64,000 nucleotides of DNA, taken from Rhodanobacteraceae bacterium. GTDB taxonomy: Bacteria > Pseudomonadota > Gammaproteobacteria > Xanthomonadales > Rhodanobacteraceae. How positions within the stretch are numbered: position 1 is the first letter of the stretch; every line of letters begins with the position of its first letter. Below, in pieces: positions 1 to 64,000 of this stretch. The stretch covers positions 36,248 through 100,247 of the forward strand of contig JAEUPP010000020.1 in assembly GCA_016790075.1 (NCBI GenBank), written 5' to 3'. The position numbers and the translations under genes are program-made. Under the pieces are notes generated by a model. That model saw nothing but the letters and a program-made list of their open reading frames with translations. It did no database searches and was not told where the DNA came from.

Positions 1-233
1 GGATGGCTTGCCACTGCATGCACCCGTTCGCGGTTACCGACGAAAACCCGTACCTACCGCCGCCGTTGGTCAAACTTCCCCATGGGTGCGCGACACGAAC
101 CCCGGCTGTAGCGAACCTGAGGTGCTGGCGCCGGGAGCCACCCCGGTCGTTGAGTTGAGCGGGGATCGGCGATTGCAGCCGGTGATGCATTGGCGTGCGG
201 ACGAGAGTTGCTCCAAGGTCGTCGATGGACGAC
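1..233. other. Window edge, no gene seen
   Basis: Short overlapping open frames occur on both strands, but none has a ribosome-binding site or recognisable product. The stretch leads into the promoter of the first ankyrin-like gene. It may hold the 3' flank of another gene lying outside the window. Confidence 0.4.
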
Positions 234-261
234 TTGCCACGCCCCAGCAATCTGCTTGAAT
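234..261 (+). promoter_or_regulatory. Promoter of ankyrin-like gene 1
   Basis: TTGCCA at 234-239, a 16-base spacer, then TTGAAT at 256-261, immediately preceded by TGC, as in an extended -10 element. The same arrangement with the same 16-base spacer precedes all six ankyrin-like genes. The second base of the -10 hexamer is T rather than the usual A, so an alternative sigma factor or an activator is possible. Confidence 0.55.
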
Positions 262-351
262 GAAGAAGCGTGCGGCGGTCGGCCTGTGCGCGATCGAGCG
301 CATTGCTCGGCGGTGGGCACTCGGGACAACCAACGGGGGCGGGGCGTGGCG

Positions 352-1419
352 GTGGGAAACGCAAAGCAATCGAATGCCGCTGAAGAGCTTCTCCTGGCCG
401 TCTCGGCGCCCGATCGCGATTTCAACGCCGCTCGCCCGTTGATTCCCCGGTGTACAAAGGAAGAACTCAACCGGGCGCTCGTCGATGCGGCGAGGAACGC
501 CCACCTCGCCGCCGTTCGTGCGCTCATTCCGGTGAGCGATCCACGAGCCAACAGCAGCGAAGCCTTGTATGTGGCTGCAGCAAGCGGCCACCTCGACGTG
601 GTGAAGGAGCTCATCCCGGCGAGCGACCCGAAGGCGAAGGCAAGCAGAGCGCTGCACATCGCCGCCCACAACGGCGACCTCCGCGTCGTCCGGGAGCTCA
701 TTCCTGCCAGCGATCCCATGGCTGACGAAAGCTGGGCCTTGTGCGCCGCGGCCATGCGCGGCCACCTCGACGCGGTGAGGGTGCTCGTTCCGGTGAGCGA
801 CCCCAAGGCGGACGCGAGCAGAGCCTTGTACTGGGCCGCCCACTACGGCCACCTCGACGTGGTACGCGAGCTCATTCCGGTGAGCGATCCCCGGGCGAAA
901 GAGAGCCTTGCCCTGCGCGGGGCCGCCGAGCGCGGCCACTTCGACGCGGTAAGAGAACTCATTCCGGTAAGCGACCCGAGGGCCGACGAAAGCAAAACCT
1001 TGTGCTTCGCCGCCCGTTCCGGCCGCCTCGACGTCGTGCGGGTACTGATTGGGCTGAGCGACCCGAAGGCCAACGGCAGCAGAGCTCTGTGCTGGGCCGC
1101 CGAATGCGGCCGTTCTGACGTGGTGCGGGTGCTCGTTCCGGTGAGCGACGCCACTCTGGCGTTTCAAGTGGAGTTGGAGCGGACGGTGAACGCCGTGCTG
1201 CAAAGTGGAATCGGCGGAACCATGCATTTGCCGTCGTTTCGTGCCGTAAACGCCTTGACTCCGTACGTGGGTGAAAACCTGCTGGAGCAAGCCGTGCGCG
1301 ATTTGCCGGCCGAAATCGTCACGTGCATGCCGCATTTGGCCGCGTGGCATGCGGGCGAGCGTTTGCACAAGGACACGCCGCCTGCAGCAGCACCGCCCCG
1401 TCGGCGCTGCTCGCTTTAA
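352..1419 (+). CDS. Ankyrin-like repeat protein 1 (8 repeats)
   Basis: Cytoplasmic-type repeat protein of about 355 residues with no signal peptide. A degenerate N-terminal cap is followed by eight 29-residue units of the form AAxxGHLDVVxELIPVSDP. These resemble ankyrin repeats (the xALxxAAxxGHLxVVxxLL core) but with the inter-repeat hairpin shortened from the usual 33-residue period. After the last unit (SDAT) comes a conserved C-terminal domain, then an Ala/Pro linker and the tail PRRRCSL. The GTG start at 352 aligns with the starts of the paralogs and follows a G-rich Shine-Dalgarno at 341-344. Ankyrin stacks bind proteins; the partner is unknown. It is the first of six tandem paralogs. 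Confidence 0.8.
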   Translation: MGNAKQSNAAEELLLAVSAPDRDFNAARPLIPRCTKEELNRALVDAARNAHLAAVRALIPVSDPRANSSEALYVAAASGHLDVVKELIPASDPKAKASRALHIAAHNGDLRVVRELIPASDPMADESWALCAAAMRGHLDAVRVLVPVSDPKADASRALYWAAHYGHLDVVRELIPVSDPRAKESLALRGAAERGHFDAVRELIPVSDPRADESKTLCFAARSGRLDVVRVLIGLSDPKANGSRALCWAAECGRSDVVRVLVPVSDATLAFQVELERTVNAVLQSGIGGTMHLPSFRAVNALTPYVGENLLEQAVRDLPAEIVTCMPHLAAWHAGERLHKDTPPAAAPPRRRCSL

Positions 1420-1491
1420 CGGTCGGGTTCTCCGGGCCGCCTGCTAGCTTTCGACAGCGGAACACGGAACCACGCCGCCAAACCGCTCGAC

Positions 1492-1519
1492 TTGCCACGA
1501 CCCGCGATTCTGTTTGAAT
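1492..1519 (+). promoter_or_regulatory. Promoter of ankyrin-like gene 2
   Basis: TTGCCA at 1492-1497, 16-base spacer, TGT then TTGAAT at 1514-1519. This is the second copy of the element in the array. It starts 73 bases after the stop of gene 1 and 144 bases before the start of gene 2, so each gene can be transcribed independently. Confidence 0.55.
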
Positions 1520-1635
1520 GAAGAGGTGGGCGGCGGCTCGTGCCTCGCGCGAGCGATTGTGGGCGACGACCGGCCGTTGGGCGGGTTGTGCCGACTGCAA
1601 CGGAAAAACGCCATCGAATGGGTCGGAGCGTCGGG

Positions 1636-2775
1636 ATGGGGAATGCAAAACCAGCGACGGGTGGCGAAGCTCTGCTTCAGGCCATCTCGAAGGCCGACGG
1701 CGAACTCGATGCCGTCCGCCGCGCGATTCCTCACTGTTCGATGGAAAAGTGTACCGAAGCGCTTGCCAAAGCGGCCGAGGGCGGCCACGTTGATGCGGTG
1801 CAACTGCTCATCCCCGTGAGCGACCCGAAAGCGAACGACAGCGAAGCTTTGCGGCAAGCGGCGGCGAACGGCCACCTCAATGCGGTGTGCGTGTTGGTTC
1901 CAGTGTGCGATCCGAAGGCAAACGGCAGTGCCGCCTTGCGTTGGGCCGCCCACTACGGCCGCCTCGACGTCGTGCAAGTGCTCGTTCCGCTGAGTGACCC
2001 CAAAGCGAACGACAGCGAAGCCTTGCGTTGGTCCGCGGAAAACGGCCACCTCGACGTCGTCAAAGAACTCGTTCCTGTCAGCGATCCAACAGCCAACGAC
2101 AGCGCCGCCTTGCGTTGGGCTGCGGAATACGGTTACCTCGACGTCGTCAAAGAACTCGTTCCTGTCAGCGATCCGAAGGCGAACAGCAGCGCCGCCTTGC
2201 GTTGGGCCGCCCACTACGGCCGCCTCGACATCATCAAAGAACTCATTCCTGTCAGCGACCCGAAAGCGAAGGGCAGCGAAGCTTTGCGCCGGGCTGCAGA
2301 ATACGGTCATCTTGACGTCGTCAAAGAACTTGTTCCTGTCAGTGATCCAACAACCAACGACAGCGAAGCTCTGTATTGGGCGGCTGCAAGGGGCCACGTC
2401 GAGGTGGTGCGGGAACTGATTCCCGCAAGCGACCCTCGGGCGGAAGGAAGCCTTGCGCTGTGGGCGGCGGCCCATTTCGGGAACCTCGACGTGGTGCGCG
2501 AACTCGTTCCGGTGAGCGACGTCGGTGCGGTTTTCCGAAAAGAGTTGGAAAGCATCCAAAAAGAGCCGCGGCGCGGACGGGGTTCGCCGTGGTTCCGCGC
2601 GATCAATGCACTGGCGCCCCATGTGGACGAAAACCTGTTGGAGCAAGCTGCACGCGATGTGCCGGCGAATCTGCTCAAACTCATGCCGTTTCTGTCCGCG
2701 TGGCGCGCGGCCACGCGTTTGCGCAAGGCAACGCCGCCTGCAGCAGCACCGCCCCGTCGACGGCGCTCGCTCTGA
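1636..2775 (+). CDS. Ankyrin-like repeat protein 2 (9 repeats)
   Basis: About 379 residues. It has an N-terminal cap (ALLQAISKADGELDAV), nine 29-residue ankyrin-like units, and the family C-terminal domain ending PRRRRSL. The ATG at 1636 has GGAG at 1625-1628; the in-frame ATG at 1618 is an alternative. Leader, cap and C-terminal domain are nearly identical to those of gene 3, which indicates a recent duplication. Its last two repeats instead match repeats 3-4 of gene 4, so the coding region is mosaic. Function unknown; a protein-binding role is inferred from the fold. Confidence 0.8.
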   Translation: MGNAKPATGGEALLQAISKADGELDAVRRAIPHCSMEKCTEALAKAAEGGHVDAVQLLIPVSDPKANDSEALRQAAANGHLNAVCVLVPVCDPKANGSAALRWAAHYGRLDVVQVLVPLSDPKANDSEALRWSAENGHLDVVKELVPVSDPTANDSAALRWAAEYGYLDVVKELVPVSDPKANSSAALRWAAHYGRLDIIKELIPVSDPKAKGSEALRRAAEYGHLDVVKELVPVSDPTTNDSEALYWAAARGHVEVVRELIPASDPRAEGSLALWAAAHFGNLDVVRELVPVSDVGAVFRKELESIQKEPRRGRGSPWFRAINALAPHVDENLLEQAARDVPANLLKLMPFLSAWRAATRLRKATPPAAAPPRRRRSL

Positions 2776-2845
2776 TCGCGAAGTTCACCCACGCTCGCGC
2801 CGGCCTTTCGGTGTCGGAACGGAAGCGCGCCCGGGTCAGGCCAGC

Positions 2846-2873
2846 TTGCCATCGCCCGCCAAGCTGTTTGAAT
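2846..2873 (+). promoter_or_regulatory. Promoter of ankyrin-like gene 3
   Basis: TTGCCA at 2846-2851, 16-base spacer, TGT then TTGAAT at 2868-2873. The surrounding region is almost identical to that before gene 4, so the duplicated unit includes the promoter. Confidence 0.55.
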
Positions 2874-2988
2874 GAAGAGGCGGAGGCGGCTCGTGCCACG
2901 CGCGAGCGATTCCGGGCGACGACCGGCCGTTGGGCGGGTTGTGCCGACCGCAGCGGAAAAACGCCATCGAATGAACCGGAGCGTGGGG

Positions 2989-4302
2989 ATGGGGAATGCA
3001 AAACGAGCGACGGGTGGCGAAGCTCTGCTTCGGGCCATCTCGAAGGCCGACGGCGAACTCGATGCCGTCCGCCGCGCGATTCCTCACTGTTCGATGGAAA
3101 AGTGTACCGAAGCGCTTGCCAAAGCGGCCGAGGGTGGCCACGTTGATGCGGTGCAACTGCTCATCCCCGTGAGCGACCCGAAAGCGAACGACAGCGAAGC
3201 TTTGCGGCAAGCGGCGGCGAACGGTCACCTCAATGCGGTGGAAATACTGATTCCCGTGAGCGATCCGAAGGCGAACGGCAGCGCCGCCTTGCGTTGGGCC
3301 GCCCACGGCGGCCACCTCGACGTCGTGCAAGTGCTCGTTCCGCTGAGTGACCCCAAAGCGAACGACAGCGAAGCCTTGCGTTGGGCCGCGGAAAACGGCT
3401 ACCTGCAGGTTGTACGGGAGCTCATCCCGACTAGCGATCCCAGGGCTGCGGACGACGCAGCCTTGCGTTCAGCGGCCGGAAACGGCCACCTCGACGTCGT
3501 GAGGCAGCTCATCCCCCTCTGCGACCCGAAGGCGAACGGCAGCGAAGCCTTGCATTGGGCCGCGGAAAACGGCCACCTCCACGTGGTGCGCGAGCTCATC
3601 CCGGTGAGCGGACCCGCGGCCGAGAAAAGCAAAGCCTTGCGCTGGGCTGCAGAAAACGGTCACCTCGACGTCGTCAAAGAACTCATTCCTGTCAGCGATC
3701 CAACGGCCAACGACTGCGAAGCCCTGCGCTGGGCTGCAAGAAACGGCCACCTGGAGATCGTGTGTGCACTCGTCCCGCTCAGCGACCCGAAAGCGAAGGG
3801 CAGCGACGCCTTGCGTTGGGCGGCAGCCAACGGCCACCTTGAGGTCGTGCACGCGCTCGCAGCGGTGAGCGACCCAAAAGCGAACGACAGCGAAGCCCTG
3901 TATTGGGCGGCAAGAAACGGCCATCCGGAGATCGTGCATGCACTCGTTCCGCTGAGCGACCCGAAGGCGAACGGCAGCGATGCCTTGCGTCAGGCGGCCG
4001 AAAACAGCTACCTCGACGTGGTGCACGAACTCGTTCCGCTGAGTGACGTCGGTGCGGTTTTCCGAAAAGAGTTGGAAAACATCCAAAATGAGCCTCCGCG
4101 CGGAGGGGGTTCGCCGTGGTTCCGCGCGGTCAATGCACTGGCGCCCCATGTGGACGAAAACCTGTTGAAGCAAGCTGTACGCGATGTGCCAGCTAGTCTG
4201 CTCAAATTCATGCCGCTTTTGGCCGCGTGGCGCGCGGCAGCGCGTTTGCGCAAGGCAACGCCGCCTGCAGCAGCACCGCCCCGTCGGCGGCGCTCGCTCT
4301 GA
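2989..4302 (+). CDS. Ankyrin-like repeat protein 3 (11 repeats)
   Basis: The largest paralog, about 437 residues with eleven 29-residue ankyrin-like units. It shares its N-terminal cap and the first two to three repeats with gene 2, and its C-terminal domain (VNALAPHVDENLL...) with gene 2 at almost every position, while the middle repeats differ in number and sequence. It ends in PRRRRSL. ATG 2989 is preceded by GGAG with a 7-base spacing. An upstream ATG at 2971 and the longer open frame from 2872 are in frame, but they run through leader DNA whose frame is not conserved in gene 2. Confidence 0.8.
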   Translation: MGNAKRATGGEALLRAISKADGELDAVRRAIPHCSMEKCTEALAKAAEGGHVDAVQLLIPVSDPKANDSEALRQAAANGHLNAVEILIPVSDPKANGSAALRWAAHGGHLDVVQVLVPLSDPKANDSEALRWAAENGYLQVVRELIPTSDPRAADDAALRSAAGNGHLDVVRQLIPLCDPKANGSEALHWAAENGHLHVVRELIPVSGPAAEKSKALRWAAENGHLDVVKELIPVSDPTANDCEALRWAARNGHLEIVCALVPLSDPKAKGSDALRWAAANGHLEVVHALAAVSDPKANDSEALYWAARNGHPEIVHALVPLSDPKANGSDALRQAAENSYLDVVHELVPLSDVGAVFRKELENIQNEPPRGGGSPWFRAVNALAPHVDENLLKQAVRDVPASLLKFMPLLAAWRAAARLRKATPPAAAPPRRRRSL

Positions 4303-4371
4303 TCGCGAAAGTCACCACGCTCCCGCCGGCCGTTCGGCGTCGGAAGGGAAGCGCGTCCGGGTCAGGTCAGC

Positions 4372-4399
4372 TTGCCATCGCCCGCCAAGCTGTTTGAAT
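4372..4399 (+). promoter_or_regulatory. Promoter of ankyrin-like gene 4
   Basis: TTGCCA at 4372-4377, 16-base spacer, TGT then TTGAAT at 4394-4399. The spacer is identical to the one before gene 3. Confidence 0.55.
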
Positions 4400-4499
4400 G
4401 AAGGGGCGGAGGGCGGCCCGGCCACGTGCAACCGAGCGCGGTGCTCGACGATCGGCGGTCCGGCGCGCCGCAATAGAAACAATGGGAAAATAAGAATAA

Positions 4500-5498
4500 A
4501 TGAACCGCGGCGTGGGGACGGAAAATGCGGTGCGAACCGAGGCCGGTAACGCGTTGCTTCGCGCCGTCGCGTTGCCCTCGTGCAGCCTCGACACCGTTCG
4601 GCAGTTGATTCCGCAGTGCACGACGGAAGAACTCTGTTTGGCGCTCACCAAAGCCGCGGAGTTCGACGGTTTCGGTGCCGTTGGCGAGCTTGCCCGTGTG
4701 GTAGGTCCGGCGGCTGCGGAAAGCGCCGCGTTGCGCCACGCGGCGTTTCACAACCGCCTTGACCTGGTTCGCGAACTCATTCCAGTGAGCGATCCCAGAG
4801 CCAACAGCAGCGAAGCTCTGTATTGGGCGGCTGCAAGGGGCCACGTCGAGGTGGTGCGTGAACTGATTCCCGCAAGCGATCCTGGGGCGGAAGAAAGCCG
4901 TGCGCTGTGGGCGGCGGCCCATTTCGGAAACCTCGGAGCGGTGCGTGAACTCGTTCCCGTTAGCGATCCGAAGGCACGAGAGAGCTACGCTTTGCGCTCC
5001 GCCGCTGAGCGCGGCCACCTCGGCGTGGTCCGGGCGCTCATCCCGGTGAGCGACGCCACGATGGGCGGAAGCATGGCGCTGTCCGTGGCGGCTTACTTTG
5101 GACACCTCGACGTGGTTCGGGAGCTGATCCCCGTCAGCGATCCGAGGGCATGCAGAAGCAGAGCTCTGTGCTGGGCCGCCGAAAAAGAACAGCTCGATGT
5201 TGTGTGTGAACTCCTTCCCGTGAGCGACGCAAGCCAGGCGTTTCGGGTGGAGCTGGAACACGCGGTCAAAATCCTGGAGCAAGACGGAATCAGAGAGGTA
5301 GCGAACTCGTTGCCCCTGCGCGCCCTGAATTTGCTGGCGCGCTGCATGGATGAAAACCTGCTGGAGCAGGTCGCGTTCGACGTGCCGGCGGGCTTGATCG
5401 ATCTCATGCCGCACTTGGCTGCGTGGCGCGGGGCGATGCGGCTGCGTGAGGCCACGAAAGGCGCCGGAGTAACGCCACGCCGCCGCCGTTCGCTGTGA
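4500..5498 (+). CDS. Ankyrin-like repeat protein 4 (7 repeats)
   Basis: 332 residues. It has a cap, a divergent first repeat (FDGFGAVGELARVVGP), then six regular 29-residue ankyrin-like units, the family C-terminal domain and the tail PRRRRSL. The ATG at 4500 follows an A-rich stretch unusual for this region. The consensus Ala/Pro linker before the tail is replaced by a different sequence, yet the tail itself is kept. Repeats 3-4 are near copies of repeats 8-9 of gene 2. Partner and function unknown. Confidence 0.8.
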   Translation: MNRGVGTENAVRTEAGNALLRAVALPSCSLDTVRQLIPQCTTEELCLALTKAAEFDGFGAVGELARVVGPAAAESAALRHAAFHNRLDLVRELIPVSDPRANSSEALYWAAARGHVEVVRELIPASDPGAEESRALWAAAHFGNLGAVRELVPVSDPKARESYALRSAAERGHLGVVRALIPVSDATMGGSMALSVAAYFGHLDVVRELIPVSDPRACRSRALCWAAEKEQLDVVCELLPVSDASQAFRVELEHAVKILEQDGIREVANSLPLRALNLLARCMDENLLEQVAFDVPAGLIDLMPHLAAWRGAMRLREATKGAGVTPRRRRSL

Positions 5499-5572
5499 TC
5501 GCCGAGTTCAACGGCGCTCGATCGGATTTTTCTTGAGGTCGGGAGCGGGGCGCCGCCCCTGATGGCGCGATC

Positions 5573-5600
5573 TTGCTAAGGCGCGCCGTTTTGTTTGAAT
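5573..5600 (+). promoter_or_regulatory. Promoter of ankyrin-like gene 5
   Basis: TTGCTA at 5573-5578, 16-base spacer, TGT then TTGAAT at 5595-5600. The flanks have diverged strongly from the earlier copies while both hexamers, the TG and the spacing persist. That argues for selection rather than recent copying. Confidence 0.55.
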
Positions 5601-5670
5601 GGAAGCGCGGCGCGCGGTGTGCCGAACTGGCCGCGACGGAACATTCCGTCAACCGGCTTGGAGCGTGGCG

Positions 5671-6561
5671 ATGGAAAATGCAACACCATCGACGGACGGC
5701 GAAGCGCTGCTGGAAGCCGTTTTCGGAGCGGATCGCTCGCCCGACGCCGTTCGCCGGTTGATTCCAAGATGTACAAAGGAAGAACTCAACCGGGCTTTGG
5801 CCACGGCGGCCGCGTGCGGCCACTTGGCTGCCGTTCGTGAACTCATTCCGGTGAGCGATCCGAGGGCCAGCGACAGCAGAGCCTTGCGCTGGGCCGCGGA
5901 AAAAGGGCAGCTCGACGCGGTGAAGGCGCTCGTTCCGGTGAGCGATCCGACGGCGAACGACAGCGAAGCCTTGCGCTGGGCTGCAAGGAACGGCCACCTC
6001 GGCGTCGTGCGCGAACTCGTTTCGGTGAGCGATCCACGGGCCAACCGCAGCGAAGCTTTGCGCTGGGCGGCGGAAAACGGACACCACCGGGTGGTGCGCG
6101 AACTCGTTCCGTTGAGCGACCCGAAGGCCAACGGCAGCGAAGCGTTGTGCCTGGCCGCGGAGGGCGGTTACACCGCGACCGTTCGGACGCTCGTTCCGAT
6201 CAGCGATCCGAAGGCGCGGGGCAGCGAAGCCTTGCGCTGGGCCGCGGAACACGGACACCTCGAAACGGTGCGCGAGCTGGTTCCGGTGAGCGACGTCGGT
6301 GCGGCCTTTCGAGAAGCGTTGGAACGCGTGCAAAAAGGTTTGACTGACGTGCAGGATTTGCGGACCCGCCGCGCGGTTCGCGCGGTAAATGAGTTGATGC
6401 CGTACGTGGCCGACGAGTTGCTGGAGCAGGCCGCGCGCGGCCTGCCGGTGGAGCTGCTCAAGCTGACGCCGCATCTCGCCGCGTGGCGCGGGGCGGTGCT
6501 GCTGCGCGAGGCCACAGAAGCCTCCCCGCGCGCGCGGCCTCGCCGCCGTTGCTCGCTGTGA
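5671..6561 (+). CDS. Ankyrin-like repeat protein 5 (6 repeats)
   Basis: The smallest paralog, about 296 residues with six 29-residue ankyrin-like units. ATG 5671 follows GGAG with 7 bases spacing, in the same place as in genes 2 and 3. The C-terminal domain (ELMPYVADELLEQAARGLPV) and the tail PRRRCSL are retained, although the linker before the tail is unrelated to that of its neighbours. No signal peptide or membrane segment. Function unknown; same family argument as for its neighbours. Confidence 0.8.
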   Translation: MENATPSTDGEALLEAVFGADRSPDAVRRLIPRCTKEELNRALATAAACGHLAAVRELIPVSDPRASDSRALRWAAEKGQLDAVKALVPVSDPTANDSEALRWAARNGHLGVVRELVSVSDPRANRSEALRWAAENGHHRVVRELVPLSDPKANGSEALCLAAEGGYTATVRTLVPISDPKARGSEALRWAAEHGHLETVRELVPVSDVGAAFREALERVQKGLTDVQDLRTRRAVRAVNELMPYVADELLEQAARGLPVELLKLTPHLAAWRGAVLLREATEASPRARPRRRCSL

Positions 6562-6633
6562 TTGCGGGATTGGCCCGCTCCCGCCCCGGTTGCCGCGGGC
6601 CGAAGCTGGAAACGCGCCGAGAATCCACCCGGC

Positions 6634-6661
6634 TTGCTGTGGTCCGCCGATCTGCTTGAAT
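6634..6661 (+). promoter_or_regulatory. Promoter of ankyrin-like gene 6
   Basis: TTGCTG at 6634-6639, 16-base spacer, TGC then TTGAAT at 6656-6661. Last of the six copies; none is found beyond gene 6. Confidence 0.55.
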
Positions 6662-6769
6662 GAGGAGGCGGGGCGTTCGGGCTGCTTGCGATCGGGCGCG
6701 GCGCCCCGAAATTCGGCGTTCCGACGCGCCGCTGGTCGCGGCGCCGCCAACGAAGCCGGGGGGCGCGGG

Positions 6770-7762
6770 GTGGGATCGGCAAAACCAAAACCGATGGGCG
6801 CCGGAACGAAATTGCTGCTCGCCGTGCCCCGGGCTGCGTGCAGCCTCCGCGCCATCCGCCGGTTGATCGCCGGATGCACGAACGAGCAACGCACCGAGGC
6901 GTTCGTCAAGGCGGCGGAAACCGGCCGCCTGGAAGTGGTGCGGGAACTCCTCCCGTTGGTTGACCCGAAGGCCGAGGGCAGCGCGGCGCTGCGTTGGGCT
7001 GCGGCGCTCGGCCACCTCGACATCGTGCGGGAGCTCATCCCCGTCAGTGACCCCGGTGCCGAGCGCAGCGAAGCCTTGCGTCTGGCGGCTCACAACGGCC
7101 ACCTCGGTGCAGTGCGGGAGCTCATCCCGGTCAGCAACCCCAAGGCCAATGGCAGCGAAGCCCTGCGCTGGGCAGCCACCAACGGCCACGTTGACGTCGT
7201 GCAGGAACTCATCCCCGTGTGCAACCCCAAGGCGAGAAGCAGCAGCGCTTTGCTGTTCGCGGCCGAACGCGGCCACCTCGGCGCGGTGCGCGCGCTCATC
7301 CCGGTCAGCGATCCATCAGCGAGTAACAGCCGAGCTCTGTGCCTGGCGGCCCATTTCGGCCGCCTTGAGGTGGTGCGCGAGCTCTTCCCCGTCAGCGATC
7401 GAAAAACCCGCGAGTGGGAGGCTCTGTACCGGGCCGCCCGGAGCGGTCACCTCGACTTGGTGCGGGAGCTCGTTCCGGTGAGCGACGTGACTGGGGTTTT
7501 CCGGGGCGAGCTGGAAGAGCTGGTGAAAACCGTTCGCGAAACGGGAATCCAGGCGGCGGAGCAACTCCCGGCGCTGCACGCCGCCAACGCGTTGGTGCCC
7601 CACCTGCCGGACGGCGCGCTGGAACAGGCGGTGCGCGACGCGCCCGACGCGTTGCTCGATCGCATGCCCTACTTGGTGGCGTGGCGCGCGGCCAAGCTGC
7701 TGCTTGCGGCGACGCCGGCAGCGGCCGCGGCCGCGTCGCCGCGTCGGCGGCGCTCGCTTTGA
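6770..7762 (+). CDS. Ankyrin-like repeat protein 6 (7 repeats)
   Basis: About 330 residues with seven 29-residue ankyrin-like units, a more divergent cap and C-terminal domain than genes 1-5, an Ala-rich linker and the tail PRRRRSL. The GTG at 6770 aligns with the paralog starts and has a G-rich stretch just upstream. It is the outermost member of the array, and its divergence suggests it is older than the gene 2/3/4 duplications. Function unknown. Confidence 0.78.
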   Translation: MGSAKPKPMGAGTKLLLAVPRAACSLRAIRRLIAGCTNEQRTEAFVKAAETGRLEVVRELLPLVDPKAEGSAALRWAAALGHLDIVRELIPVSDPGAERSEALRLAAHNGHLGAVRELIPVSNPKANGSEALRWAATNGHVDVVQELIPVCNPKARSSSALLFAAERGHLGAVRALIPVSDPSASNSRALCLAAHFGRLEVVRELFPVSDRKTREWEALYRAARSGHLDLVRELVPVSDVTGVFRGELEELVKTVRETGIQAAEQLPALHAANALVPHLPDGALEQAVRDAPDALLDRMPYLVAWRAAKLLLAATPAAAAAASPRRRRSL

Positions 7763-8027
7763 TGGGCGTTTCACCGACCCCTACACACCAGGGCTGCGGC
7801 GTTCCGCGGCCCTGAATCGCCCGCATCCGACGGCGATCGAGCGGGGTCTCCGCTGCATCGGGACGGGGGCGGCCGCAGGGGATCTACCGGTACCTGCGCC
7901 GACTCAGAGGCGCCGATTGCATGCGGCGTTTTCCGCGCCGTATCCTTCTCTGATCGCCCCGCGTCGTTCACTTTGTTGGGTGATCGCGTTCTGTACTCTT
8001 TCACCGCGCTCAGTCAGGGATGAAACC

Positions 8028-8285
8028 ATGCGCCCCTATCGATTTTCCTTCGCGGCCGCCTGGACCCTGGTCGGCATCGGCTGGCTGCTGGTCGTGCTGG
8101 CTTTTCTTCAACTCGTCGCGGCGTCGGTTGCCACGCCGAACCCACTGCTTTATGCGGTGGGGCTCAGCCCCACGTGGTCGGCGGTCCTGATTGCAGGCAA
8201 GGTCTTCGTGGTAGGCCTGAGTTTGGCGGTGTTGGGCGGGGTGGCCCGAGCCGTGCTCGAAGCCACGGTCAAGCTCCGTGCATGA
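8028..8285 (+). CDS. Small two-helix membrane protein
   Basis: 85 residues with two predicted transmembrane segments, around residues 9-32 (LVGIGWLLVVLAFLQLVAA) and 52-75, joined by a short loop. ATG 8028 has AGGGA seven bases upstream; the open frame continues further upstream without a better start. It lies just before the exonuclease VII-like membrane protein on the same strand (84 bases away), so co-transcription is plausible. No family recognised. Confidence 0.6.
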   Translation: MRPYRFSFAAAWTLVGIGWLLVVLAFLQLVAASVATPNPLLYAVGLSPTWSAVLIAGKVFVVGLSLAVLGGVARAVLEATVKLRA

Positions 8286-8369
8286 CGTTGCCGCTCCTGG
8301 GGCTGTGCGAGTCTGCCGATGCATGCTGCAGCGCGAATTCTGTTGCCCGATGAGACGGAGTACCGAAGC

Positions 8370-9497
8370 GTGAGCCATTCGCTGCACCTGCTGCCCAATT
8401 TTTCCTCGCCGGATGCGGCGGCTTCAGCTGGGTCGGACACCGAAAGCGGGGCGTACCTGGCGTTGACGCCGGAAGCCCTCTCGGCCTTGCTGAAGGTGGC
8501 AGGGCCGGACCAACCTGTTACCTTGAAAGGCGTCGCGTCGGAGGTTTACGCGTATCCCAAGGGCAGCGTGCCGAAGGGCTACTACGGCCGGCTCGGTCTG
8601 GGTGGGGCGTCCGTCCGGTTTCGCGTGAGCGCCGAGTCGGCGCCCGCCAACGGGGAGGCCTGCGTCATCCACGGCGCGCTGACCGTCAGGCCCATCGGCG
8701 CCGGTGATCGCGACGGCGGGCAGTGGAAGGCCACTCACGAGGTGCTTCTGGTTGGTGCAAAGGTCGGCACGTGGCAGCCCGCGAAGCCGGCCAATCTTGA
8801 GGCTGAGGCGGTCCACGCGCTGCGCCGCGACGACACGCGTACGCCCCTAGCGTCCTGGGTGGCACGCAGCGGGACTCGATCCTTGCTGGTCATCGCGTCC
8901 AGCGGCGTGGCCGCCGACTTCCTCGTGGGACTCGACAAAGAAAAATCGGGCGTGGCGCTGACGGTCGTCCGCGGCCGTTTCGACGAAGCCGACGCGTTCC
9001 TGGACGTGTTCCACGGCATCGATTGGACCGGCGTGGAGGCTGTGGCCGTGGTGCGCGGCGGCGGTGGGGGGATCGACGCGGTGGGCAACTCGCCGCGGGT
9101 CGTCCAGGCACTCATCGAGCTGGACAAGCCGTTCTACGCGGCTTTGGGGCACACCGATTCCGTTTGCCTCATCGACAAGTTCGCCGACGAATCGTTCGTC
9201 GTGCCGCATGCGTTCGGGGCCGCGTTGGCGGACGCGGTGGCCGACGCGGCGGCGCGGCGCCAGCAGGAAGAAAAGTGGCAGCGCGGGCAGGCGGATCTGC
9301 AGCGGATGCGCGCCGAAGTGAACGCCGCGCGTGCGGCGCAGCAACCCGTCTCGGCGCCTGCGCCTCCGGTGGCCCAGCAGCGCGAGAAACCGAAACCGCT
9401 GGATTACCTGTTCGTCGTGCCCATCACGCCGAAGGTGCTGGCCGGTGCGGCGCTGGTGCTGTTCATCGTGTTTTTGTGGGGGCGGTACGGCGGGTGA
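8370..9497 (+). CDS. XseA-like protein with C-terminal membrane anchor
   Basis: About 375 residues. Residues 30-140 resemble the OB-fold nucleic-acid-binding domain of exonuclease VII large subunit. Residues 170-290 hold the hallmark XseA pattern: a Rossmann-like strand LLVIASSGVAADFL, then RGGGGGID (XseA: RGGGS.EDL), then GHTD with a following D (XseA: GHETD). A charged helical stretch (295-325) and a Pro-rich linker lead to one transmembrane helix at about 355-371. True XseA is longer and soluble, with extended coiled coils, so this is a shortened membrane-tethered relative. GTG 8370 has GGAG nine bases upstream; ATG 8319 is an alternative. A DNA-processing or defence role at the membrane is inference. 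Confidence 0.65.
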   Translation: MSHSLHLLPNFSSPDAAASAGSDTESGAYLALTPEALSALLKVAGPDQPVTLKGVASEVYAYPKGSVPKGYYGRLGLGGASVRFRVSAESAPANGEACVIHGALTVRPIGAGDRDGGQWKATHEVLLVGAKVGTWQPAKPANLEAEAVHALRRDDTRTPLASWVARSGTRSLLVIASSGVAADFLVGLDKEKSGVALTVVRGRFDEADAFLDVFHGIDWTGVEAVAVVRGGGGGIDAVGNSPRVVQALIELDKPFYAALGHTDSVCLIDKFADESFVVPHAFGAALADAVADAAARRQQEEKWQRGQADLQRMRAEVNAARAAQQPVSAPAPPVAQQREKPKPLDYLFVVPITPKVLAGAALVLFIVFLWGRYGG

Positions 9498-9835
9498 CGC
9501 GAGGTGTTTCCGGGGTCGGTGCACCGGACCCCGCGGGCACCCTTCGCGGCATCGATGGGAGCTGCGATCCGTTTGAAATTTGCTTGGTTCTGTTCGATCG
9601 ACCAGCCCCAACGTCAGGAGAACCCACGGATGCCGAAGTGGCTGTCCCCGTTCCTCAAGGGGCTATCGTTGGCCCGGCCTTGCCGTTTGCGTCAGCCGGA
9701 TCACCCGTTCGCCCACCGTTTGCCGGGGCGCAGTTGTTTCAAGGTGCTAAGGCGCGTCACGTGACAGGAAAATGCTAGGCCTGCCCGTTGTTAACCATGT
9801 AACAATCTACGCAATGTGGCAGCGAGGAAAGGGTC
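9498..9835. other. Gap of about 340 bases
   Basis: No convincing gene. A 45-codon frame from ATG 9630 has a good CAGGAGAA box upstream but no recognisable content. I see no clear terminator for the preceding gene. Confidence 0.3.
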
Positions 9836-10048
9836 ATGAGTTTTCCGCCAGCGGGGCGAGTTCCCAGGCAGCGCGTTCGCGTCGTTCTGGTCTGCGAAAT
9901 CGACCAACAGACAGGCGAAGTGATTTCGAGAGACTTTTATGTGGTGAGCGCGGCCTCGCCGCCGGTAATTCACGGGGGACCTTTTGGATCGCTTGAAGCA
10001 GCTACAAAGTGGATACGGGAAAACGCCAACCGTTTCGACTACTCGTAG
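9836..10048 (+). CDS. Small hypothetical protein
   Basis: 70 residues, starting at an ATG with a strong AGGAAAGG box just upstream. The sequence alternates beta-like and helical stretches (RVRVVLVCEIDQQTGEVISR, then EAATKWIRENANRFDYS), so it may be a small alpha/beta domain. No signal peptide or membrane segment. No family recognised. Confidence 0.55.
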   Translation: MSFPPAGRVPRQRVRVVLVCEIDQQTGEVISRDFYVVSAASPPVIHGGPFGSLEAATKWIRENANRFDYS

Positions 10049-10110
10049 TGTTTCGTTGCGCTCTAAGGCGTCATGTGTATCGGGTAACCAGTTATTCTTG
10101 CCGATCGCCT

Positions 10111-10374
10111 CTACTTCTCGGTGTATCCGGGAAACTCTTTTGCGTGTTCGGGATTTTGAACGTCCGTGATCAGCAGATCTTTTCTGTATCGCAACACGGG
10201 GACTACGTCGGTGCGTTGGCCGTGCCAGTAGGCGATGCATGCCTCGGTAGCCTTCGAAGCTTCCTCCACGGATTTTTCAACTGGGAGCCGATGGAGGGCG
10301 GCGATGAAGGCTTGAGTCCAGAGTTCGCTGACGGTTGTGCTCATGGGGTTCTCGGAGCTGCTTGAATGCGCCAT
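10111..10374 (-). CDS. Small helical hypothetical protein
   Basis: 87 residues from ATG 10374, which has GAGGAAAG about nine bases upstream. The N-terminal half is predicted helical (ELWTQAFIAALHRLPVEKSV, then EEASKATEACIAYWHGQ). The ribosome-binding site resembles that of the neighbouring 70-residue gene, with which it converges. A second start at 10344 is possible. No family recognised. Confidence 0.5.
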   Translation of the reverse strand: MAHSSSSENPMSTTVSELWTQAFIAALHRLPVEKSVEEASKATEACIAYWHGQRTDVVPVLRYRKDLLITDVQNPEHAKEFPGYTEK

Positions 10375-10652
10375 GCAAACAGGCTTTCCTCGGTTGTCAA
10401 GCCCATCAAACGGAAGCCTTAAGGTGTGTGCCGATTGCCCCAGGAGGTGTGCCGGAATTGCCGGTTTCGCCGGGCGTTCTGAGTGCCGACCGCGAGCAGG
10501 GGAGGGAGCCCTGGCTTGACGGCAATGGCCTGCGTTCGCGGGCGGAAAAGCTGAAGCCACAGTGCCGTGAGCGACGTTGTCGCGACTCCCGGTCTGTTTT
10601 CCGTGGCTGCTCGCCGTCTCTGGTCGCGATCACCGGCCAAGTACTGCGGGTG

Positions 10653-11666
10653 CTAGAGCTTGACGATGAAACTCGTGACGATGGACGGCTGCACGTTCGG
10701 GTGCGCCTGTCCGCCGCCGGCGGAACCCGTCGCGGCGGTGGCGTAGGTCGTCGCGCTGCCCGCCAAGTTGTTGCCGATCACCGAGCCGCTGAACGGTGGG
10801 TCGGGGTTGTCGTCCTCGCTGGCCGGTAAAGTGATGCCGGTGTGCGCGTGGCTCGGCAGTTGCGCCACCGAAAGGGTTTGCGCTTGCGCACCGCCGCTCG
10901 CGCCAAGCAGTGCGCCGTCGATGCCACTGACACCGAGCGTCAACCGATTCGCGGCAGCGCCGCCCATCGTGTCGAGTCCGACGTTGGCTCGGCCGCGCCG
11001 ATCCGGCACGGGCAGCCGCTTGTTCGCAGCAAAATCTGCATCGGCAGAGGCTCCCCGAGTTGTCGGCAGTCCGGCCGAGGTTTCAATCGGCAGCACGGCG
11101 TTGTCGAACGCCGTCCAGAGCACGCGGTAGAGCGCCAGCGTGTCCGCGTTGGCCCGGTTCGTCGCACCGGACGAAGCGCTGCCGATGGTGCGCCCGTCGG
11201 ACCAGACCCAGCCGCCCTCGGGCAGCGTCGTGCTGTCGATCGCGAGCACGACACCCGTAGGCAGCACCGATCCGCCGAGAGCCTGCAAGGCCGTCTGTGC
11301 ATAGGGGGCGGCGGTGATTTCCTGTCGGGGCGTCAGCGTGGTGAACGCGCCGGTTGACGCGCCGTCGCGAACACCGATTTGAAGGAAGACCCGGTCGCCA
11401 ACGAAGAACCCATCGCCAAAATCGAGCACGGTGGTGAACACGCCGCCGTCCACCACGACGTCATCGACCTGCAGCGGCGCGGCCAGTGCGCTCCCGGACG
11501 TCACCGCGCTGAACGGTTCGAACGCCAAGTCCACCGTCCCGTTGACGGGCGCGCCGCCGAATTCCAGGCTGCCCTGGTAGGTGAACCGCGAGGTCAGTGG
11601 AGCGGCGGTCACGCCGCACGACGCAAAGGCCAGAAAAACAAGGATGAGCAAGCGCATGGTGGGCAT
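10653..11666 (-). CDS. Secreted tail-collar-like protein
   Basis: 337 residues with a signal peptide (LLILVFLAFASCGVTAAP). The central and C-terminal part resembles phage tail-collar domains: GGWVWSDGRTIGSA, DRRGRANVGLDTMGG, and the C-terminal SHAHTG with a glycine/threonine-rich end. Such domains are also found in exported bacterial proteins of unknown role, and no other phage gene lies nearby. It is downstream of and probably co-transcribed with the 11676-11939 gene, with 9 bases between them. A degraded relative of its central part lies at 35434-35790. Confidence 0.65.
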   Translation of the reverse strand: MPTMRLLILVFLAFASCGVTAAPLTSRFTYQGSLEFGGAPVNGTVDLAFEPFSAVTSGSALAAPLQVDDVVVDGGVFTTVLDFGDGFFVGDRVFLQIGVRDGASTGAFTTLTPRQEITAAPYAQTALQALGGSVLPTGVVLAIDSTTLPEGGWVWSDGRTIGSASSGATNRANADTLALYRVLWTAFDNAVLPIETSAGLPTTRGASADADFAANKRLPVPDRRGRANVGLDTMGGAAANRLTLGVSGIDGALLGASGGAQAQTLSVAQLPSHAHTGITLPASEDDNPDPPFSGSVIGNNLAGSATTYATAATGSAGGGQAHPNVQPSIVTSFIVKL

Positions 11667-11675
11667 CTCGGTGGT

Positions 11676-11939
11676 TTACTGCTGAAAGCCGTCGCGGAAA
11701 ATGCGGTCGCTGAGCCGTCCCGGCCAGAAGCCGCCGTTGAGCCGGAATCCGCCGCCCGTGTGCGCCCCGGCGTCGTGCTGGCCCAGGGTTGCTCTGAGGG
11801 ACCAGCCGCCTCCTTGCGCTGTGGTTGAAGGCAGCGCGACGCTGCGTCGAATCCTGTAGGCCTCGTTCGGCGCCGAAATCGCGACGGTGGTTGTCAGGGC
11901 GACCAAGGAACCAAAGCACGTTTTGATGAGCGGGTGCAT
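11676..11939 (-). CDS. Small secreted protein with C-terminal RIFRDGF motif
   Basis: 87 residues with a signal peptide (residues 1-22, TCFGSLVALTTTVAISA). The mature part is glycine-rich (GGGWSLRATLGQHDAG, GGGFRLNGGFW) and ends DRIFRDGFQQ. A related short motif, RIF or RVF, two residues, then GF or GL, occurs in two other exported proteins of this window and is common at the C-termini of exported proteins in Xanthomonadales as far as I recall. It is the first gene of a two-gene operon with the collar-like protein. Confidence 0.6.
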   Translation of the reverse strand: MHPLIKTCFGSLVALTTTVAISAPNEAYRIRRSVALPSTTAQGGGWSLRATLGQHDAGAHTGGGFRLNGGFWPGRLSDRIFRDGFQQ

Positions 11940-12237
11940 TGGTGTCTCCGTGAACAGGCAACAAGCGGCAGGGTTGCCGGTTCCTGTACTCGTGCCACAT
12001 CTGGGCGAAACCTCTCAGGTTGGCGGGAAAATTCCTGAAGAGTTCCGTACGCCGGTGCCCGGTTCGGCCGTGCGTAGCCCGTTGCGTGTTCTGCCGAAGT
12101 AGGGCGTTTGACCCGGCGAAAGTTGGCTCGATCGGCGCGCGCGTATCGTCGGGCAGCCACTCTTCTTACGGCCCCGGGAAGACGACCACGGCGGTGCAGA
12201 ACCCAGCCCCCGACTTGCTCTTCACCGCGGGATCTCG

Positions 12238-13167
12238 ATGGAACGCCAGATTGCTGGAGTTGCCGGTAGTATGGCCTCGAAGCCACCAGTGATGTTCCTC
12301 ATGGACAGTTTTCGAGCGCGTGCACATCAGTGCTTGTCAGCCGCCCGGATCGAGATGGAGAGCGGGGATTCGGCTCGCCTTTCTTTTGCGGCGCTTCGCC
12401 TTCGGATGGCGCTTGAAGCGCTGACTTACGAACGCGCGCAGGCTTACCGCAACCACATCGATCCCGAAGACAGCGATGCGTGGCAGCCGAAGAAGGTTCT
12501 GGACGCCCTGTTGGCGGTCGATCCCAACGCAGACCAAGGCGGCACTTTGGCGGTTGGGCTCCAAGAGGCCTATGGCGTTCCATCTAGGAACATGAACGTT
12601 GTTGGCACGGAGCACGTCGTCAGTTTGGCCACGGTCAAGAAGCACTACGATGCCTTGGGGTCCTTCCTGCACCTGCCGACGATCAAACAACTTCGTGAAA
12701 AAGGCGACCCCAAACCTGAGTCCGTGCGCAAACACTGCGAAGCCGTGGCGGCTGCCGTTGAACGGGCGTTGTCGTCGCCCGTATGGAACGTGGTCATGTA
12801 TGGTGCAATCGACTTCAAGTGCCAGCGATGCAGCGAGCCGATCGAACGAGCGGTACCGTTGGTGCCGCATCGATTCGTGACGACGTGCCCGAAATGCAAG
12901 GCAGCTTACCGGCTGGATGGCGAAGCCGACGGCCCGGTCGCTATCACGGCCGCTGCCGCACCCGTGCGTTGCCACCATGAGGCCTGCTCGGGAGAGCACA
13001 ATTTGTGGCCGGACGAAGCGAAGCCAGGTACTTCGTGGACGTGTCGCGAATGCGGTGCGCGCTATACGCTCGTGTTGCGTACACAGCTCATTGTGGACGA
13101 GAAAAAAGAGAACGCCCAGCCTTCGCACGACGAAAATCTGGAGACGCCGCTACACGCAGCAGGGTAG
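12238..13167 (+). CDS. Hypothetical protein with two zinc ribbons
   Basis: 309 residues. The N-terminal half (about 20-190) is helical and rich in AAL/ALRMALEAL-type patterns. The C-terminal half carries two cysteine pairs of zinc-ribbon type: CQRC...CPKC at about 199-222 and CHHEAC...CREC at about 243-268. The start is uncertain: ATG 12238 gives the longest product, and ATG 12271 has GGAG upstream. It stands alone between minus-strand genes. Role unknown; nucleic-acid or protein binding is a guess from the ribbons. Confidence 0.65.
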   Translation: MERQIAGVAGSMASKPPVMFLMDSFRARAHQCLSAARIEMESGDSARLSFAALRLRMALEALTYERAQAYRNHIDPEDSDAWQPKKVLDALLAVDPNADQGGTLAVGLQEAYGVPSRNMNVVGTEHVVSLATVKKHYDALGSFLHLPTIKQLREKGDPKPESVRKHCEAVAAAVERALSSPVWNVVMYGAIDFKCQRCSEPIERAVPLVPHRFVTTCPKCKAAYRLDGEADGPVAITAAAAPVRCHHEACSGEHNLWPDEAKPGTSWTCRECGARYTLVLRTQLIVDEKKENAQPSHDENLETPLHAAG

Positions 13168-13352
13168 GCTGATTCGGGCGGACGACTGCCGTGTTGGCGC
13201 TGGCCCAATTCAGCTCCTGGCGCGGATGGCGTTTGGGGAGCTAGAGAGCACGCCGCATTTCGCCAGCCTGGAGCGGCTTGACGCGTCCCGGTGGCGCGTG
13301 GTCCGACTGGTGCGGCCGGCAGTGTTCGGGCCGATCAGCCCTCCGGCATCGC

Positions 13353-14417
13353 TCAGACCACCGACCTGAGAGCCCTTACGGTGCTCACCAACGCCCCCTG
13401 GTGCCGCACGCCCGTTTTGCCGAACACCGATTTCAAGCGGGTCCTCGCCGCGCCCGCGGTAACGCCCATTGCTGCCGCGGCTTCCGCCAGGTCGGCGCCG
13501 TCCGCCAGCCGCGCCGCCAGCTCGGCCTCCCGCGGAGTCAGGCCATACACGGTCGCCAAGGCGTGGCGCACGCCGCCGGCGTGCACGGCCTCAATGGGCT
13601 CCACGAAGACCACGGACCGGACGGACCCGAACGCCCCACCGCCGGGCAACGGGTGCATCGCCAGGTGCGCCGCCACGCGGCCGTCGCGCTCGTGCAGTGC
13701 GGCGGGTCCCGGGCCGACCGGGTGCATCGAGGCGTGGGTCGGATGCACCGGGGTCAATCGTCCGCCCTGCAGGCGCAGCAGCGTTCGGCTGCGCAGCAGT
13801 GCCTCGGCGGCGGCGTTCCACCGCGTGCAACGGCCGCGTTCGTCGAGGCAAAACACCGCGGTCCCCAGGCGGTCGAGGGCCTGCACGGCGTCCCACGCGT
13901 GGCCGTCGGCCGGCGTCAGGCGGCCCCTCAAGCGGCACGCGTTGGCCCAATGCGGCCCGAGCTGACTCAGCCACGCCCGTTCGTCCGCGCCGTACGCCCC
14001 CCGGCGCGCGGAACGGAGCAGGGTCAGACTCACCACCCGGTCCGCCGTGCGCTCGCCGACGATTCCGGCGCCGTGGTCCACGTCCATGGGGCGGAGGAAG
14101 TCGCGCCAGAACGGCGTGCGGCGCAGCCCGGCGAGGGGCAGGACGTCGTCGGGTACGACGACCGACCCGGCTGCTGGCCCCTGGCGCTCGTCCGCCGGGC
14201 GCCACGGGTTGCCCGCGGCGTGCGTCAGTTCGAAGGCCAACGCCATGTCGGCGCCCTGGCCGAAAAACGCCGGCAGCGTTTGCCGCCGCGTCGCCACATC
14301 GACCTGCAAAACCGCCGCGGCGTGGCTGCGCGTTTCGGCGCACACCCCAGCCAGAAACGCAGAAGCCCAGTCGGTTTCGCCCAGGTTTGCGAAGAGATCC
14401 CCAATCAACCGTTCCAT
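13353..14417 (-). CDS. LuxR-family transcriptional regulator
   Basis: 354 residues. A long N-terminal sensory region without a receiver-domain signature is followed by a C-terminal LuxR/GerE helix-turn-helix at about 290-350 (LTPREAELAARLADG, then MGVTAGAARTRLKSVFGKTG). The central part (about 190-280, VFCLDERGRCTRWNAAAEAL) looks PAS-like. It diverges from the BON-domain gene. A perfect 18-base palindrome sits 21 bases upstream of its start codon and is a likely operator. The ligand is unknown. Confidence 0.8.
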   Translation of the reverse strand: MERLIGDLFANLGETDWASAFLAGVCAETRSHAAAVLQVDVATRRQTLPAFFGQGADMALAFELTHAAGNPWRPADERQGPAAGSVVVPDDVLPLAGLRRTPFWRDFLRPMDVDHGAGIVGERTADRVVSLTLLRSARRGAYGADERAWLSQLGPHWANACRLRGRLTPADGHAWDAVQALDRLGTAVFCLDERGRCTRWNAAAEALLRSRTLLRLQGGRLTPVHPTHASMHPVGPGPAALHERDGRVAAHLAMHPLPGGGAFGSVRSVVFVEPIEAVHAGGVRHALATVYGLTPREAELAARLADGADLAEAAAAMGVTAGAARTRLKSVFGKTGVRHQGALVSTVRALRSVV

Positions 14418-14437
14418 GCCTCATCCCCGAGGTCGTC

Positions 14438-14455
14438 CATTCCCAATTGGGAATG
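14438..14455. promoter_or_regulatory. Perfect 18-bp palindrome, candidate operator
   Basis: CATTCCCAATTGGGAATG is a perfect dyad. It lies between the divergent LuxR regulator and the BON gene, in the correct place for control of both. No second copy was noticed in the window. Confidence 0.5.
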
Positions 14456-14524
14456 CCGCGTACGAAGCCCGATGCGGAGGATTCCCGGTGCGCCACCTGC
14501 GGCGCCCACCGGAGTTTCGCCGTC

Positions 14525-14845
14525 GTGCCAACGTTCAAACTTTCGCGCTTTTTTCCCGCGCTGTTCCTCAGCCTCAGCTTGGCTCCGGCCTTCGCCGCGG
14601 AGAAGGCAAACCGCCCCGAAAGCCCCGAAGCCGACGCGCTGACGAAGGCGCTCATCGAACGCCGGCTGAGCCAGGACGATTTGGCCCTCTACCACCGGCT
14701 GGACGTGGCGGTCCTCGACGGGGTCGCGATGTTGAGGGGTACGGCCCGCACGCGGCAGGCCCGCGATGCCATTTTGCGCGAGGTCGAGAAAGTCGCTGGG
14801 GTGCTGGCGGTGCAGAACGCGATCGAAATCGAACCCGCGCCGTAG
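14525..14845 (+). CDS. BON-domain periplasmic protein
   Basis: 106 residues. Starting at GTG 14525 gives a signal peptide (LSRFFPALFLSLSLAPAFAA), with GGAG ten bases upstream. The mature part is a single BON domain: LTKALIERRLSQDDLALY, then DVAVLDGVAMLRGTAR, then AVQNAIEIEP, as in OsmY-like envelope proteins that bind phospholipid. An in-frame ATG at 14453 would overlap the palindrome and bury the signal peptide. It is probably controlled by the divergent LuxR regulator. Confidence 0.65.
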   Translation: MPTFKLSRFFPALFLSLSLAPAFAAEKANRPESPEADALTKALIERRLSQDDLALYHRLDVAVLDGVAMLRGTARTRQARDAILREVEKVAGVLAVQNAIEIEPAP

Positions 14846-15112
14846 GTGGCCGCCATTCCGTATTTCAGCATCCAACGCGTGGCGGCCCTGGTCGTCGAGG
14901 CCGCCGCACCCCACCGCCCCGGCTTCGACCCCTCCGAGCGCCTGGGCCGCGAGCTTCGCCGCGTGCTGGCCGACCTGCCGACCGCGGCGATTCCGGACGA
15001 GCTGCACGCCGCGCTGGCCAGTGGTGCGGCGGTCGGACCGGACGCCGCCCGATGGTTGCCCCGGGTCCAACGATGGCTCGCCGACGAGTGCGCCCGCTCG
15101 TCTCTTTCTTGA
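14846..15112 (+). CDS. Small hypothetical protein after the BON gene
   Basis: 88 residues, with a GTG start directly abutting the stop codon of the BON gene, so it may be translationally coupled. It is Ala/Arg-rich and helical (ERLGRELRRVLADLPTAAIP). No Shine-Dalgarno is visible and no family was recognised, so this could be a spurious frame in GC-rich DNA. Confidence 0.35.
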   Translation: MAAIPYFSIQRVAALVVEAAAPHRPGFDPSERLGRELRRVLADLPTAAIPDELHAALASGAAVGPDAARWLPRVQRWLADECARSSLS

Positions 15113-15308
15113 CGCGCGCGGCTCGCGCCCGGCGTCACCGCCGGCTGCGAACGCCGCGGCCGTTTCTTTCCTTTTTGCACCCACGATCGCCGTCCGGTCC
15201 GCCGTTGGGCTGAGCATGACGTACTCGTTTATCACGTACAAACGCACGCTTCGCGTACATCGGGAACGACTTCTAACCTGCGCTTCCCCACGAAGCCGCG
15301 CAGAGCCG

Positions 15309-15611
15309 ATGAAACGTTCCTCGTTGCACACCCCCGAATACGCCGCCATCGTGGCCCTGTTGCGCGACTTGCGCCTGGAGGCCGGCTTGTCCCAAGCGGA
15401 GGCGGCCGAGCGCGTGGACCGACCGCAAACGTGGTTGTCGGCGGTCGAGGTGGGCGGCCGTGGCCTCGATCTGTTGCAGGTGAGGGAGCTCGCGGCCGTC
15501 TACGGCTTCGATTTCCCGAGCTTCGCCGTTCGGCTGGAGGGGCGCATCCAGGCCCAGCCCTACCGCCCGCCGCGCCGGCGCAGGGCCGACGCCGGCACCA
15601 GCAAGGCCTGA
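15309..15611 (+). CDS. XRE-family helix-turn-helix regulator
   Basis: 100 residues. A helix-turn-helix at about 14-65 (LRLEAGLSQAEAAERVDRPQ, then TWLSAVEVGGR) is followed by a short basic tail (PPRRRRADAG). It is paralogous to the 96-residue XRE protein at 16447-16737; both share the order LLRD.RL.AGL.Q...A.....RPQT. The two flank a membrane-protein gene. The target is unknown. Confidence 0.7.
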   Translation: MKRSSLHTPEYAAIVALLRDLRLEAGLSQAEAAERVDRPQTWLSAVEVGGRGLDLLQVRELAAVYGFDFPSFAVRLEGRIQAQPYRPPRRRRADAGTSKA

Positions 15612-15651
15612 CCGCCACTACTGCTCACGCCCCAGGCCCGCCAACTGCGGT

Positions 15652-16269
15652 TTAGCTCAGATCGAGGAGGCGCCGGACCTCGTCGAACACCGCGTTGGCC
15701 GTCGCGCCGGTCATGCAGCCCACCACGGGGTAGCTGCGGCCTTCCGCCTCGACCTCGATTTGGTACGACAGCGGGAGCAGGGCGTTGGCGTCGGCCGTGT
15801 GCCGGGCCGCACCGAGCGCCGCCACGCCGCCGACCACGCCCGAGCCGCCGCCCGCAGTCGTGATGATCAAACCGTCCAAGGCATTGCGGCACACAAGCCG
15901 GTGGATGCTCTTGGCCGCAATCTGCCTCCCGTTTGGCAGCCGAATTGCCTGCGGGCCGACGCCGAAGCTTCCGGCCGGCGCCCGATGGCGGCGGAAGGTG
16001 CTCAGGGATCCCGCGCGGCCGAGGACGTAGCACGCGGCCAGGAAAAACCCGGCCAGCACGCCGCCCATCGCTTGGGCCGTGCCGATTTGAAGCCCCAAGC
16101 TTCCGCCCACCGCGGGGCCGATCGCCAGCAGCCAGACGGGCACCGTCGGGCCGGTCGCGCCCGCGATCTGGAAGCGCGTCCAGCCACCACCGGCGTCGGA
16201 GGTGCGGTAGCTGCTCTGGTTCGGGTGAGGGGCGGCAGGGCTAGGACCCGCTGCAGCGGTGGCGGACAT
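15652..16269 (-). CDS. Membrane protein
   Basis: 205 residues from ATG 16269, which has an AGGAGG box about nine bases upstream. Two hydrophobic segments lie around residues 42-85 (VWLLAIGPAVGGSLGL, AMGGVLAGFFLAACYVLG), then a cytoplasmic-type domain and a Gly-rich stretch (ITTAGGGSGVVGGVAALGAA). It diverges from the 16447 XRE gene across a region with two dyads, so that regulator may control it. No family recognised. Confidence 0.6.
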   Translation of the reverse strand: MSATAAAGPSPAAPHPNQSSYRTSDAGGGWTRFQIAGATGPTVPVWLLAIGPAVGGSLGLQIGTAQAMGGVLAGFFLAACYVLGRAGSLSTFRRHRAPAGSFGVGPQAIRLPNGRQIAAKSIHRLVCRNALDGLIITTAGGGSGVVGGVAALGAARHTADANALLPLSYQIEVEAEGRSYPVVGCMTGATANAVFDEVRRLLDLS

Positions 16270-16371
16270 GGGAAAGCCTCCTGGGTGGAGACCCGGCGGG
16301 ACGGCGCGGGGCGGCGGCGCCACGAGGGGTCGGTGCGACGGAACGTACCATGCAGAGTGAGCAAAATAGAT

Positions 16372-16404
16372 GAACTTCACCTTAGCGAAGTTCGTATATA
16401 CGAA
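16372..16404. promoter_or_regulatory. Overlapping dyads between divergent genes
   Basis: GAACTTC (16372-16378) and GAAGTTC (16387-16393) form an inverted repeat with an 8-base gap. It overlaps a perfect 14-bp palindrome TTCGTATATACGAA at 16391-16404. Position between the membrane protein and the XRE gene suggests an autoregulatory operator. Confidence 0.45.
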
Positions 16405-16446
16405 TCTCGGGTATAGGTTGGTGGCCGCTTTCCCGGTTGGCGGCCC

Positions 16447-16737
16447 ATGCCCAAGTCCATTCACCGCGCTGAGTACCTTGTGCTGTGCGAGCTTTTGCGC
16501 GACGTGCGTTTGCAGGCGGGGCTGACTCAGGTGGCGCTCGCCAAAAAACTCAAACGGCCCCAAACCTTTGTTTCCACGGTCGAGCGGGGGCTGGTCCGCC
16601 AAGACTTCCTCCAACTGCGCGACTGGTGCGTGCGCTGCGGTACGGACCTGCAAGCCCTCTCCGCCGAGTTCGAAGTGCGGCTCAAGGAGGCCAAGAAGGG
16701 CGCGCGTCGCGCCAAAGCGGCGGCAGTCCGCGAATGA
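16447..16737 (+). CDS. XRE-family helix-turn-helix regulator
   Basis: 96 residues. A helix-turn-helix at about 13-62 (RLQAGLTQVALAKKLKRPQT, then FVSTVERG) is followed by a Lys/Arg-rich C-terminus (KEAKKGARRAKAA). It is a paralog of the 15309 regulator. Dyads upstream and a repeated 12-mer downstream (16783-16794) suggest it controls both flanks, including the region ahead of the Rhs toxin gene. Confidence 0.72.
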   Translation: MPKSIHRAEYLVLCELLRDVRLQAGLTQVALAKKLKRPQTFVSTVERGLVRQDFLQLRDWCVRCGTDLQALSAEFEVRLKEAKKGARRAKAAAVRE

Positions 16738-16782
16738 GCGCCGCGCTGCGCGTCGGTGCCGGTTCCTCGCTTTGCAGCAAAT

Positions 16783-16796
16783 GAAGTTCGTATAAT
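16783..16796 (+). promoter_or_regulatory. Second copy of GAAGTTCGTATA, before the Rhs gene
   Basis: The 12-mer GAAGTTCGTATA is identical to 16387-16398 and ends in TATAAT (16791-16796), a consensus -10. It lies about 270 bases before the Rhs toxin start. No matching -35 at 17 bases was evident, which would fit an activator- or repressor-dependent promoter. The rest of 16738-17068 holds no gene. Confidence 0.35.
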
Positions 16797-17068
16797 TTGC
16801 CGCTCTGTTTTTGGGAGTCGTCGCTGGGCGACAAGTGGCCGCAACGTTTTATTCCGGCGCATTGATGGGGTGAGGCCACTCGTACGTCATATGGGAGGTC
16901 GGGCACGCTGGCGGCAGAGGTGGCCGGCGCCGGGTCGCTGTCTCAGTGCGTGCAACGCGTGGCGATCACACTGCGCCTGGGCGCGCGTTGGCTTGTGAAA
17001 CCCGTTGCGTTGAATTCGGTCGAATCGAACCATCGGTCTTGAACAGCATTCCATCAGGGGACATCGGT

Positions 17069-20000
17069 ATGTACGGACGGACTCTTCGGTCCGAGGTTGG
17101 CGTGCGTGTACGGCAAGCAGCTCGGCCCGCACGCGTTCTTTCCAGTCTGGTCTTTGCGGTGACGGCGGTGCTGACGTTTCTTGGCGGCATCAGCGCGCCG
17201 GTGCAACCCACATGGGCCTCGGCTCAGCTGATCGAGTGGGGCGTCGAAACACCGGGGCCGGTAGGCGGTACACCGGGTTCCGGGAGCAATACGGTCGTGG
17301 CGCAGCCTCCCGCAGCGCACGAGGAACCGGAACCGGCCGCCGATCCGTACTCCGACAGTGTGGGCGCGACGCCGGCCACGTTTCGCGTCGATGAAGGCGG
17401 ATCATCGACGTATACCATTCCACTTTATGTGCCGCCCGGCAGCGCCGATTTCAGCCCCAAGCTGACCCTGACCTACCAGCAGCGCGGCGGCAACGGCGCG
17501 CTCGGCGTGGGCTTCGGCATCGGCGGGCTGTCCTCGATCACGCGTTGCCGCAAGGCCAAGGAAAGCGGCGACGGCGACGCGGTGTTCCCGGCGATCAACT
17601 TCGACGGCGACCCCGGCAACGACGCCTATTGCCTGGATGGTGCGCGGCTCTGGCGGCAGTCCGGCGCGGGCAGCTGTCCCGCAGCAGCCGGTGCCAGCGC
17701 GACCTTTGAGTACGGCCTGGAAATCGATCCGGCCACGCGCGTCTGTGGCTACGAACTGTCCGGCATCATCGGTCCCGCGTTCTGGCTGGTGCAGCCCAAG
17801 GACGGCTCCTGGCGGCGTTACGGCCGCGCGGGGAATTCCACCCTGCCGCGCAACGACGGCGCCGGCAACGTGGATGCCACACAGATTCTGACCTGGAACC
17901 TCGACCGCCTGGCCGACGCCAGCGGCAACGTCATCGAGTTCAGCTACCTGCGCGATGCCGCGCAAGGTGAGATCAACCTCGATGAGGTGAACTACACCGG
18001 GCGCGTCGCCCTGTCCAACCTGCTCGCGGCGAGCCCGTCCTACGTGCGCGCACCGTACAACACGGTCAAGTTCAACTACACCGCCATGCCCGCGGCCGGG
18101 CAGCGGGCGGACTACTTGTCCGGCATGAAGCTGTCGCTGACCCAGCAGCTCGCCTCGGTCACGGTGCGCGGCACGATGAACCACGGGGCGACGCCGGACG
18201 CGCAGCAGGTCGTGCGCAGCTACTACCTCGAATACGGGACACCCACGGCGAGCGGGCGGCAGACCGTTTCGGCGCTGCGCGAATGCGCACCCGGAAGCAG
18301 CGGCGAGGTGTGTTATCCGCGCACCCGCTTCACCTGGAACAGCAACCTCGGTGCAGCCCAGGGCTTTCCGATCGCGCCGGTGTCGGCGTCCTACAACGCG
18401 GGGCTGCAGTACGCCATCGACTTCAAGGTGGCTGATGTCAACGGGGACGGCCGCCAGGATCTGGTCTGGCTCAAGGACGGCAATTGCGACAGCAGCGGTT
18501 CGGGTGCGACGCGTTTCCAGCTGATGACTTCGCTGGCCAGCGCCAACCTCAGCGGGCCGAGTTATGCGGCACCGGTGGCGACGGGCATTTACCTGAGCCG
18601 CCCACCGCTGGCTTCCCAGCCCAGCGTGCCAAGCTGCGGCAACGACCTGCGTCCGCAGCATTTTGAGACGCTCTGGCACGTCTACGATTTCAGCGGCGAC
18701 GGGCGCGACGACATCCTCGCGGGTAACGGCACGGCCTGGGTCATCCACCCGGCGCTCAACAACGGCACGACCTGGACCTACAGCGGTTTTACCTCGACCG
18801 CCACCGGCATGTCCGCAACGAGCACGGACGACGGCAAGCTGGTGGACCTGAACGCCGACGGCCTGCCGGACTTCCTGCGCGGCTCGCCCAGCATCGCGGT
18901 CAACGCGCGCTTCCTGCGCCGCGCGGCCAGCACCACCGTCGCCTACGAGTTCGCGCCCAGCGATACCGGCGTTGATTTCGAGAGCCCGCCACCGCCCGCG
19001 AACTACACCGACGTCGGCCTCACGTTCGCGAGCACGCGCGCGGGTATTCCGCCGTCGGCGGACCTCGACGGTGACGGCGCCGCGGACCTCATGGCCAAGG
19101 TCACGTTCGAGGGGCCGACCAGCGACGCCTGCCCGCTCGGCGCCAACCGCCCGGAAGCAGTAGGCGCCAGGGGCTACCTGCCCTCGGCCGGTGTCCCCGA
19201 AGACGTCGAAGCGTTGGACTGCAAGCGGTTCTGGTACACCTACCGCAACGCCGGCATCCAGCCGAACGGCCGCCTGTACTTCGCGGTGGACACCAACCTC
19301 GGTGAAGTGAGCAACACCGGTGGGCTGTCCAGTGCCGGCGGTGACTACCAGCTCGCGGATGTCAACGGCGACGGTCAGGCCGACGCGGTCTACCAGCGCA
19401 GCAACGGTTCGCAGCGCACGTTCTACCTGCGCTTGAACCGCGGCACGGCGGCACCGGCCGGCCAGGGTCGGCTGCTGCCGGAGCAGGCCACCGGCTTGTC
19501 CCTGATCCTCGATCTGGCTTCGCGCGTCCAACTGCTCGACGTCAACGGCGACGGCAAGCTCGATCTGTTCTACGCGGTCGATCTGGGCAGCGGTTCGCCG
19601 CGCTACCCGCTGAAGGCGCGCCGCTTCGGGCTATCGAATTTTGGTGCCGAAGCGGGTGTCGGCAACGCCACCTCCGACGCCCAGAATCCCGTAAGCACGC
19701 CGAGTTTTCTGATCGACACGACGGGTGACGGCGTGCCGGATCTGGTGCGCATGTCCACCAACAGCATCAGCATCGCGGTGGGCGGCCTGACCTTCGGCGG
19801 TAACGATGTGATCACCTACATCATCAACGGCCTGGGCGCGGTGCACACCATTGGCTACGCGCCGCTGCCCTATGCCTCCGTCTACGAACGCGCCTTCGAC
19901 GCGCCCAGCAAGAACTGGGGGCGCGGCTCGCCGGTGTTCGACGTGTTCTCGTCGCTGTGGGTGGTGCGCAATGCGGCGCAATCGGCGCCGACGGCGGCCA

Positions 20001-23000
20001 ACCCACTGACCACGAGCGAAGTGCGCTACCACTACCGTGGCGCGCGCATGCAGGCCGGCGGCCGCGGCTTCCTGGGCTTCCAGGAGGTCCGCACCGAAGA
20101 CGTGCAGAACTTCCTGGTCACGACCACCGAATATCGCCAGGATTTTCCCTACACCGGCCGGCCGCTGCGCACGGTCGTGGAAAAACTGTCGGCGCCGCTG
20201 CCCGATCCCTGTGCGGCCAACCCCAATGCCGCCGGCTGCTTCCGCGAGCCGCCCGCCGGCTGTGGTCCCAACGGCTGTCCGGTTGCGCCGAGCGCGCCGG
20301 TGCTGCTTGGCGTCGGCGGGCAGGTCCTCAACGACTCGGCCACGGTCTGGACCACGACCCCGGCGTTCAACCCGGCGGCCTGGCAGGCCGTGCACGTTTA
20401 CGCCTCATCGACCGACGAACAGAAGTTCGATCTCGCGACAGCGGGTCAATTGAGCTTCCAGATTGCCTCGTCCTTTGTCTTCGACGGTTATGGCAACCTG
20501 ACCAGTTCGACGGTGACCTCGCGCCACGTCGATGGAGCGGGCTCGCTGCTGACCGACGAAACCAAGACTACGAGCAATATCTACGGCTGCACCGTCAGCC
20601 CGCCGACGCCGGTCGGCTGCGCCAGTGGCCTGAACACCGAACGTCGCCGCCTGGGCCGTCTGTCGATTTCCACCGTGGACAGCAGCCGCCCCGGCACAAC
20701 GGAGGTGCGCCGCCGCGCCAGTTTCGAGTACGACGCGACACGGCTGCTGCTGAACGCGGAGATTCAAGGCCCTTACGACGCCAGCGACGAACCGGATGCG
20801 GATCGGCGCAAGCGCCTGAACCTGCGCACGGACTACGTGCTCGATGACGACGGCAACCGCACCGCGCAGTACCAGTGCGACACGGCGACTTATCCCAACC
20901 GCGCGGCCTGCACGAGTCTGTCCGGCTTCCAGCAGCGGCAGTGGGAAAGCGATCCGACGCGCGTGCAGCGCTACGGCAAGACCGTCTACGAAGACAAGGG
21001 ACGCTTCCCGCTGTACACGCTGGCCCCGTTCTACTCGCCCACGGCCGTGGGTCAGAACGATGAAAATGTGGTGATGTATACCGGTGTCGCGGTCACGGGC
21101 GGCGCCTTCACGTTGGGGGCTGCGCGCAGCGCCATCGTCATGAACCGCAACGCCTTCGGCGACCCGCTCAACCGCGTGTCCTCGACCGGCACGATCACGA
21201 CCTTCGCCTACGGTCATCTGGGCCGGGCGCGTTTTGAGACCAGCACCACCGGCAATTTTGCCGTGAGCAACTACACCTGGTGCCAGGACGTGAACGCGGC
21301 CCTGGTGCCGGATCTGCCCGCGGGCGCGCCGCGCGCCAACTGCCCGGTGGGCGCCATCTTCCGGGTCACGACCAGCAGCGTGGCGTCCACGGGCATCAGC
21401 GCGGGCTATAGCGCCGCGCCGACCCAGTACGGGTATTTCGACCGCCTGGGCCGCCCGGTGCTGACCACGACGCGGGTTTACCAGAAGGATTCCGCGAGCC
21501 TCAACCGCTGGTCCAGTGTGGCCACGACTTACGATGACACAGGCCGCACCAAGACCACGACGGTGCCCTATTTCTCGGCCGATCCCACGGCGGCGCAGGG
21601 CTTGAGCAACCGCGCCGGCACGCCGCTAGGGGCAGCACCAGCGCAGACCGTCACGAACTACGATCCGGTGGGCCGGCCAACCCTGGTGGACCACCCCGAG
21701 CAGGCGGTGAACGGCGCCAGCTCGACGGTCGCCACGTTCGACAAGCTCAAGACCGAAACCATCAATCCGCGCACCTTCCCCAGCGAGCGGTCGAAGAACG
21801 CGCTCGACGAACTCGTGTCTGCCAAGGATGCGGCCGGTCTCGTCGTAAACTACGACCGCGATGCCGTCGGCAACCTGACCGCGGTACGGCGCACGCCCAG
21901 CAACGGCGATTCCGCGGGTGTGGCCATCGCGACCACGCTGAGTTATGACCGCCTGGGCCGCAAGACCGGCATGACCGATCCCGACAAGGGCAGCTGGACC
22001 TACCGCTACAACGCGCTGGGCGAACTCGTCGAGCAGATCGACGCCAAGGGTCAGAAACAGACTGTGTATCGCGATGCCCTGGGTCGCATGGTCAAACGCA
22101 CGGAAGAACGTCAGGCGCCCGGCGGCAACACGGCCGAGCCGACCAGCGTCTGGGAATACGACACCGCGCTGCGTCCGACGGCGGGCACCAAGATCAACGG
22201 CGTTCCGAGAACCGAAAGCAACGGCGCGGGCTACGCGCGCAGCTACAGCTACGACGAACAGGGACGGCTGCTGACCTCGGTCACGACGCTCGACGGCACC
22301 GCTTACACCGAACGCATCACCTACGACGAGTTCGGCCGCCTGTTTCAACACTTTGCGCCGAACACCAGCGCGGCGGCAACGGCCGGTGAACAGACCGAAT
22401 ACTCAGCCGATGCCTACCCCGTCATCACGACCGACACGGGCACGGGCCAGGTCTACAACGAAGTGATGGCCCTGACCGCGCGCGGTCAGGTGCGGCAGGA
22501 GCGCTACCACAACAGCGCCAGTTTCCTGACGACGCGAACCTACGACGACAACACCGGGCGCATGCTGCTGCTGGTCACGGGCAACAGCGGCGGTGCCAGC
22601 GCCGTGCAGGACTGGCAATACACCTACGACAAGCACGCCAACGTGACGAGCCGCTGGAACCGGACCAGTGGCTACGACATGAAAGAGGAGTTCGTCTATG
22701 ACAATCTGGACCGGCTGGGCACGGTCACGCTGACGCGCCTGAACGGCATCGGCGTGAACCAGGCGCAGACGCTGACTTACGATCAGCTCGGCAATATCAA
22801 GACGCGCAGCGTCGGCAGCACGACCTCGACCTGGACCTACGGTACGGCGGGAACACAAGGTTGTGCGCAGAACGCCGGGCGTCATGCGGTGGGGAGCTTC
22901 GACGCCAACCGCTACTGCTACGACGCCAACGGCAACCAGATCCAGGCGCGCTACCCCGGCAACCTGACGCGGACCATCGTCTACACGGGCTACGACCTGC

Positions 23001-24724
23001 CCGAGACGATCACGACGAACGGCTACCCGGCCAGCACCACGGTCAGTTTCAGGTACGCACCGGATCGCTCGATGTGGAAGCGCACGGACGGCGCGGTCAA
23101 CGCCGACCGCATCTTCTGCAGCGGCTTTGAATCCGCAGCCTGTGCCGGTGGCAGCGGCGGCAGTTCCGCGTCCACGACGTACTTTGTCGGCAATGTGGAA
23201 ATCCGCGTCGAAGGTTCATTGACCACGACCAAGCGCTACGTCGGCTCCTACCTCGTCATCACAGCGACCAGTGCAGCACCGGCGCCGCAATACGCTTACC
23301 TGTTCCGGGATGCGCTGGGCTCGCTCGATGCGATCACGAATCAGACCGGCAGCGTGCAGCAGCGGCTGAGCTTCGACGCCTGGGGCAAGCGCCGCTACGC
23401 CGAGCCCCCGGGCAGTGCCACGCTCTGGAGCGCGCTCCCAGCGGCCGTAGCAGCCAGTTTTGACACCAGCCGCACGCGGCAAGGCTACACCGGCCACCAG
23501 CAGCTCGACGGCGTGGGGCTGGTGCACATGAAGGGCCGCCTCTACGACCCCGAGCTGGGCCGTTTCATCCAGGCCGACGACGTGGTCGAACCCGACGCGA
23601 CCCAGGGCCTCAACCGCTACACCTACGTGCTCAACAACCCCCTGAGTCTTACCGACCCGACCGGGCACCTGAGTACGCGGCAGTGGATAGGGCTGGCGAT
23701 AGCCGTCGTGGCTTCCTACTTCAGCTACGGCTTGTATTCGACCAGCGCGTGGGCCTCGTTCTCGGTGGCGGTTGCTGGCGGCTTTGCTTCCGCTTACGTC
23801 GCGACTGGCAGCTGGCGTGCCGGCCTCTGGGGCGCGTTTGCCGCGGGCGTGTTCTGGGGCATAGGCACGGGCTTTAACTCCATACGTGGCGCTCAAGGAA
23901 CCGGAGTCTTCGGCAGCGGCTTTACCAGCGGCCAATACGTGGCCAAAGTCGCCGCACACGGCGCCGCCGGCGGCGTACTGTCCGAGTTGCAAGGTGGAAA
24001 CTTCGGCAACGGTTTTCTCGCGGCGGGCGCCACCGAGGCTGTATCCCCCGCTATCGACACCATGCCCAAAGCCGGGCAGTTTGTTGCGAGTGCTGTGGTT
24101 GGTGGGACCGTCTCCGAAGCGACAGGCGGCACGTTTGCCAATGGGGCGGTGACGGCGGCGTTTCAGTTTTTGTTTAACGAAGGGGTGCACGCTAACGAAG
24201 ACAACAGCGGACGGAATGGCCGGGATGCATACTCCGATGCAGCGGAAGATGCGATGGCTGCCAAGAAGTCGCGTGCTTACGAAGTCGTTGGCAAAGCGCC
24301 GGGCGCCGATGGCGTCGTGGAGATTTCTTACGACGAACTCATGCTCGTCGTTGACTACGAGATTGACGTGGTTAGCGGCAGAAGCGCTCTGAGAGGCGGT
24401 TACGAAAATCTCAGTACAGCGGAATTTGGAGTCGAGATCTATCGCTTCGGCGACACCATTTTCTATGGGGAAGCTCCGTACGGTAACGGCGGAACACTCT
24501 ACCGAGTTACGGGTGCCCCGCCATCGTTTGGTGGGCCGTATCCTGGCGGTGACCTCAACTACATAAAACAGGGGCTCATGTTCGGAGCGCGAGGGTCCTC
24601 TGTAACTGCGATGAACGGAACAATTTCGTTATGGAATGCGTATGGTGGAGGGTCGATGTCTCACCTTTCAGAGCGAATTTATTTGGCGAACCTGGGGCTT
24701 GACATATGGAAATCAAGAAAATAG
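17069..24724 (+). CDS. SpvB/FG-GAP/Rhs polymorphic toxin
   Basis: 2551 residues. ATG 17069 has AGGGG upstream and begins a long signal peptide (VLSSLVFAVTAVLTFLGG). In order: an SpvB N-terminal domain from about residue 98 (GATPATFRVDEGG, SPKLTLTYQQRGGNG); FG-GAP/VCBS calcium-type repeats at about 450-890 (VADVNGDGRQDLVW, DLDGDGAADLM, DTTGDGVPDLV); YD/Rhs repeats from about 1440; and the Rhs core end RLYDPELGRFIQADD...NPLSLTDPTG near 2195. The last 355 residues are a Gly-rich hydrophobic region, then a tip domain I do not recognise. This is the TcB/TcC-like shell architecture that encapsulates a toxic C-terminus. The next gene overlaps its end by 19 bases, as toxin/immunity pairs often do. 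A DRIFCSGFE motif lies internally near 2012. Confidence 0.88.
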   Translation: MYGRTLRSEVGVRVRQAARPARVLSSLVFAVTAVLTFLGGISAPVQPTWASAQLIEWGVETPGPVGGTPGSGSNTVVAQPPAAHEEPEPAADPYSDSVGATPATFRVDEGGSSTYTIPLYVPPGSADFSPKLTLTYQQRGGNGALGVGFGIGGLSSITRCRKAKESGDGDAVFPAINFDGDPGNDAYCLDGARLWRQSGAGSCPAAAGASATFEYGLEIDPATRVCGYELSGIIGPAFWLVQPKDGSWRRYGRAGNSTLPRNDGAGNVDATQILTWNLDRLADASGNVIEFSYLRDAAQGEINLDEVNYTGRVALSNLLAASPSYVRAPYNTVKFNYTAMPAAGQRADYLSGMKLSLTQQLASVTVRGTMNHGATPDAQQVVRSYYLEYGTPTASGRQTVSALRECAPGSSGEVCYPRTRFTWNSNLGAAQGFPIAPVSASYNAGLQYAIDFKVADVNGDGRQDLVWLKDGNCDSSGSGATRFQLMTSLASANLSGPSYAAPVATGIYLSRPPLASQPSVPSCGNDLRPQHFETLWHVYDFSGDGRDDILAGNGTAWVIHPALNNGTTWTYSGFTSTATGMSATSTDDGKLVDLNADGLPDFLRGSPSIAVNARFLRRAASTTVAYEFAPSDTGVDFESPPPPANYTDVGLTFASTRAGIPPSADLDGDGAADLMAKVTFEGPTSDACPLGANRPEAVGARGYLPSAGVPEDVEALDCKRFWYTYRNAGIQPNGRLYFAVDTNLGEVSNTGGLSSAGGDYQLADVNGDGQADAVYQRSNGSQRTFYLRLNRGTAAPAGQGRLLPEQATGLSLILDLASRVQLLDVNGDGKLDLFYAVDLGSGSPRYPLKARRFGLSNFGAEAGVGNATSDAQNPVSTPSFLIDTTGDGVPDLVRMSTNSISIAVGGLTFGGNDVITYIINGLGAVHTIGYAPLPYASVYERAFDAPSKNWGRGSPVFDVFSSLWVVRNAAQSAPTAANPLTTSEVRYHYRGARMQAGGRGFLGFQEVRTEDVQNFLVTTTEYRQDFPYTGRPLRTVVEKLSAPLPDPCAANPNAAGCFREPPAGCGPNGCPVAPSAPVLLGVGGQVLNDSATVWTTTPAFNPAAWQAVHVYASSTDEQKFDLATAGQLSFQIASSFVFDGYGNLTSSTVTSRHVDGAGSLLTDETKTTSNIYGCTVSPPTPVGCASGLNTERRRLGRLSISTVDSSRPGTTEVRRRASFEYDATRLLLNAEIQGPYDASDEPDADRRKRLNLRTDYVLDDDGNRTAQYQCDTATYPNRAACTSLSGFQQRQWESDPTRVQRYGKTVYEDKGRFPLYTLAPFYSPTAVGQNDENVVMYTGVAVTGGAFTLGAARSAIVMNRNAFGDPLNRVSSTGTITTFAYGHLGRARFETSTTGNFAVSNYTWCQDVNAALVPDLPAGAPRANCPVGAIFRVTTSSVASTGISAGYSAAPTQYGYFDRLGRPVLTTTRVYQKDSASLNRWSSVATTYDDTGRTKTTTVPYFSADPTAAQGLSNRAGTPLGAAPAQTVTNYDPVGRPTLVDHPEQAVNGASSTVATFDKLKTETINPRTFPSERSKNALDELVSAKDAAGLVVNYDRDAVGNLTAVRRTPSNGDSAGVAIATTLSYDRLGRKTGMTDPDKGSWTYRYNALGELVEQIDAKGQKQTVYRDALGRMVKRTEERQAPGGNTAEPTSVWEYDTALRPTAGTKINGVPRTESNGAGYARSYSYDEQGRLLTSVTTLDGTAYTERITYDEFGRLFQHFAPNTSAAATAGEQTEYSADAYPVITTDTGTGQVYNEVMALTARGQVRQERYHNSASFLTTRTYDDNTGRMLLLVTGNSGGASAVQDWQYTYDKHANVTSRWNRTSGYDMKEEFVYDNLDRLGTVTLTRLNGIGVNQAQTLTYDQLGNIKTRSVGSTTSTWTYGTAGTQGCAQNAGRHAVGSFDANRYCYDANGNQIQARYPGNLTRTIVYTGYDLPETITTNGYPASTTVSFRYAPDRSMWKRTDGAVNADRIFCSGFESAACAGGSGGSSASTTYFVGNVEIRVEGSLTTTKRYVGSYLVITATSAAPAPQYAYLFRDALGSLDAITNQTGSVQQRLSFDAWGKRRYAEPPGSATLWSALPAAVAASFDTSRTRQGYTGHQQLDGVGLVHMKGRLYDPELGRFIQADDVVEPDATQGLNRYTYVLNNPLSLTDPTGHLSTRQWIGLAIAVVASYFSYGLYSTSAWASFSVAVAGGFASAYVATGSWRAGLWGAFAAGVFWGIGTGFNSIRGAQGTGVFGSGFTSGQYVAKVAAHGAAGGVLSELQGGNFGNGFLAAGATEAVSPAIDTMPKAGQFVASAVVGGTVSEATGGTFANGAVTAAFQFLFNEGVHANEDNSGRNGRDAYSDAAEDAMAAKKSRAYEVVGKAPGADGVVEISYDELMLVVDYEIDVVSGRSALRGGYENLSTAEFGVEIYRFGDTIFYGEAPYGNGGTLYRVTGAPPSFGGPYPGGDLNYIKQGLMFGARGSSVTAMNGTISLWNAYGGGSMSHLSERIYLANLGLDIWKSRK

Positions 24725-25188
24725 TTACTGCCTTTTTGGCTGCTTCAGGACTTGTTTCCTGCGGGAAATGGGTGTCGCCGAACTGCTCTGAATACATGAA
24801 AATTACTTCTGATGCAGAAAAGCGTACGGAGATACTAAAGTGGGCTGACGAGAGTATTTTTTCCGCAAACAAAGATGGTATGGAAACAGGTTTCAGTTAT
24901 CTGGTGGGGCCGGGGAAAGAGCGGATAAAGACAGTGAACGGAAAAGCCGTCGTAATTCCCGATGCCATTGTTTCGGTCGATTCCTATTTCAAGAAGGAGT
25001 CACCAAACGTACTGCTTGTCGAAAAGAAAGATGGAGTTCCGTCGGTTGTGTTTGTGGGGCTAAAGAGTTTCGAGGGGCTGTTGGTCTCAAGGGGCAATAT
25101 GGACGACTACTTCCGCCGGGTTGGCGAGAATAAACAATGGATTCCCATCATGCACGACCGGATTGCCGTCATGTGCTATTCCAACTAG
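24706..25188 (+). CDS. Lipoprotein, candidate immunity protein
   Basis: 160 residues. A lipoprotein signal peptide (KKIVTAFLAASGLVSC) gives Cys19 as the lipidated residue. The mature part includes EILKWADESIFS, LVGPGKERIK and SFEGLLVSRGNMDDY. It overlaps the 3' end of the Rhs gene by 19 bases in another frame, implying coupled translation. Position, small size and export suggest it neutralises the Rhs tip in the periplasm; this is inferred from context, not from family. It has two relatives downstream, at 25298 and 26440. Confidence 0.7.
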   Translation: MEIKKIVTAFLAASGLVSCGKWVSPNCSEYMKITSDAEKRTEILKWADESIFSANKDGMETGFSYLVGPGKERIKTVNGKAVVIPDAIVSVDSYFKKESPNVLLVEKKDGVPSVVFVGLKSFEGLLVSRGNMDDYFRRVGENKQWIPIMHDRIAVMCYSN

Positions 25189-25297
25189 ATTGCGCGCGGG
25201 CGGAGTCCGTTTCGTTGCACGGTTGACTGTTTTGGTGCGCTCATCTATGGCTCCTCGACGAGTCAACAGTCATGCCATCTGGAAGCCATGCAAACTT

Positions 25298-25765
25298 ATG
25301 GGATCGATCGCCACAGGAGCAGCGGCCGTTAATCGCTTCGTGATCGTCGCGCTGCTTGTGCTGCTCGCGGGTTGCGAGTCCATCGAGTGCGGTCGTTATC
25401 GTGAATTTATTGAAGAGAAAGACCGATACGATGCGCTGATCGACTGGGCCGACAAGACTATTTTCTCTCGCTCAATAAGAGAAGAAGACGTGCGGGATCT
25501 TGGCTTGGTCGGCCCAGGACGGAAGAGGTTGAGGGGCAAGGGGGCGATCAACTACCAGCCGCCGTCGTTGCCGGCTGTGGAAATTCGGCTCATAGGTAAG
25601 GATCTGTACAACCCCGATGCCGTTTTCTTGGGAGAAGCGAGCTTCAAGGGCTTGATCGTTGCGAGAGGCGATGTTGCGGATGCGATTTCCTATTCATCCA
25701 TACTGCCGGATGAAGTGCTTCTCAAGAAGGCGCGTGTCGCGCTTGTGTGCCGCCCGTTTCGCTGA
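25298..25765 (+). CDS. Second lipoprotein, divergent paralog
   Basis: 155 residues with a lipoprotein signal (RFVIVALLVLLAGC). It keeps the family pattern of the 24706 protein: ALIDWADKTIFS, LVGPGRKRLR and SFKGLIVARGDV. Sequence divergence is high, so it could protect against a different toxin tip. The start is uncertain; ATG 25298 puts the lipobox at residue 26. Inferred orphan or accessory immunity protein. Confidence 0.62.
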   Translation: MGSIATGAAAVNRFVIVALLVLLAGCESIECGRYREFIEEKDRYDALIDWADKTIFSRSIREEDVRDLGLVGPGRKRLRGKGAINYQPPSLPAVEIRLIGKDLYNPDAVFLGEASFKGLIVARGDVADAISYSSILPDEVLLKKARVALVCRPFR

Positions 25766-25899
25766 TGTGTCGTTTCTGATTCCCCTGCTACTAGCGGCCA
25801 CATGCGATTCTTTCCAGCATCCGTGTGACCACTGCCGCCAGATGCCTATCAGACGGCCATAACAATTCGCCGAGGAAAGGCTCTTACGGAGGAAGTGAA

Positions 25900-26274
25900 A
25901 TGATCGGATTTCTATCGTTGGCGTTTTTGGCAGCAACGGAGCAGGCTCCAGTGCCTGAGACTGTGTCGATTCGCTGTGCTATGGCGGTTGCAGCCGTAAT
26001 TGACTACTTGGAATCTTCAGAGAAGCGGTCGGAAAATGTTCGCTTTTCAACGGACGTTGCAGCTGACTATCAATCAGCTAGATGCGTTCCGTCCCGCGTA
26101 GACAAGGACCGGTCGTTTGTCTACATCGATCGCAAGATCGTTTCATCTTCGAGTAGTCATGGTACGTATCCTTCCCTTCCCCGTCATATTCCCGTCTACG
26201 TCGTAGAGTCGTCAGGGGCTGTCAGCGTCCGGCGCAGCATGCCATGTGAGGAGCAACCATCGGCTTGTGAGTAA
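25900..26274 (+). CDS. Small exported hypothetical protein
   Basis: 124 residues from ATG 25900, with a strong GGAGG box at 25888-25892. A short hydrophobic N-terminus (MIGFLSLAFLAATEQA) suggests export, and three to four cysteines suggest a disulfide-bonded periplasmic protein. The C-terminus reads SMPCEEQ; the 26957 gene ends VPCEEQ. It sits inside the immunity array and could be another immunity-type protein. No family recognised. Confidence 0.55.
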   Translation: MIGFLSLAFLAATEQAPVPETVSIRCAMAVAAVIDYLESSEKRSENVRFSTDVAADYQSARCVPSRVDKDRSFVYIDRKIVSSSSSHGTYPSLPRHIPVYVVESSGAVSVRRSMPCEEQPSACE

Positions 26275-26439
26275 CGAAAGCGAGCCAAGGTGGTGTTGGA
26301 TCATAACCGCTCGAAGGTTGGATTTTCTGCGGTAGCTGGTGATTTCTCTGCCACCAAAGCCGCTGTTTGTGGCGGCAATGGCAGAGACGGGCATGTATCG
26401 GTGACGATCGCGGTTTGAGGGAAAGATTTGTCTCGACAT

Positions 26440-26922
26440 ATGGAACTCAAGAAATTAGCGGTGGCTTTTTTGGCTGCGTCAGGGCTGGTTTTGTGTGGAC
26501 GCTGGGTATCGCCGAACTGTTCCACATACATGAAAGTCGTTTCTGATCCTGCCAATCGTGCAGAGATACTTAAGTGGGCCGATGAGAGTGTGTTTTCGGT
26601 AAACAAGGACGGTCTTAAGACAGGGTTCAGCTACTTGGTCGGACCGGGAAAAGAGAGAATAAAAGCTGTGAATGGAAAATCCATGGTAGTTTCGGACGTC
26701 ATTATCTCTGTCGACTCATATTTCAAAAAGACCCACCCGATGTATTGCTTGTAGAGAAAAATGATGAAAGGCCGACTGTCGTTTTTGTTGGGCGGAAAAG
26801 TTTCGAGGGATTGTTGGTGTCAAGAGGCAGCATGGACGAATACATCCGCCGAGTCGGTGAGAACAGACGATGGATTCCAGTCGTGCACGACCGGATTGCC
26901 GTCATGTGCTATTCCGACTAGG
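26440..26922 (+). pseudogene. Frameshifted copy of the 24706 lipoprotein
   Basis: The sequence follows the 24706 gene closely from its start (MELKKLAVAFLAASGLVLC) through SVDSYFKK. A single-base deletion near 26731, beside an A-run, then shifts the frame and brings a stop at 26752-26754. The other frame continues the homology to the end (LLVEKNDERPTVVFVG, then HDRIAVMCYSD). The truncated product would be 104 residues. Typical of a displaced toxin/immunity copy that has decayed; the bases upstream of the start also match those before 24706. Confidence 0.75.
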
Positions 26923-26956
26923 TTGCATACAGATTAGATCCTCCCTGCTCTAGTGA

Positions 26957-27379
26957 ATGGTTGACTGCTGGATGAGTCAGGCTGTTTTCCGTGAGTGGGA
27001 GCTTCTGGGTGATGCGGCCTGCGCGCGCGCTTTCCCAAACGCACGAGACCAAAGACCTGTGCTTCGGATTAAATTTTCCTGGATCTATAGTCAACGGCCA
27101 ACTTTTGCAGCCTTTCGCTTCTCGGTCTGCTTCCTTGTTGCAGCAGTGTTCTTAGAGCAGGGCTGCAACTCGGTCAACACGCAGGGGTCAGATGGTCGTT
27201 TCGACGAGACCACACAATGCTGGGAATTCAGCGGTCCATGGAACCCAAAGGTCGTGCGAGAAGGCGATCAGTGCATGGAAGTGCTCGAAACGAAAGCCGA
27301 ATGCCTTGTCGATGGGAGGCGGACTTGGGTTCCCGCGGTTTACGAGATTCCGGTGCCTTGCGAAGAGCAGGGCAAGTAG
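26957..27379 (+). CDS. Possible lipoprotein in the immunity array
   Basis: Up to 140 residues. A hydrophobic segment before a cysteine (FSVCFLVAAVFLEQGC) resembles a lipoprotein signal if translation begins at GTG 27059, giving about 106 residues. The C-terminus reads YEIPVPCEEQGK. The start is unclear and no good ribosome-binding site was found. It is co-directional with the lipoprotein cluster. No family recognised. Confidence 0.4.
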   Translation: MVDCWMSQAVFREWELLGDAACARAFPNARDQRPVLRIKFSWIYSQRPTFAAFRFSVCFLVAAVFLEQGCNSVNTQGSDGRFDETTQCWEFSGPWNPKVVREGDQCMEVLETKAECLVDGRRTWVPAVYEIPVPCEEQGK

Positions 27380-27498
27380 CGGTGGTCAGGGCGGGCTTGG
27401 ATCGGTGGCGGCGGGGGAGTGGGTGGGGCAAGTTGCTGCGGTCCCCGTAGAATCGTTGCTGGCGAAGCCGTGTTTAGTACAGGTCGCCATGACGGTGG

Positions 27499-27531
27499 TC
27501 AGCACGCAGGGGCGGGATGACCGTTTCGACG
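27499..27531 (+). repeat. Degraded second copy of part of the preceding gene
   Basis: The stretch GTCAGCACGCAGGGG...GTTTCGACGA repeats 27172-27205 (GTCAACACGCAGGGG...) with a few changes. It is what remains of a tandem duplicate that is no longer open. The surrounding 27380-27621 has no gene. Confidence 0.45.
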
Positions 27532-27621
27532 ACCGGGCATGCTGTGTAGGCAGGGGACTTGCCAAACCCCTGCGATCTGTTAGTACGGATTCGTCGCATG
27601 GCGAGGGTCGCAGGTAACAGC

Positions 27622-27774
27622 ATGAGCTCTACTGGTCAACTACCTGCGTGGATGCGCGCCATCGAGAAAAAGGGCCGACTGCTATTGCGTGTAATTGGCC
27701 CTGTCTTTTCCGTTCTGATCGCGCTGCTGCTGTTTCACGTGGCGATCGAGTGTGCTGCCTACTGCCTTCGCTAA
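27622..27774 (+). CDS. Very small membrane protein
   Basis: 50 residues with one transmembrane helix at about 23-45 (VIGPVFSVLIALLLFHVAIE). ATG 27622 has a weak AGGT upstream. It converges with, and overlaps by four bases, the membrane protein on the other strand. No family recognised. Confidence 0.4.
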   Translation: MSSTGQLPAWMRAIEKKGRLLLRVIGPVFSVLIALLLFHVAIECAAYCLR

Positions 27775-28025
27775 CAGAGTTTGCCTCGGTGATCGACCGC
27801 CCACGAGCACGCTGCGGCGCCCAGCACACCTCCGAAGACATACCAGCCCCATCGTGGAACGTACAGCAAAGGTATGGTAGCTGGAACTGCCAGGAGCGCC
27901 AGAAGGAAAGAAGGCACCGGCCAAATTTGCTTCTTCCACCAGCAAAACAGAACGAGGAAAGCGAGGGACGCAACCGCACCTGTTGCGATTCCTTTCAACA
28001 TCGGGCCGACGACGTCCGGATCCAT
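27771..28025 (-). CDS. Small membrane protein
   Basis: 84 residues with two to three hydrophobic segments (VASLAFLVLFCWW, FLLALLAVPATIPLLY, VFGGVLGAAACSWAV). ATG 28025 is preceded by GAGG six bases upstream. No family recognised. It marks the end of the toxin/immunity region. Confidence 0.5.
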   Translation of the reverse strand: MDPDVVGPMLKGIATGAVASLAFLVLFCWWKKQIWPVPSFLLALLAVPATIPLLYVPRWGWYVFGGVLGAAACSWAVDHRGKLC

Positions 28026-28630
28026 GGCAAACCTCGCACGGCTGGGTTGGAATAGCTGATCGCAAGTACCGCGTCGGAATCAATGCAAACGAGTATAAAG
28101 AGAGAAAGAATAATTTTAAAACATTTCCATCAATGTGTCTTGTGGCCGGCGGTTTTCGGTGGGGAATGTCGAGCAACCACCGTTACAACGAGATGTCTTT
28201 TACCGACGTTGCGTCGCCCTAGATAGACCAGTGCCTGCCTTCGGTTCACGTTCGTTCCATTCGCTGACCGTAGCGCAGTGCAGTCGATTCACCGCTCGCA
28301 GCTCGCTTCAAGGCACACCTCACGGTGGTTTCGGTGGGCACCAACGTCGGCACGGACATCAGGCTGAGATCGAGTCGCAGCCGTGCGGCGTTGACCCCTG
28401 ACGCGTTCTGCCCGAGCGGAGCCGCGCCTGCGGCGCGCCGGCCAACAGCGTGTAGCTGAGTGGGTGGCGGTCTTGCTGGTCCCTTCACCGTATCACGGCG
28501 GTCTCGCCGTCAAGGGCGGCGCGCGCGGAGCGCGCTGGCGTCCTCGCGGCCGGCTTTGCCCCCTGACGGCTGCGCTGCGCCGTGCTGGCGGCGGTTCCGG
28601 GCCATTCCGCCCGAGCAACCGGAGATCGCC
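28026..28630. other. 600-base gap at the start of the integrative-element segment
   Basis: No supportable gene. Base composition changes from moderate to very GC-rich near 28400, where sequence typical of leaders ahead of ICE/plasmid accessory genes begins. The left boundary of the mobile segment probably lies here, but no attachment-site match to 35914-35941 was found. Confidence 0.35.
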
Positions 28631-29029
28631 GTGAGCGACAAATCATACGTTTCACTGGAACAACGCCTTTGCCTGGTCTGCGGCGCCGCGTTTGAGACCG
28701 GTGCCATCCTGCTCGACCAGCGCCTGCGCGCGAGCCTGGAGCGCCACACGACGACGGGCTGGGGCCTGTGCGCCGACGACCAGAAACGGTTCGACGACGG
28801 CTTCGTCGCACTGGTCGAATGCGACCCGCGGCGCAGCGGGTCGATGGCTGGGGCAACCCGCGTGAAGCCGGAACACGCCTACCGAACCGGCCGGCTCGCT
28901 CACCTGCGGCGCACGGTGTTCACCCAACTGTTCCACGTGCCGATCGAGGACGTCCAAGCGTGCGTCTTCGTCGAACCCGGCGTGATCGACCGGCTGGAGT
29001 CGATGGCAGCGCCGGCGGTGGACGGGTAA
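28631..29029 (+). CDS. ICE/plasmid-type conserved hypothetical protein
   Basis: 132 residues from GTG 28631, with GGAG six bases upstream. It begins with a CxxC-containing segment (LCLVCGAAFETGAILLDQRL) and continues GWGLCADDQKRFDDGFVALV. I recall this type as an accessory gene of conjugative elements, near radC; its function is not known. A strong terminator follows at 29045-29079. Confidence 0.68.
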   Translation: MSDKSYVSLEQRLCLVCGAAFETGAILLDQRLRASLERHTTTGWGLCADDQKRFDDGFVALVECDPRRSGSMAGATRVKPEHAYRTGRLAHLRRTVFTQLFHVPIEDVQACVFVEPGVIDRLESMAAPAVDG

Positions 29030-29044
29030 CGCCGCGCCGGCTTC

Positions 29045-29079
29045 GGTGCGCCGCCCCTCTCGGGGCGGCGCACCTTTTT
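29045..29079 (+). terminator. Intrinsic terminator
   Basis: A perfect 13-bp stem (GGTGCGCCGCCCC / GGGGCGGCGCACC) with TCTC loop, followed by five T. It ends the 28631 transcript. From here to 29627 no gene is supported, although the + frame stays open by GC bias. Confidence 0.85.
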
Positions 29080-29627
29080 CGATGGCACTCGACCGCGGCG
29101 AGCCTGGGGCGCGGCGCTTGCGCTCCCACGGAAGCTCCCTACGCGCAATCCCCACTGCACGGCGCTCAGGGCTCACAGACGCGGCCAAATCGGCTGCGCG
29201 GCCCCGGTCGGAAACCCGCCGTAACCCCGGCAGCAGGCCGGGCGTCGCGGTGGCTCAAGCGCGCGGCCCGTCTGGGCACAGCGTTCGTCGAGCATCGGCA
29301 TTCGGGCGACCCCGGTCGAGAAAACCCGGCCGGCCGCGCGGCCGTGCTGGGCATCGTGCCGCACGGCGTGTGGCTCGCCCCGGTCGGACTCTGTGGTTAC
29401 CTTGCTTGGCTGACGTCGGCAAACGGTTTTACCGTCGGGTGCGAACGAGCGGGCTGGTCGGTTCGCCGCGGCTGCGGAATGCGCCCGAGGTGAGCAGCTT
29501 CGCCCCGTCGTCGGGACGCGCAACACGGGTGTGCTCCACGGTGTTGCGCCGCTTCGCGTGCGCGTCCCTCGGTCCGACGGGGCGGCTGGGGCTCACCGGC
29601 GCACCCCTCGCGCCGCGGAGAACCGAC

Positions 29628-30122
29628 ATGAGCTTCACCCGCCAACCCGACGGCACCTACCGCTTCACCGGCACGCGCGCCCGCATCCCCGAAGCGACCA
29701 TCTTGGCCGCGGCCGAAGACGTCCTCCGCCTGCGGCTCGAACGCGAGGGCGACGTCAAGACGCCGCGCGACGCCGCCGAGTTTCTGCGCCTGCGCCTCGG
29801 CCACCTGCCGCACGAGGAATTCCACGTCCTGTGGCTCGACAACCGGCACCGCGTTCTCGCCACCGAACGGCTCTTCAACGGCACGGTGGACGGCTCGGCG
29901 GTCTTCCCCCGGGAAGTGGTCCGCCGCGCACTGGAGGTCAACGCCAGCGCCGCCATCTTGGCCCACAACCACCCTTCGGGCGTCTGCGAACCGAGCGAGT
30001 CCGACCGCCGCATCACCAGCGACCTGAGGGCGGCGCTGATGCTCATCGGCGTGCGCGTGCTCGACCACCTCATCGTCGGGGCCGGTAGCACGGTGTCGCT
30101 GGCGGAGCGGGGCGCGCTGTAG
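29628..30122 (+). CDS. radC: RadC-family JAMM-domain protein
   Basis: 164 residues, the usual length of mobile-element RadC proteins, which lack the N-terminal helix-hairpin region of the chromosomal form. The JAMM metal-binding motif is intact: AILAHNHPSG followed by EPSESD, with an upstream Glu (HEEFHVLW). ATG 29628 follows GGAG by seven bases. RadC of this type is frequent in integrative conjugative elements; a DNA-repair role was proposed but is unproven. It supports the view that 28.6-34.1 kb is mobile-element DNA. Confidence 0.85.
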   Translation: MSFTRQPDGTYRFTGTRARIPEATILAAAEDVLRLRLEREGDVKTPRDAAEFLRLRLGHLPHEEFHVLWLDNRHRVLATERLFNGTVDGSAVFPREVVRRALEVNASAAILAHNHPSGVCEPSESDRRITSDLRAALMLIGVRVLDHLIVGAGSTVSLAERGAL

Positions 30123-30347
30123 CGCGCCTTTTCCACAAGAAGACCCAAGGTCGCCTGCGGGTTGGCCTGAGGCGCGTGTCGGTAAGGCTTTCGGGGACGT
30201 TGCATGCTGCCGCTCCGCTGAGTGGGAGTTCGGTCACCGATGCGGCACTACGCCATTGTATGGCTCGACCGTTTGACGGCAGGCGCACGAGTGCGCGCCC
30301 ACTACGCACTGCAGAACCTCACGCTATCTCGATAGAGCGCAAAACAG

Positions 30348-32126
30348 ATGCTGTCGCGGGGCGAATTGCTGGCCCAGTTCGCCTGCTGGACGTACTCAGT
30401 GAGTTGCGGTTTCGGAGAAACAACGTTGAATAGCAAATCGAGCCCACTGACCGTCGCCGACGAACTCAAGCATCTGCTTGGAAGCAAGTGGAAATCCGAG
30501 CGTCTCTGGGAATGGCCTCCTGACCTTTTTGCAGTTTGCGCGTGGCTCCTGGAGGTATCCGGTGGGTATGTACGCGTACTCGAAGACTGGCCTCCGAATT
30601 CACGGCCGTTGGAGAAATGGGTTGCTAGAATCGAAAAGATCGCCAACGAGATCAGGCGGTCCGTCATTGAACGCCATTCCGGTCAACCGGCCTTTGCTAA
30701 TTTGTTACGGGTTCCCAAGCTTTGGCGCGTTGTGAGAAAGAGCGCGAAAACGCCAGTGGCAGATATCAACAAAGCAAAGGAGCTCTCTGCCGCATTGATC
30801 GAGCTGGTCGCGATCGCAGACTTGGCTTGCGTTGGTTTTGGAATTCCGCCCATCAACAAGCACGGAGAATCGGAGCTCGATTTCTACGAATGGGTGCAAT
30901 GGAACCTGACGAAAGAGGGAACCTTGAGCCCTCGATTTCCGACTACGCGACTCACGGTGCTGCCAAAGCAACACACACCTCAATCCGGAATCACGCTGCG
31001 CAGCCTCACCCACAATCTGGCTCTCTTCACGGGCGGGGAGGTTCAGCCGGCTTGGTCGGTGCAACAGCACAAGAGAGGGGACCGGCTCAACCTGCTCGTG
31101 GTTCCGTGGCCATTCGATGTGATGCCGAGGCAGTTCACTGAGGCGGAAGACTCAGACACGAGGCACGCGAAAGGCTTCAAGTGTTTTGACTTCGAGGTCC
31201 GATCCACTGTGGTTGGCCAGCGGAAAGCCTCGCTTTCCAGGAACAAGTTCGAACGGTGGTTGATCAATGTTTTCGACGGTGCTGAGCACAAGGTAGGCTC
31301 CATCCACGGGGTCGTTTTTCCAGAAGCAGCACTGACTCCGAAAGATTTCGACATCGTCAACAAAATCGCGCTGGAGCGAGGCGCGTTCCTGATCGCGGGC
31401 GTTGCCGGTGGGCCGGCCGGCAATGGGCAAGGCAGCGGCATGCTCGACGGCGGTGCTGCTGCGGGTCCGAAAAGAGGCACCAACGAAGTCTGGATGAGCT
31501 TCGGTCCGGAAAAGGATCGCGACGAGCGAATCATCAGGCAGGGCAAACACCACCGCTGGCAGCTAAATCGAAGCCAACTGGAAATGTATGGCCTGGCCGG
31601 TAACCTGGACCCCAGATTCAAATGGTGGGAAAATATGACCGTGGGCCGTCGAGACGTCAATTTCGTATCGCTCCATGCTCATATGACCATTTGTGGGTTG
31701 GTCTGTGAAGATTTAGCCCGACAGGATCCGGTGTCGAACTTGGTTCGAGCCGTCGGTCCGAACCTCGTTATTGCCCTCTTGTCGGACGGACCGCAGCTGC
31801 AGACGCGTTGGCCGTCCCGATACGCCACCGTCTTGGCTGACGACCCCGGCAGTTCCGTGCTGACCGTGACCAATCTCGGAATGACCCAACTCGCCGCGCC
31901 TCCCGCTGGTATGCAACGGTCCCGATCGGTGGCGCTGTGGAAGGACGCGGCGGGTGGCCAGCGCGAGATCGAGCTTGCGGAAGGCGCCTCTGCGGTCGTT
32001 CTGAACCTTTGGACGTCCTGCGCCGAGGAATGGACAGCGGACGGCCGGTCCGATTCTTGCGTGGCCGCCTTTCCGACTCTCGGTGGCGTTCATCAAGTTA
32101 AAGTTGCCGATGTCCCTCGCCTGTGA
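30348..32126 (+). CDS. Nitrilase-superfamily-like protein
   Basis: Up to 592 residues. The N-terminal 240 residues are helical and unrecognised. Residues about 245-560 look like a carbon-nitrogen hydrolase domain with a plausible Glu-Lys-Cys triad: Glu326 in GVVFPEAAL, Lys400 in RQGKHHRWQ, and Cys453 in ICGLVCEDL, a pattern like the ICED of glutaminase-type nitrilases. After it comes NLVIALLSDGPQ and VLTVTNLGM, in the expected place. Codon use is less GC-rich than its neighbours, as for cargo genes. The start is uncertain. Nitrilase domains occur in some phage-defence proteins, but a defence role here is inference. Confidence 0.6.
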   Translation: MLSRGELLAQFACWTYSVSCGFGETTLNSKSSPLTVADELKHLLGSKWKSERLWEWPPDLFAVCAWLLEVSGGYVRVLEDWPPNSRPLEKWVARIEKIANEIRRSVIERHSGQPAFANLLRVPKLWRVVRKSAKTPVADINKAKELSAALIELVAIADLACVGFGIPPINKHGESELDFYEWVQWNLTKEGTLSPRFPTTRLTVLPKQHTPQSGITLRSLTHNLALFTGGEVQPAWSVQQHKRGDRLNLLVVPWPFDVMPRQFTEAEDSDTRHAKGFKCFDFEVRSTVVGQRKASLSRNKFERWLINVFDGAEHKVGSIHGVVFPEAALTPKDFDIVNKIALERGAFLIAGVAGGPAGNGQGSGMLDGGAAAGPKRGTNEVWMSFGPEKDRDERIIRQGKHHRWQLNRSQLEMYGLAGNLDPRFKWWENMTVGRRDVNFVSLHAHMTICGLVCEDLARQDPVSNLVRAVGPNLVIALLSDGPQLQTRWPSRYATVLADDPGSSVLTVTNLGMTQLAAPPAGMQRSRSVALWKDAAGGQREIELAEGASAVVLNLWTSCAEEWTADGRSDSCVAAFPTLGGVHQVKVADVPRL

Positions 32127-32155
32127 TAACCCTATTTCATCCCCAGGATACGACC

Positions 32156-32353
32156 ATGACCTCTAGCCACATTGCTCGGCAAGACTCGACCTTGCTATCG
32201 CTGATCGTTCAGGCCACCGCAAGGGGGGCGAGCGCGGACGTGGTTGAGAAGTACATCAAGCTTTTGACGCTCACGAGTTCCAAGGTCCGAGCACAGCAAA
32301 TCGTGGAGCAGGCCAGGCACGAAGCAGGGACGCTCGTCGCTGCGTCCGCGTAA
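32156..32353 (+). CDS. Small helical partner of the nitrilase-like gene
   Basis: 65 residues from ATG 32156, 29 bases after the nitrilase-like stop, so likely in the same transcript. Entirely helical (LLSLIVQATARGASADVVEK, then KVRAQQIVEQARHEAGTLV). No family recognised. It could be a regulatory subunit of the upstream protein. Confidence 0.5.
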   Translation: MTSSHIARQDSTLLSLIVQATARGASADVVEKYIKLLTLTSSKVRAQQIVEQARHEAGTLVAASA

Positions 32354-32750
32354 CCCGCTGTTTCCCAAGGAATTTTTATAATTTCGTGCTCAATGTCGAA
32401 CGGTGACGGAGCTGTTCGACCCACTTGGCCAGCCGCGTGCGATCGGCTCCGTCGGCCTGCTATTCCCCCTTGCACTTTGCACCCTAAGTCGTTACCTCAT
32501 CCTTCGGGGACGGCCGACAACGGACGGGCTCGTTGCATGAAAATGAGTTCGCCAGTGCTTGTACGGCCTGTGGACGCCGCGCAGTAGCGAACTGAAGTAA
32601 AGGAGTAAGGAGATGCAGTTCTTGCGCATCTGCCAATCTAGGACGGCGAGCCAGCATGAACGCTTGTGGTCGATTCCCTTTCCTCGGGATCGCCGGTTTT
32701 GAGTTCAGGTTTCAGCGGTGTGCGCGATCTAAGAATTTCGGTCTCAGACT
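32354..32750. other. 400-base gap
   Basis: No gene supported; only short GC-driven frames. It separates the nitrilase-like pair from a convergent gene. No clear terminator seen. Confidence 0.35.
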
Positions 32751-33374
32751 TTAGCCTTTGCCCTCGGCAGGCGGCCCGCCGTCCAGGTTTCGGTGGGATG
32801 CCACCACGGCCTCGTTGCCCATCTGAAGGGGCGGCAACACCCTGGATGCGAGGCGGTTGATGTCGTGCGCGAGGGAGTCAGCCAGAGAGCGAGCCAGTCG
32901 CTCCAAGAGTTCAAGATTGCCGGGTGCAACCGTCCGGGTTGCTGCGCCGGAGCGAAGCACCGAGTAGCCGCCCCCGTCCGTGACGAAGAATTTCACGTGC
33001 TTTTCTTGGGCGTCGCTGTGCGCAAAAAACTGATCGCGAAGCCGCATCGCTGCGTCATGAACTGTTTTCGCGCCGGGCAGTCCGGTTCGCTCCGCGAAAG
33101 TGGGTGGAAGTTGCGTGGACAACTGGGGAGCTCGGGGCTTCCCGGCGGCACGCGACTGGGGAAGGACGCAGCGCGTAAAGGGTCTGGAATAGCGAACCAC
33201 CGCGCACTCGGCTAGTGCGTTGTAGGTAAATGCGGCATCGCCTTCATCGGAGCGCGGCGTCGCCAGCGCGATTCGAGCTGTTTCGGCGCACTGCCCAAAG
33301 TCAGCTCGCGCCAACGTGAGAACCCAGAGCTGATGAAGCGGAGCAAGTGATTCGAACGCGCGGGGTTTGGCCAT
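32751..33374 (-). CDS. Hypothetical protein, possible HEPN-type
   Basis: 207 residues. Two helical halves flank a Pro-rich middle. Around residues 110-125 it reads AAMRLRDQFFAHSD, an R-x5-H arrangement like the catalytic RxxxxH-type motif of HEPN ribonucleases and abortive-infection proteins. The C-terminal helix runs LELLERLARSLADSLAHDIN. No partner nucleotidyltransferase lies nearby. The HEPN reading rests on one motif only. It lies on the opposite strand to the rest of the mobile segment. Confidence 0.5.
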   Translation of the reverse strand: MAKPRAFESLAPLHQLWVLTLARADFGQCAETARIALATPRSDEGDAAFTYNALAECAVVRYSRPFTRCVLPQSRAAGKPRAPQLSTQLPPTFAERTGLPGAKTVHDAAMRLRDQFFAHSDAQEKHVKFFVTDGGGYSVLRSGAATRTVAPGNLELLERLARSLADSLAHDINRLASRVLPPLQMGNEAVVASHRNLDGGPPAEGKG

Positions 33375-33744
33375 GGACGCCTAGCCCACGGACGACTGTT
33401 TTTCGAATCCACGCAATTTGTGTGGCATATCGACGTACTGCCAAAGCATTTTCACGGCTCCCAATCGAGGTAGATCGCCCCGCACATCGCGATGCCGCAG
33501 GCGTGGCCTCTCATAGACTGCCGAGCACCCAAGCCGCCCTGCGCTCGGCTTCTCCGGTCAAGGGTCGACCCACGGCCCGTGTCGTCGCTCTCTTCGTTCG
33601 CTCCAGCCCGCGCCCGCCGTGGGCCTGCGGCGGCGTTTCGCCGCCGCTCCCTGGACCGCGCCTCGCTGCGGGCCAACCGGTTTCCAACCGGGGCATCGGG
33701 ACCCCGATGCCCGGGGACCGAGCCAACCGAGAAGGAGCGAAACC
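33375..33744. other. Leader region of the ICE-type gene
   Basis: No gene on either strand. The last 200 bases are very GC-rich with internal complementarity (CGGCGGCG / CGCCGCCG around 33628-33650), as often precedes small ICE accessory genes. Confidence 0.35.
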
Positions 33745-34131
33745 GTGTTCACCGCTGCCGATGTGATCCATGCCTACACCCGCGCCGACGCCATCCGCGA
33801 CGGGGCGCTAATTGATGTCACCGAGAAAGCCGCGCAAGCCGGCTTCCGCGTTCCCGTTTGCTTGACGGCCCGCGTCTGGGCCGAGTGCGTCGCTTGGCCG
33901 GAGACGGAGCCCGCGATTCAAGATGAAAGCGGCAGGCTGTGGGATCTGGTGTTCGTGGCGGCCGTAGCTGCAAGGAAAGCGGCGCGTCGGGACACCCACC
34001 GGGTCGTCTTTCAGCTTGGGGTTGTCCCGCGGGGCCACCGGGTTCCCGGACTGGTCCGCCTGGTCTTGCACGTCGGCCCCGGGGACCGTGGGGAAGCGGT
34101 CGTTACCATCCTGGCGCCGGACGAGGACTGA
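33745..34131 (+). CDS. ICE/plasmid accessory protein of DUF6573 type
   Basis: 128 residues from GTG 33745, with AGGAG seven bases upstream. The N-terminus FTAADVIHAYTRADAIRDG followed by LIDV, and later RVPVCLTARVWAECV, matches a family I recall from conjugative elements and plasmids (DUF6573). Function unknown. A strong terminator lies about 160 bases downstream. Confidence 0.7.
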   Translation: MFTAADVIHAYTRADAIRDGALIDVTEKAAQAGFRVPVCLTARVWAECVAWPETEPAIQDESGRLWDLVFVAAVAARKAARRDTHRVVFQLGVVPRGHRVPGLVRLVLHVGPGDRGEAVVTILAPDED

Positions 34132-34289
34132 ACTGCACGGCAAAGCGGGTGGCCCGATGCTTCTGCAAAGAACGCTCAGGCCTCCGCGCGCGGCTCGCCT
34201 TGAGTTCCTGGGGCGGCGGCGGGAAGAGGGCACTTGGCCGGTCCATTGTTGGTCGACTTGGATCACGTCACGGTCTTGGGCGCACCACG

Positions 34290-34320
34290 AAAAAAGGCAC
34301 ACCGATGGCGTGCCTTTTTT
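34290..34320. terminator. Bidirectional intrinsic terminator
   Basis: AAAAAAGGCAC and GTGCCTTTTTT pair around a 9-base loop. A T-run lies 3' on both strands, so it can end both the 33745 transcript and the convergent 34420-35379 transcript. Confidence 0.85.
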
Positions 34321-34419
34321 CGCGGTCGAGCGACCCACGGACGGTTAAGCGCGGACTATGTGACGCATGACGGCACTCTCCTTTCGACGAATTCACGCTA
34401 CTTGACTTCTCGCAAACCG

Positions 34420-35379
34420 TCAAGCTGAAGGTGCCGCGGCAGCTTCGGGAACTCCTGTAACCGCGGTGGCGGGCAGGGCGGTTTCCTGAATGGCCCACCG
34501 CAGCATGGCGCCTTGGCCCTCGAACAGTCCGAGATCTTGCACCCATTGATGGGTGAACCCGATATCCGGTGGCGTATGCGGCCTCATGGGTTTCTGGTGC
34601 AGCGTGTCCAAGCTCACCTTCAGTGTATGCGGGGCGTTCACCCGAACGACGAGGTTCTCAGACGGCATCGATGTGATGATGGCCTCGAACGGACTCTCGA
34701 TGGGATAGACGGTCTCCGTGTCGAGCTGAACAAGCAACCCCACGTCGGACACAGCAAAGTCGGGATGACGAACCAACATCAAGTTGGCGTCGATTTCGTC
34801 CGCCATTTCTGCGAGTTGCGCCGGGTTGTAGTGGTTGGGGCCGACCGTAAGGCCCAGGAACTTCGCGTGGTGCCTGGAGACGCCGTCGAGAGAAAGCGAG
34901 GTTTCATAGCGAAACGTCTTCTTGTCGTTTCTCCGAGCGTGAACCCGAAACTGATGCGTGGCGTTCAATTTCACGAACCGGACCAGCTCGCCTTCGGCAG
35001 CAGGCGTTCCCGCCGCCGACCACGGCGTCAACGTGTAGGAAACCTTATAGCCTGAGCGATAAAAAGCGCCGTCCACCACCGTATCTTGGATGGTGGTGAT
35101 GAGCAGCTCGGGAAGTCCTTTGAACACAAGCACCCTTGCCTGTTTTTCCAGAGTTTCTTTCTCAAGTTGAGCGATGCGCCGCTGGTTGAACACTTCAACC
35201 GTGAGCAACACAGGAATCGCCACCAAAATTGCAAACCCAAGTTCGCGCGCGTACTCAATGAGGTAGCCGTAGAGGGTGCCGGACGGGTGAAGGAGGATGG
35301 TGGGCGTTATCAGCAGCAGTGCGAGGATGAAGCCCCCTGCCAGCCACCACCGAGTTGAGGAATCCTTGAGGAAGCCCAT
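34420..35379 (-). CDS. Membrane-anchored hypothetical protein
   Basis: 319 residues. Two transmembrane helices at about 12-30 (LAGGFILALLLITPTILLH) and 46-63 (ELGFAILVAIPVLLTVEVF) are followed by a short coiled coil (RRIAQLEKETLEKQARVL), then a soluble beta-rich domain of about 230 residues facing the cytoplasm or periplasm. No family recognised. The small N-terminal hairpin plus large domain is seen in sensor/effector proteins of mobile elements. Confidence 0.72.
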   Translation of the reverse strand: MGFLKDSSTRWWLAGGFILALLLITPTILLHPSGTLYGYLIEYARELGFAILVAIPVLLTVEVFNQRRIAQLEKETLEKQARVLVFKGLPELLITTIQDTVVDGAFYRSGYKVSYTLTPWSAAGTPAAEGELVRFVKLNATHQFRVHARRNDKKTFRYETSLSLDGVSRHHAKFLGLTVGPNHYNPAQLAEMADEIDANLMLVRHPDFAVSDVGLLVQLDTETVYPIESPFEAIITSMPSENLVVRVNAPHTLKVSLDTLHQKPMRPHTPPDIGFTHQWVQDLGLFEGQGAMLRWAIQETALPATAVTGVPEAAAAPSA

Positions 35380-35433
35380 CTTTGCTCGCCTGGAAGCGCT
35401 GCTGTTGCAACAGTTGCAGAATTATATACAACG

Positions 35434-35790
35434 TCACGTGAAAGCGACGCCTCGGGTTGTCGGCAGACCGGCTGGGGTTTGAATCGGAAGCGCGGCGTTG
35501 TCGAGCGCGGTCAAGGGCACGCAATGGAGCGCCAGTGTGTCTGCGTTTGCTCGATTCGCCGCGCCCGATAAACCGCTGCCAATGGTGCATCCGTCCGATC
35601 CGATCCAGCCGCCCGGCGGTGCCGTGGTGCTGTCGGTCACGAGCACGACGCCCGAAGGCCGCAACGATAGGGCGGAAGCCATCAAGGCCGTCACGAGGCG
35701 GCCGGTATCCTTGTCCACAAGGCCGAGCCGCCGGACGACGAAGTTCGAACCGACGCGAGCGCGAAGGTCCAACGGCAGCCAGAAGCGCAC
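35434..35790 (-). pseudogene. Fragment of a tail-collar-like gene
   Basis: The frame reads PSGVVLVTDSTTAPPGGWIG and ANADTLALHCVPLTALDNAA, then AGLPTTRG. It follows the central part of the 10653-11666 collar-like protein closely, but the N-terminal signal and the C-terminal collar half are missing. It abuts the membrane-protein gene, so part of the gene was removed by recombination. Confidence 0.65.
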
Positions 35791-35913
35791 GAACCGGCCC
35801 GACGGCTGGGCACAAACGAAACCTCCGGCGGTACGTCATCGCCGTGCGAGTCTCGTTTTTCGAGAGGAAAGCCCCTTGAAATTTAGTGGGTTTTGATTTG
35901 GTTGCAGACGGAC

Positions 35914-35941
35914 GCCGGTTCGATTCCGGCTCCATCGGCCA
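35914..35941 (+). other. tRNA/tmRNA 3'-end-like sequence, candidate attachment site
   Basis: GCCGG-TTCGATT-CCGGC is a perfect T-arm. It is followed by seven bases, one discriminator base and CCA, exactly as at a tRNA or tmRNA 3' end. No matching 5' acceptor strand (CGATGGA) occurs within 90 bases upstream, so this is not a whole gene. Partial tRNA or tmRNA 3' ends are the usual footprint of integrase-mediated insertion. Confidence 0.5.
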
Positions 35942-35991
35942 TACAGCGGTCCAGCGGGCTGGCGAGGGAGTGCGGGTGATCCCCGCCGAAC

Positions 35992-36531
35992 TCAGGCCGG
36001 ACCACCTTCTGGATGCGCCTTCAGCCAACGTCGCCCGATGGCCGTCAGGCGGTACCGTTGCAGGCGGCTGTTGGGCTTGTCTGGCAGGGTCATTTCGATC
36101 ATTTGCGTGGCCAAGGCCGGTTTCAGATACGCTTTCCGGAAGTGTTCCTCGCCCTTGAGGCCGAGCGCGGACTGGATTTGCTGCCGGGACATCTCGCCGA
36201 TCACGGCACGTAGCAGGCGCTCGACTTCCCCTGCGACTTCCCCTGCGACTTCCCCTGTGCCGACAGGGACGAGGGACAAGGGGGGGGCGCGGCAACCGGA
36301 TCACGAACGAAAGCCGGTCGTTGTCGGTTTCAAACAGTGGCGCGGGTGACCCGTTGGCCGCCATTTCCTCCAGGATTTTGGGAATGCCGGTGGAGCACCC
36401 TTCGGTCATCTCCAGCTCCTTCAGGAACTCGCCGATGCGCCGGTTGCGGTAGCGGTACCTGAGCGGTGCACGTTGGGCCGCGAGCCGGCTGGGCGCGCCA
36501 ATTTTGTAGCCCTGGTGTAGCCCAGGAATGA
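35992..36531 (-). pseudogene. Decayed AlbA-2/AAA-4 (COG2865) protein, C-terminal remnant
   Basis: The minus strand reads RYRNRRIGEFLKELEMTEG, then CSTGIPKILEEM and NDRLSFVIRLP. This is the C-terminal region of the RecG-like helicase / Schlafen-AlbA_2 regulator family. Homology then moves to another frame (GEVAGEVAGEVERLLRAVIG, a winged helix). The shift is at a run of eight C (36281-36288). The N-terminal two thirds are missing. The triple GEV repeat comes from three copies of a 12-base unit. Confidence 0.62.
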
Positions 36532-37169
36532 ATATCGATCAAAATTTCTGCGCAACAATCGAAAAAATAAGCGGAATTTCTGTTTGTCCGCTTAATGCCG
36601 CATCAGCGGCGTGTGTTCGGCGGCTTTGTCGCCGGTTTCTTTCTGCGAACTCGTAGCTTTCACGCGGGTAGTCTTCTCTGCGCCGGTGGTTGGCGGCGGC
36701 GATTCCGGGTGCCGGTGAGGCGTGGTCTGCGTGCCGAGGGCGCGAGCCATCGCCGTGAGTCGGCTAGTGTAAGGGTGAATGGGCGCAATGCGTGCGGCGC
36801 TTTGATCGGGAAGCGGTTTCGCCGTGCCGGGACAGCGCTGGGCCCGGCGGCCCTGGTGCGATTCCTGCTGACGCCCTGTGTGGTAAGCCCAGTGGCCGCT
36901 AGTCAGAGCACCAAGTCCCGCCGTCGAGCTCGCCGTGGTCGTTTCCATCCGGATCACCCGCGTAAGTGCAGTAGAGCCGCGTCGATCATGACGCAGGCGC
37001 AATTGAATTAAGTGAAATGATTAATTTAAATATTCTTTATGAAATAAAAACAAATAATAATAGTATATTGTTGGTGCGGCTGGTGCTTGTCGCTGCTGCG
37101 CGTGCGACAGTCGCTGTTGCATCTATTTATATGTTTTATATACCTTATTCATGAATTTAAGGAGTAATT
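36532..37169. other. 640-base gap with a sharply AT-rich end
   Basis: Long frames on both strands over 36592-37011 have no recognisable content or ribosome site. From about 37012 to 37165 the DNA is strongly AT-rich (tracts of A, T and TATATT), unlike the rest of the window. This is probably the promoter region of the next gene and may have been acquired with it. Confidence 0.4.
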
Positions 37170-37673
37170 ATGAACTTGCTTCGTAATGGACTCGTTGCTT
37201 TGCTGTTGGCAGGCATTGGCGCCCAGGCTGTCGCGTCAGATGCCGTGGCTGCGCCACCGACCATTAGCCTGGCACCCGTTGGGGAAGGCGAGGTGGCAAT
37301 TTCAATGAGCAATGCAACCGACGATGAATTTGCGGCGTTTCTGGCTGCAGCGGTGGCAGCCGAAGCGCCGGTCGCTTTGGCTGAGCACCATGGTGTGATG
37401 ACCGCGACGGTGTCCAAAGACGCATTGTTCCCGCGGGATGGCGCTCCGTTCGCGAACAAAGCCGGTGTGGGGGTCAACGCGTTCTGGCGGCGCAAGACAT
37501 TTCGCGCCTACTTTCGCTGGCTATGGGAAAGCAGCTCCGACCCCGTGCGTTGCACGGATATCACGGTGCGTGGCGGCTATTTGGTAGCCCTGGCTTATTT
37601 CACCAGCACCTATCCCGGCATCACCCACGTATCGCATTTGGATGCACCAAACTCCGAGGGTGGATGCCCCTGA
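37170..37673 (+). CDS. Small secreted protein of unknown function
   Basis: 167 residues with a clear signal peptide (LLRNGLVALLLAGIGAQAVAS). The mature part is Ala-rich at first, then aromatic and basic (FWRRKTFRAYFRWLWE), and ends with a segment containing two cysteines. ATG 37170 follows AAGGAG. The AT-rich upstream region suggests a strong or foreign promoter. No family recognised; short exported peptides with a basic/aromatic core can be antibacterial or structural, but nothing here proves it. Confidence 0.6.
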   Translation: MNLLRNGLVALLLAGIGAQAVASDAVAAPPTISLAPVGEGEVAISMSNATDDEFAAFLAAAVAAEAPVALAEHHGVMTATVSKDALFPRDGAPFANKAGVGVNAFWRRKTFRAYFRWLWESSSDPVRCTDITVRGGYLVALAYFTSTYPGITHVSHLDAPNSEGGCP

Positions 37674-37949
37674 GCGAGGGGCGCCGGCTCCGCGGTAGGG
37701 TGTTGCCGCGGAGCTTCTCAGGCAGCCGCCGCGAAGCGTGTGCCTTATTGGAACCCGCCCGCAAAGACCGGATATAGGAAATTCAAGCGCGTTTCCCGGG
37801 GCAATTTGATGCGTAGGCGGCTGTGGTACAAGCGCCGCTTTGGGTTCGGATCGGACGTCAGCGCGTGGGGCTTCGGCACCGTGCGGCCGCGCAGCTCGTG
37901 GCCGTTTCTGACTGATCCCCGGCAGATGGCCGAGCGCAGCCCTGCGGGA

Positions 37950-38230
37950 TCGTAGCGGCGCCGGATTGGCTGGAGGTTTTCGCCTCGACCGCGGGGTTGG
38001 CTCGGCGATCGCGTAGCCGCTGCAGGCGGCACACGAACTGCCGGCCGGTCGTGCGATGGCTCCCGCGCACCGCGCTTCTCGAAATAGGCGAGGATGGTGC
38101 GGGTTTCCTCGATGCTGGCGACAATGCGCATTGCGCCCCCGCAGTGGATGCCGGTGGCGGTTCCGATGGCAAAGACCCGCTTGGCGCGTTGTGCTCAGGT
38201 CATCGAGCGACGCTTGTCCTCGAGACGGCA
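37950..38230 (-). pseudogene. Remnant of an IS91-type transposase C-terminus
   Basis: The minus strand reads AKRVFAIGTATGIHCGGAMR, then IVASIEETRTILAYFEKRGA. This matches the C-terminal block of IS91/IS1294 transposases, which have a conserved CGG, (L/M)R(I/V)xAxIE and a basic tail. The second cysteine pair is incomplete and a stop lies just upstream, so it is non-functional. The stretch 37674-37950 has no gene. Confidence 0.5.
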
Positions 38231-38309
38231 AGAACACGGCCATTCATGCCGCGAACGTACGCGGAATAGTGGTCCTCACCGTAGTGTTTACGGAAACCCG
38301 GTGCATCGT

Positions 38310-39248
38310 TCAGTGAGCGGCGACTCCTGTGCGCTGCAGGTAAGTACTCAAGGCTGCCAGCCTCGCATCGCAGCGGACGCTGAGGTGCTGCCGCAGCTCG
38401 CGGATGGTGGTGGTGAGTTGGCGGCGGTCGGCGCAGATCAGGTTCAGTGGGGTGGGCTCTCCCTGCCATGACTGGCAGAGAGCGACCAATCTGCCGGCGA
38501 TCAGATCATCGGCGACATCCAGCGCGGACTTGCAGGCAATGCCAATACCCGCCAGTGCCCAGCGCCGGACGATATCGCCGTCATCGGAAATGCGATCTCC
38601 GCGAACATCGATCACGCATGCGCTACCGTCGCGATGGAATCGCCAGCGGTTGTGGATGTCATCGCCCAGTACGAAACAGAGGCAGTTGTGCCCGGGCAGA
38701 TCTTCGGGCCGTTCGATAGGGCCGGTCCGTTCGAGGTAGGCCGGCGCGGCGCAAAGAATGCGTACATTGGTTGCCGCAAGAGGCAATGCCACCATCGACG
38801 AATCCGATGGCGCGCCATAACGCAGCGCTGCGTCCACCGGCTCGCGGAACAGGTCGCTCAGGCGGTCTGTGGCCTGCAATCGCAGGCGCAGGTCCGGAAA
38901 TCGTGTCTGGAAATCGTTCATCCATTCCGGCAGGACATTGCGCCCCAGATCGGACGGCACCGATAGCAGGAACTGGCCGCGGACGAGGCCTCGCCCGGTC
39001 GCAACGACGTCGCGGCCTTCATCCAGCCATTGCATCCCCTGCCGGCAATACTGCAGGAAGGTCTCCCCTTCGGGCGTGAGGCGCAGGCTGCGAGTCGAGC
39101 GCACAAACAACGGGGCCGCCAGCTCGGCCTCCAGTCGTTTCAGCGATGCGCTCGCGGCGGCCGGCGAGAGATCGAACAGGCGGGCCGCCGCTGACAGGCT
39201 GCCGGATTTTGCGATTTGCAGGAACAGTCGGAGATCCTGGAGGGTCAT
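38310..39248 (-). CDS. LysR-family transcriptional regulator
   Basis: 312 residues. An N-terminal winged helix-turn-helix (LQDLRLFLQIAKSGSLSAAA, then LSPAAASASLKRLEAEL) is followed by a LysR substrate-binding domain (VRGQFLLSVPSDLGRNVLPE onward). The start at 39248 was chosen because it begins at the conserved MTLQDL of the HTH. Divergent from the ene-reductase gene, with a dyad immediately upstream, it very likely controls that operon. The inducer may be an electrophile or quinone. Confidence 0.88.
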   Translation of the reverse strand: MTLQDLRLFLQIAKSGSLSAAARLFDLSPAAASASLKRLEAELAAPLFVRSTRSLRLTPEGETFLQYCRQGMQWLDEGRDVVATGRGLVRGQFLLSVPSDLGRNVLPEWMNDFQTRFPDLRLRLQATDRLSDLFREPVDAALRYGAPSDSSMVALPLAATNVRILCAAPAYLERTGPIERPEDLPGHNCLCFVLGDDIHNRWRFHRDGSACVIDVRGDRISDDGDIVRRWALAGIGIACKSALDVADDLIAGRLVALCQSWQGEPTPLNLICADRRQLTTTIRELRQHLSVRCDARLAALSTYLQRTGVAAH

Positions 39249-39249
39249 T

Positions 39250-39266
39250 TTCAAATTCTGCTTGAA
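39250..39266. promoter_or_regulatory. LysR-type dyad
   Basis: TTCAA, seven bases, TTGAA, directly before the LysR start and 118 bases before the ene-reductase start. The layout suits autorepression and divergent activation. Confidence 0.4.
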
Positions 39267-39383
39267 ACTGAATCGTAATTTACCCGCTTTCTTGGAAAGT
39301 CCGGGAGCCGGATGATGCCCAGCCACTTCCACCGCTGATGCGGCCTTGTTCCGGCCACAGACGGCCTCTTGCGCAGGACGACC

Positions 39384-40526
39384 ATGGTGTCTGGATTGTT
39401 CGATCCCATTTCCCTGAACGGGCTGACCATTCGCAACCGCGTGGTCATGGCTCCCATGACCCGGTGCAGGACGAGTCAACCGGGAAACCGCCCCAATGCG
39501 GCGATGGCGACCTACTACGCGCAGCGCGCCGGCGCTGGTCTGATCGTGTCCGAAGCCACCCAGGTCTCGCCGCAAGGGCAGGGTTACAGCTTCACCCCCG
39601 GTATCCACAGTGAGGAACAGATCGCCGGCTGGAGGCTGGTCACGGACGCGGTGCATGCCGCTGGTGGGCACATCTTCCTGCAGTTGTGGCATGTCGGGCG
39701 GATGTCGCATCCGTCCTTCCATGACGGGGACCTGCCGGTGGCACCTTCGGCAATACAGCCCGACGCGCAGGTGTGGATCGTGCAGGATGGCATCGGCGCT
39801 ATGGTCGACTGCCCCATGCCACGCGCGCTGGCAACCGGTGAAATCCCGGGAGTGGTCGACCAGTTTCGCCGTGGTGCGGCCAATGCCATCGCGGCCGGCT
39901 TCGACGGTATCGAAATACATGGTGCCAATGGCTATCTGATCGACCAATTCCTGCGCAGCACATCAAACCAACGCGATGACGACTATGGCGGCAGCATCGT
40001 CAAGCGCGTGCGACTTCTTTGCAAGGTCGTGGAAGCGGTGGTCGCCGAAATCGGCGCGGGGCGCACAGGGGTCCGTCTGTCTCCCTTCATCACTGCACGC
40101 GGCATGGCATGCCCCGAGATCATCCCGGCGATCCTGCACGCAGCCAGAAAGCTCGATGCCTTGGATATTGCTTACATCCACCTGGCCGAAGCCGACTGGG
40201 ACGATGCTCCGCAGGTGCCGGACAGCTTCCGTCATGCACTGCGCACAGCGTTCAGAGGGCGCCTGATCGTTGCCGGGCGTTACGATCAGGTCCGTGCGGA
40301 GGCGATCCTCAAGGCGGGTCTCGCCGATCTGGTTGCCTTTGGACGCCCATTCATCGCCAATCCGGACTTGCCCAGACGCTTGGCATGCGGCATGGCGCTC
40401 GCCGATTTCGATCCCGCGACCTTGTTCGGTGGGGATGAGCGCGGCTATCTGGATTATCCGCCGGCCGCTGGTGTCAGCGCTTCGGCATCCACCGCACTGG
40501 AGATATGCGCAGGAGTCTGCGCGTGA
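39384..40526 (+). CDS. Old yellow enzyme family ene-reductase
   Basis: 380 residues, an FMN-dependent alkene reductase. Typical elements are present: LFDPISLNGLTIRNRVVMAP at the N-terminus, the HxxN active-site pair in IHGANGYLIDQF, the phosphate-binding region with LADLVAFGRPFIANPDLPRR, and YLDYPPA at the end. ATG 39384 has AGGA six bases upstream. These enzymes reduce activated alkenes and quinones with NAD(P)H. It is first in an operon with an ABM monooxygenase and a zinc-type oxidoreductase. Confidence 0.9.
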   Translation: MVSGLFDPISLNGLTIRNRVVMAPMTRCRTSQPGNRPNAAMATYYAQRAGAGLIVSEATQVSPQGQGYSFTPGIHSEEQIAGWRLVTDAVHAAGGHIFLQLWHVGRMSHPSFHDGDLPVAPSAIQPDAQVWIVQDGIGAMVDCPMPRALATGEIPGVVDQFRRGAANAIAAGFDGIEIHGANGYLIDQFLRSTSNQRDDDYGGSIVKRVRLLCKVVEAVVAEIGAGRTGVRLSPFITARGMACPEIIPAILHAARKLDALDIAYIHLAEADWDDAPQVPDSFRHALRTAFRGRLIVAGRYDQVRAEAILKAGLADLVAFGRPFIANPDLPRRLACGMALADFDPATLFGGDERGYLDYPPAAGVSASASTALEICAGVCA

Positions 40527-40798
40527 TCGCCACCAGCCAGGCCCGCACCGGCTGCGCCGGGGAGGTCGAAGCCGCCCTGCGCGCCTTGCTCGTGCCGACA
40601 CGGGCCGAAGACGGCTGCGAGGAATACCTGCTGTATCGGGAGCTCGCTCGCGCCGATCGCTTCTTCATGCTCGAACGCTGGCACGAGGATGCGGCATTGA
40701 CCCGTCATCCGGCGACACCCCGCAGGGAAACCCTGCGGGAACGCCTTGAGGGGTGCGTCGAACAGTTGTCGGTAGCTCGCCTGCAACGTATCGAATGA
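40523..40798 (+). CDS. Antibiotic biosynthesis monooxygenase (ABM) domain protein
   Basis: 91 residues from GTG 40523, which overlaps the TGA of the preceding gene (GTGA) and has AGGAG at 40511-40515, a classic coupled start. Single ABM ferredoxin-like domain: VEAALRALLVPTRAEDGCEE, then FFMLERW. Such proteins act as small quinol oxygenases or heme-independent monooxygenases and often accompany OYE genes. Its partner here is probably the same aromatic or quinone stress. Confidence 0.82.
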   Translation: MIATSQARTGCAGEVEAALRALLVPTRAEDGCEEYLLYRELARADRFFMLERWHEDAALTRHPATPRRETLRERLEGCVEQLSVARLQRIE

Positions 40799-40832
40799 CC
40801 GTTCCAGATTTCCATCCATTACAGGACTCTCC

Positions 40833-41846
40833 ATGAAAGCCATCGGTTACTACCACAGCGGTCCGATCGACCGCGACGACGCACTGCTCGATCTCACACT
40901 CCCGGAGCCGCAGATTGGTCCGCGTGATCTCCTGGTCGAAGTGCGGGCGATCTCGGTCAACCCGGTCGACACCAAGGTTCGTCGCAACGCGACGCCTGCG
41001 CCAGGTCAGGCACGCATACTCGGATACGACGCTGCAGGCGTGGTATCTGCGGTGGGCAGCGAAGTCACCTTGTTCGGGCCGGGCGACCGGGTCTGGTATG
41101 CCGGCGCGATCGGTCGCCCTGGCACGAACGCCGAACTGCACGCGGTGGATGAGCGAATTGTCGGACACATGCCGGGGTCGATGGATTTCGCACAGGCAGC
41201 CGCCCTGCCGTTGACTGCGATCACCGCATGGGAGCTGCTGTTCGACCGCCTTCAGATAGCGCGTGACGGTAGCGGTGGTGCGTTGCTGGTCACCGGCGCT
41301 GGTGGTGGTGTCGGCTCGATTCTGGTGCAGCTGGCGCGGCAACTGACTGGCCTGACCGTGATCGGGACCGCATCGCGTGCCGAAACCCGCGACTGGGTCA
41401 TGTCACTTGGCGCGCATCACGTGATCGATCACAGCCAACCGTTCGCACCGCAGCTGGATGCCATCGGTTATCCGCAGGTGCAGTACGTTGCCAGCCTGAC
41501 CCACACTGACCTCCACTACGACGCACTGGTGCAAGCGCTGGCGCCGCAAGGGCGTCTTGGCCTGATCGACGACCCCGCAACGCCGATCGACATCATGAAA
41601 CTCAAGGGCAAAGCCCTGTCGCTGCATTGGGAGATGATGTTCACCAGGCCGTTGCATCAGACCAGCGACATGATCGAACAACATCGATTGCTTGATGCGG
41701 TGACCAAACTGATCGACGCCGGCAGGCTCCAGGGCACGGTCGGTGAGCACTACGGCGCGATCAACGCCGCCAACCTGCGGCGCGCGCATGCACGGATCGA
41801 AAGCGGCAAGACCAAGGGGAAGATCGTGCTGGAAGGGTTCGGCTGA
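40833..41846 (+). CDS. Zinc-type alcohol dehydrogenase-like quinone oxidoreductase
   Basis: 337 residues, MDR superfamily. The N-terminal GroES-like domain contains ISVNPVDTKVRRNATP, and the nucleotide-binding fold has the AGGGVGS motif (LLVTGAGGGVGSILVQLARQ). The structural-zinc cysteines are absent, as in QOR/ZADH enzymes. AGGA lies seven bases upstream. It completes a LysR-linked electrophile-detoxification operon. Confidence 0.88.
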   Translation: MKAIGYYHSGPIDRDDALLDLTLPEPQIGPRDLLVEVRAISVNPVDTKVRRNATPAPGQARILGYDAAGVVSAVGSEVTLFGPGDRVWYAGAIGRPGTNAELHAVDERIVGHMPGSMDFAQAAALPLTAITAWELLFDRLQIARDGSGGALLVTGAGGGVGSILVQLARQLTGLTVIGTASRAETRDWVMSLGAHHVIDHSQPFAPQLDAIGYPQVQYVASLTHTDLHYDALVQALAPQGRLGLIDDPATPIDIMKLKGKALSLHWEMMFTRPLHQTSDMIEQHRLLDAVTKLIDAGRLQGTVGEHYGAINAANLRRAHARIESGKTKGKIVLEGFG

Positions 41847-41867
41847 TCGGCGCGACTTGATCTGACT

Positions 41868-42096
41868 CAAGCGCAATAGTCATGGCACAGCGGCCGTCGG
41901 CACCGGCTTGCACTCGTGCGATGGTCATCCCCGGTATTCCGAGCCAGGGCGCACGATGTTTCGCCGCAATAGATGCCGTTGCAGCAGCAACTGGTGCGTT
42001 GGTGGCGGTCCCGGAAACGCGGCCTTCAATGGCCGCGGACCGTGCGCCACCTGGAGATAGTGCGGCCAGCAGCGCAACGAGCAGCGCAATGCGCAA
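41868..42096 (-). pseudogene. Truncated exported protein
   Basis: From a TTG at 42096 the minus strand encodes a signal-peptide-like segment (RIALLVALLAALSPGGARSA), then IEGRVSGTATNAPVAAATAS, resembling a carboxypeptidase-regulatory-like beta sandwich, and ARVQAGADGRCAM. The homology stops where it meets the oxidoreductase gene, into which the frame continues only as antisense. Probably a 3'-truncated remnant. Confidence 0.3.
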
Positions 42097-42130
42097 GATT
42101 GAGTCATTCCAAATGTATGTTATTTACACA

Positions 42131-42157
42131 AAAAATAGGCCCGGACAAGGCCGGGCG
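42131..42157 (-). terminator. Intrinsic terminator of the beta-propeller gene
   Basis: On the minus strand GCCCGG and CCGGGC pair with a short loop, followed by CTATTTTTT. It lies about 50 bases after the stop of the 42205-43563 gene. Confidence 0.8.
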
Positions 42158-42204
42158 CAAAGAGTCAGTGCTACCGACTGATTCCACCTCGCAGGTTTTT
42201 TGCG

Positions 42205-43563
42205 TCAAGGCTGGGCAGGGCGATAGGTAAACCAGGTCAGGAAGACGAGACCGTTGCCATCGGTGTCGAGCATGAAACCTTCTCCGTCACGTGACGGGCC
42301 GCCGTACCAGGCTCCCTGTACCCAATTGGTGTTCGGCGCACCGGCAATGCCGGTACGGCGGCAGTCGACTGTTGCGGGGGTGATCAGCATGCGTTCTATG
42401 CGATAGCCGCCATCGCCAAAACGCGCGCTGTTGTCTCCAGTTGATTCCCAGCGCAACTGGGCTTCAGTGCAGCTGGTGAATTCGAGCCGGATCTTGCCCC
42501 AGCGCGGCTTGTTCACCTCGGCAGGGTCGAAGTCCTCACCGAAGTACGTGCCTAGCGCGGTATTGGCTTCAAGCTCCACGCTGGAACCGTTGAGGCGGCC
42601 TAGCGCGGTCAGCCAGTACTGAGAGCCAAGCGTCGCGGGGTTCGGCTCCTCGAACACGGAGCGACGCGGAATCATGGCTATGTAGGTAGGACCCGACAGG
42701 CCGCCTGAGTTAAGCGGAATGAACAGCGACTTTTCCTCGCCGGTCTCCGGATCAATCTTGATAACGCCAGACCCCAGCCTGCCATTGCCGGCGACCAGCA
42801 AATTGCCGTCGAAATCCCAGGCCATGCCGGTGGGTGACGTGATCGAAGAGTTCACCACTTTGTCGAGACCACCCTCCGGAAAGCGGTAGCGCAGGATCTG
42901 GTTCGAGCGCTCGCCACTGACATAGAGCCTGTCCTCGGCAACATTCAGCAACAGGCCACGCGCGGCGCGCAACCCGTTGTCACGCGGCGGAACGAACTGG
43001 CTGTACTGCTGGGTATCCGGGTCGTAGCGGACGACATTGTGGGAGTCGTAGCCGGGCACGTATATGTTGTCGTCGGGGCCGGTCAGCATGCCGTTGTCGG
43101 GGCCGGCCAGCACACTGGCGCCCGCTACCGGCACCGCCTCGGCGACGCCGGTCTGCACGTTGTAGCGGCGCAGCGCGCCGGTCGAGTAGCTCGACACGTA
43201 GACACCGCCCGTATCATCGAAGGTAAGTCCGGTCGCGTCCCAGTTCGGTTCGAGGCGAGCGAAGGTGTCGATGTAATTGAAGGTATCGAAGTCATAACGC
43301 AGGATCGTGCCGGCTTCCTCACTGACCACCCAGAGACGGCCGTCGGGCCCCAGCTTTACCGCCTGTGCTCCCTGGATGCGCCCCGTATCGTCGAGGTTGC
43401 GCTGGAACTGTCCGGTGCAGGCGTCGTAGATGTGCACATTGCTGAAATAGCCGCTCACCAGGACGCGGAAGTTGTCACAGGGCGCTGCCTGTACGGTGCC
43501 TATCGAGAACAAGGCTGAACACAAGATGGAAACACGGGTACGCCAGCTCAGTCTGCAGTTCAT
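42205..43563 (-). CDS. Secreted NHL/SMP-30-like beta-propeller protein
   Basis: 452 residues with a signal peptide (RVSILCSALFSIGTVQAAP). About six propeller blades follow, with repeated patterns such as ILRYDFDTFNYIDTF, ALRRYNVQTGVAEAV and VVRYDPDTQQYSQFV, like streptogramin-lyase/NHL repeats. A C-terminal beta domain (GAWYGGPSRDGEGFMLDTDG) resembles one found on exported proteins of this group. ATG 43563 begins the signal peptide. Probably an envelope or extracellular binding protein; the substrate is unknown. Confidence 0.72.
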   Translation of the reverse strand: MNCRLSWRTRVSILCSALFSIGTVQAAPCDNFRVLVSGYFSNVHIYDACTGQFQRNLDDTGRIQGAQAVKLGPDGRLWVVSEEAGTILRYDFDTFNYIDTFARLEPNWDATGLTFDDTGGVYVSSYSTGALRRYNVQTGVAEAVPVAGASVLAGPDNGMLTGPDDNIYVPGYDSHNVVRYDPDTQQYSQFVPPRDNGLRAARGLLLNVAEDRLYVSGERSNQILRYRFPEGGLDKVVNSSITSPTGMAWDFDGNLLVAGNGRLGSGVIKIDPETGEEKSLFIPLNSGGLSGPTYIAMIPRRSVFEEPNPATLGSQYWLTALGRLNGSSVELEANTALGTYFGEDFDPAEVNKPRWGKIRLEFTSCTEAQLRWESTGDNSARFGDGGYRIERMLITPATVDCRRTGIAGAPNTNWVQGAWYGGPSRDGEGFMLDTDGNGLVFLTWFTYRPAQP

Positions 43564-43850
43564 TGAATGCTCGTGCTGTTGGGGGGGCAGCAGAGTGGTC
43601 CAGGCCGGAACCAAGGCGCCTGCGCGAACTGTTCGCGGTGCCTTCGCAAGATCCCGGTCCTTGCCTATCAGTCACTTAAAGCACGGGGGGCAATTGTTGA
43701 CGTCGTGGTTGCCAGCAATTTTCTGGGCCACATTGGGATACCGGACAGTTTCCGGACACCCAGCGGCCCCCTGAACTCAGACCCTCGGATGGGGCGCGGC
43801 GTGAATCGTGGCGATCCACCGAGTCATGGGTCGAAGCCGGCTACGGTCGG

Positions 43851-44099
43851 GTCAAGCCCGGCAGGCAGAAGTGCAGGGATTGCTGGGCCACTGCAATCAT
43901 TCGCCACGCGGATGGCTGGGTGATCGGGGAGCAATATCGCGATGATGGCGGGTGTCCGTCCTTCGGTCCGTCCATCGGTCCCGTCGACCAGTACGCGGCG
44001 ACGCTCGCCCGCTGGCTTGGTGTTCCACCCGCGAACATTCTCGACATCGTGCCGAATGCGGCCAATTTCCCGACCTCTGACCTGCGCTTTTTGGTGTAG
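43851..44099 (+). pseudogene. C-terminal remnant of a DUF1501-type protein
   Basis: The + strand frame ending at TAG 44097-44099 reads GPVDQYAATLARWLGVPPAN, then ILDIVPNAANFPTSDLRFLV. This is the characteristic C-terminus of Tat-exported DUF1501 proteins (VDQYxATLARWxGV...PNxxNF). Nothing upstream continues the protein in any frame. A weaker echo (ATDQHAATLARC) lies near 52742-52777. Confidence 0.45.
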
Positions 44100-44265
44100 A
44101 TCCGCTGCTGATCAACAGGGCTGGGGCGTGATAGCCGGGACGAGCCGGTGGTCCGGCAACGGTCGGTGCTGCTGCTCAAGCACTTTTGCATGGCGCCCAT
44201 CGGCAGTTGAGCGCAGTTGGGTGCCGCTTGTGCAGAAGCCAGCGATGGCTCGGGTTGCTACGGGC

Positions 44266-45291
44266 TCAGGTTTTGCCAGCCGATGGCGGTGCGATCGATT
44301 CGCGCAGCACGAGTCGGGCTGGATGCATGCTCGGATGTTGTTCGGCCTCGCCGGAACGCAACTGCTCGAGCAGGATACTGGTCGCGGTCCTGGCCATGTC
44401 ACGGATCGGCTGCTGGATCGTGCTGATCGAGGGCCAGACCTGGCGCGAAATCGGCGCATCGTCGAAACCAACCACGGAAAGCTGCTCGGGGATGCGCAGA
44501 CCGTGGACGAGTGCCGTCTTGATCACGCCACCAGCCATCTCGTCGTTGGCGGCGAAGATCGCCGTCGGCGGTGACGCGAGTTTCAGCAACTGGCGCGCGC
44601 CTTCCTCACCGGCATGAAAGCAGTTGTCGCCGACCACTACCAGCTCGTCCTGCAGGGCGATGCCATTTGCACGCAGGGCCTTGCAATAGCCCTCGAAACG
44701 AAGACCGACCGCACGGTGATCGGGATGGCCGGTGATGAAGCCGATGCGGCGGTGGCCGAGGCCGATCAGCACTTCGGCCAGCTCGAACGAGGCGTCGAGA
44801 TCATTCGTCTCGACGAACGGGTGCGCGGCCTTGTCGATGGTCGGTGCAATCCGGACCAGCGGAATGCCGGCGTCCTTGAGCAGTGTGATCGCCTCCATGT
44901 GATCGGAAATCGGCGGCGACAGCAGCACACCATCGATACGCCGGTCGAGAATCAGGTCGGAGATTTCATTGGCCAGGTCGCCATCGCGGAACTCGCCCGG
45001 ATGGATGACCAGCTCGTAGCCCTGCGGCCGGCACATCTCGAGCACGCCCTCCTGGATGTCGAGCACATAGTGCGCGCCGGGTTTGCCGTAGATCAGGCCG
45101 AGCATGAAGGAGCGATTGGCGGCGAGACCGCGCGCTGACAGGCGCGGCCGGTAGTTGAGTTCGGCGATGGCCGCCTCGACTCGCTCTCGCGTCGGTTGCC
45201 TGACATTGGGTTCGCGATTGACGACGCGCGAGACGGTCTTGATCGACACGCCCGCCCTGGCCGCCACATCGTCGATGATCGCCTTCCTCAT
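44266..45291 (-). CDS. LacI-family regulator
   Basis: 341 residues. The N-terminal helix-turn-helix is IDDVAARAGVSIKTVSRVVN and the hinge follows (NYRPRLSARGLAANRS). The periplasmic-binding-like sugar domain (LGLIYGKPGAHYVLDIQEGV to LSVVGFDDAPISRQVWPSIS) is complete. ATG 45291 has GGAGG upstream. It is last in the order TonB receptor, GH1, symporter, LacI. Three LacI-type operators lie at 50965-51045; an AAGCGCTT dyad at 45311-45318 may serve autoregulation. The inducer is likely a glucoside or disaccharide. Confidence 0.88.
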   Translation of the reverse strand: MRKAIIDDVAARAGVSIKTVSRVVNREPNVRQPTRERVEAAIAELNYRPRLSARGLAANRSFMLGLIYGKPGAHYVLDIQEGVLEMCRPQGYELVIHPGEFRDGDLANEISDLILDRRIDGVLLSPPISDHMEAITLLKDAGIPLVRIAPTIDKAAHPFVETNDLDASFELAEVLIGLGHRRIGFITGHPDHRAVGLRFEGYCKALRANGIALQDELVVVGDNCFHAGEEGARQLLKLASPPTAIFAANDEMAGGVIKTALVHGLRIPEQLSVVGFDDAPISRQVWPSISTIQQPIRDMARTATSILLEQLRSGEAEQHPSMHPARLVLRESIAPPSAGKT

Positions 45292-45373
45292 CGGTTCGGC
45301 CTCCACCCCGAAGCGCTTTGTCCGTGTCGATTGTATAGGCAAGCACCAGGGCGAGCCGGCACGGCGCGATCGG

Positions 45374-46759
45374 TCATGAAGCGGGTCGCACTGGTGCGCG
45401 TGCGGCGATTTCGGCGACTAGCCGCGCATGCGTCCCGGCGTCCAGGCGGTAGAACAGCATGACCGCGCACGAGGCGAGCATGCCGAACATGGGGAACAAC
45501 GTGAACAGGTACTTGAGTCCCTCGACCGTTGACGGTGTCTGGTCCTGGTTCGGCACATAGCCGATCCAGACCAGATAGAGGCCGACGAAGGCGGAGGAAA
45601 GGCCGAGCGCCGATTTCTGGATCAAGGTGACCAGGCCGAACACGAACCCCTCGACACGCACGCCGGATCGCCACTCACCGTATTCGACCGTGTCCGGCAC
45701 GATAGACCAGAAGTTGACCGCGATCGCGGCCGAGCCGAACGCGCTGATCCCGATCAGCACGAATACCAGGGTCGGGTCCGGTCTGCTGATCAGGTTCAGC
45801 ACGACTAGCGCCGCCGTCGCAATGAGCAGACCGATGATCCACGCCGCGCGCTTGCCGGTATGGCGGCTGATCAGCGTCCAAGGCAGGATCGCCAGCATTT
45901 GCACGAGCGGGATCATGCTGGCGAGATCGCCGGTCATGGTCGGCTCGCCGCGCATGTAGTACTGCACGAAGTAAGGCAGGCTCGCGCTGCTCACCGTGCT
46001 GGCGAAGCCGAACAGGGCGATCGCCGCGGCCGCCTGCAGGAAAGGCGTGTTCTTCGCCAGCATACGCAGCAGTTCGCCGACGGGAGGATGAGCTTGCTGC
46101 TCGGCGACCGGTTCGAGGCGTTCCTCGGTCAATCCATAGCTCGCGAAGATGACCAGGGTCGCAAACGTCGACAGGATCGCCGCCGACCAGAAATAGGCCG
46201 AGTCCGGATGGCCGATGCCGAGCCATGTCACCAGTCGCGGCGTCGCGAAGCCGACCACGGCCGAGCCGCTGAAGGCGAACAGCATGCGCGCGCCGGCCAG
46301 CCAGTTGCGCTCTATCGAGTCGCGGGTCATCGACGCCATCATCGCGCCGTAGGGAATGTTGACGGCGGCGTAAATCGTGCGAAATACCAACTGGGTGACC
46401 AGCGCATACAGGATCAGCGCGGTGTCGTGGAACGGCACCGGCAGAAATACGAAACTGAAACTCACGGCCAGCGGAATAGCGCCGAACAGCATGTACGGGC
46501 GATAGCGTCCGAAGCGCGTGCGCGTCTTGTTGGCGACGATGCCGATCAGCGGATCGATCAGGCCGTCCCAGATCAGGCAGATCATGACGATGAGGCCCGC
46601 ACTGCCGCTGTCGAGGCCGAGCACATCGGTGTAGTACTTGAGCAGGAAGACCTGCAGCGGCAGCCAGTAGAAATTGAAGGCGAAATCGCCGAGCCCATAG
46701 CCGAGATAGCGCCGCGCCGGCAGCCGCTGCGGGATTGCTGCGGAAGGGATTGCGTTCAT
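45374..46759 (-). CDS. GPH-family sugar:cation symporter (MFS)
   Basis: 461 residues with about 12 transmembrane helices. The N-terminal signature (YGLGDFAFNFYWLPLQVFLL, then YYTDVLGL) and the conserved loop (DPLIGIVANKTRTRFGRYRP) are typical of the glycoside-pentoside-hexuronide:cation symporters. Start chosen at MNAIP, 103 bases after the GH1 stop. It would import the sugar released or carried into the periplasm by the TonB receptor for cytoplasmic cleavage by the GH1 enzyme. Confidence 0.88.
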   Translation of the reverse strand: MNAIPSAAIPQRLPARRYLGYGLGDFAFNFYWLPLQVFLLKYYTDVLGLDSGSAGLIVMICLIWDGLIDPLIGIVANKTRTRFGRYRPYMLFGAIPLAVSFSFVFLPVPFHDTALILYALVTQLVFRTIYAAVNIPYGAMMASMTRDSIERNWLAGARMLFAFSGSAVVGFATPRLVTWLGIGHPDSAYFWSAAILSTFATLVIFASYGLTEERLEPVAEQQAHPPVGELLRMLAKNTPFLQAAAAIALFGFASTVSSASLPYFVQYYMRGEPTMTGDLASMIPLVQMLAILPWTLISRHTGKRAAWIIGLLIATAALVVLNLISRPDPTLVFVLIGISAFGSAAIAVNFWSIVPDTVEYGEWRSGVRVEGFVFGLVTLIQKSALGLSSAFVGLYLVWIGYVPNQDQTPSTVEGLKYLFTLFPMFGMLASCAVMLFYRLDAGTHARLVAEIAARAPVRPAS

Positions 46760-46861
46760 GGGTTCGGGTTCACTCCGGCAGGGGGCGGCGGGGCGGCGCG
46801 ACAGTGCAGCACGCCCGGCTTGTCGCGCGATACGCGTGGTCGGTTTGTGGCCAGGCACAGC

Positions 46862-48384
<1,523 letters not shown>

Positions 48385-48439
48385 CCCTCGCCGGGGAGCC
48401 GGTTTGCCCTGAGCATCGGACGAACAGCGCGGCCGGGTA

Positions 48440-50878
48440 TCAGAACCAGAAGCCGAAATTCAGGCCGACGGTTCGTGGCGGCAGGTATTGCGAGAGGTAT
48501 TCGAAGCCGCTGCCGACGGCTGTCCTGCCCGCACTCGTACGCACGCGCTTGTCCTCAAGGTTGTCGACGTAGAGGTCGACGTACCAGGTGGCGTCCGGAT
48601 TGAGGTAGCGCATGCTCAGGTCAGTACGGTGGTAGCTGGCCTGTTTGTCGCCCTCGCCGAGGTTGAACGCGCTGAGCCAGCTTTCAGTCTCGTAGTGGGT
48701 ACTGACACGCGGGGTCAGCCGCGCACCGCTGGACAAGCGGAAATCGTGCTCATAGACCAGGGTAAACGCGGCATCCGGGGCATGCGCGAGTTCGTTGCCC
48801 GAGACGTCGAGACAGTTGCCGATACCCGATGCGGCCGGGCAGGGCGGCAGCCCCTGATAGTCGTTGGAGCCGGCGTAAAGCAGGGTGCCGAGCTTCTTGT
48901 GCGGAATCGCCGAGAACACGAATTGCAGGCGGTCGACGTCGGTCAGGCGCGCATTCAGTTCAGATTCGAAGCCCCAGACCTTGGTACTGCCCTTCACGTT
49001 GGAGAAGCCGAGTCCGCGGCTGCCATCGACGAACGTGATCGGTGCGGCAAGCTGAAAATCCTTGAAATCCTCGTAGTAGATGGCGTTGTTCCAGACCACC
49101 CGTCCATCGAAGAAGGACGACTTGGTGCCGATCTCGAAATTGGTCAGCTCTTCGTGCCCGTAGGGCACGCCGCCGTCCTGCAGACCACCGGATTTGTAGC
49201 CGGTCGAAACGCTGGCGTAGAGCAGGAAGCCTGGAGCCACGTCGTAGTCTGCGCGCGCAAGCCAGGTCAACTGACCGTGGTCGTACTGGCCGTCGTTGAT
49301 GCCACCGACCCCGAATCCGAAACCGTTCGCATTGCTCGGAATGGTGCCCGGCGCGATCGGCACCTGCGGCACGTTGGGATTGCCGTAGCCTTGCCAGCCC
49401 CAGCCGCGACCGCCGATGTTCTCCTTCGCATCATCGGTGTAGCGCAGGCCGCCAGTCAGGCGGAACGCGTCCGACACGTTCCAGGTCGCCTGGCCGAAAA
49501 TGGCTTTGGAATCGACGGTCTGCTTGGGCTGGATGAACGAACCTTGCCAGGCGACCGTGCCCTGCTGGGTACCATTGAAGATCGGGATGTCGAAACGGAT
49601 CTTGTTCTTCTCGGCGGCGTAGTAGAGCCCGAGTATCCAGTCGACGGTGTTCTCGCCGTCGGACTTCAAGTTCAGTTCGTGGCTGTGATTTCTATAGACC
49701 GAATAGTTGGTGCGGTCTTGCTGGTAGGTCGCGCCCGTCGTGAAACTGGTCGGCACCTGCACGCCGCCGTCCTGATCGAAATCCGCCGACCCTTCGAAGC
49801 GGCTGACGCCGGCAATGTAGGACAACGACAGGTAGTCGCTGAGCTCCCAATCCATGCGGCTGCGCACGGTCTGCGCCTCGCGGTCGAGGGACGGGGCCGT
49901 GTCAATCAGCGCGGACCAGAAATCCTGACCCGCGCGCGGCCTCTGCATCAGGTTCATGTTCGGCGTGCCGGTATCGCGGAAGTATTCGTAGGAAACGTTC
50001 CAGCTGAATTCGCTGCTCGGCTGGAACAGGCTGCTGATCCGCACAGCGCTCTGGTTCTGCGCGTTGTACTTGTCACCGCCGCTGACGAACAGGTTCGGAT
50101 TGATCGGCTGGAACGCAGCCGGATCGCCGCCCGATGCCAGGTAGGCTGCGCGCTGCGACTCGAGCGACGGCAGCAGTGCCCCGGGATTCTGGTAGTCGAC
50201 GTAGCCCTCATGCTGCTCGTGGGCGAAGGCGACGCGCATCGCCCAGCTGTCGCTGATCGGCAGGTTAAAGGCGCCGCGTCCGCCGAGGCGTGCGTAGCTG
50301 CCGAGCCCGAACTGCAGAGTGCCCGAGCTGTCGCCGATCTCGGGCTTGGCTGTCTGCATGTTGACCGCGCCAACTGTCGAATTGCGACCCCATAGCGTGC
50401 CTTGTGGTCCGCGCAGTACCTCGACCGATTCGAGATCGAGCAACAACGAGGCAGCGCCCTCCGCCCGCGGCGTGTAGATGCCGTCGACAAACAGGGCGAC
50501 CTCCGGATCGGCGTATTCGGTCTTGGCGCTGTCGTTGCCAATGCCGCGCAGGGTCAGCGTGATCACGCCGTGGTCGCCCTGGGTGGTCGCGGCAAAGCCG
50601 GGTACCAGGCTGGTGATGTCCTGCACGGTGATCACGCGTTCCTTGTCCAGTGTCAGCCCGCTGATCGCCGTGATCGCGATCGGGGTCTTCTGCAGCGGCG
50701 TACTGCGCTTGGTCGCCGTTACCGTGACCACGTCGAGAGCGGTGGTCTCGGCATCGCCGCCGGCGTCCGGCGTCGACTTCGAATTCGTGCCGGCATCGCC
50801 TTGTGCCGCCGCCACGGCCGAACTGGCCGCAAGCACTGCGGCGATGGAACGGTGAAGCAGGGTCTTGCGAACGAACAT
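48440..50878 (-). CDS. TonB-dependent receptor
   Basis: 812 residues with a signal peptide (LLHRSIAAVLAASSAVAAAQ), a TonB-box-like segment (ALDVVTVTATKR), a plug domain (ITSLVPGFAATTQGDHGVIT, RGPQGTLWGRNSTVGAVNMQ) and a beta barrel ending in VGLNFGFWF, with the terminal aromatic typical of outer-membrane proteins. ATG 50878 has GGGAG six bases upstream. Outer-membrane importer for the glucoside used by this locus. Divergent from the halogenase gene, under three LacI-type operators. Confidence 0.92.
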   Translation of the reverse strand: MFVRKTLLHRSIAAVLAASSAVAAAQGDAGTNSKSTPDAGGDAETTALDVVTVTATKRSTPLQKTPIAITAISGLTLDKERVITVQDITSLVPGFAATTQGDHGVITLTLRGIGNDSAKTEYADPEVALFVDGIYTPRAEGAASLLLDLESVEVLRGPQGTLWGRNSTVGAVNMQTAKPEIGDSSGTLQFGLGSYARLGGRGAFNLPISDSWAMRVAFAHEQHEGYVDYQNPGALLPSLESQRAAYLASGGDPAAFQPINPNLFVSGGDKYNAQNQSAVRISSLFQPSSEFSWNVSYEYFRDTGTPNMNLMQRPRAGQDFWSALIDTAPSLDREAQTVRSRMDWELSDYLSLSYIAGVSRFEGSADFDQDGGVQVPTSFTTGATYQQDRTNYSVYRNHSHELNLKSDGENTVDWILGLYYAAEKNKIRFDIPIFNGTQQGTVAWQGSFIQPKQTVDSKAIFGQATWNVSDAFRLTGGLRYTDDAKENIGGRGWGWQGYGNPNVPQVPIAPGTIPSNANGFGFGVGGINDGQYDHGQLTWLARADYDVAPGFLLYASVSTGYKSGGLQDGGVPYGHEELTNFEIGTKSSFFDGRVVWNNAIYYEDFKDFQLAAPITFVDGSRGLGFSNVKGSTKVWGFESELNARLTDVDRLQFVFSAIPHKKLGTLLYAGSNDYQGLPPCPAASGIGNCLDVSGNELAHAPDAAFTLVYEHDFRLSSGARLTPRVSTHYETESWLSAFNLGEGDKQASYHRTDLSMRYLNPDATWYVDLYVDNLEDKRVRTSAGRTAVGSGFEYLSQYLPPRTVGLNFGFWF

Positions 50879-50964
50879 GGATGTCTCCCTCGCGATGATG
50901 ACGCCCTCTGAGCCAGTCCCCGAGCGCCTGTGAATACCCGCCGGCGGCACAGGGTGCATACCGA

Positions 50965-50978
50965 TGGCAGCGCTGTCA
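50965..50978. promoter_or_regulatory. LacI-type operator 1
   Basis: TGGCAGCGCTGTCA, a near-perfect dyad around AGCGCT, 87 bases upstream of the TonB receptor start. Confidence 0.7.
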
Positions 50979-50987
50979 ATTGAAATT

Positions 50988-51001
50988 TGATAGCGCTGTC
51001 A
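50988..51001. promoter_or_regulatory. LacI-type operator 2
   Basis: TGATAGCGCTGTCA, centred 23 bp (about two helical turns) from operator 1. Confidence 0.72.
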
Positions 51002-51031
51002 TTTGGTGAAAATGACTGCTGCAATGCAAAA

Positions 51032-51045
51032 TGACAGCGCAGTCA
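51032..51045. promoter_or_regulatory. LacI-type operator 3
   Basis: TGACAGCGCAGTCA, centred 44 bp (about four turns) from operator 2 and 70 bases before the halogenase start. Phased operators would allow one regulator to repress both divergent promoters. Confidence 0.68.
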
Positions 51046-51114
51046 TTCGCGCGTACGTTGCGCGGCTCGGTGTCAATCGGCGCGTCGTCAGCGCACGAAT
51101 CAGGAGCTGCAATC

Positions 51115-52680
51115 ATGCTGCGGAGCGTATTGATCGCGGGCGGCGGAACGGCAGGCTGGCTGTGCGCCTGCTATCTGGCCAAGACCCTCAATATCCGGGC
51201 ACCGGGTGCAGTCCGCATCCAGCTCGTGGAGTCGCCTGATATCGGCATCCTCGGAGTTGGCGAAGGCACGTTCCCGTCGATTCGCGGCGCGCTCTCGCAA
51301 ATCGGCATCAGCGAAGCGCGCTTCATCCGGGAAACCCAGGCCACCTTCAAGCAAGGTATCCGCTTCGTCGACTGGGTCCGTCCGGCTGGTTCGCCCGGCC
51401 GCAATCACTACTTCCATCCATTCAATCTGCCCAGTTCGCGTGTCGACGGACTCGATCTGGTCCCGTACTGGCTGCTCGGCGAAGCCGGTGAAGGTGTCGC
51501 GTTCGCCGATGCGGTAACCCTGCAGAAAGCTGTCGCCGATGCCGGCTGTGCGCCGAAGCGTCGCCAGGACCCCGACTACGAGGGGCCGATGAATTACGCC
51601 TACCACTTCGATGCCATGAAGGTCGCCGCTCTGCTCGCCGCGGAAGGTCGCGCACTCGGCGTCGATCATCAGCTCGCCACCATCTGCGATGTGACGCTCA
51701 ACGCCAACGGTGGTGTCGCCGGCGTGGTCACACGCGAACTCGGCACGCTGCAGGCCGACCTCTATGTCGATTGCACCGGCCTGCGTGCAGCCCTTATTGG
51801 CAAGGCGCTGGGGCAACCGCTCCTGCCGGTGAGCGATGTCCTCTTCGCCGATCGTGCCGTTGCTATCCAGGTGCCCAATGCGGGTCCGGACACGCCAATC
51901 GCTTCGCATACGATCTCCACCGCTCACGAAGCCGGCTGGACCTGGGATATCGGCCTGCAGCAGCGCCGTGGGGTCGGCTACGTCTACTCGAGCCGGCATA
52001 CCAGCGACGATCGAGCCGAAGCAGTTCTGCGCGAATACATCGGAGCGGCAGCGCAGGGATTGAGTGCGCGCCGCCTGCCGTTCGAAACCGGCTATCGGCC
52101 GGTGCAGTGGAAACACAATTGCGTGGCGATCGGTCTCTCGGCCGGCTTCCTCGAGCCCCTCGAAGCGACCGGCATCGGCCTGGTCGAGATGGGCACCTAT
52201 CTGCTCGCCCACCTGCTGCCGATGGATGCCTGCTTCGATCGCGCCGCTGCGCATTTCAGTCGCATGATGAGCGAGCGCTACACGCGTATCGTCGATTTTC
52301 TCAAGCTTCACTACTGCCTGACCCAGCGTCGTGACAGCGCGTTCTGGATCGACAATGCCGATACGGCCAGCATTCCGTCATCACTGCGCGACCGCCTTGC
52401 CGAATGGCGCCAGCGCCCACCACACCGTCTCGACTTCGTAACGGACCTGGAAATGTTCATGCCGGCAAGCTGGCAGTTCATTCTTTACGGCATGGAATTC
52501 CAGACCGACCTGCGCGATCAGCGCGGGCGCTATCCGCGCGCGGAGGAAGCGCGACGCGAATTCACCATGCTGCGCGCTGTCAGCCAGCACGCCATCCGGG
52601 ACCTGCCTGCACACCGCGACCTCGTCGAGCACCTCTGCGCGCCCCGCCCCGAGCGCTGGAACGCGGCTATGCGCGGGTGA
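51115..52680 (+). CDS. Flavin-dependent tryptophan halogenase-like protein
   Basis: 521 residues from ATG 51115, with AGGAG eight bases upstream. It has the FAD motif IAGGGTAGW at 7-15, the catalytic Lys79 (ATFKQGIRF) and the Glu of FLEPLEATG at 347. The halogenase hallmark WxWxIP reads WTWDIG here (275-280), so the Pro is replaced. Members of this family beside TonB receptors in sugar loci are common in Xanthomonadales and Caulobacterales, and their substrates are mostly unknown. Shared operators tie it to glucoside utilisation. Confidence 0.87.
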   Translation: MLRSVLIAGGGTAGWLCACYLAKTLNIRAPGAVRIQLVESPDIGILGVGEGTFPSIRGALSQIGISEARFIRETQATFKQGIRFVDWVRPAGSPGRNHYFHPFNLPSSRVDGLDLVPYWLLGEAGEGVAFADAVTLQKAVADAGCAPKRRQDPDYEGPMNYAYHFDAMKVAALLAAEGRALGVDHQLATICDVTLNANGGVAGVVTRELGTLQADLYVDCTGLRAALIGKALGQPLLPVSDVLFADRAVAIQVPNAGPDTPIASHTISTAHEAGWTWDIGLQQRRGVGYVYSSRHTSDDRAEAVLREYIGAAAQGLSARRLPFETGYRPVQWKHNCVAIGLSAGFLEPLEATGIGLVEMGTYLLAHLLPMDACFDRAAAHFSRMMSERYTRIVDFLKLHYCLTQRRDSAFWIDNADTASIPSSLRDRLAEWRQRPPHRLDFVTDLEMFMPASWQFILYGMEFQTDLRDQRGRYPRAEEARREFTMLRAVSQHAIRDLPAHRDLVEHLCAPRPERWNAAMRG

Positions 52681-52944
52681 GGAACCGCGCCATGGATCAC
52701 CACAGTATGGTCGCCGGCGCCCCGAGCGGCGGAGCACCCTAGGCCACCGACCAGCACGCGGCCACGCTCGCCCGCTGCCGGCGTAGGGAGAAGGGATGGG
52801 TGTTCCGCCGGCGCTTTGAAGAACGCAGCACTGGTCTGCTGGTGCCAGATCTCGTTGCCTATTCCTTCACGGCGGACTGACCGGAAAGGGCGTTCGGCTC
52901 GCTGTCTTTAGTATCTTCGCCGCTGGTTCCGGCGGTGCCTTCCC
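52681..52944 (+). other. Gap with possible DUF1501 echo
   Basis: No intact gene. The frame around 52690-52780 reads MDHHSMVAGAPSGGAP, a stop, then ATDQHAATLARC, which weakly recalls the DUF1501 C-terminal region seen at 43851-44099. Probably decayed. Confidence 0.25.
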
Positions 52945-54399
52945 ATGAGTTCCAGCGAACACGATCACCGACCCACAGCGACTCAGCCCGAGGCGGTGCC
53001 GGGCAGGGTCAGCTTCGAGCGCCTGCGCGAGCGTACCGACGAGCTTGAGCTGCTGATCTCCGGTCTCACCCTGCTCGCCCTGCTGACACTGCCGGGCTGG
53101 CTGCAGGAGCGCTTCGGCAATGCTTATGCCGTACTCCCGTTCGGACTGCTGGCCGCTGCTTCGATGACGGTGCCGATGGCCATCGCCATCTGCTACACGC
53201 TGGCCGCGGGATTCGTGCTGCACCTGGGTGTGCGTGCCTATTGGGTCGGCCTGATCGGGCTCAAGGCGGTATTCCCTGCGGGTGTCAACTGGAGCCGCTC
53301 GGTGACCCTGGGGCCAATCCGCCGCGAGCAACTGCAGCAGACCCTGCCGCGGATCGACAGCAGCATCGACCGCGCCGACCGGCTGGCCTCGCTGCTGTTC
53401 TCGCTGAACCTGCTCGCCGGAGTTGCACTGTCCTGGATCGGTCTGCTGGCCGTGCTGGTGTTCATCGTCGCTGGCCTGCTCGGCGCGGAGGTCGGTGCCG
53501 CCAACCGCTATGTCAACGTCGCCATCCAGGGGTTCTTCAACCTGATGCTGCTGGCCGCGCTGTCGCGCTGGGTGCTTGATGCCCTGCTGGCGGGCCGCTT
53601 TCCCACGCTGCGCCGGTCGGCGGCTTTCCGCGGGCTGGTCTGGCTGGTGACGGCCGTGACCCGCGTGTACTTCCCTGACCGTCTGCTTGCCCTGCTGCGG
53701 CTGACCCTGCAGAGCAATACCCGTCCGCGCCTGTTTGCCTTCGCCTTTCTTTTCGTGATGCTGCTCGCGCCGCTGGTGGGGGCCATCTACTTTCAGCGCA
53801 GCGCGGACTTTGATCCTCTTCGTACCCTCGAATACATCGGTGATGCCGAAGTTCGCGGCGGCGCCCGCAGCGCGCACTACGAGACCCAGCGGACCACTCT
53901 CAACCGCAGACGGGGCGAGCCTATGATCCCCGCGCCGGTGATCGAAACCGGCTGGCTGCCGCTTTTCCTGCCTTATCAGGCGCTGCGTGACGATGTGCTG
54001 CTGCGCTTGCGCTGTCCGGAGCTGGTCGCGGCAAGAAAGTCTGGTGGGCTGCCCGTGCCGGGCCGTGAGCGTTCGAAAGGAATCGCCGAGTGCCTTGGCC
54101 GGCTCTGGCAAGTACAGCTCAACGGCCGCGTACTCGCGCTCGACCGGTTCTTCGTCAGTGAACGCAGCGATCTCGGATTTCGTGGTCTGTCGGGCTACAT
54201 CGACCTGCGGAGCGAAGTGCCGGGTCTGCAGTGGCTGCGGGTCATCTGGCGGCCCGGGCCGGAACAGGAGACCCTCGTCAGTGATCTGGTCGGACCGGGA
54301 AGCCTTCACTACAACATCCCGTTCCTGTGGAGTCCGGAAGCGGCGTACCAGGGCCCACCCCCTTCGGCTGCCCAGCCGGTACCTGCTGGGCAGCCCTGA
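52945..54399 (+). CDS. Polytopic membrane protein of unknown function
   Basis: 484 residues. At least five transmembrane helices lie in the first 280 residues (LELLISGLTLLALLTLPGWL, LPFGLLAAASMTVPMAIAIC, LLFSLNLLAGVALSWIGLLA, FAFAFLFVMLLAPLVGAIYF). A soluble C-terminal domain of about 190 residues follows, rich in Arg and Leu. No family recognised. It lies 316 bases ahead of the TIR operon on the same strand; whether it belongs to that system is unclear. Confidence 0.7.
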   Translation: MSSSEHDHRPTATQPEAVPGRVSFERLRERTDELELLISGLTLLALLTLPGWLQERFGNAYAVLPFGLLAAASMTVPMAIAICYTLAAGFVLHLGVRAYWVGLIGLKAVFPAGVNWSRSVTLGPIRREQLQQTLPRIDSSIDRADRLASLLFSLNLLAGVALSWIGLLAVLVFIVAGLLGAEVGAANRYVNVAIQGFFNLMLLAALSRWVLDALLAGRFPTLRRSAAFRGLVWLVTAVTRVYFPDRLLALLRLTLQSNTRPRLFAFAFLFVMLLAPLVGAIYFQRSADFDPLRTLEYIGDAEVRGGARSAHYETQRTTLNRRRGEPMIPAPVIETGWLPLFLPYQALRDDVLLRLRCPELVAARKSGGLPVPGRERSKGIAECLGRLWQVQLNGRVLALDRFFVSERSDLGFRGLSGYIDLRSEVPGLQWLRVIWRPGPEQETLVSDLVGPGSLHYNIPFLWSPEAAYQGPPPSAAQPVPAGQP

Positions 54400-54715
54400 G
54401 CGGCAAGGGTTGCCTGCGAATTCCGCGGCGGCGCCCATTGAGCATCCAGCGTCCCCAGGGCACGACGCTGGCCGAGTTCGAGCCCGTCGAGTTCATCGGC
54501 AAGCGACTATTCGAGACATTGCCCGAACCTGGCGTTTGTACTTCGTATACTCCTGAAAATTGCAGTTGATGCTGCAGAGGTGGCGTTGGCGCTGAGGCAG
54601 CAGCCCGGGATGGATGTCGCGCGCAGCTCCTGCCAGGCCGGGCCATCGGGCATCGGATAACCACGCCTCCTGTCTTTGGGTATGCTCGGCGCAACGCCCA
54701 AAGCGTAGCGCCCTT
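54400..54715 (+). other. Upstream region of the TIR operon
   Basis: No gene. A TATACT sequence at 54546-54551 could be a -10 element, but no well-spaced -35 is evident. The operon promoter probably lies here. Confidence 0.3.
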
Positions 54716-56695
54716 ATGAACCCTCGACGCTTCCGTATTGCCCTGTCCTTTGCCGGCGAAAAAAGGGACTTTGTCGAGCAAGTCGCCGATCTGCTTGCGC
54801 AGCGATTCGGGCGAGACCAGATCCTCTACGACAAGTACCACGAGGCCGAATTCGCGCGCGGCGATCTGGGCATCTATCTGCCCAGGCTCTATGGCGAAGA
54901 ATCTGACCTGATCGTACCTGTGCTGTGCCCGAACTATGACCCTAAGCGCTGGACCGGTTGGGAGTGGCTGTACATTTACAGCTTGATGACGAAGACGGAC
55001 ATGAAGCGCGTGATGCCCAGTCGCTTCGGCTTTGCACACGCCGATGGCCTGAGCCCCGCCGCGGGCTTTATCGAACTGGATCACAAGACCCCGGCGCAGT
55101 TTGTCGCGCTGATCCTGCAGCGACTGGCGCTGAACGAAGGGAAGCCTTCCGATTTCTACTGGCAGGCCGCGAGCGAGCCGCAGCAGTCGGTTATCGCTGA
55201 CGCGCCGGCACCGGAATCGTCGCTTCACCGAAAGGACAGCGCCATGTCAACGATTCAACGCACCATCGTCAGATTCGATCTCGTCCAATCCACCAGCCTC
55301 GCAGGGCTGATCGGTGAAGCCGTGGATGAGGAAGCACGCACCCGGTTGAAGTCAAAAGTGCTCGACTTCGTCGGACCGGCGCTCGAACATGCGGGATTCA
55401 ATCCGGTTCCTGCGGACGCGATGTTCTCGCTGGATCATCCCTGGTACAAATGGGAAGGAGATGGCGCGTTCCTGCAGTTCGAAGTAGCGGATGCGGCCTG
55501 CAAGTTTGCACTTGAGTTTCAGGCGCTTGCTGAGCAGCGTGCCAGCGCACAAGTGCACGGGCCAATTCGTTTTCGCATTGGCATCGCAACGGGCCCGGTG
55601 ACCGCAAGCGAGTTGATGAAGCGACTGGAGCTGGAAGGCGACGCGCTGGCCTACGCCGCGCGAGTGGAGCCGAAGTGCACGGTAGGCGCCGTTCTGATCC
55701 ATGAGTCGACTGTTCAAGCCCTGAGTAATGACTGGCAGTGGCATGTCGGGCAGCCGATTGAGATTCAGGGCAAATTGCATGAGCCGCTTTTCCGAGCCTA
55801 TGAGCTGGTGGGCCGGCTCAATGGCAACGGCGGGTTGCCGCGAAGCGAGACTGAAATCCGCGATCGCATCGCTGAAAGATTGGGGCGCGTGCAGAGAAGC
55901 TCGGACTGGTTCAAGCAGCTTGCGGTGGAGCTGGAATCTCTCCGGGCTGGTGCACCGAGCCTGCCGCGCCCGATCGAAGTCTCTGCGCTGGCCGGTTGGG
56001 TAAAGCTGGCAGCGCTATCCGAATTGCGGGCGTATTTCCATGCGTTGGATAAGACCGCGGCACCTTCCGATGAAGCGGATCGCCAACTCGCGCTGGAGCT
56101 CCTGGTACTTGCGGCCGTTCGCCACATCGACTTTACGCAAGTGCCGCACCCAGTTGACGTAGGTACCGGCCAGAATGCGCGTGCGAGTTTTCTGAACATT
56201 CCCGTGTTGAGCCACGTGCTTGCCGGTGTTTGCGCGGCGGCGCGTATGGGACTACAGATTCACGTCGGCTCGCATGCAGCCGTCGCGGGCACCGTTGTGG
56301 TGTCCATTCCGCGCCGTCGTGCCGAATTCGACACCCTACTTCTGGGGGAGCTCTATCTGGCCTTGCTCCAAACGAAGTTCGATCCGACGGTTATTGGATC
56401 AGTGACAGATAGCTCCAGGGACCGAGATGACCGCGTAGAGAGAGCTTGGCGTCCGGTGAAAACGCATCTGGAGGGATTGCGCTTTAAAGGGCGTTTCGTG
56501 GCGCTGTGTCTCAGGTTCCAGGATATGGATACTGATGAGCAACGTGATCTTGTCCTAAAGGAAGTCGCGCGGGCGTGCGACAGCCTCGTAATCGGGCTTC
56601 GGGACCGGGATCAAGGATTGGTCAACGGGCTTCCACCCGGCCATCTCGCGTCCTGGATAGAGGATCTCTTGCGCCGCATAGCCCCGGATCGCTAA
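54716..56695 (+). CDS. TIR domain - nucleotide cyclase-like effector/sensor
   Basis: 659 residues. Residues 5-140 form a TIR domain: RIALSFAGEKRDFVEQVADL at the start and RWTGWEW, where Glu83 is the likely NADase catalytic residue. Residues 178-335 resemble a class III nucleotide cyclase: IVRFDLVQSTSL with a metal-type Asp188, WEGDGAFLQF with Asp249, and RFRIGIATGPV. The usual Asn in GDAVNxAAR is Ala here (GDALAYAAR), so it may bind rather than cyclise. The last 280 residues are unrecognised. First gene of a tight operon with a MoxR ATPase and an FGE-fusion gene. An NAD-depleting defence effector is inferred. Confidence 0.78.
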   Translation: MNPRRFRIALSFAGEKRDFVEQVADLLAQRFGRDQILYDKYHEAEFARGDLGIYLPRLYGEESDLIVPVLCPNYDPKRWTGWEWLYIYSLMTKTDMKRVMPSRFGFAHADGLSPAAGFIELDHKTPAQFVALILQRLALNEGKPSDFYWQAASEPQQSVIADAPAPESSLHRKDSAMSTIQRTIVRFDLVQSTSLAGLIGEAVDEEARTRLKSKVLDFVGPALEHAGFNPVPADAMFSLDHPWYKWEGDGAFLQFEVADAACKFALEFQALAEQRASAQVHGPIRFRIGIATGPVTASELMKRLELEGDALAYAARVEPKCTVGAVLIHESTVQALSNDWQWHVGQPIEIQGKLHEPLFRAYELVGRLNGNGGLPRSETEIRDRIAERLGRVQRSSDWFKQLAVELESLRAGAPSLPRPIEVSALAGWVKLAALSELRAYFHALDKTAAPSDEADRQLALELLVLAAVRHIDFTQVPHPVDVGTGQNARASFLNIPVLSHVLAGVCAAARMGLQIHVGSHAAVAGTVVVSIPRRRAEFDTLLLGELYLALLQTKFDPTVIGSVTDSSRDRDDRVERAWRPVKTHLEGLRFKGRFVALCLRFQDMDTDEQRDLVLKEVARACDSLVIGLRDRDQGLVNGLPPGHLASWIEDLLRRIAPDR

Positions 56696-56707
56696 AGGAG
56701 CCAAGCC

Positions 56708-57745
56708 GTGTCGCGTTATCCACAACCGTACCAAAAGCTCATCGATGCCACGCAGACGCCAACGCGCTTTGACGAGAACTCGCGTTTTCCGGGTGCCGGG
56801 CACCGTTGGAGTGATGCCGAGCGCGATGCCGTCGTGCTGGCCTGGGCAAGCAGACGGCCGCTGCTGGTGCGCGGCGAGCCGGGCTGTGGCAAGAGTCAGC
56901 TCGCCCACGCGCTGGCGCAGGTGCTGGGTGTCGATATCTTCCCGGAAGTTATCCATCCGCGGTTCGAGGCCAACGATCTGCTGTATCGCGTCGACAACAT
57001 CGAGCGTCTGGCCTGTGCGCAACTGCTTGCGGTGCGCCGCTCCGGCGATGTCGACGTCAGCAAGGAAATGGACCTGGCTCGCTTCGTCAGGCCGGGTGCG
57101 CTGTGGAGGGCCATGCAGCAGACGATAGACGCAGTGCACCAGCGCTGGCCCCGGGCGGTGGTGCTGATCGACGAGATCGACAAGGCAGACGCCGATGTGC
57201 CGAACGCGCTGCTCGAGGTGCTGGGAAACCGCAGCTTCACACCACCGGGCTTTGGGACCGTCGAGTGCAGCCAGAACTCGCCGTTGATCATCATCACGAC
57301 GAACGAAGATCGCGAGCTGCCACCGGCCTTCCTGCGCCGCTGTCAGGTGCTGAATCTGGACCCGCCGCACGGGGAGGGTGAAGCCGCGTTCTGCGCATGG
57401 ATGGAGCATCGGGCGCTGGCGCATCCGCGCATCGCCGCTCTGGATCAGGACGACTTGCGGCACCGCGCGGCGAGGCAGGCACGGGCCGACCGGGAGACGG
57501 AGCGGGATCCGGAACCCTTGCTGCGCCGCGCGGCGCGGCAGGTATGGGCGGACCGCGAGACGGCGCGGGAAAAGGACCTGGGCCTGGTGGGACTCGCCGA
57601 GTACCTGGACCTGCTGCATGCGCTGGCCGAACTCGCCCAGGACGATGCGCAGCAGGCCGGCACCATGCTGGATGATCTGTCGCGCTACGCGCTGGTCAAA
57701 CACCGGGAGCTGTCGCAGCAACGGCCTGCGGTGGGCACTCCCTAG
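56708..57745 (+). CDS. MoxR-type AAA+ ATPase
   Basis: 345 residues. Walker A is GEPGCGKS at 56-63, Walker B VVLIDEIDKAD at 151-161, and sensor 1 IIITTNED near 192. Two imperfect repeats of RAAR(Q)xxADRET near 255-290 are unusual. GTG 56708 follows AAGGAG and lies 12 bases after the TIR gene; the next gene starts 3 bases after its stop. MoxR ATPases act as remodelling switches, here probably licensing the TIR effector. Confidence 0.87.
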   Translation: MSRYPQPYQKLIDATQTPTRFDENSRFPGAGHRWSDAERDAVVLAWASRRPLLVRGEPGCGKSQLAHALAQVLGVDIFPEVIHPRFEANDLLYRVDNIERLACAQLLAVRRSGDVDVSKEMDLARFVRPGALWRAMQQTIDAVHQRWPRAVVLIDEIDKADADVPNALLEVLGNRSFTPPGFGTVECSQNSPLIIITTNEDRELPPAFLRRCQVLNLDPPHGEGEAAFCAWMEHRALAHPRIAALDQDDLRHRAARQARADRETERDPEPLLRRAARQVWADRETAREKDLGLVGLAEYLDLLHALAELAQDDAQQAGTMLDDLSRYALVKHRELSQQRPAVGTP

Positions 57746-57748
57746 CCT

Positions 57749-60415
57749 ATGACCGCGCCACGGACCCGGCTTCCGGTGGGCCGCGTCGGACGCGCGGATT
57801 TGCTGCTCGCGCTGCAGGAGTTGTCGTGGACTGGCCCGGTGCTGCTGACCTCGCACGAGGCGAGCTTCGTGCGCCAGCAGGTTGTTCAGCTCGCCGCCAC
57901 GGTGGAATCGGGCGTCACCGTCGAGGCAGATCCGGAGACGCCCGCCCCCGAGCTGCCGCGCGAACCACAGGTCACGCAGGATCGCCTCCGGTTCGAGTCG
58001 CAGTGGATAGTGACCGAAGATCGCTCGCTGGCCCAGCTCGCACCGCTCGAACGCGAGGCGCCCCTTCTGACGCCGCTTGACAGCGCACAGATCAAGGCCG
58101 AACGCGATCGGGTTGGGAGCAGCGTGGTGCGTGGCCATTGGCCGTGGTTCCGGCGCCGCCTGCGCCAGGCGCTCAATCCGCTGAACCATCACCACCGGCA
58201 GCCCATCGACTTCGAGCGTCTGGGCCAGCAGCTGGCAACCGGCACGGTTCCCGAGGTGTGGCCACGCCGGCGTCTGGAACGCTGGCCGGGCGGGCTGACG
58301 CTGCTGATTGACGAACGCCCGTTGCTGGGTGTCCTGCAGGGTGAGTTCGATCTCCTGGCCAGCAAGCTGCGCCGCAGCATCGGCAGCCGCAGTGTCCGGG
58401 TTCTGCGGCGGAACTTCGGCAGTGCTGTGTTGCCGCGTACGCCGGGTCCAGGCCCGCTGCTGGTGGTCACCGACTGGACCGGGTTGCCGCCACACACGCT
58501 GCACTGGTTCAAGGAACAGCGGCGCAACCAGCGCGCGCCTCTGGTGCTGTGCCCCGAGCCGGGTGCCGGCGTCGGTGTCGAGCAGATCGCACTGGTCAGC
58601 CGGGGGCAGCAGGATCGAGGCTCGCTGGCGCCGCTGCGGGCTTTGATCGACGCCTTCGGCTACGTCGATGATCGGCTGCTGAAGGCGCTGGTCGAAGAGC
58701 AATGTCCAGGCCGGTCGAGCTGGCGCCATCTGCTCTCGCTGCTGCGGGACCCGATGATCGAACGTTTTCCTGGTGACCTCGGTTTCGGCATCACCGAATG
58801 CCGCAGCGAACTGGGCAGCGCATGCACGGAGGTGGCCAGGCTCCCTGCCGCGCGTATCGCGCGGGCCATGCAACGGATGCAGCTGCTGCATGGCCTGGAA
58901 GGTGCCACCAGCTATTACGGCGGCATGCTGCGTTTCGCCTCGCGACTCCAGAGCGTATCGCCCGCGCTGAGCCGGCAGCTGGATCTGGCGGACCACTACT
59001 TTCTGCAGCAGGTAGGGCCCAGGCTTGCGCACACACCCGATCCGGCATTGGCGCTGCGGGTCGTCCGCGCGCTGCGCAGCCAGGGTCCGTTGCGCGAGAA
59101 GGCGCGTTATGCGCAGCTGCTGGGGCAGGCGGTAGCCGTGAGCGAGCAAGAGTGGGACGCCGCGCCGCCCCAGTCCGTCCCGCGCCGCGCGTATGTGCTG
59201 AGAGCGGTTGGCAGCCAGCTCCGTGTATCACCCGAAGTGGGTGGGCCGTTGCGCGCCGCCGTACTCGCGCAAGGCCTGCAGTTGCCGGAGCAAGGCGCCA
59301 GCATGACGGCGGTGCTGGGTCACGAACGCCGGGTGGTATACCTGAAGGACTGTGGCAGCGGCGGGATCGATGGCGGCGAGCACACGCGTCTCGGCGTGGT
59401 CGCGGGCGACAGGCTGGTTGAACTCGTCCGTGTGCAGCGCCCCAGCTGGGCGCTTGGCTGGGGCCGTGATCGGCAGGGGGCTTATGTGCTGGTGCCGTCC
59501 CCGTTCGGCAAGCCGCAGCGCTTTCGCATCCCCGAGGGCGAGGGCGAACACCCGGTTGCGCCCTGGATTCCGGCCGGCGCCAGCGAAGTGCTGCAACCGT
59601 TGCCGCCAACCGCCGGAGCCAAGCTCGCGATCGGCATCGATCACTTTGGTGTATTTGTAACGGTCGAGATCAATGGTTCGACGCAGCGCCTGCGCTGGAT
59701 CGAGCCGGGTAGTTTTTTGATGGGGTCGCCCGGTGACGACGACTGGGCCTTCCGCGACGAAAAGCCGCAGCATCAGGTGACCCTCTCCCGCGGCTACTGG
59801 CTGGCCGACACTGCCTGCACCCAGGCTTTCTGGCTCGCGGTAGTCGAAGACAAGTACCCGCGCGAATCCAGCGACGATCTGCAATGCCCGGTTGAACAGG
59901 TGAGTTTCACGGAGGTGCAGCAGCGATTCTTCAGCAAGCTGCGGGCTTTGTTGACACCCCGTTCCACGTTGCGCGGGCCTCTGTTGGACTGGCGCGAAGA
60001 CAGCGACGGTGCGGAAGGCTTGCGGCCGGAGCTGCCCAGTGAAGCCGAGTGGGAGTATGCCTGCCGGGCGGGTACGTCAACCCGGTACAACGTCGGTGAT
60101 GCGCTGTCTCCAGCACAGGCGAACTTCGGGAACCGGCTAAGGCGCACGTTGCCGGTGGCCGACCTGCCGCCGAACCGCTGGGGCTTGTACGCGATGCATG
60201 GCAATGTCAGGGAGTGGTGCAGGGATGGATTGCGTGCTTACACCCGTGTTGCGTTGGTGGACCCGGAGGGGCCACAGGGTTTGAATCGTGCCGTGCGCGG
60301 CGGCTCGTGGTTCTACGGCGCGCGGGGCGCGCGTTCGGCGTGCCGCCTTGCGTACCTCGGGTCGTATCGCTTCGACGATCTGGGCTTTCGCTGGTGCCTG
60401 AGGCCGTCCAGCTAA
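57749..60415 (+). CDS. SAV_2336-like protein fused to a DGR-diversified FGE domain
   Basis: 888 residues. Residues about 130-330 contain RRRLERWPGGLTLLIDERPL and PGPGPLLVVTDWTGLP, resembling the SAV_2336 N-terminal domain found beside MoxR ATPases. The middle is helical. Residues about 640-888 are a formylglycine-generating-enzyme/sulfatase-modifying fold: RWIEPGSFLMGSPGDDDW, LPSEAEWEYACRAGT, MHGNVREWCRDG, RAVRGGSW and GFRWCL. This fold is a C-type-lectin-like scaffold. The segment between GGSW and LGFRW is the variable repeat (60311-60379), so the tip loops of the domain are the diversified face. Inferred role: target or ligand recognition for the TIR/MoxR system. Confidence 0.82.
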   Translation: MTAPRTRLPVGRVGRADLLLALQELSWTGPVLLTSHEASFVRQQVVQLAATVESGVTVEADPETPAPELPREPQVTQDRLRFESQWIVTEDRSLAQLAPLEREAPLLTPLDSAQIKAERDRVGSSVVRGHWPWFRRRLRQALNPLNHHHRQPIDFERLGQQLATGTVPEVWPRRRLERWPGGLTLLIDERPLLGVLQGEFDLLASKLRRSIGSRSVRVLRRNFGSAVLPRTPGPGPLLVVTDWTGLPPHTLHWFKEQRRNQRAPLVLCPEPGAGVGVEQIALVSRGQQDRGSLAPLRALIDAFGYVDDRLLKALVEEQCPGRSSWRHLLSLLRDPMIERFPGDLGFGITECRSELGSACTEVARLPAARIARAMQRMQLLHGLEGATSYYGGMLRFASRLQSVSPALSRQLDLADHYFLQQVGPRLAHTPDPALALRVVRALRSQGPLREKARYAQLLGQAVAVSEQEWDAAPPQSVPRRAYVLRAVGSQLRVSPEVGGPLRAAVLAQGLQLPEQGASMTAVLGHERRVVYLKDCGSGGIDGGEHTRLGVVAGDRLVELVRVQRPSWALGWGRDRQGAYVLVPSPFGKPQRFRIPEGEGEHPVAPWIPAGASEVLQPLPPTAGAKLAIGIDHFGVFVTVEINGSTQRLRWIEPGSFLMGSPGDDDWAFRDEKPQHQVTLSRGYWLADTACTQAFWLAVVEDKYPRESSDDLQCPVEQVSFTEVQQRFFSKLRALLTPRSTLRGPLLDWREDSDGAEGLRPELPSEAEWEYACRAGTSTRYNVGDALSPAQANFGNRLRRTLPVADLPPNRWGLYAMHGNVREWCRDGLRAYTRVALVDPEGPQGLNRAVRGGSWFYGARGARSACRLAYLGSYRFDDLGFRWCLRPSS
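60311..60379 (+). repeat. DGR variable repeat 1 (VR1)
   Basis: 69-nt core (23 codons) in the 3' end of the SAV_2336/FGE gene, flanked by 24 bases upstream and 23 downstream that are identical to the template. Against the template at 60747-60815, 15 of the 19 adenine positions are changed and only 3 of the 50 other positions. All 12 adenine-containing codons are altered. Confidence 0.9.
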
Positions 60416-60498
60416 GCGGAGCTTAAGGCCAGGCAGCCCGGAGGGCTGCTGCAGGGGCAGCCGGGCGGAGCCCGGCGGTGAGGGCCGCGGAGCGGCCC
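60413..60498 (+). promoter_or_regulatory. Hairpin series downstream of VR1
   Basis: Four consecutive hairpins, each with a GGA loop: TAAGC/GCTTA (60413-60425, including the stop codon), GCAGCCC/GGGCTGC (60433-60449), GCCGGGC/GCCCGGC (60460-60476), GGGCCGC/GCGGCCC (60482-60498). DGR homing needs a hairpin/cruciform just after the variable repeat. None follows the template. Confidence 0.8.
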
Positions 60499-60722
60499 GA
60501 TTACTGTCGGAGTATCGGTGGGCCAGCACGACGTTGTGATATCGGCACTGTCGCCCGAAGTGGGTGCGCAGGCCTGGTATCACCGCTTCAAGGGTGGCGA
60601 CGTCCTGTGTCCCGTTGGCGCGACGGGCATACAGGCCGTCGACACGCTGCTGATATGCGCTTTTTTTGGTGCGGGAGTGTCTATGATCGCCAGCTGTGAG
60701 GATGATCGAAACCCGCAAGCGC

Positions 60723-60838
60723 CGTGCCGTGCGCGGCGGCTCGTGGATCAACGACGCGCAGAACGCGCGCTCGGCGTACCGCAACGCGAACCACGGGTCG
60801 AATCGCAACGGCAATCTGGGCTTTCGCTGGTGCCTGAG
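60723..60838 (+). repeat. DGR template repeat (TR)
   Basis: Non-coding copy of the variable segment with a 69-nt core at 60747-60815 containing 19 adenines, mainly as AAC and AAT codons. It translates to GGSWINDAQNARSAYRNANH in frame, the Asn-rich look of classical templates. Flanks match both variable repeats until base 60838, after which it diverges (CTCATCC, where both repeats have GxCGTCC). It sits between the two FGE genes. The surrounding gap 60416-60984 holds no recognisable accessory protein (Avd) or reverse transcriptase. Confidence 0.88.
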
Positions 60839-60984
60839 CTCATCCGCTGCCGGGTGGATTCCCATGCAGTGCACGACCCGATCGTCCCTCACGAGCAGCC
60901 TGACTGTTCTGCAGGCAGGTTGCCGAACCGCAAGGCCCTGGGCGCGTTGGTAGCATCGGTGGATGCCGAGCGAAGGCCCGCCCA

Positions 60985-61815
60985 GTGGCCAACTTCGGTG
61001 TTGCCGCGGTGAACCGCTACCCGGATGTGTTTCCCCCGGCCTGGGCCAGTGCCTATGGCGATGATGCCTATGGCCTGTGGGCGGAATTGACCTGCAACGA
61101 CGCCACCCAGCGCTTGCGCTGGATAGCGCCGGGGACGTTCCTGATGGGGTCGGAGGGTGCCTTGGCTGACGAGGATGAGAAACCGCAACATCCGGTCACG
61201 CTGAGCCAAGGCTATTGGCTAGCCGATACAGCCTGCACGCAGGCTTTCTGGCTGGCCGTTGTTGCCGGAGACAATCCCAGTCATTTCCCGCAGGACCTGA
61301 ATTGCCCGGTGGAGCGGGTCAGCCTGTGGGATATCGAGACGCGCTTCTTGCCTGTCCTGCAGGCGGCCCTCGGCGAGGTCGCTCAGGTGCAGCTGCCCAG
61401 TGAAGCGCAATGGGAATACGCCTGCCGCGCAGGCACCCGCACCGCGTTTGCGTATGGCGATACGGTGACACTGGAGCAGGTCAATTACGGGGACGGTTCG
61501 TTCGCGAACCAACAGAAGAAGGAAAAGCAGCCCTTTCGCCGGCGCACCGTGCCGGTCGCCAGCCTGCCGCCCAACCCCTGGGGCTTGTACGAAATGCATG
61601 GCAATGTCTGGGAGTGGTGCAGGGATGGACGGCGCGATTACGCCGCGGCTGCGGTAGTGGACCCGGAGGGGCCACCGGGTGAAATCCATGCCGTGCGCGG
61701 CGGCTCGTGGCTCTACGACGCGCGGGACGCGCGCTCGGCGTTTCGCGGCGCGCTCCGCGGGTCGCTTCGCTTCGGCTATCTGGGCTTTCGCTGGTGCCTG
61801 AGGTCGTCCAGATAG
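60985..61815 (+). CDS. Stand-alone FGE-domain protein with VR2
   Basis: 276 residues from GTG 60985, consisting of only the FGE/sulfatase-modifying fold: RLRWIAPGTFLMGSEGALAD, LPSEAQWEYACRAGTRTAFA, MHGNVWEWCRDG, HAVRGGSW and GFRWCL. It closely follows the C-terminal domain of the 888-residue protein, so it is a second target gene. There is no SAV_2336-like part, signal peptide or membrane segment. The 5' end starts within a GC-rich region with weak AAGG ahead. It may be a separate binding subunit, or a partial duplicate that still gets diversified. Confidence 0.8.
   Translation: MANFGVAAVNRYPDVFPPAWASAYGDDAYGLWAELTCNDATQRLRWIAPGTFLMGSEGALADEDEKPQHPVTLSQGYWLADTACTQAFWLAVVAGDNPSHFPQDLNCPVERVSLWDIETRFLPVLQAALGEVAQVQLPSEAQWEYACRAGTRTAFAYGDTVTLEQVNYGDGSFANQQKKEKQPFRRRTVPVASLPPNPWGLYEMHGNVWEWCRDGRRDYAAAAVVDPEGPPGEIHAVRGGSWLYDARDARSAFRGALRGSLRFGYLGFRWCLRSSR
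61711..61779 (+). repeat. DGR variable repeat 2 (VR2)
   Basis: 69-nt core at the 3' end of the second FGE gene. Against the template, 15 of 19 adenine positions are changed and only 1 of 50 other positions. Substitutions differ from VR1 at many sites, so each repeat was mutagenised independently. Confidence 0.9.
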
Positions 61816-61820
61816 GGCGA

Positions 61821-61883
61821 GCAAGCGGAGCTTGCCCGGCAGGGCAGCCCGGAGGGCTGCCAGCGCGCGGGCGGAGCCCGCGC
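61821..61883 (+). promoter_or_regulatory. Hairpin series downstream of VR2
   Basis: Three GGA-loop hairpins: GCAAGC/GCTTGC (61821-61835), GGCAGCCC/GGGCTGCC (61843-61861), GCGCGGGC/GCCCGCGC (61865-61883). The second contains the whole second hairpin after VR1. The arrangement at both repeats suggests a conserved homing signal. Confidence 0.78.
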
Positions 61884-62001
61884 GACGCGACATGGGCCAT
61901 TGGGGCGGGTGTCCCAGGCAGCGTGGAATGTTTCTGAATTCTGCGCGGCCACGGGTTTTCCTGACGTTTTTTGCCAGGGGCGCAACGATTCGAGCCGGCA
62001 A

Positions 62002-63537
62002 CTACTCGAGCCCGTCCGCAAACACGCGTTCGCTGCGGCTGCGCGCGAGTAGCTCGAGGTAAACCTCGATGTTTGTATATCCCGGCTGGCCGAGCAGCGG
62101 CAGGGATAGTTGCAGACCATTGTTGTCGGCCGCGCCCGTGCCTAGGCCGTGGCTCGTATGTAGTTGCTCGAACGCATCGGGCAGGCCGTCTGCATCGAGG
62201 TCCGACGGCGGTGCGGGAGGTGTGTCGGGTGCGAAGTCGAGTGAGAGTGCGTCGTTCGCTGCTGGCAGTTCGTGCGGTATCGCAGGAATTGCGCCGGTTG
62301 CGACGGATGCGGCATAGCGCCGGTCCATCGTGTCGTGTGGCTGCGCGCCGACCTCAAGCGGCAGGTCGCGCGGCAGGCGGTCGCTGCTGCGGTAACTCAC
62401 GGCAGGAAACACGTGCCGCTCACTGCGCCGCAGCGCGGTACCGGAACTCGTGTTGCCGCCGGGTTCCGGCGGGAAGTCGTTGCAGCAATAAAACAGTGCG
62501 TAGTCGGTCAGCGGCGCGAACCGGTCAATATGGTTGTCATGCACATACAGCATGTTCTGGCTTGGAGGCTCGCCGGTACCTGTGCCGAGCAACGTGAATG
62601 CGGCGAGTCCGTAACTGAAACCGGCCCGAGTCAGGAAACGATTGCCGACGAGATTGAGCTGCACGCGAAACGGGCCATTGGTGCTGCTGGCGTCGACCCA
62701 GGGGCCGTAGTCGATGAAATAGCCTGGGTCGAAATAGAGGTTGTTGCTGACTTCGATTCGCAGCGGAATGTTCTGACAGGCCGTGATGTCGCGCGGCGGA
62801 ATGTCGTCCTGCGCGCTGGATTCGCAGCTAATTTCGGGCAGGCGGCCTTTGATGCGGTACCAGAGATTGCGTACGAGGCTGATGCCGTCGAGAGGAAACA
62901 GCGTGTTGGAATAGTTCAGAAGTGCGCCGCCATAGGTGGCGTGATCGCCGACAGTTTCGGCGACTATGGAGTTCTGCAATGTGACATGCGACGCCCAGCT
63001 CAGCTGCACGGCTTCGTCGCTCGCGTTCGAAAGCGATACGTGATCCAGCATTGCCCGGCGTATGCCGTCCAGGCGCAAGGCATCGTCGGCACCAGGGCAG
63101 TCTCCCGGCGGGTTCAGCTGGCAGGCCGGGCGAGAGCGCAGATGGCGCACGATCAGGTTGTCGCAGTTGACGCCGCCATAGTGAGTGCCGCAGACGAGTC
63201 CGCGCACGGTAATCCCGCCGGGAGAACTCTGGCCCGCGATCGTCACGTCGCCGGCGCGTACGGTCGCTATGGCATCGATGACGCCGCTGACTTTGAACAG
63301 CACCGTACGCGGACCGCTCTGGCGCAATGCCCAGTTCAGGGAGCCGCTGTTCCCGCCGCCGATCATGCCGGCCGGATCGGCGGCCAGCGTCGTCACATAG
63401 AGCACCCGGCCGCCTCGCCCGCCGCTGGCGACAGCGCCGAAGCCCTCTGCACCCGGAAAACTCGGCAGTGATTGCGCGGATGCCTGTAGCGCAGCGCCGA
63501 TCAGCAAAGCGGGAATGAAACCAAGAAGGTTGGCCAT
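62002..63537 (-). CDS. Secreted pectate-lyase-like protein
   Basis: 511 residues with a signal peptide (LLGFIPALLIGAALQASA). The mature N-terminus FPGAEGFGAVASGGRGGRVL is the signature of PL1-type pectate lyases and related right-handed beta helices, continuing with VTIAGQSSPGGITVRG and VSLSNASDEAVQLSWASHVT. A C-terminal linker with a calcium-type repeat (SDLDADGLPDAFEQLH) precedes the end ERVFADGLE. ATG 63537 follows AGGACAAGG. It would cleave polygalacturonate or a similar polymer outside the cell. Confidence 0.82.
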   Translation of the reverse strand: MANLLGFIPALLIGAALQASAQSLPSFPGAEGFGAVASGGRGGRVLYVTTLAADPAGMIGGGNSGSLNWALRQSGPRTVLFKVSGVIDAIATVRAGDVTIAGQSSPGGITVRGLVCGTHYGGVNCDNLIVRHLRSRPACQLNPPGDCPGADDALRLDGIRRAMLDHVSLSNASDEAVQLSWASHVTLQNSIVAETVGDHATYGGALLNYSNTLFPLDGISLVRNLWYRIKGRLPEISCESSAQDDIPPRDITACQNIPLRIEVSNNLYFDPGYFIDYGPWVDASSTNGPFRVQLNLVGNRFLTRAGFSYGLAAFTLLGTGTGEPPSQNMLYVHDNHIDRFAPLTDYALFYCCNDFPPEPGGNTSSGTALRRSERHVFPAVSYRSSDRLPRDLPLEVGAQPHDTMDRRYAASVATGAIPAIPHELPAANDALSLDFAPDTPPAPPSDLDADGLPDAFEQLHTSHGLGTGAADNNGLQLSLPLLGQPGYTNIEVYLELLARSRSERVFADGLE

Positions 63538-64000
63538 GACCTTGTCCTGAAAGACGTGCCTGTTCCAGTTCAAATGTGTTCCAGTTCGAGCGTGTTCCAG
63601 TTCAAGCGCAAAAGAGCCGCGGGGCAGGACTGCGTGTGGTATCAGTCGGGGCAAGCGCCGGGGGCGCCGGACACGACCGGCTGGCAGCGCGCTTGGGCCA
63701 TGGCCGCATTGTCATGCTCCATTGGTGGCAGACGCCTGGGAAAATGCCGGGGTCAGTCCTCGGATTTTTCGGAGTTGTGGGTGGCCGCAGGTGAGGTGCT
63801 GTCGTGTTCCGGCCGCCGCGACGCTGCAGGTGGCGCACGCCCGCCAGGCGCTGGCCGCCGTCACTACCCGCTGCGCCGTGTGCGCTTGCGAGGTGCCGCC
63901 GAGGCAGCAGGAGCGGCGGTTGCGCTGAAATGCGTCCGTGCCGTGTGCTCGAGCATCTGGTTCAGGCAGCCAGGCCGCTGCATCCGCGCTATCCACCAGG
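63538..64000. other. Window edge, no gene supported
   Basis: Short frames on both strands, none recognised. The minus strand stays open from 63996 to 63712, but its content looks random. A gene could enter from beyond the window. Confidence 0.35.

Follow-up and report, generated by a model that had tools for sequence, protein, structure and literature searches.

A 64,000-nucleotide stretch of a Rhodanobacteraceae genome (the window) contains the template and the targets of a diversity-generating retroelement (DGR), with no reverse transcriptase (RT). In the preferred reading, at a probability of roughly 0.6, the element is of the HRDC lineage, was recently active, has had its RT deleted and now leaves its sensors frozen. 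A template repeat (TR1) lies between two genes whose 3′ ends are adenine-substituted variable repeats (VR1 and VR2), and it is followed by a covarying RNA element, R1 (Table 1). These repeats, R1 and the hairpin arrays after both VRs are homologous to their counterparts at RT-bearing loci.

Table 1. Features of the locus, by position in the window.
Feature	Position	Strand	Basis
693-aa gene, TIR-like domain at the N terminus and a nucleotide-cyclase-like domain, putative effector	54614..56695	+	Pfam
MoxR-like AAA ATPase	56708..57745	+	AAA_5 PF07728, E 1.1e-15
Target gene 1, 888 aa, C-terminal FGE (C-type-lectin fold) domain with VR1	57749..60415	+	Pfam
VR1	60287..60409 (core 60311-60379)	+	Repeat alignment to TR1
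Four tandem GGA-loop hairpins 3′ of VR1, stems 5, 7, 7 and 7 bp	60413..60498	+	
Spacer; site of the accessory HRDC and RT genes in relatives, no convincing remnant in the window	60499..60722	.	
TR1, template repeat	60723..60845 (core 60747-60815)	+	Repeat alignment
R1, covarying RNA element	60934..60990	+	Covariance model, window held out
Target gene 2, 276 aa, FGE domain only, with VR2	60985..61815	+	Pfam
VR2	61686..61809 (core 61711-61779)	+	Repeat alignment to TR1
Three tandem GGA-loop hairpins 3′ of VR2, stems 6, 8 and 9 bp	61821..61884	+	

Adenine-biased repeats and their target genes

The three repeats align without gaps over a 69-nt core, which in TR1 contains 19 adenines. Fifteen of these are replaced in VR1 (8 by T, 6 by G, 1 by C) and 15 in VR2 (7 by T, 5 by G, 3 by C), as against 3 and 1 of the 50 other positions (Fisher p 4e-9 and 1e-10, respectively). 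A first-pass annotation, made from the sequence alone, had reported this alignment with the same coordinates and counts, and both were reproduced. None of the six thymines in the TR1 core has changed, hence the pattern is strand-specific. Similarity continues beyond the core to approximately 123 nt, over which 16 of 21 adenines are changed in each VR, while non-adenine changes number 5 of 102 in VR1 and 3 of 103 in VR2. Loci with an RT in cis show 0-3 such changes per ~100 positions, and dead and active loci are not separable by this measure. In a filtered scan of the window, TR1/VR1 and TR1/VR2 were the only adenine-biased repeat pairs.

Over a 40-codon stretch spanning the core, 20 of 21 adenines occupy codon positions 1 or 2. 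No change of a TR1 adenine can produce a stop codon there, and each target is limited to at most 7.0e11 protein variants. That chance, or a drift in base composition, made three diverged lectin-gene ends differ on adenines with no DGR involved is hardly credible. Drift from low to high GC would indeed strip adenines; however, adenine is replaced here by all three other bases, thymine is untouched, and DGR loci that do have an RT carry matching hairpins and a matching RNA element downstream. Chance and drift were rejected as the source of the pattern on the Fisher test and the base spectrum.

Each VR is the 3′ end of an open gene of the FGE family (PF03781, E 2e-34 and 1e-37), and this, together with the adenine pattern, supports the earlier proposal of a DGR template with two FGE targets. 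The first target carries a long N-terminal extension in which Pfam recognizes no domain. The second, for which an alternative start is possible at GTG 61009, matches the sequence of the solved Treponema variable protein 2y3c. The template sits between these two genes in an 85-aa frame that scores 22.7 bits against PF03781 (cut-off 23.3) and is not an intact FGE gene; the first-pass annotation had likewise placed the middle copy outside any intact gene. The same annotation considered it odd that one template should serve two flanking targets, yet this is the usual layout of the lineage: in 8 of 10 RT-bearing loci of the L058 RT branch, at least two adenine-biased VRs flank the TR on both sides, and for most clade 5A loci the available text of Dore et al. 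2024 (PMC10907252) describes a short target and a long one. FGE genes on an Azospirillum plasmid (51% identity) were compared and rejected, there being no adenine bias among them.

The locus lies within a putative TIR/MoxR/FGE conflict operon, as judged from the predicted domains. The 693-aa product matches Guanylate_cyc (PF00211, 32.3 bits; cut-off 21.9) and narrowly misses the TIR_2 cut-off (PF13676, 27.5 bits; cut-off 28), while the MoxR-like ATPase has sub-cut-off matches to bpMoxR (PF20030, 24.1 bits; cut-off 27) and NF047784 MadB_ATPase. A MoxR ATPase gene adjoins a putative effector gene, as in MoxR 'ternary' conflict systems, with TIR_2 just below its cut-off. No Pfam match to the vWA and VMAP components of such systems was found; the clade 5A variant likewise appears without a vWA domain in the available description (Dore et al. 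2024, PMC10907252).

A covarying RNA element and hairpin arrays

R1, which is new here, lies approximately 90 nt downstream of the TR. It consists of an outer helix, CUGGGCG/CGCCCAG, and an internal loop, GGUA/GAA, which we take to be bulged-G/sarcin-ricin-like. A covariance model built from 13 relatives, with the window excluded, matches R1 at 46.5 bits, with an E-value of 2e-7 for the window and 1.8e-5 for the whole genome. It is the sole convincing match in the genome, the runner-up reaching 23.5 bits among the best 150 of 4811 candidates scored. Matches of at most 23.5 bits, within the same best 150 of 4811, fall on contigs C79, C70 and C61. An earlier motif scan that demanded an outer stem of at least 9 bp picked out two unrelated sites in the window but not R1, whose unbroken stem is 7 bp.

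R1 has no match in Rfam. A search of 13 loci with RTs of Avd and other types did not find it at the sensitivity used (best 19.1 bits, E 0.17), and 72 loci with RT relatives on viral contigs gave no matches. One locus, L177, carries R1 although its RT falls outside the L058 branch, with no accessory match in the stretch fetched; therefore, R1 alone is no proof of an RT of that branch. No description of an R1-like element in the HRDC DGR lineage, or of sarcin-ricin motifs in DGR RNA, was found in the open-access literature, and neither a sigma-70 promoter nor an intrinsic terminator was found at 60380-61000. Hexamers inspected by eye upstream of several TRs are not put forward as signals.

The tandem GGA-loop hairpins after both VRs are also new here. 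Counting stems of at least 6 bp, three follow VR1 against a mean of 0.0015 in 2000 dinucleotide shuffles; three likewise follow VR2, against 0.0035 in 2000 shuffles. As is characteristic of DGRs, the hairpins stand just 3′ of the VRs and not of the TR, though with a GGA loop instead of the published GRNA tetraloop.

R1 is a candidate RNA domain for recruiting the RT in the HRDC DGR lineage. It also offers a handle on orphan templates that is independent of the RT. A large DGR survey was anchored on the RT gene, requiring an imperfect repeat with an RT no more than 1 kb away, according to the available text (PMC8144416), an approach by which RT-less loci are missed.

Probable loss of the reverse transcriptase

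The first-pass annotation found neither RT nor Avd in the window and suggested a genome search for a DGR-type RT. Both absences were confirmed, and searches with RVT_1 and the RTs of loci L042 and L058 recovered no intact DGR RT from the assembly, only a C-terminal RT fragment on contig C78. RVT_1 has three matches in the genome: two (L001 and L002) fit a group II intron RT model best, L001 falling narrowly below its cut-off; the remaining match is a frame interrupted by two stops. Neither a credible Avd candidate nor an HRDC accessory was found in the assembly. The accessory search gave one significant match, itself broken by a stop, in a RecQ-sized frame of 612 aa, and a second, weak one (E 0.27). 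A weak match to the RT C-terminus occurs at C44:104727 (E 0.015), and a phage search with the RT fragment returned one weak match, annotated as an RNA-directed DNA polymerase.

From VR1 to TR the sequence is continuous, and its part at 60499-60722 finds no match among the related loci used for comparison. Candidate RT remnants at 60499-60745 were rejected (best of the matches listed 12 aa, E 0.094 with no composition correction), as were the many weak ones among the matches listed for the spacer of locus L059 (8942-9655); a plasmid origin of the window spacer found no match. Two further DGR-type loci without an intact RT, new here, occur in the same genome. The one on C78 retains TR2 and RT residues 294-359 only, from an RT lineage other than that of TR1. 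The other, on C15, has a pair of FGE targets, hairpins, and an accessory-like stub of 23 codons; neither RT nor TR was detected there. By eye, the C78 contig begins inside a transposase-like frame, and such sequence is a common cause of assembly breaks. C7 and C78 are not claimed to form one locus, as they share no exact suffix-prefix overlap above 10 nt. Eight genomes of the same family (L034-L041) hold partial TR matches of 54-73 nt.

In the preferred reading, TR1 RNA together with the downstream R1 would have been copied by a cognate RT that misreads adenines, and the cDNA would have replaced the 3′ ends of the two FGE-fold sensor genes, with the hairpins after the VRs presumably guiding it. 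The accessory and RT genes would later have been deleted or replaced, fixing both sensors in their last state. Since the assembly contains no intact DGR RT, a frozen state is the most likely one for both sensors. Three signs make the loss look recent: open genes, an intact R1, and a core in which the TR differs from both VRs at no non-adenine site. Parallel RT loss at C78 and C15 also counts in favor of this reading.

An intact R1 and a TR without private core changes would, however, fit ongoing use in trans as well. Here TR1 RNA would be copied via R1, and both sensors still diversified, by an RT and accessory whose genes lie in sequence missing from the assembly or on a plasmid contig that was lost. 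The assembly is a draft of 83 contigs, and the contig ends 2.2 kb past VR2, at the window end, so an RT could be unassembled. Trans diversification of RT-less targets was inferred in Thiohalocapsa PB-PSB1, by the available account (PMC10907252); R1, TR and hairpins are all intact; and RT-less loci elsewhere share a genome with RTs of the same branch (L078 and L173, with RTs on C412 and C403) or of others (L059, with RTs outside the L058 branch on C27 and C99). A live locus nevertheless seems unlikely, given that an assembly 95.65% complete contains no such RT and that TR1 and TR2 fall in separate RT lineages, by which two RTs must be missing or one must serve both.

It is more improbable still that a strain mixture or the assembly is responsible, with the RT present at the locus in some cells and the deleted version kept by the assembler. 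Coexisting variants with the RT intact and lost are seen in long reads (Dore et al. 2024, PMC10907252, available text), and the transposase-like start of C78 would suit such an origin, but the continuous, unmatched spacer does not, and the deleted form would be required at all three loci.

Three DGR-type loci and no intact RT in one genome raise the question of whether targeted hypermutation is switched off once the sensors are set or the enzyme acts in trans. A tentative extension, possible but less probable than RT loss at this locus, is that R1 is the docking domain for RT or accessory in template RNAs of the HRDC DGR lineage, making an R1-bearing TR a portable, non-autonomous template. The RT would then have been shed at every detected DGR locus, across two RT lineages, either fixing the sensors or handing their diversification over to an RT carried intermittently by a mobile element.

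Relation to known systems

RT-less DGR loci, some acting in trans, have already been published for Thiohalocapsa (PMC10907252). In the available description, clade 5A, which includes DGR 8 of Thiohalocapsa PB-PSB1 and its relatives, resembles the window in having a MoxR ATPase upstream of target 1, a target 1 whose N-terminal extension has no domain and whose C-terminal domain is of the lectin/FGE kind, a short lectin-only target 2, TIR or trypsin-like effectors nearby, and RT-less loci (DGR 4 and 5). The window genome differs in having three such loci and no intact DGR RT, and neither R1 nor GGA hairpin arrays were found in that description (PMC10907252). The window locus, having no RT to place in a tree, is assigned to clade 5A by its architecture only.

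Closer in order are two Candidatus Accumulibacter loci, L058 and L061, arranged as VR - (HRDC accessory, RT) - TR - R1 - VR, with FGE domains 45-51% identical to those of the window; upstream, L058 also shares MoxR and a long first target with the window. In contrast to the window, both keep the accessory and an RT with IGALTSQ and YMDD motifs between VR1 and TR. In Candidatus Accumulibacter meliphilus, L059 likewise has TR and R1 between two VRs, GGA hairpins, a TIR effector and MoxR upstream, and no RT. It differs in keeping approximately the first 57 accessory residues and in a genome whose RTs lie outside the L058 branch.

The DGRs of Treponema denticola share the HRDC-domain accessory of the lineage and an FGE-type variable protein, TvpA (2y3c), but the available text gives them core modules with an RT and lipoprotein targets (PMC4891356). 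The DGR of Bordetella phage BPP-1, as far as the available accounts go, has an RT, Avd instead of HRDC, and a single hairpin with a 4-nt GRNA loop where the window has tandem GGA loops (PMC3240598, PMC12875486). It shares with the window adenine mutagenesis between TR and VR and a hairpin 3′ of the VR, and its structured RNA spacer 3′ of the TR, which recruits RT and Avd, is comparable to R1 (PMC3240598, PMC12875486).

Adenine-directed divergence at one template and two targets

The first-pass annotation described a diversity-generating retroelement (DGR) template with two targets, and this reading holds: divergence falls mainly on adenines, and both targets are FGE-family genes in a Pfam search of the window. 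Its three 69-nt segments were verified to align without gaps. As it had counted, 15 of the 19 adenines of the template repeat TR1 are replaced in each variable repeat, against 3 of 50 other bases in VR1 and 1 of 50 in VR2 (Fisher p 4.5e-9 and 1.0e-10, respectively). Within this core, TR1 adenines give way to all three other bases in both VRs, while T sites are unchanged (0/6 differ). The likeness reaches about 123 nt, over which 16 of 21 adenines are changed in each VR, together with 5/102 non-adenines in VR1 and 3/103 in VR2. Part of these non-adenine changes are located at the 3' end of the repeat, a stretch in which DGR templates and variable repeats commonly diverge (IMH* and IMH, respectively). 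Across 40 codons, 20 of the 21 adenines occupy codon positions 1-2, and at none could adenine substitution create a stop. This pattern is the signature of mutagenic retrohoming.

Target 1 encodes 888 aa with a long extension devoid of Pfam domains, and target 2 (276 aa) consists of FGE alone. Upstream lie a MoxR-like ATPase and a protein with TIR plus nucleotide-cyclase-like domains (Pfam; TIR match just under cut-off). In architecture, the operon corresponds to the clade 5A variant among the MoxR conflict systems described by Dore et al. (2024, PMC10907252), and it could act as a sensor of phage or antigen. The reading frame that follows has, by eye, a secreted pectate-lyase-like look; the contig ends just beyond it.

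Coordinates of features in the window and at other loci
Feature	Location	Position	Content
VR1	window	60287-60409 (core 60311-60379)	in target 1; four GGA-loop tandem hairpins follow
TR1	window	60723-60845 (core 60747-60815)	template repeat
R1	window	60934-60990	RNA element
VR2	window	61686-61809 (core 61711-61779)	in target 2; three GGA-loop tandem hairpins follow
Reading frame	window	62002-63654 (-)	550 aa
L025	C78, own genome	1-3772	TR2 (~213-331), NACHT-FGE target (NACHT by Pfam), RT C-terminal fragment
L027	C7, own genome	221-3031	second TR2 target, NACHT-like by eye
L026	C15:15000-34999, own genome	7106-13378	trypsin-like protein, MoxR-like AAA, 938-aa FGE frame, 284-aa FGE target
L055	C10, genome G370	4842-5015	lone RT C-terminal fragment
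L060	Rhodocyclaceae MAG HKST-UBA162	104-1970	transposase-like frame, TR-like copy, R1
L250	Azospirillum brasilense Sp7 plasmid p4	9314-12755	three FGE domains

Related loci and a covarying RNA element

A GTDB genome scan with the 888-aa protein, from which 80 loci were kept, yielded adenine-biased repeat pairs past the filter in four (L058, L059, L061, L078); L060 was added later. In L058 and L061, both from Candidatus Accumulibacter, the order is VR, accessory, reverse transcriptase (RT), TR, VR. The HRDC domain of the accessory is Pfam-confirmed for L058 only, other accessories being homologues of it by tblastn. In L059 (A. meliphilus), the TR lies between two VRs with an accessory remnant and no RT; L078/L173 has accessory, TR and VR but lacks the RT. 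A tree of 20 DGR RTs and one outgroup places L058 and L061 in a ten-RT branch (support 97/95), and groups L054, from G370 (the L042 RT), with five others in a separate branch (100/100). At 8 of the 10 loci of the L058 branch, at least two VRs flank the TR on both sides; the exceptions are L064 and L282, where adenine-biased pairs were not detected. One template with two flanking targets, previously considered odd, is therefore the ordinary layout.

The TRs of this lineage are followed 3' by an RNA element, R1, in which an internal loop (GUA facing GAA) separates the outer from the inner helix; L283 deviates from the motif (GUCG for GUAG). Among 13 relatives, window excluded, standard pairs fill 90.3% of pair cells (73.2% on average after shuffling), both partners vary in 10 of 12 pairs and the covariation score is 0.597 (0.269 shuffled, at most 0.237 with slid partners), pairing counts that lean towards the motif because the sequences were chosen by eye for it. 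Held-out tests are stronger evidence. With the window held out, the covariance model scores its site at 46.5 bits (E 2e-7; next in the window 17.9 bits). In a genome-wide scan that scored 150 of 4811 first-look candidates, this site alone is convincing (E 1.8e-5), the runner-up reaching 23.5 bits at E 1.1. L060, likewise kept out of the model, reaches 49.1 bits 3' of an FGE-end copy; between this copy and the VR of the gene, 16/23 adenines and 8/87 other bases differ over 110 nt. The L060 contig starts with its transposase-like frame directly upstream of this copy, possibly an IS insertion beside a DGR template. R1 is not strictly confined to the ten-RT branch, since L177, which was in the model, carries it; its RT falls outside that branch, and no accessory match turned up in the stretch covered. 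Rfam holds no family matching R1, and no published account was found in the open-access literature searched. The BPP-1 spacer lying 3' of TR forms a fold that brings in RT and Avd (PMC12875486); by analogy, R1 may be its counterpart.

Probable loss of the reverse transcriptase

The reported absence of RT and Avd from the window extends to the whole assembly (5.62 Mb, 83 contigs, 95.65% complete; the window is the end of C52), in which RVT_1, L042 RT and L058 RT searches found no intact DGR RT and nothing credible emerged for Avd (best E 0.74). RVT_1 matches at three places: L001 and L002 best fit a group II intron RT model (L001 at 289.1 bits, slightly short of the 300-bit cut-off), and two stops interrupt the frame of L003. 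The L042 query, a complete DGR RT from G370, returned a 66-residue C-terminal match on C78, both group II RTs and a single weak match; the L058 RT returned these group II RTs only. The accessory query gave one significant match, in a frame of 612 aa that a stop interrupts within the matched part, and another at E 0.27. At 1e-10 this query matches in 46 of 369 class genomes, and below 1e-20 in only four; the other 42, in frames of 600-900 aa except one of 268 and one of 369, are probably RecQ. Because the RT was looked for and not found, a complete DGR is not claimed for the window; the locus works, or worked, like one.

Three loci of this genome (window, C78, C15) are without an intact cis RT. 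TR2, a template of the Avd-type lineage, has one FGE target on each of two contigs; their VRs are changed at 13/24 adenines (C78) and 17/24 (C7), each with 1/95 non-adenines. C78 162-542 is homologous to 4539-4919 of L054, and from 540 the match jumps to L054 6308. Relative to G370, C78 is short of about 1.39 kb, comprising Avd and RT residues 1-293. By eye, the start of C78 falls inside a transposase-like reading frame. Another lone RT C-terminal fragment occurs in G370, which also has a complete DGR on C41, and RT truncation may be common. On C15, where the upstream trypsin-like protein is under the Pfam cut-off (19.2 vs 20.6), GGA hairpins lie in the 177 nt between the FGE genes, as does a frame of 23 codons similar to the N-terminus of the accessory (at best 26.1 bits, compared with a top score of 22.3 among 294 shuffles that gave a match). 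At L026, no adenine-biased repeat pair passed the filter, and RT and TR were not detected. No published case of a genome with every detected DGR locus short of an intact RT was found in the open-access literature searched.

VR purity does not decide between a frozen system and one diversified in trans: non-adenine differences are 5/102 and 3/103 in the window versus 0-3 per ~100 at cis-RT loci. TR1 has no private change in the 69-nt core and R1 is intact, which fits recent RT loss or use in trans alike. Rescue by an RT encoded elsewhere is less favoured. As TR1 and TR2 belong to two RT lineages, it would require two missing RTs or a single promiscuous one, and RT loss is therefore favoured. 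From sequence comparison, the system looks acquired, because neither the RT C-terminal fragment nor TR1 (at E 1e-6) has a match in the seven same-genus genomes listed. Among 197 family genomes, the fragment occurs in this genome only, and TR1 matches nine including this one, the other eight with partial 54-73 nt matches, all in one other genus.

Hairpins after the variable repeats and known systems

With stems of at least 6, three hairpins are observed after each VR, versus 0.0015 (VR1) and 0.0035 (VR2) in dinucleotide shuffles. Across 169,710 bases of this genome there are 14 GGA-loop and one TCC-loop hairpins of such stems, 10 of the 15 after VR-type gene ends (window and C15). They are not unique to VR ends, single ones occurring, for example, at 28521 and 61719 (within VR2). 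At related loci, a GGA hairpin lies at most 130 nt from 13/24 VRs versus 1/12 TRs; other DGR loci, mostly Avd-type, have GGA hairpins at 0/12 VRs and GACT-loop hairpins at 6/12. The window VRs have the GGA kind and those of C78 and C7 the GACT kind, in agreement with their lineages.

By eye, a hairpin-like string around CCGATTACTGTCGG is common to L250 and the window 3' of VR1. The L250 FGE domains (best 51% like target 2) show no adenine bias, have no annotated RT nearby and adjoin a set of transposition genes (TniB, TniQ); the FGE domains may be fossil DGR targets.

BPP-1 differs in having a single hairpin with a 4-nt loop (PMC3240598). According to Dore et al. (2024, PMC10907252), MITE-like inverted-repeat arrays replace some RT genes, and RT-less DGR loci with inferred activity in trans are already on record.
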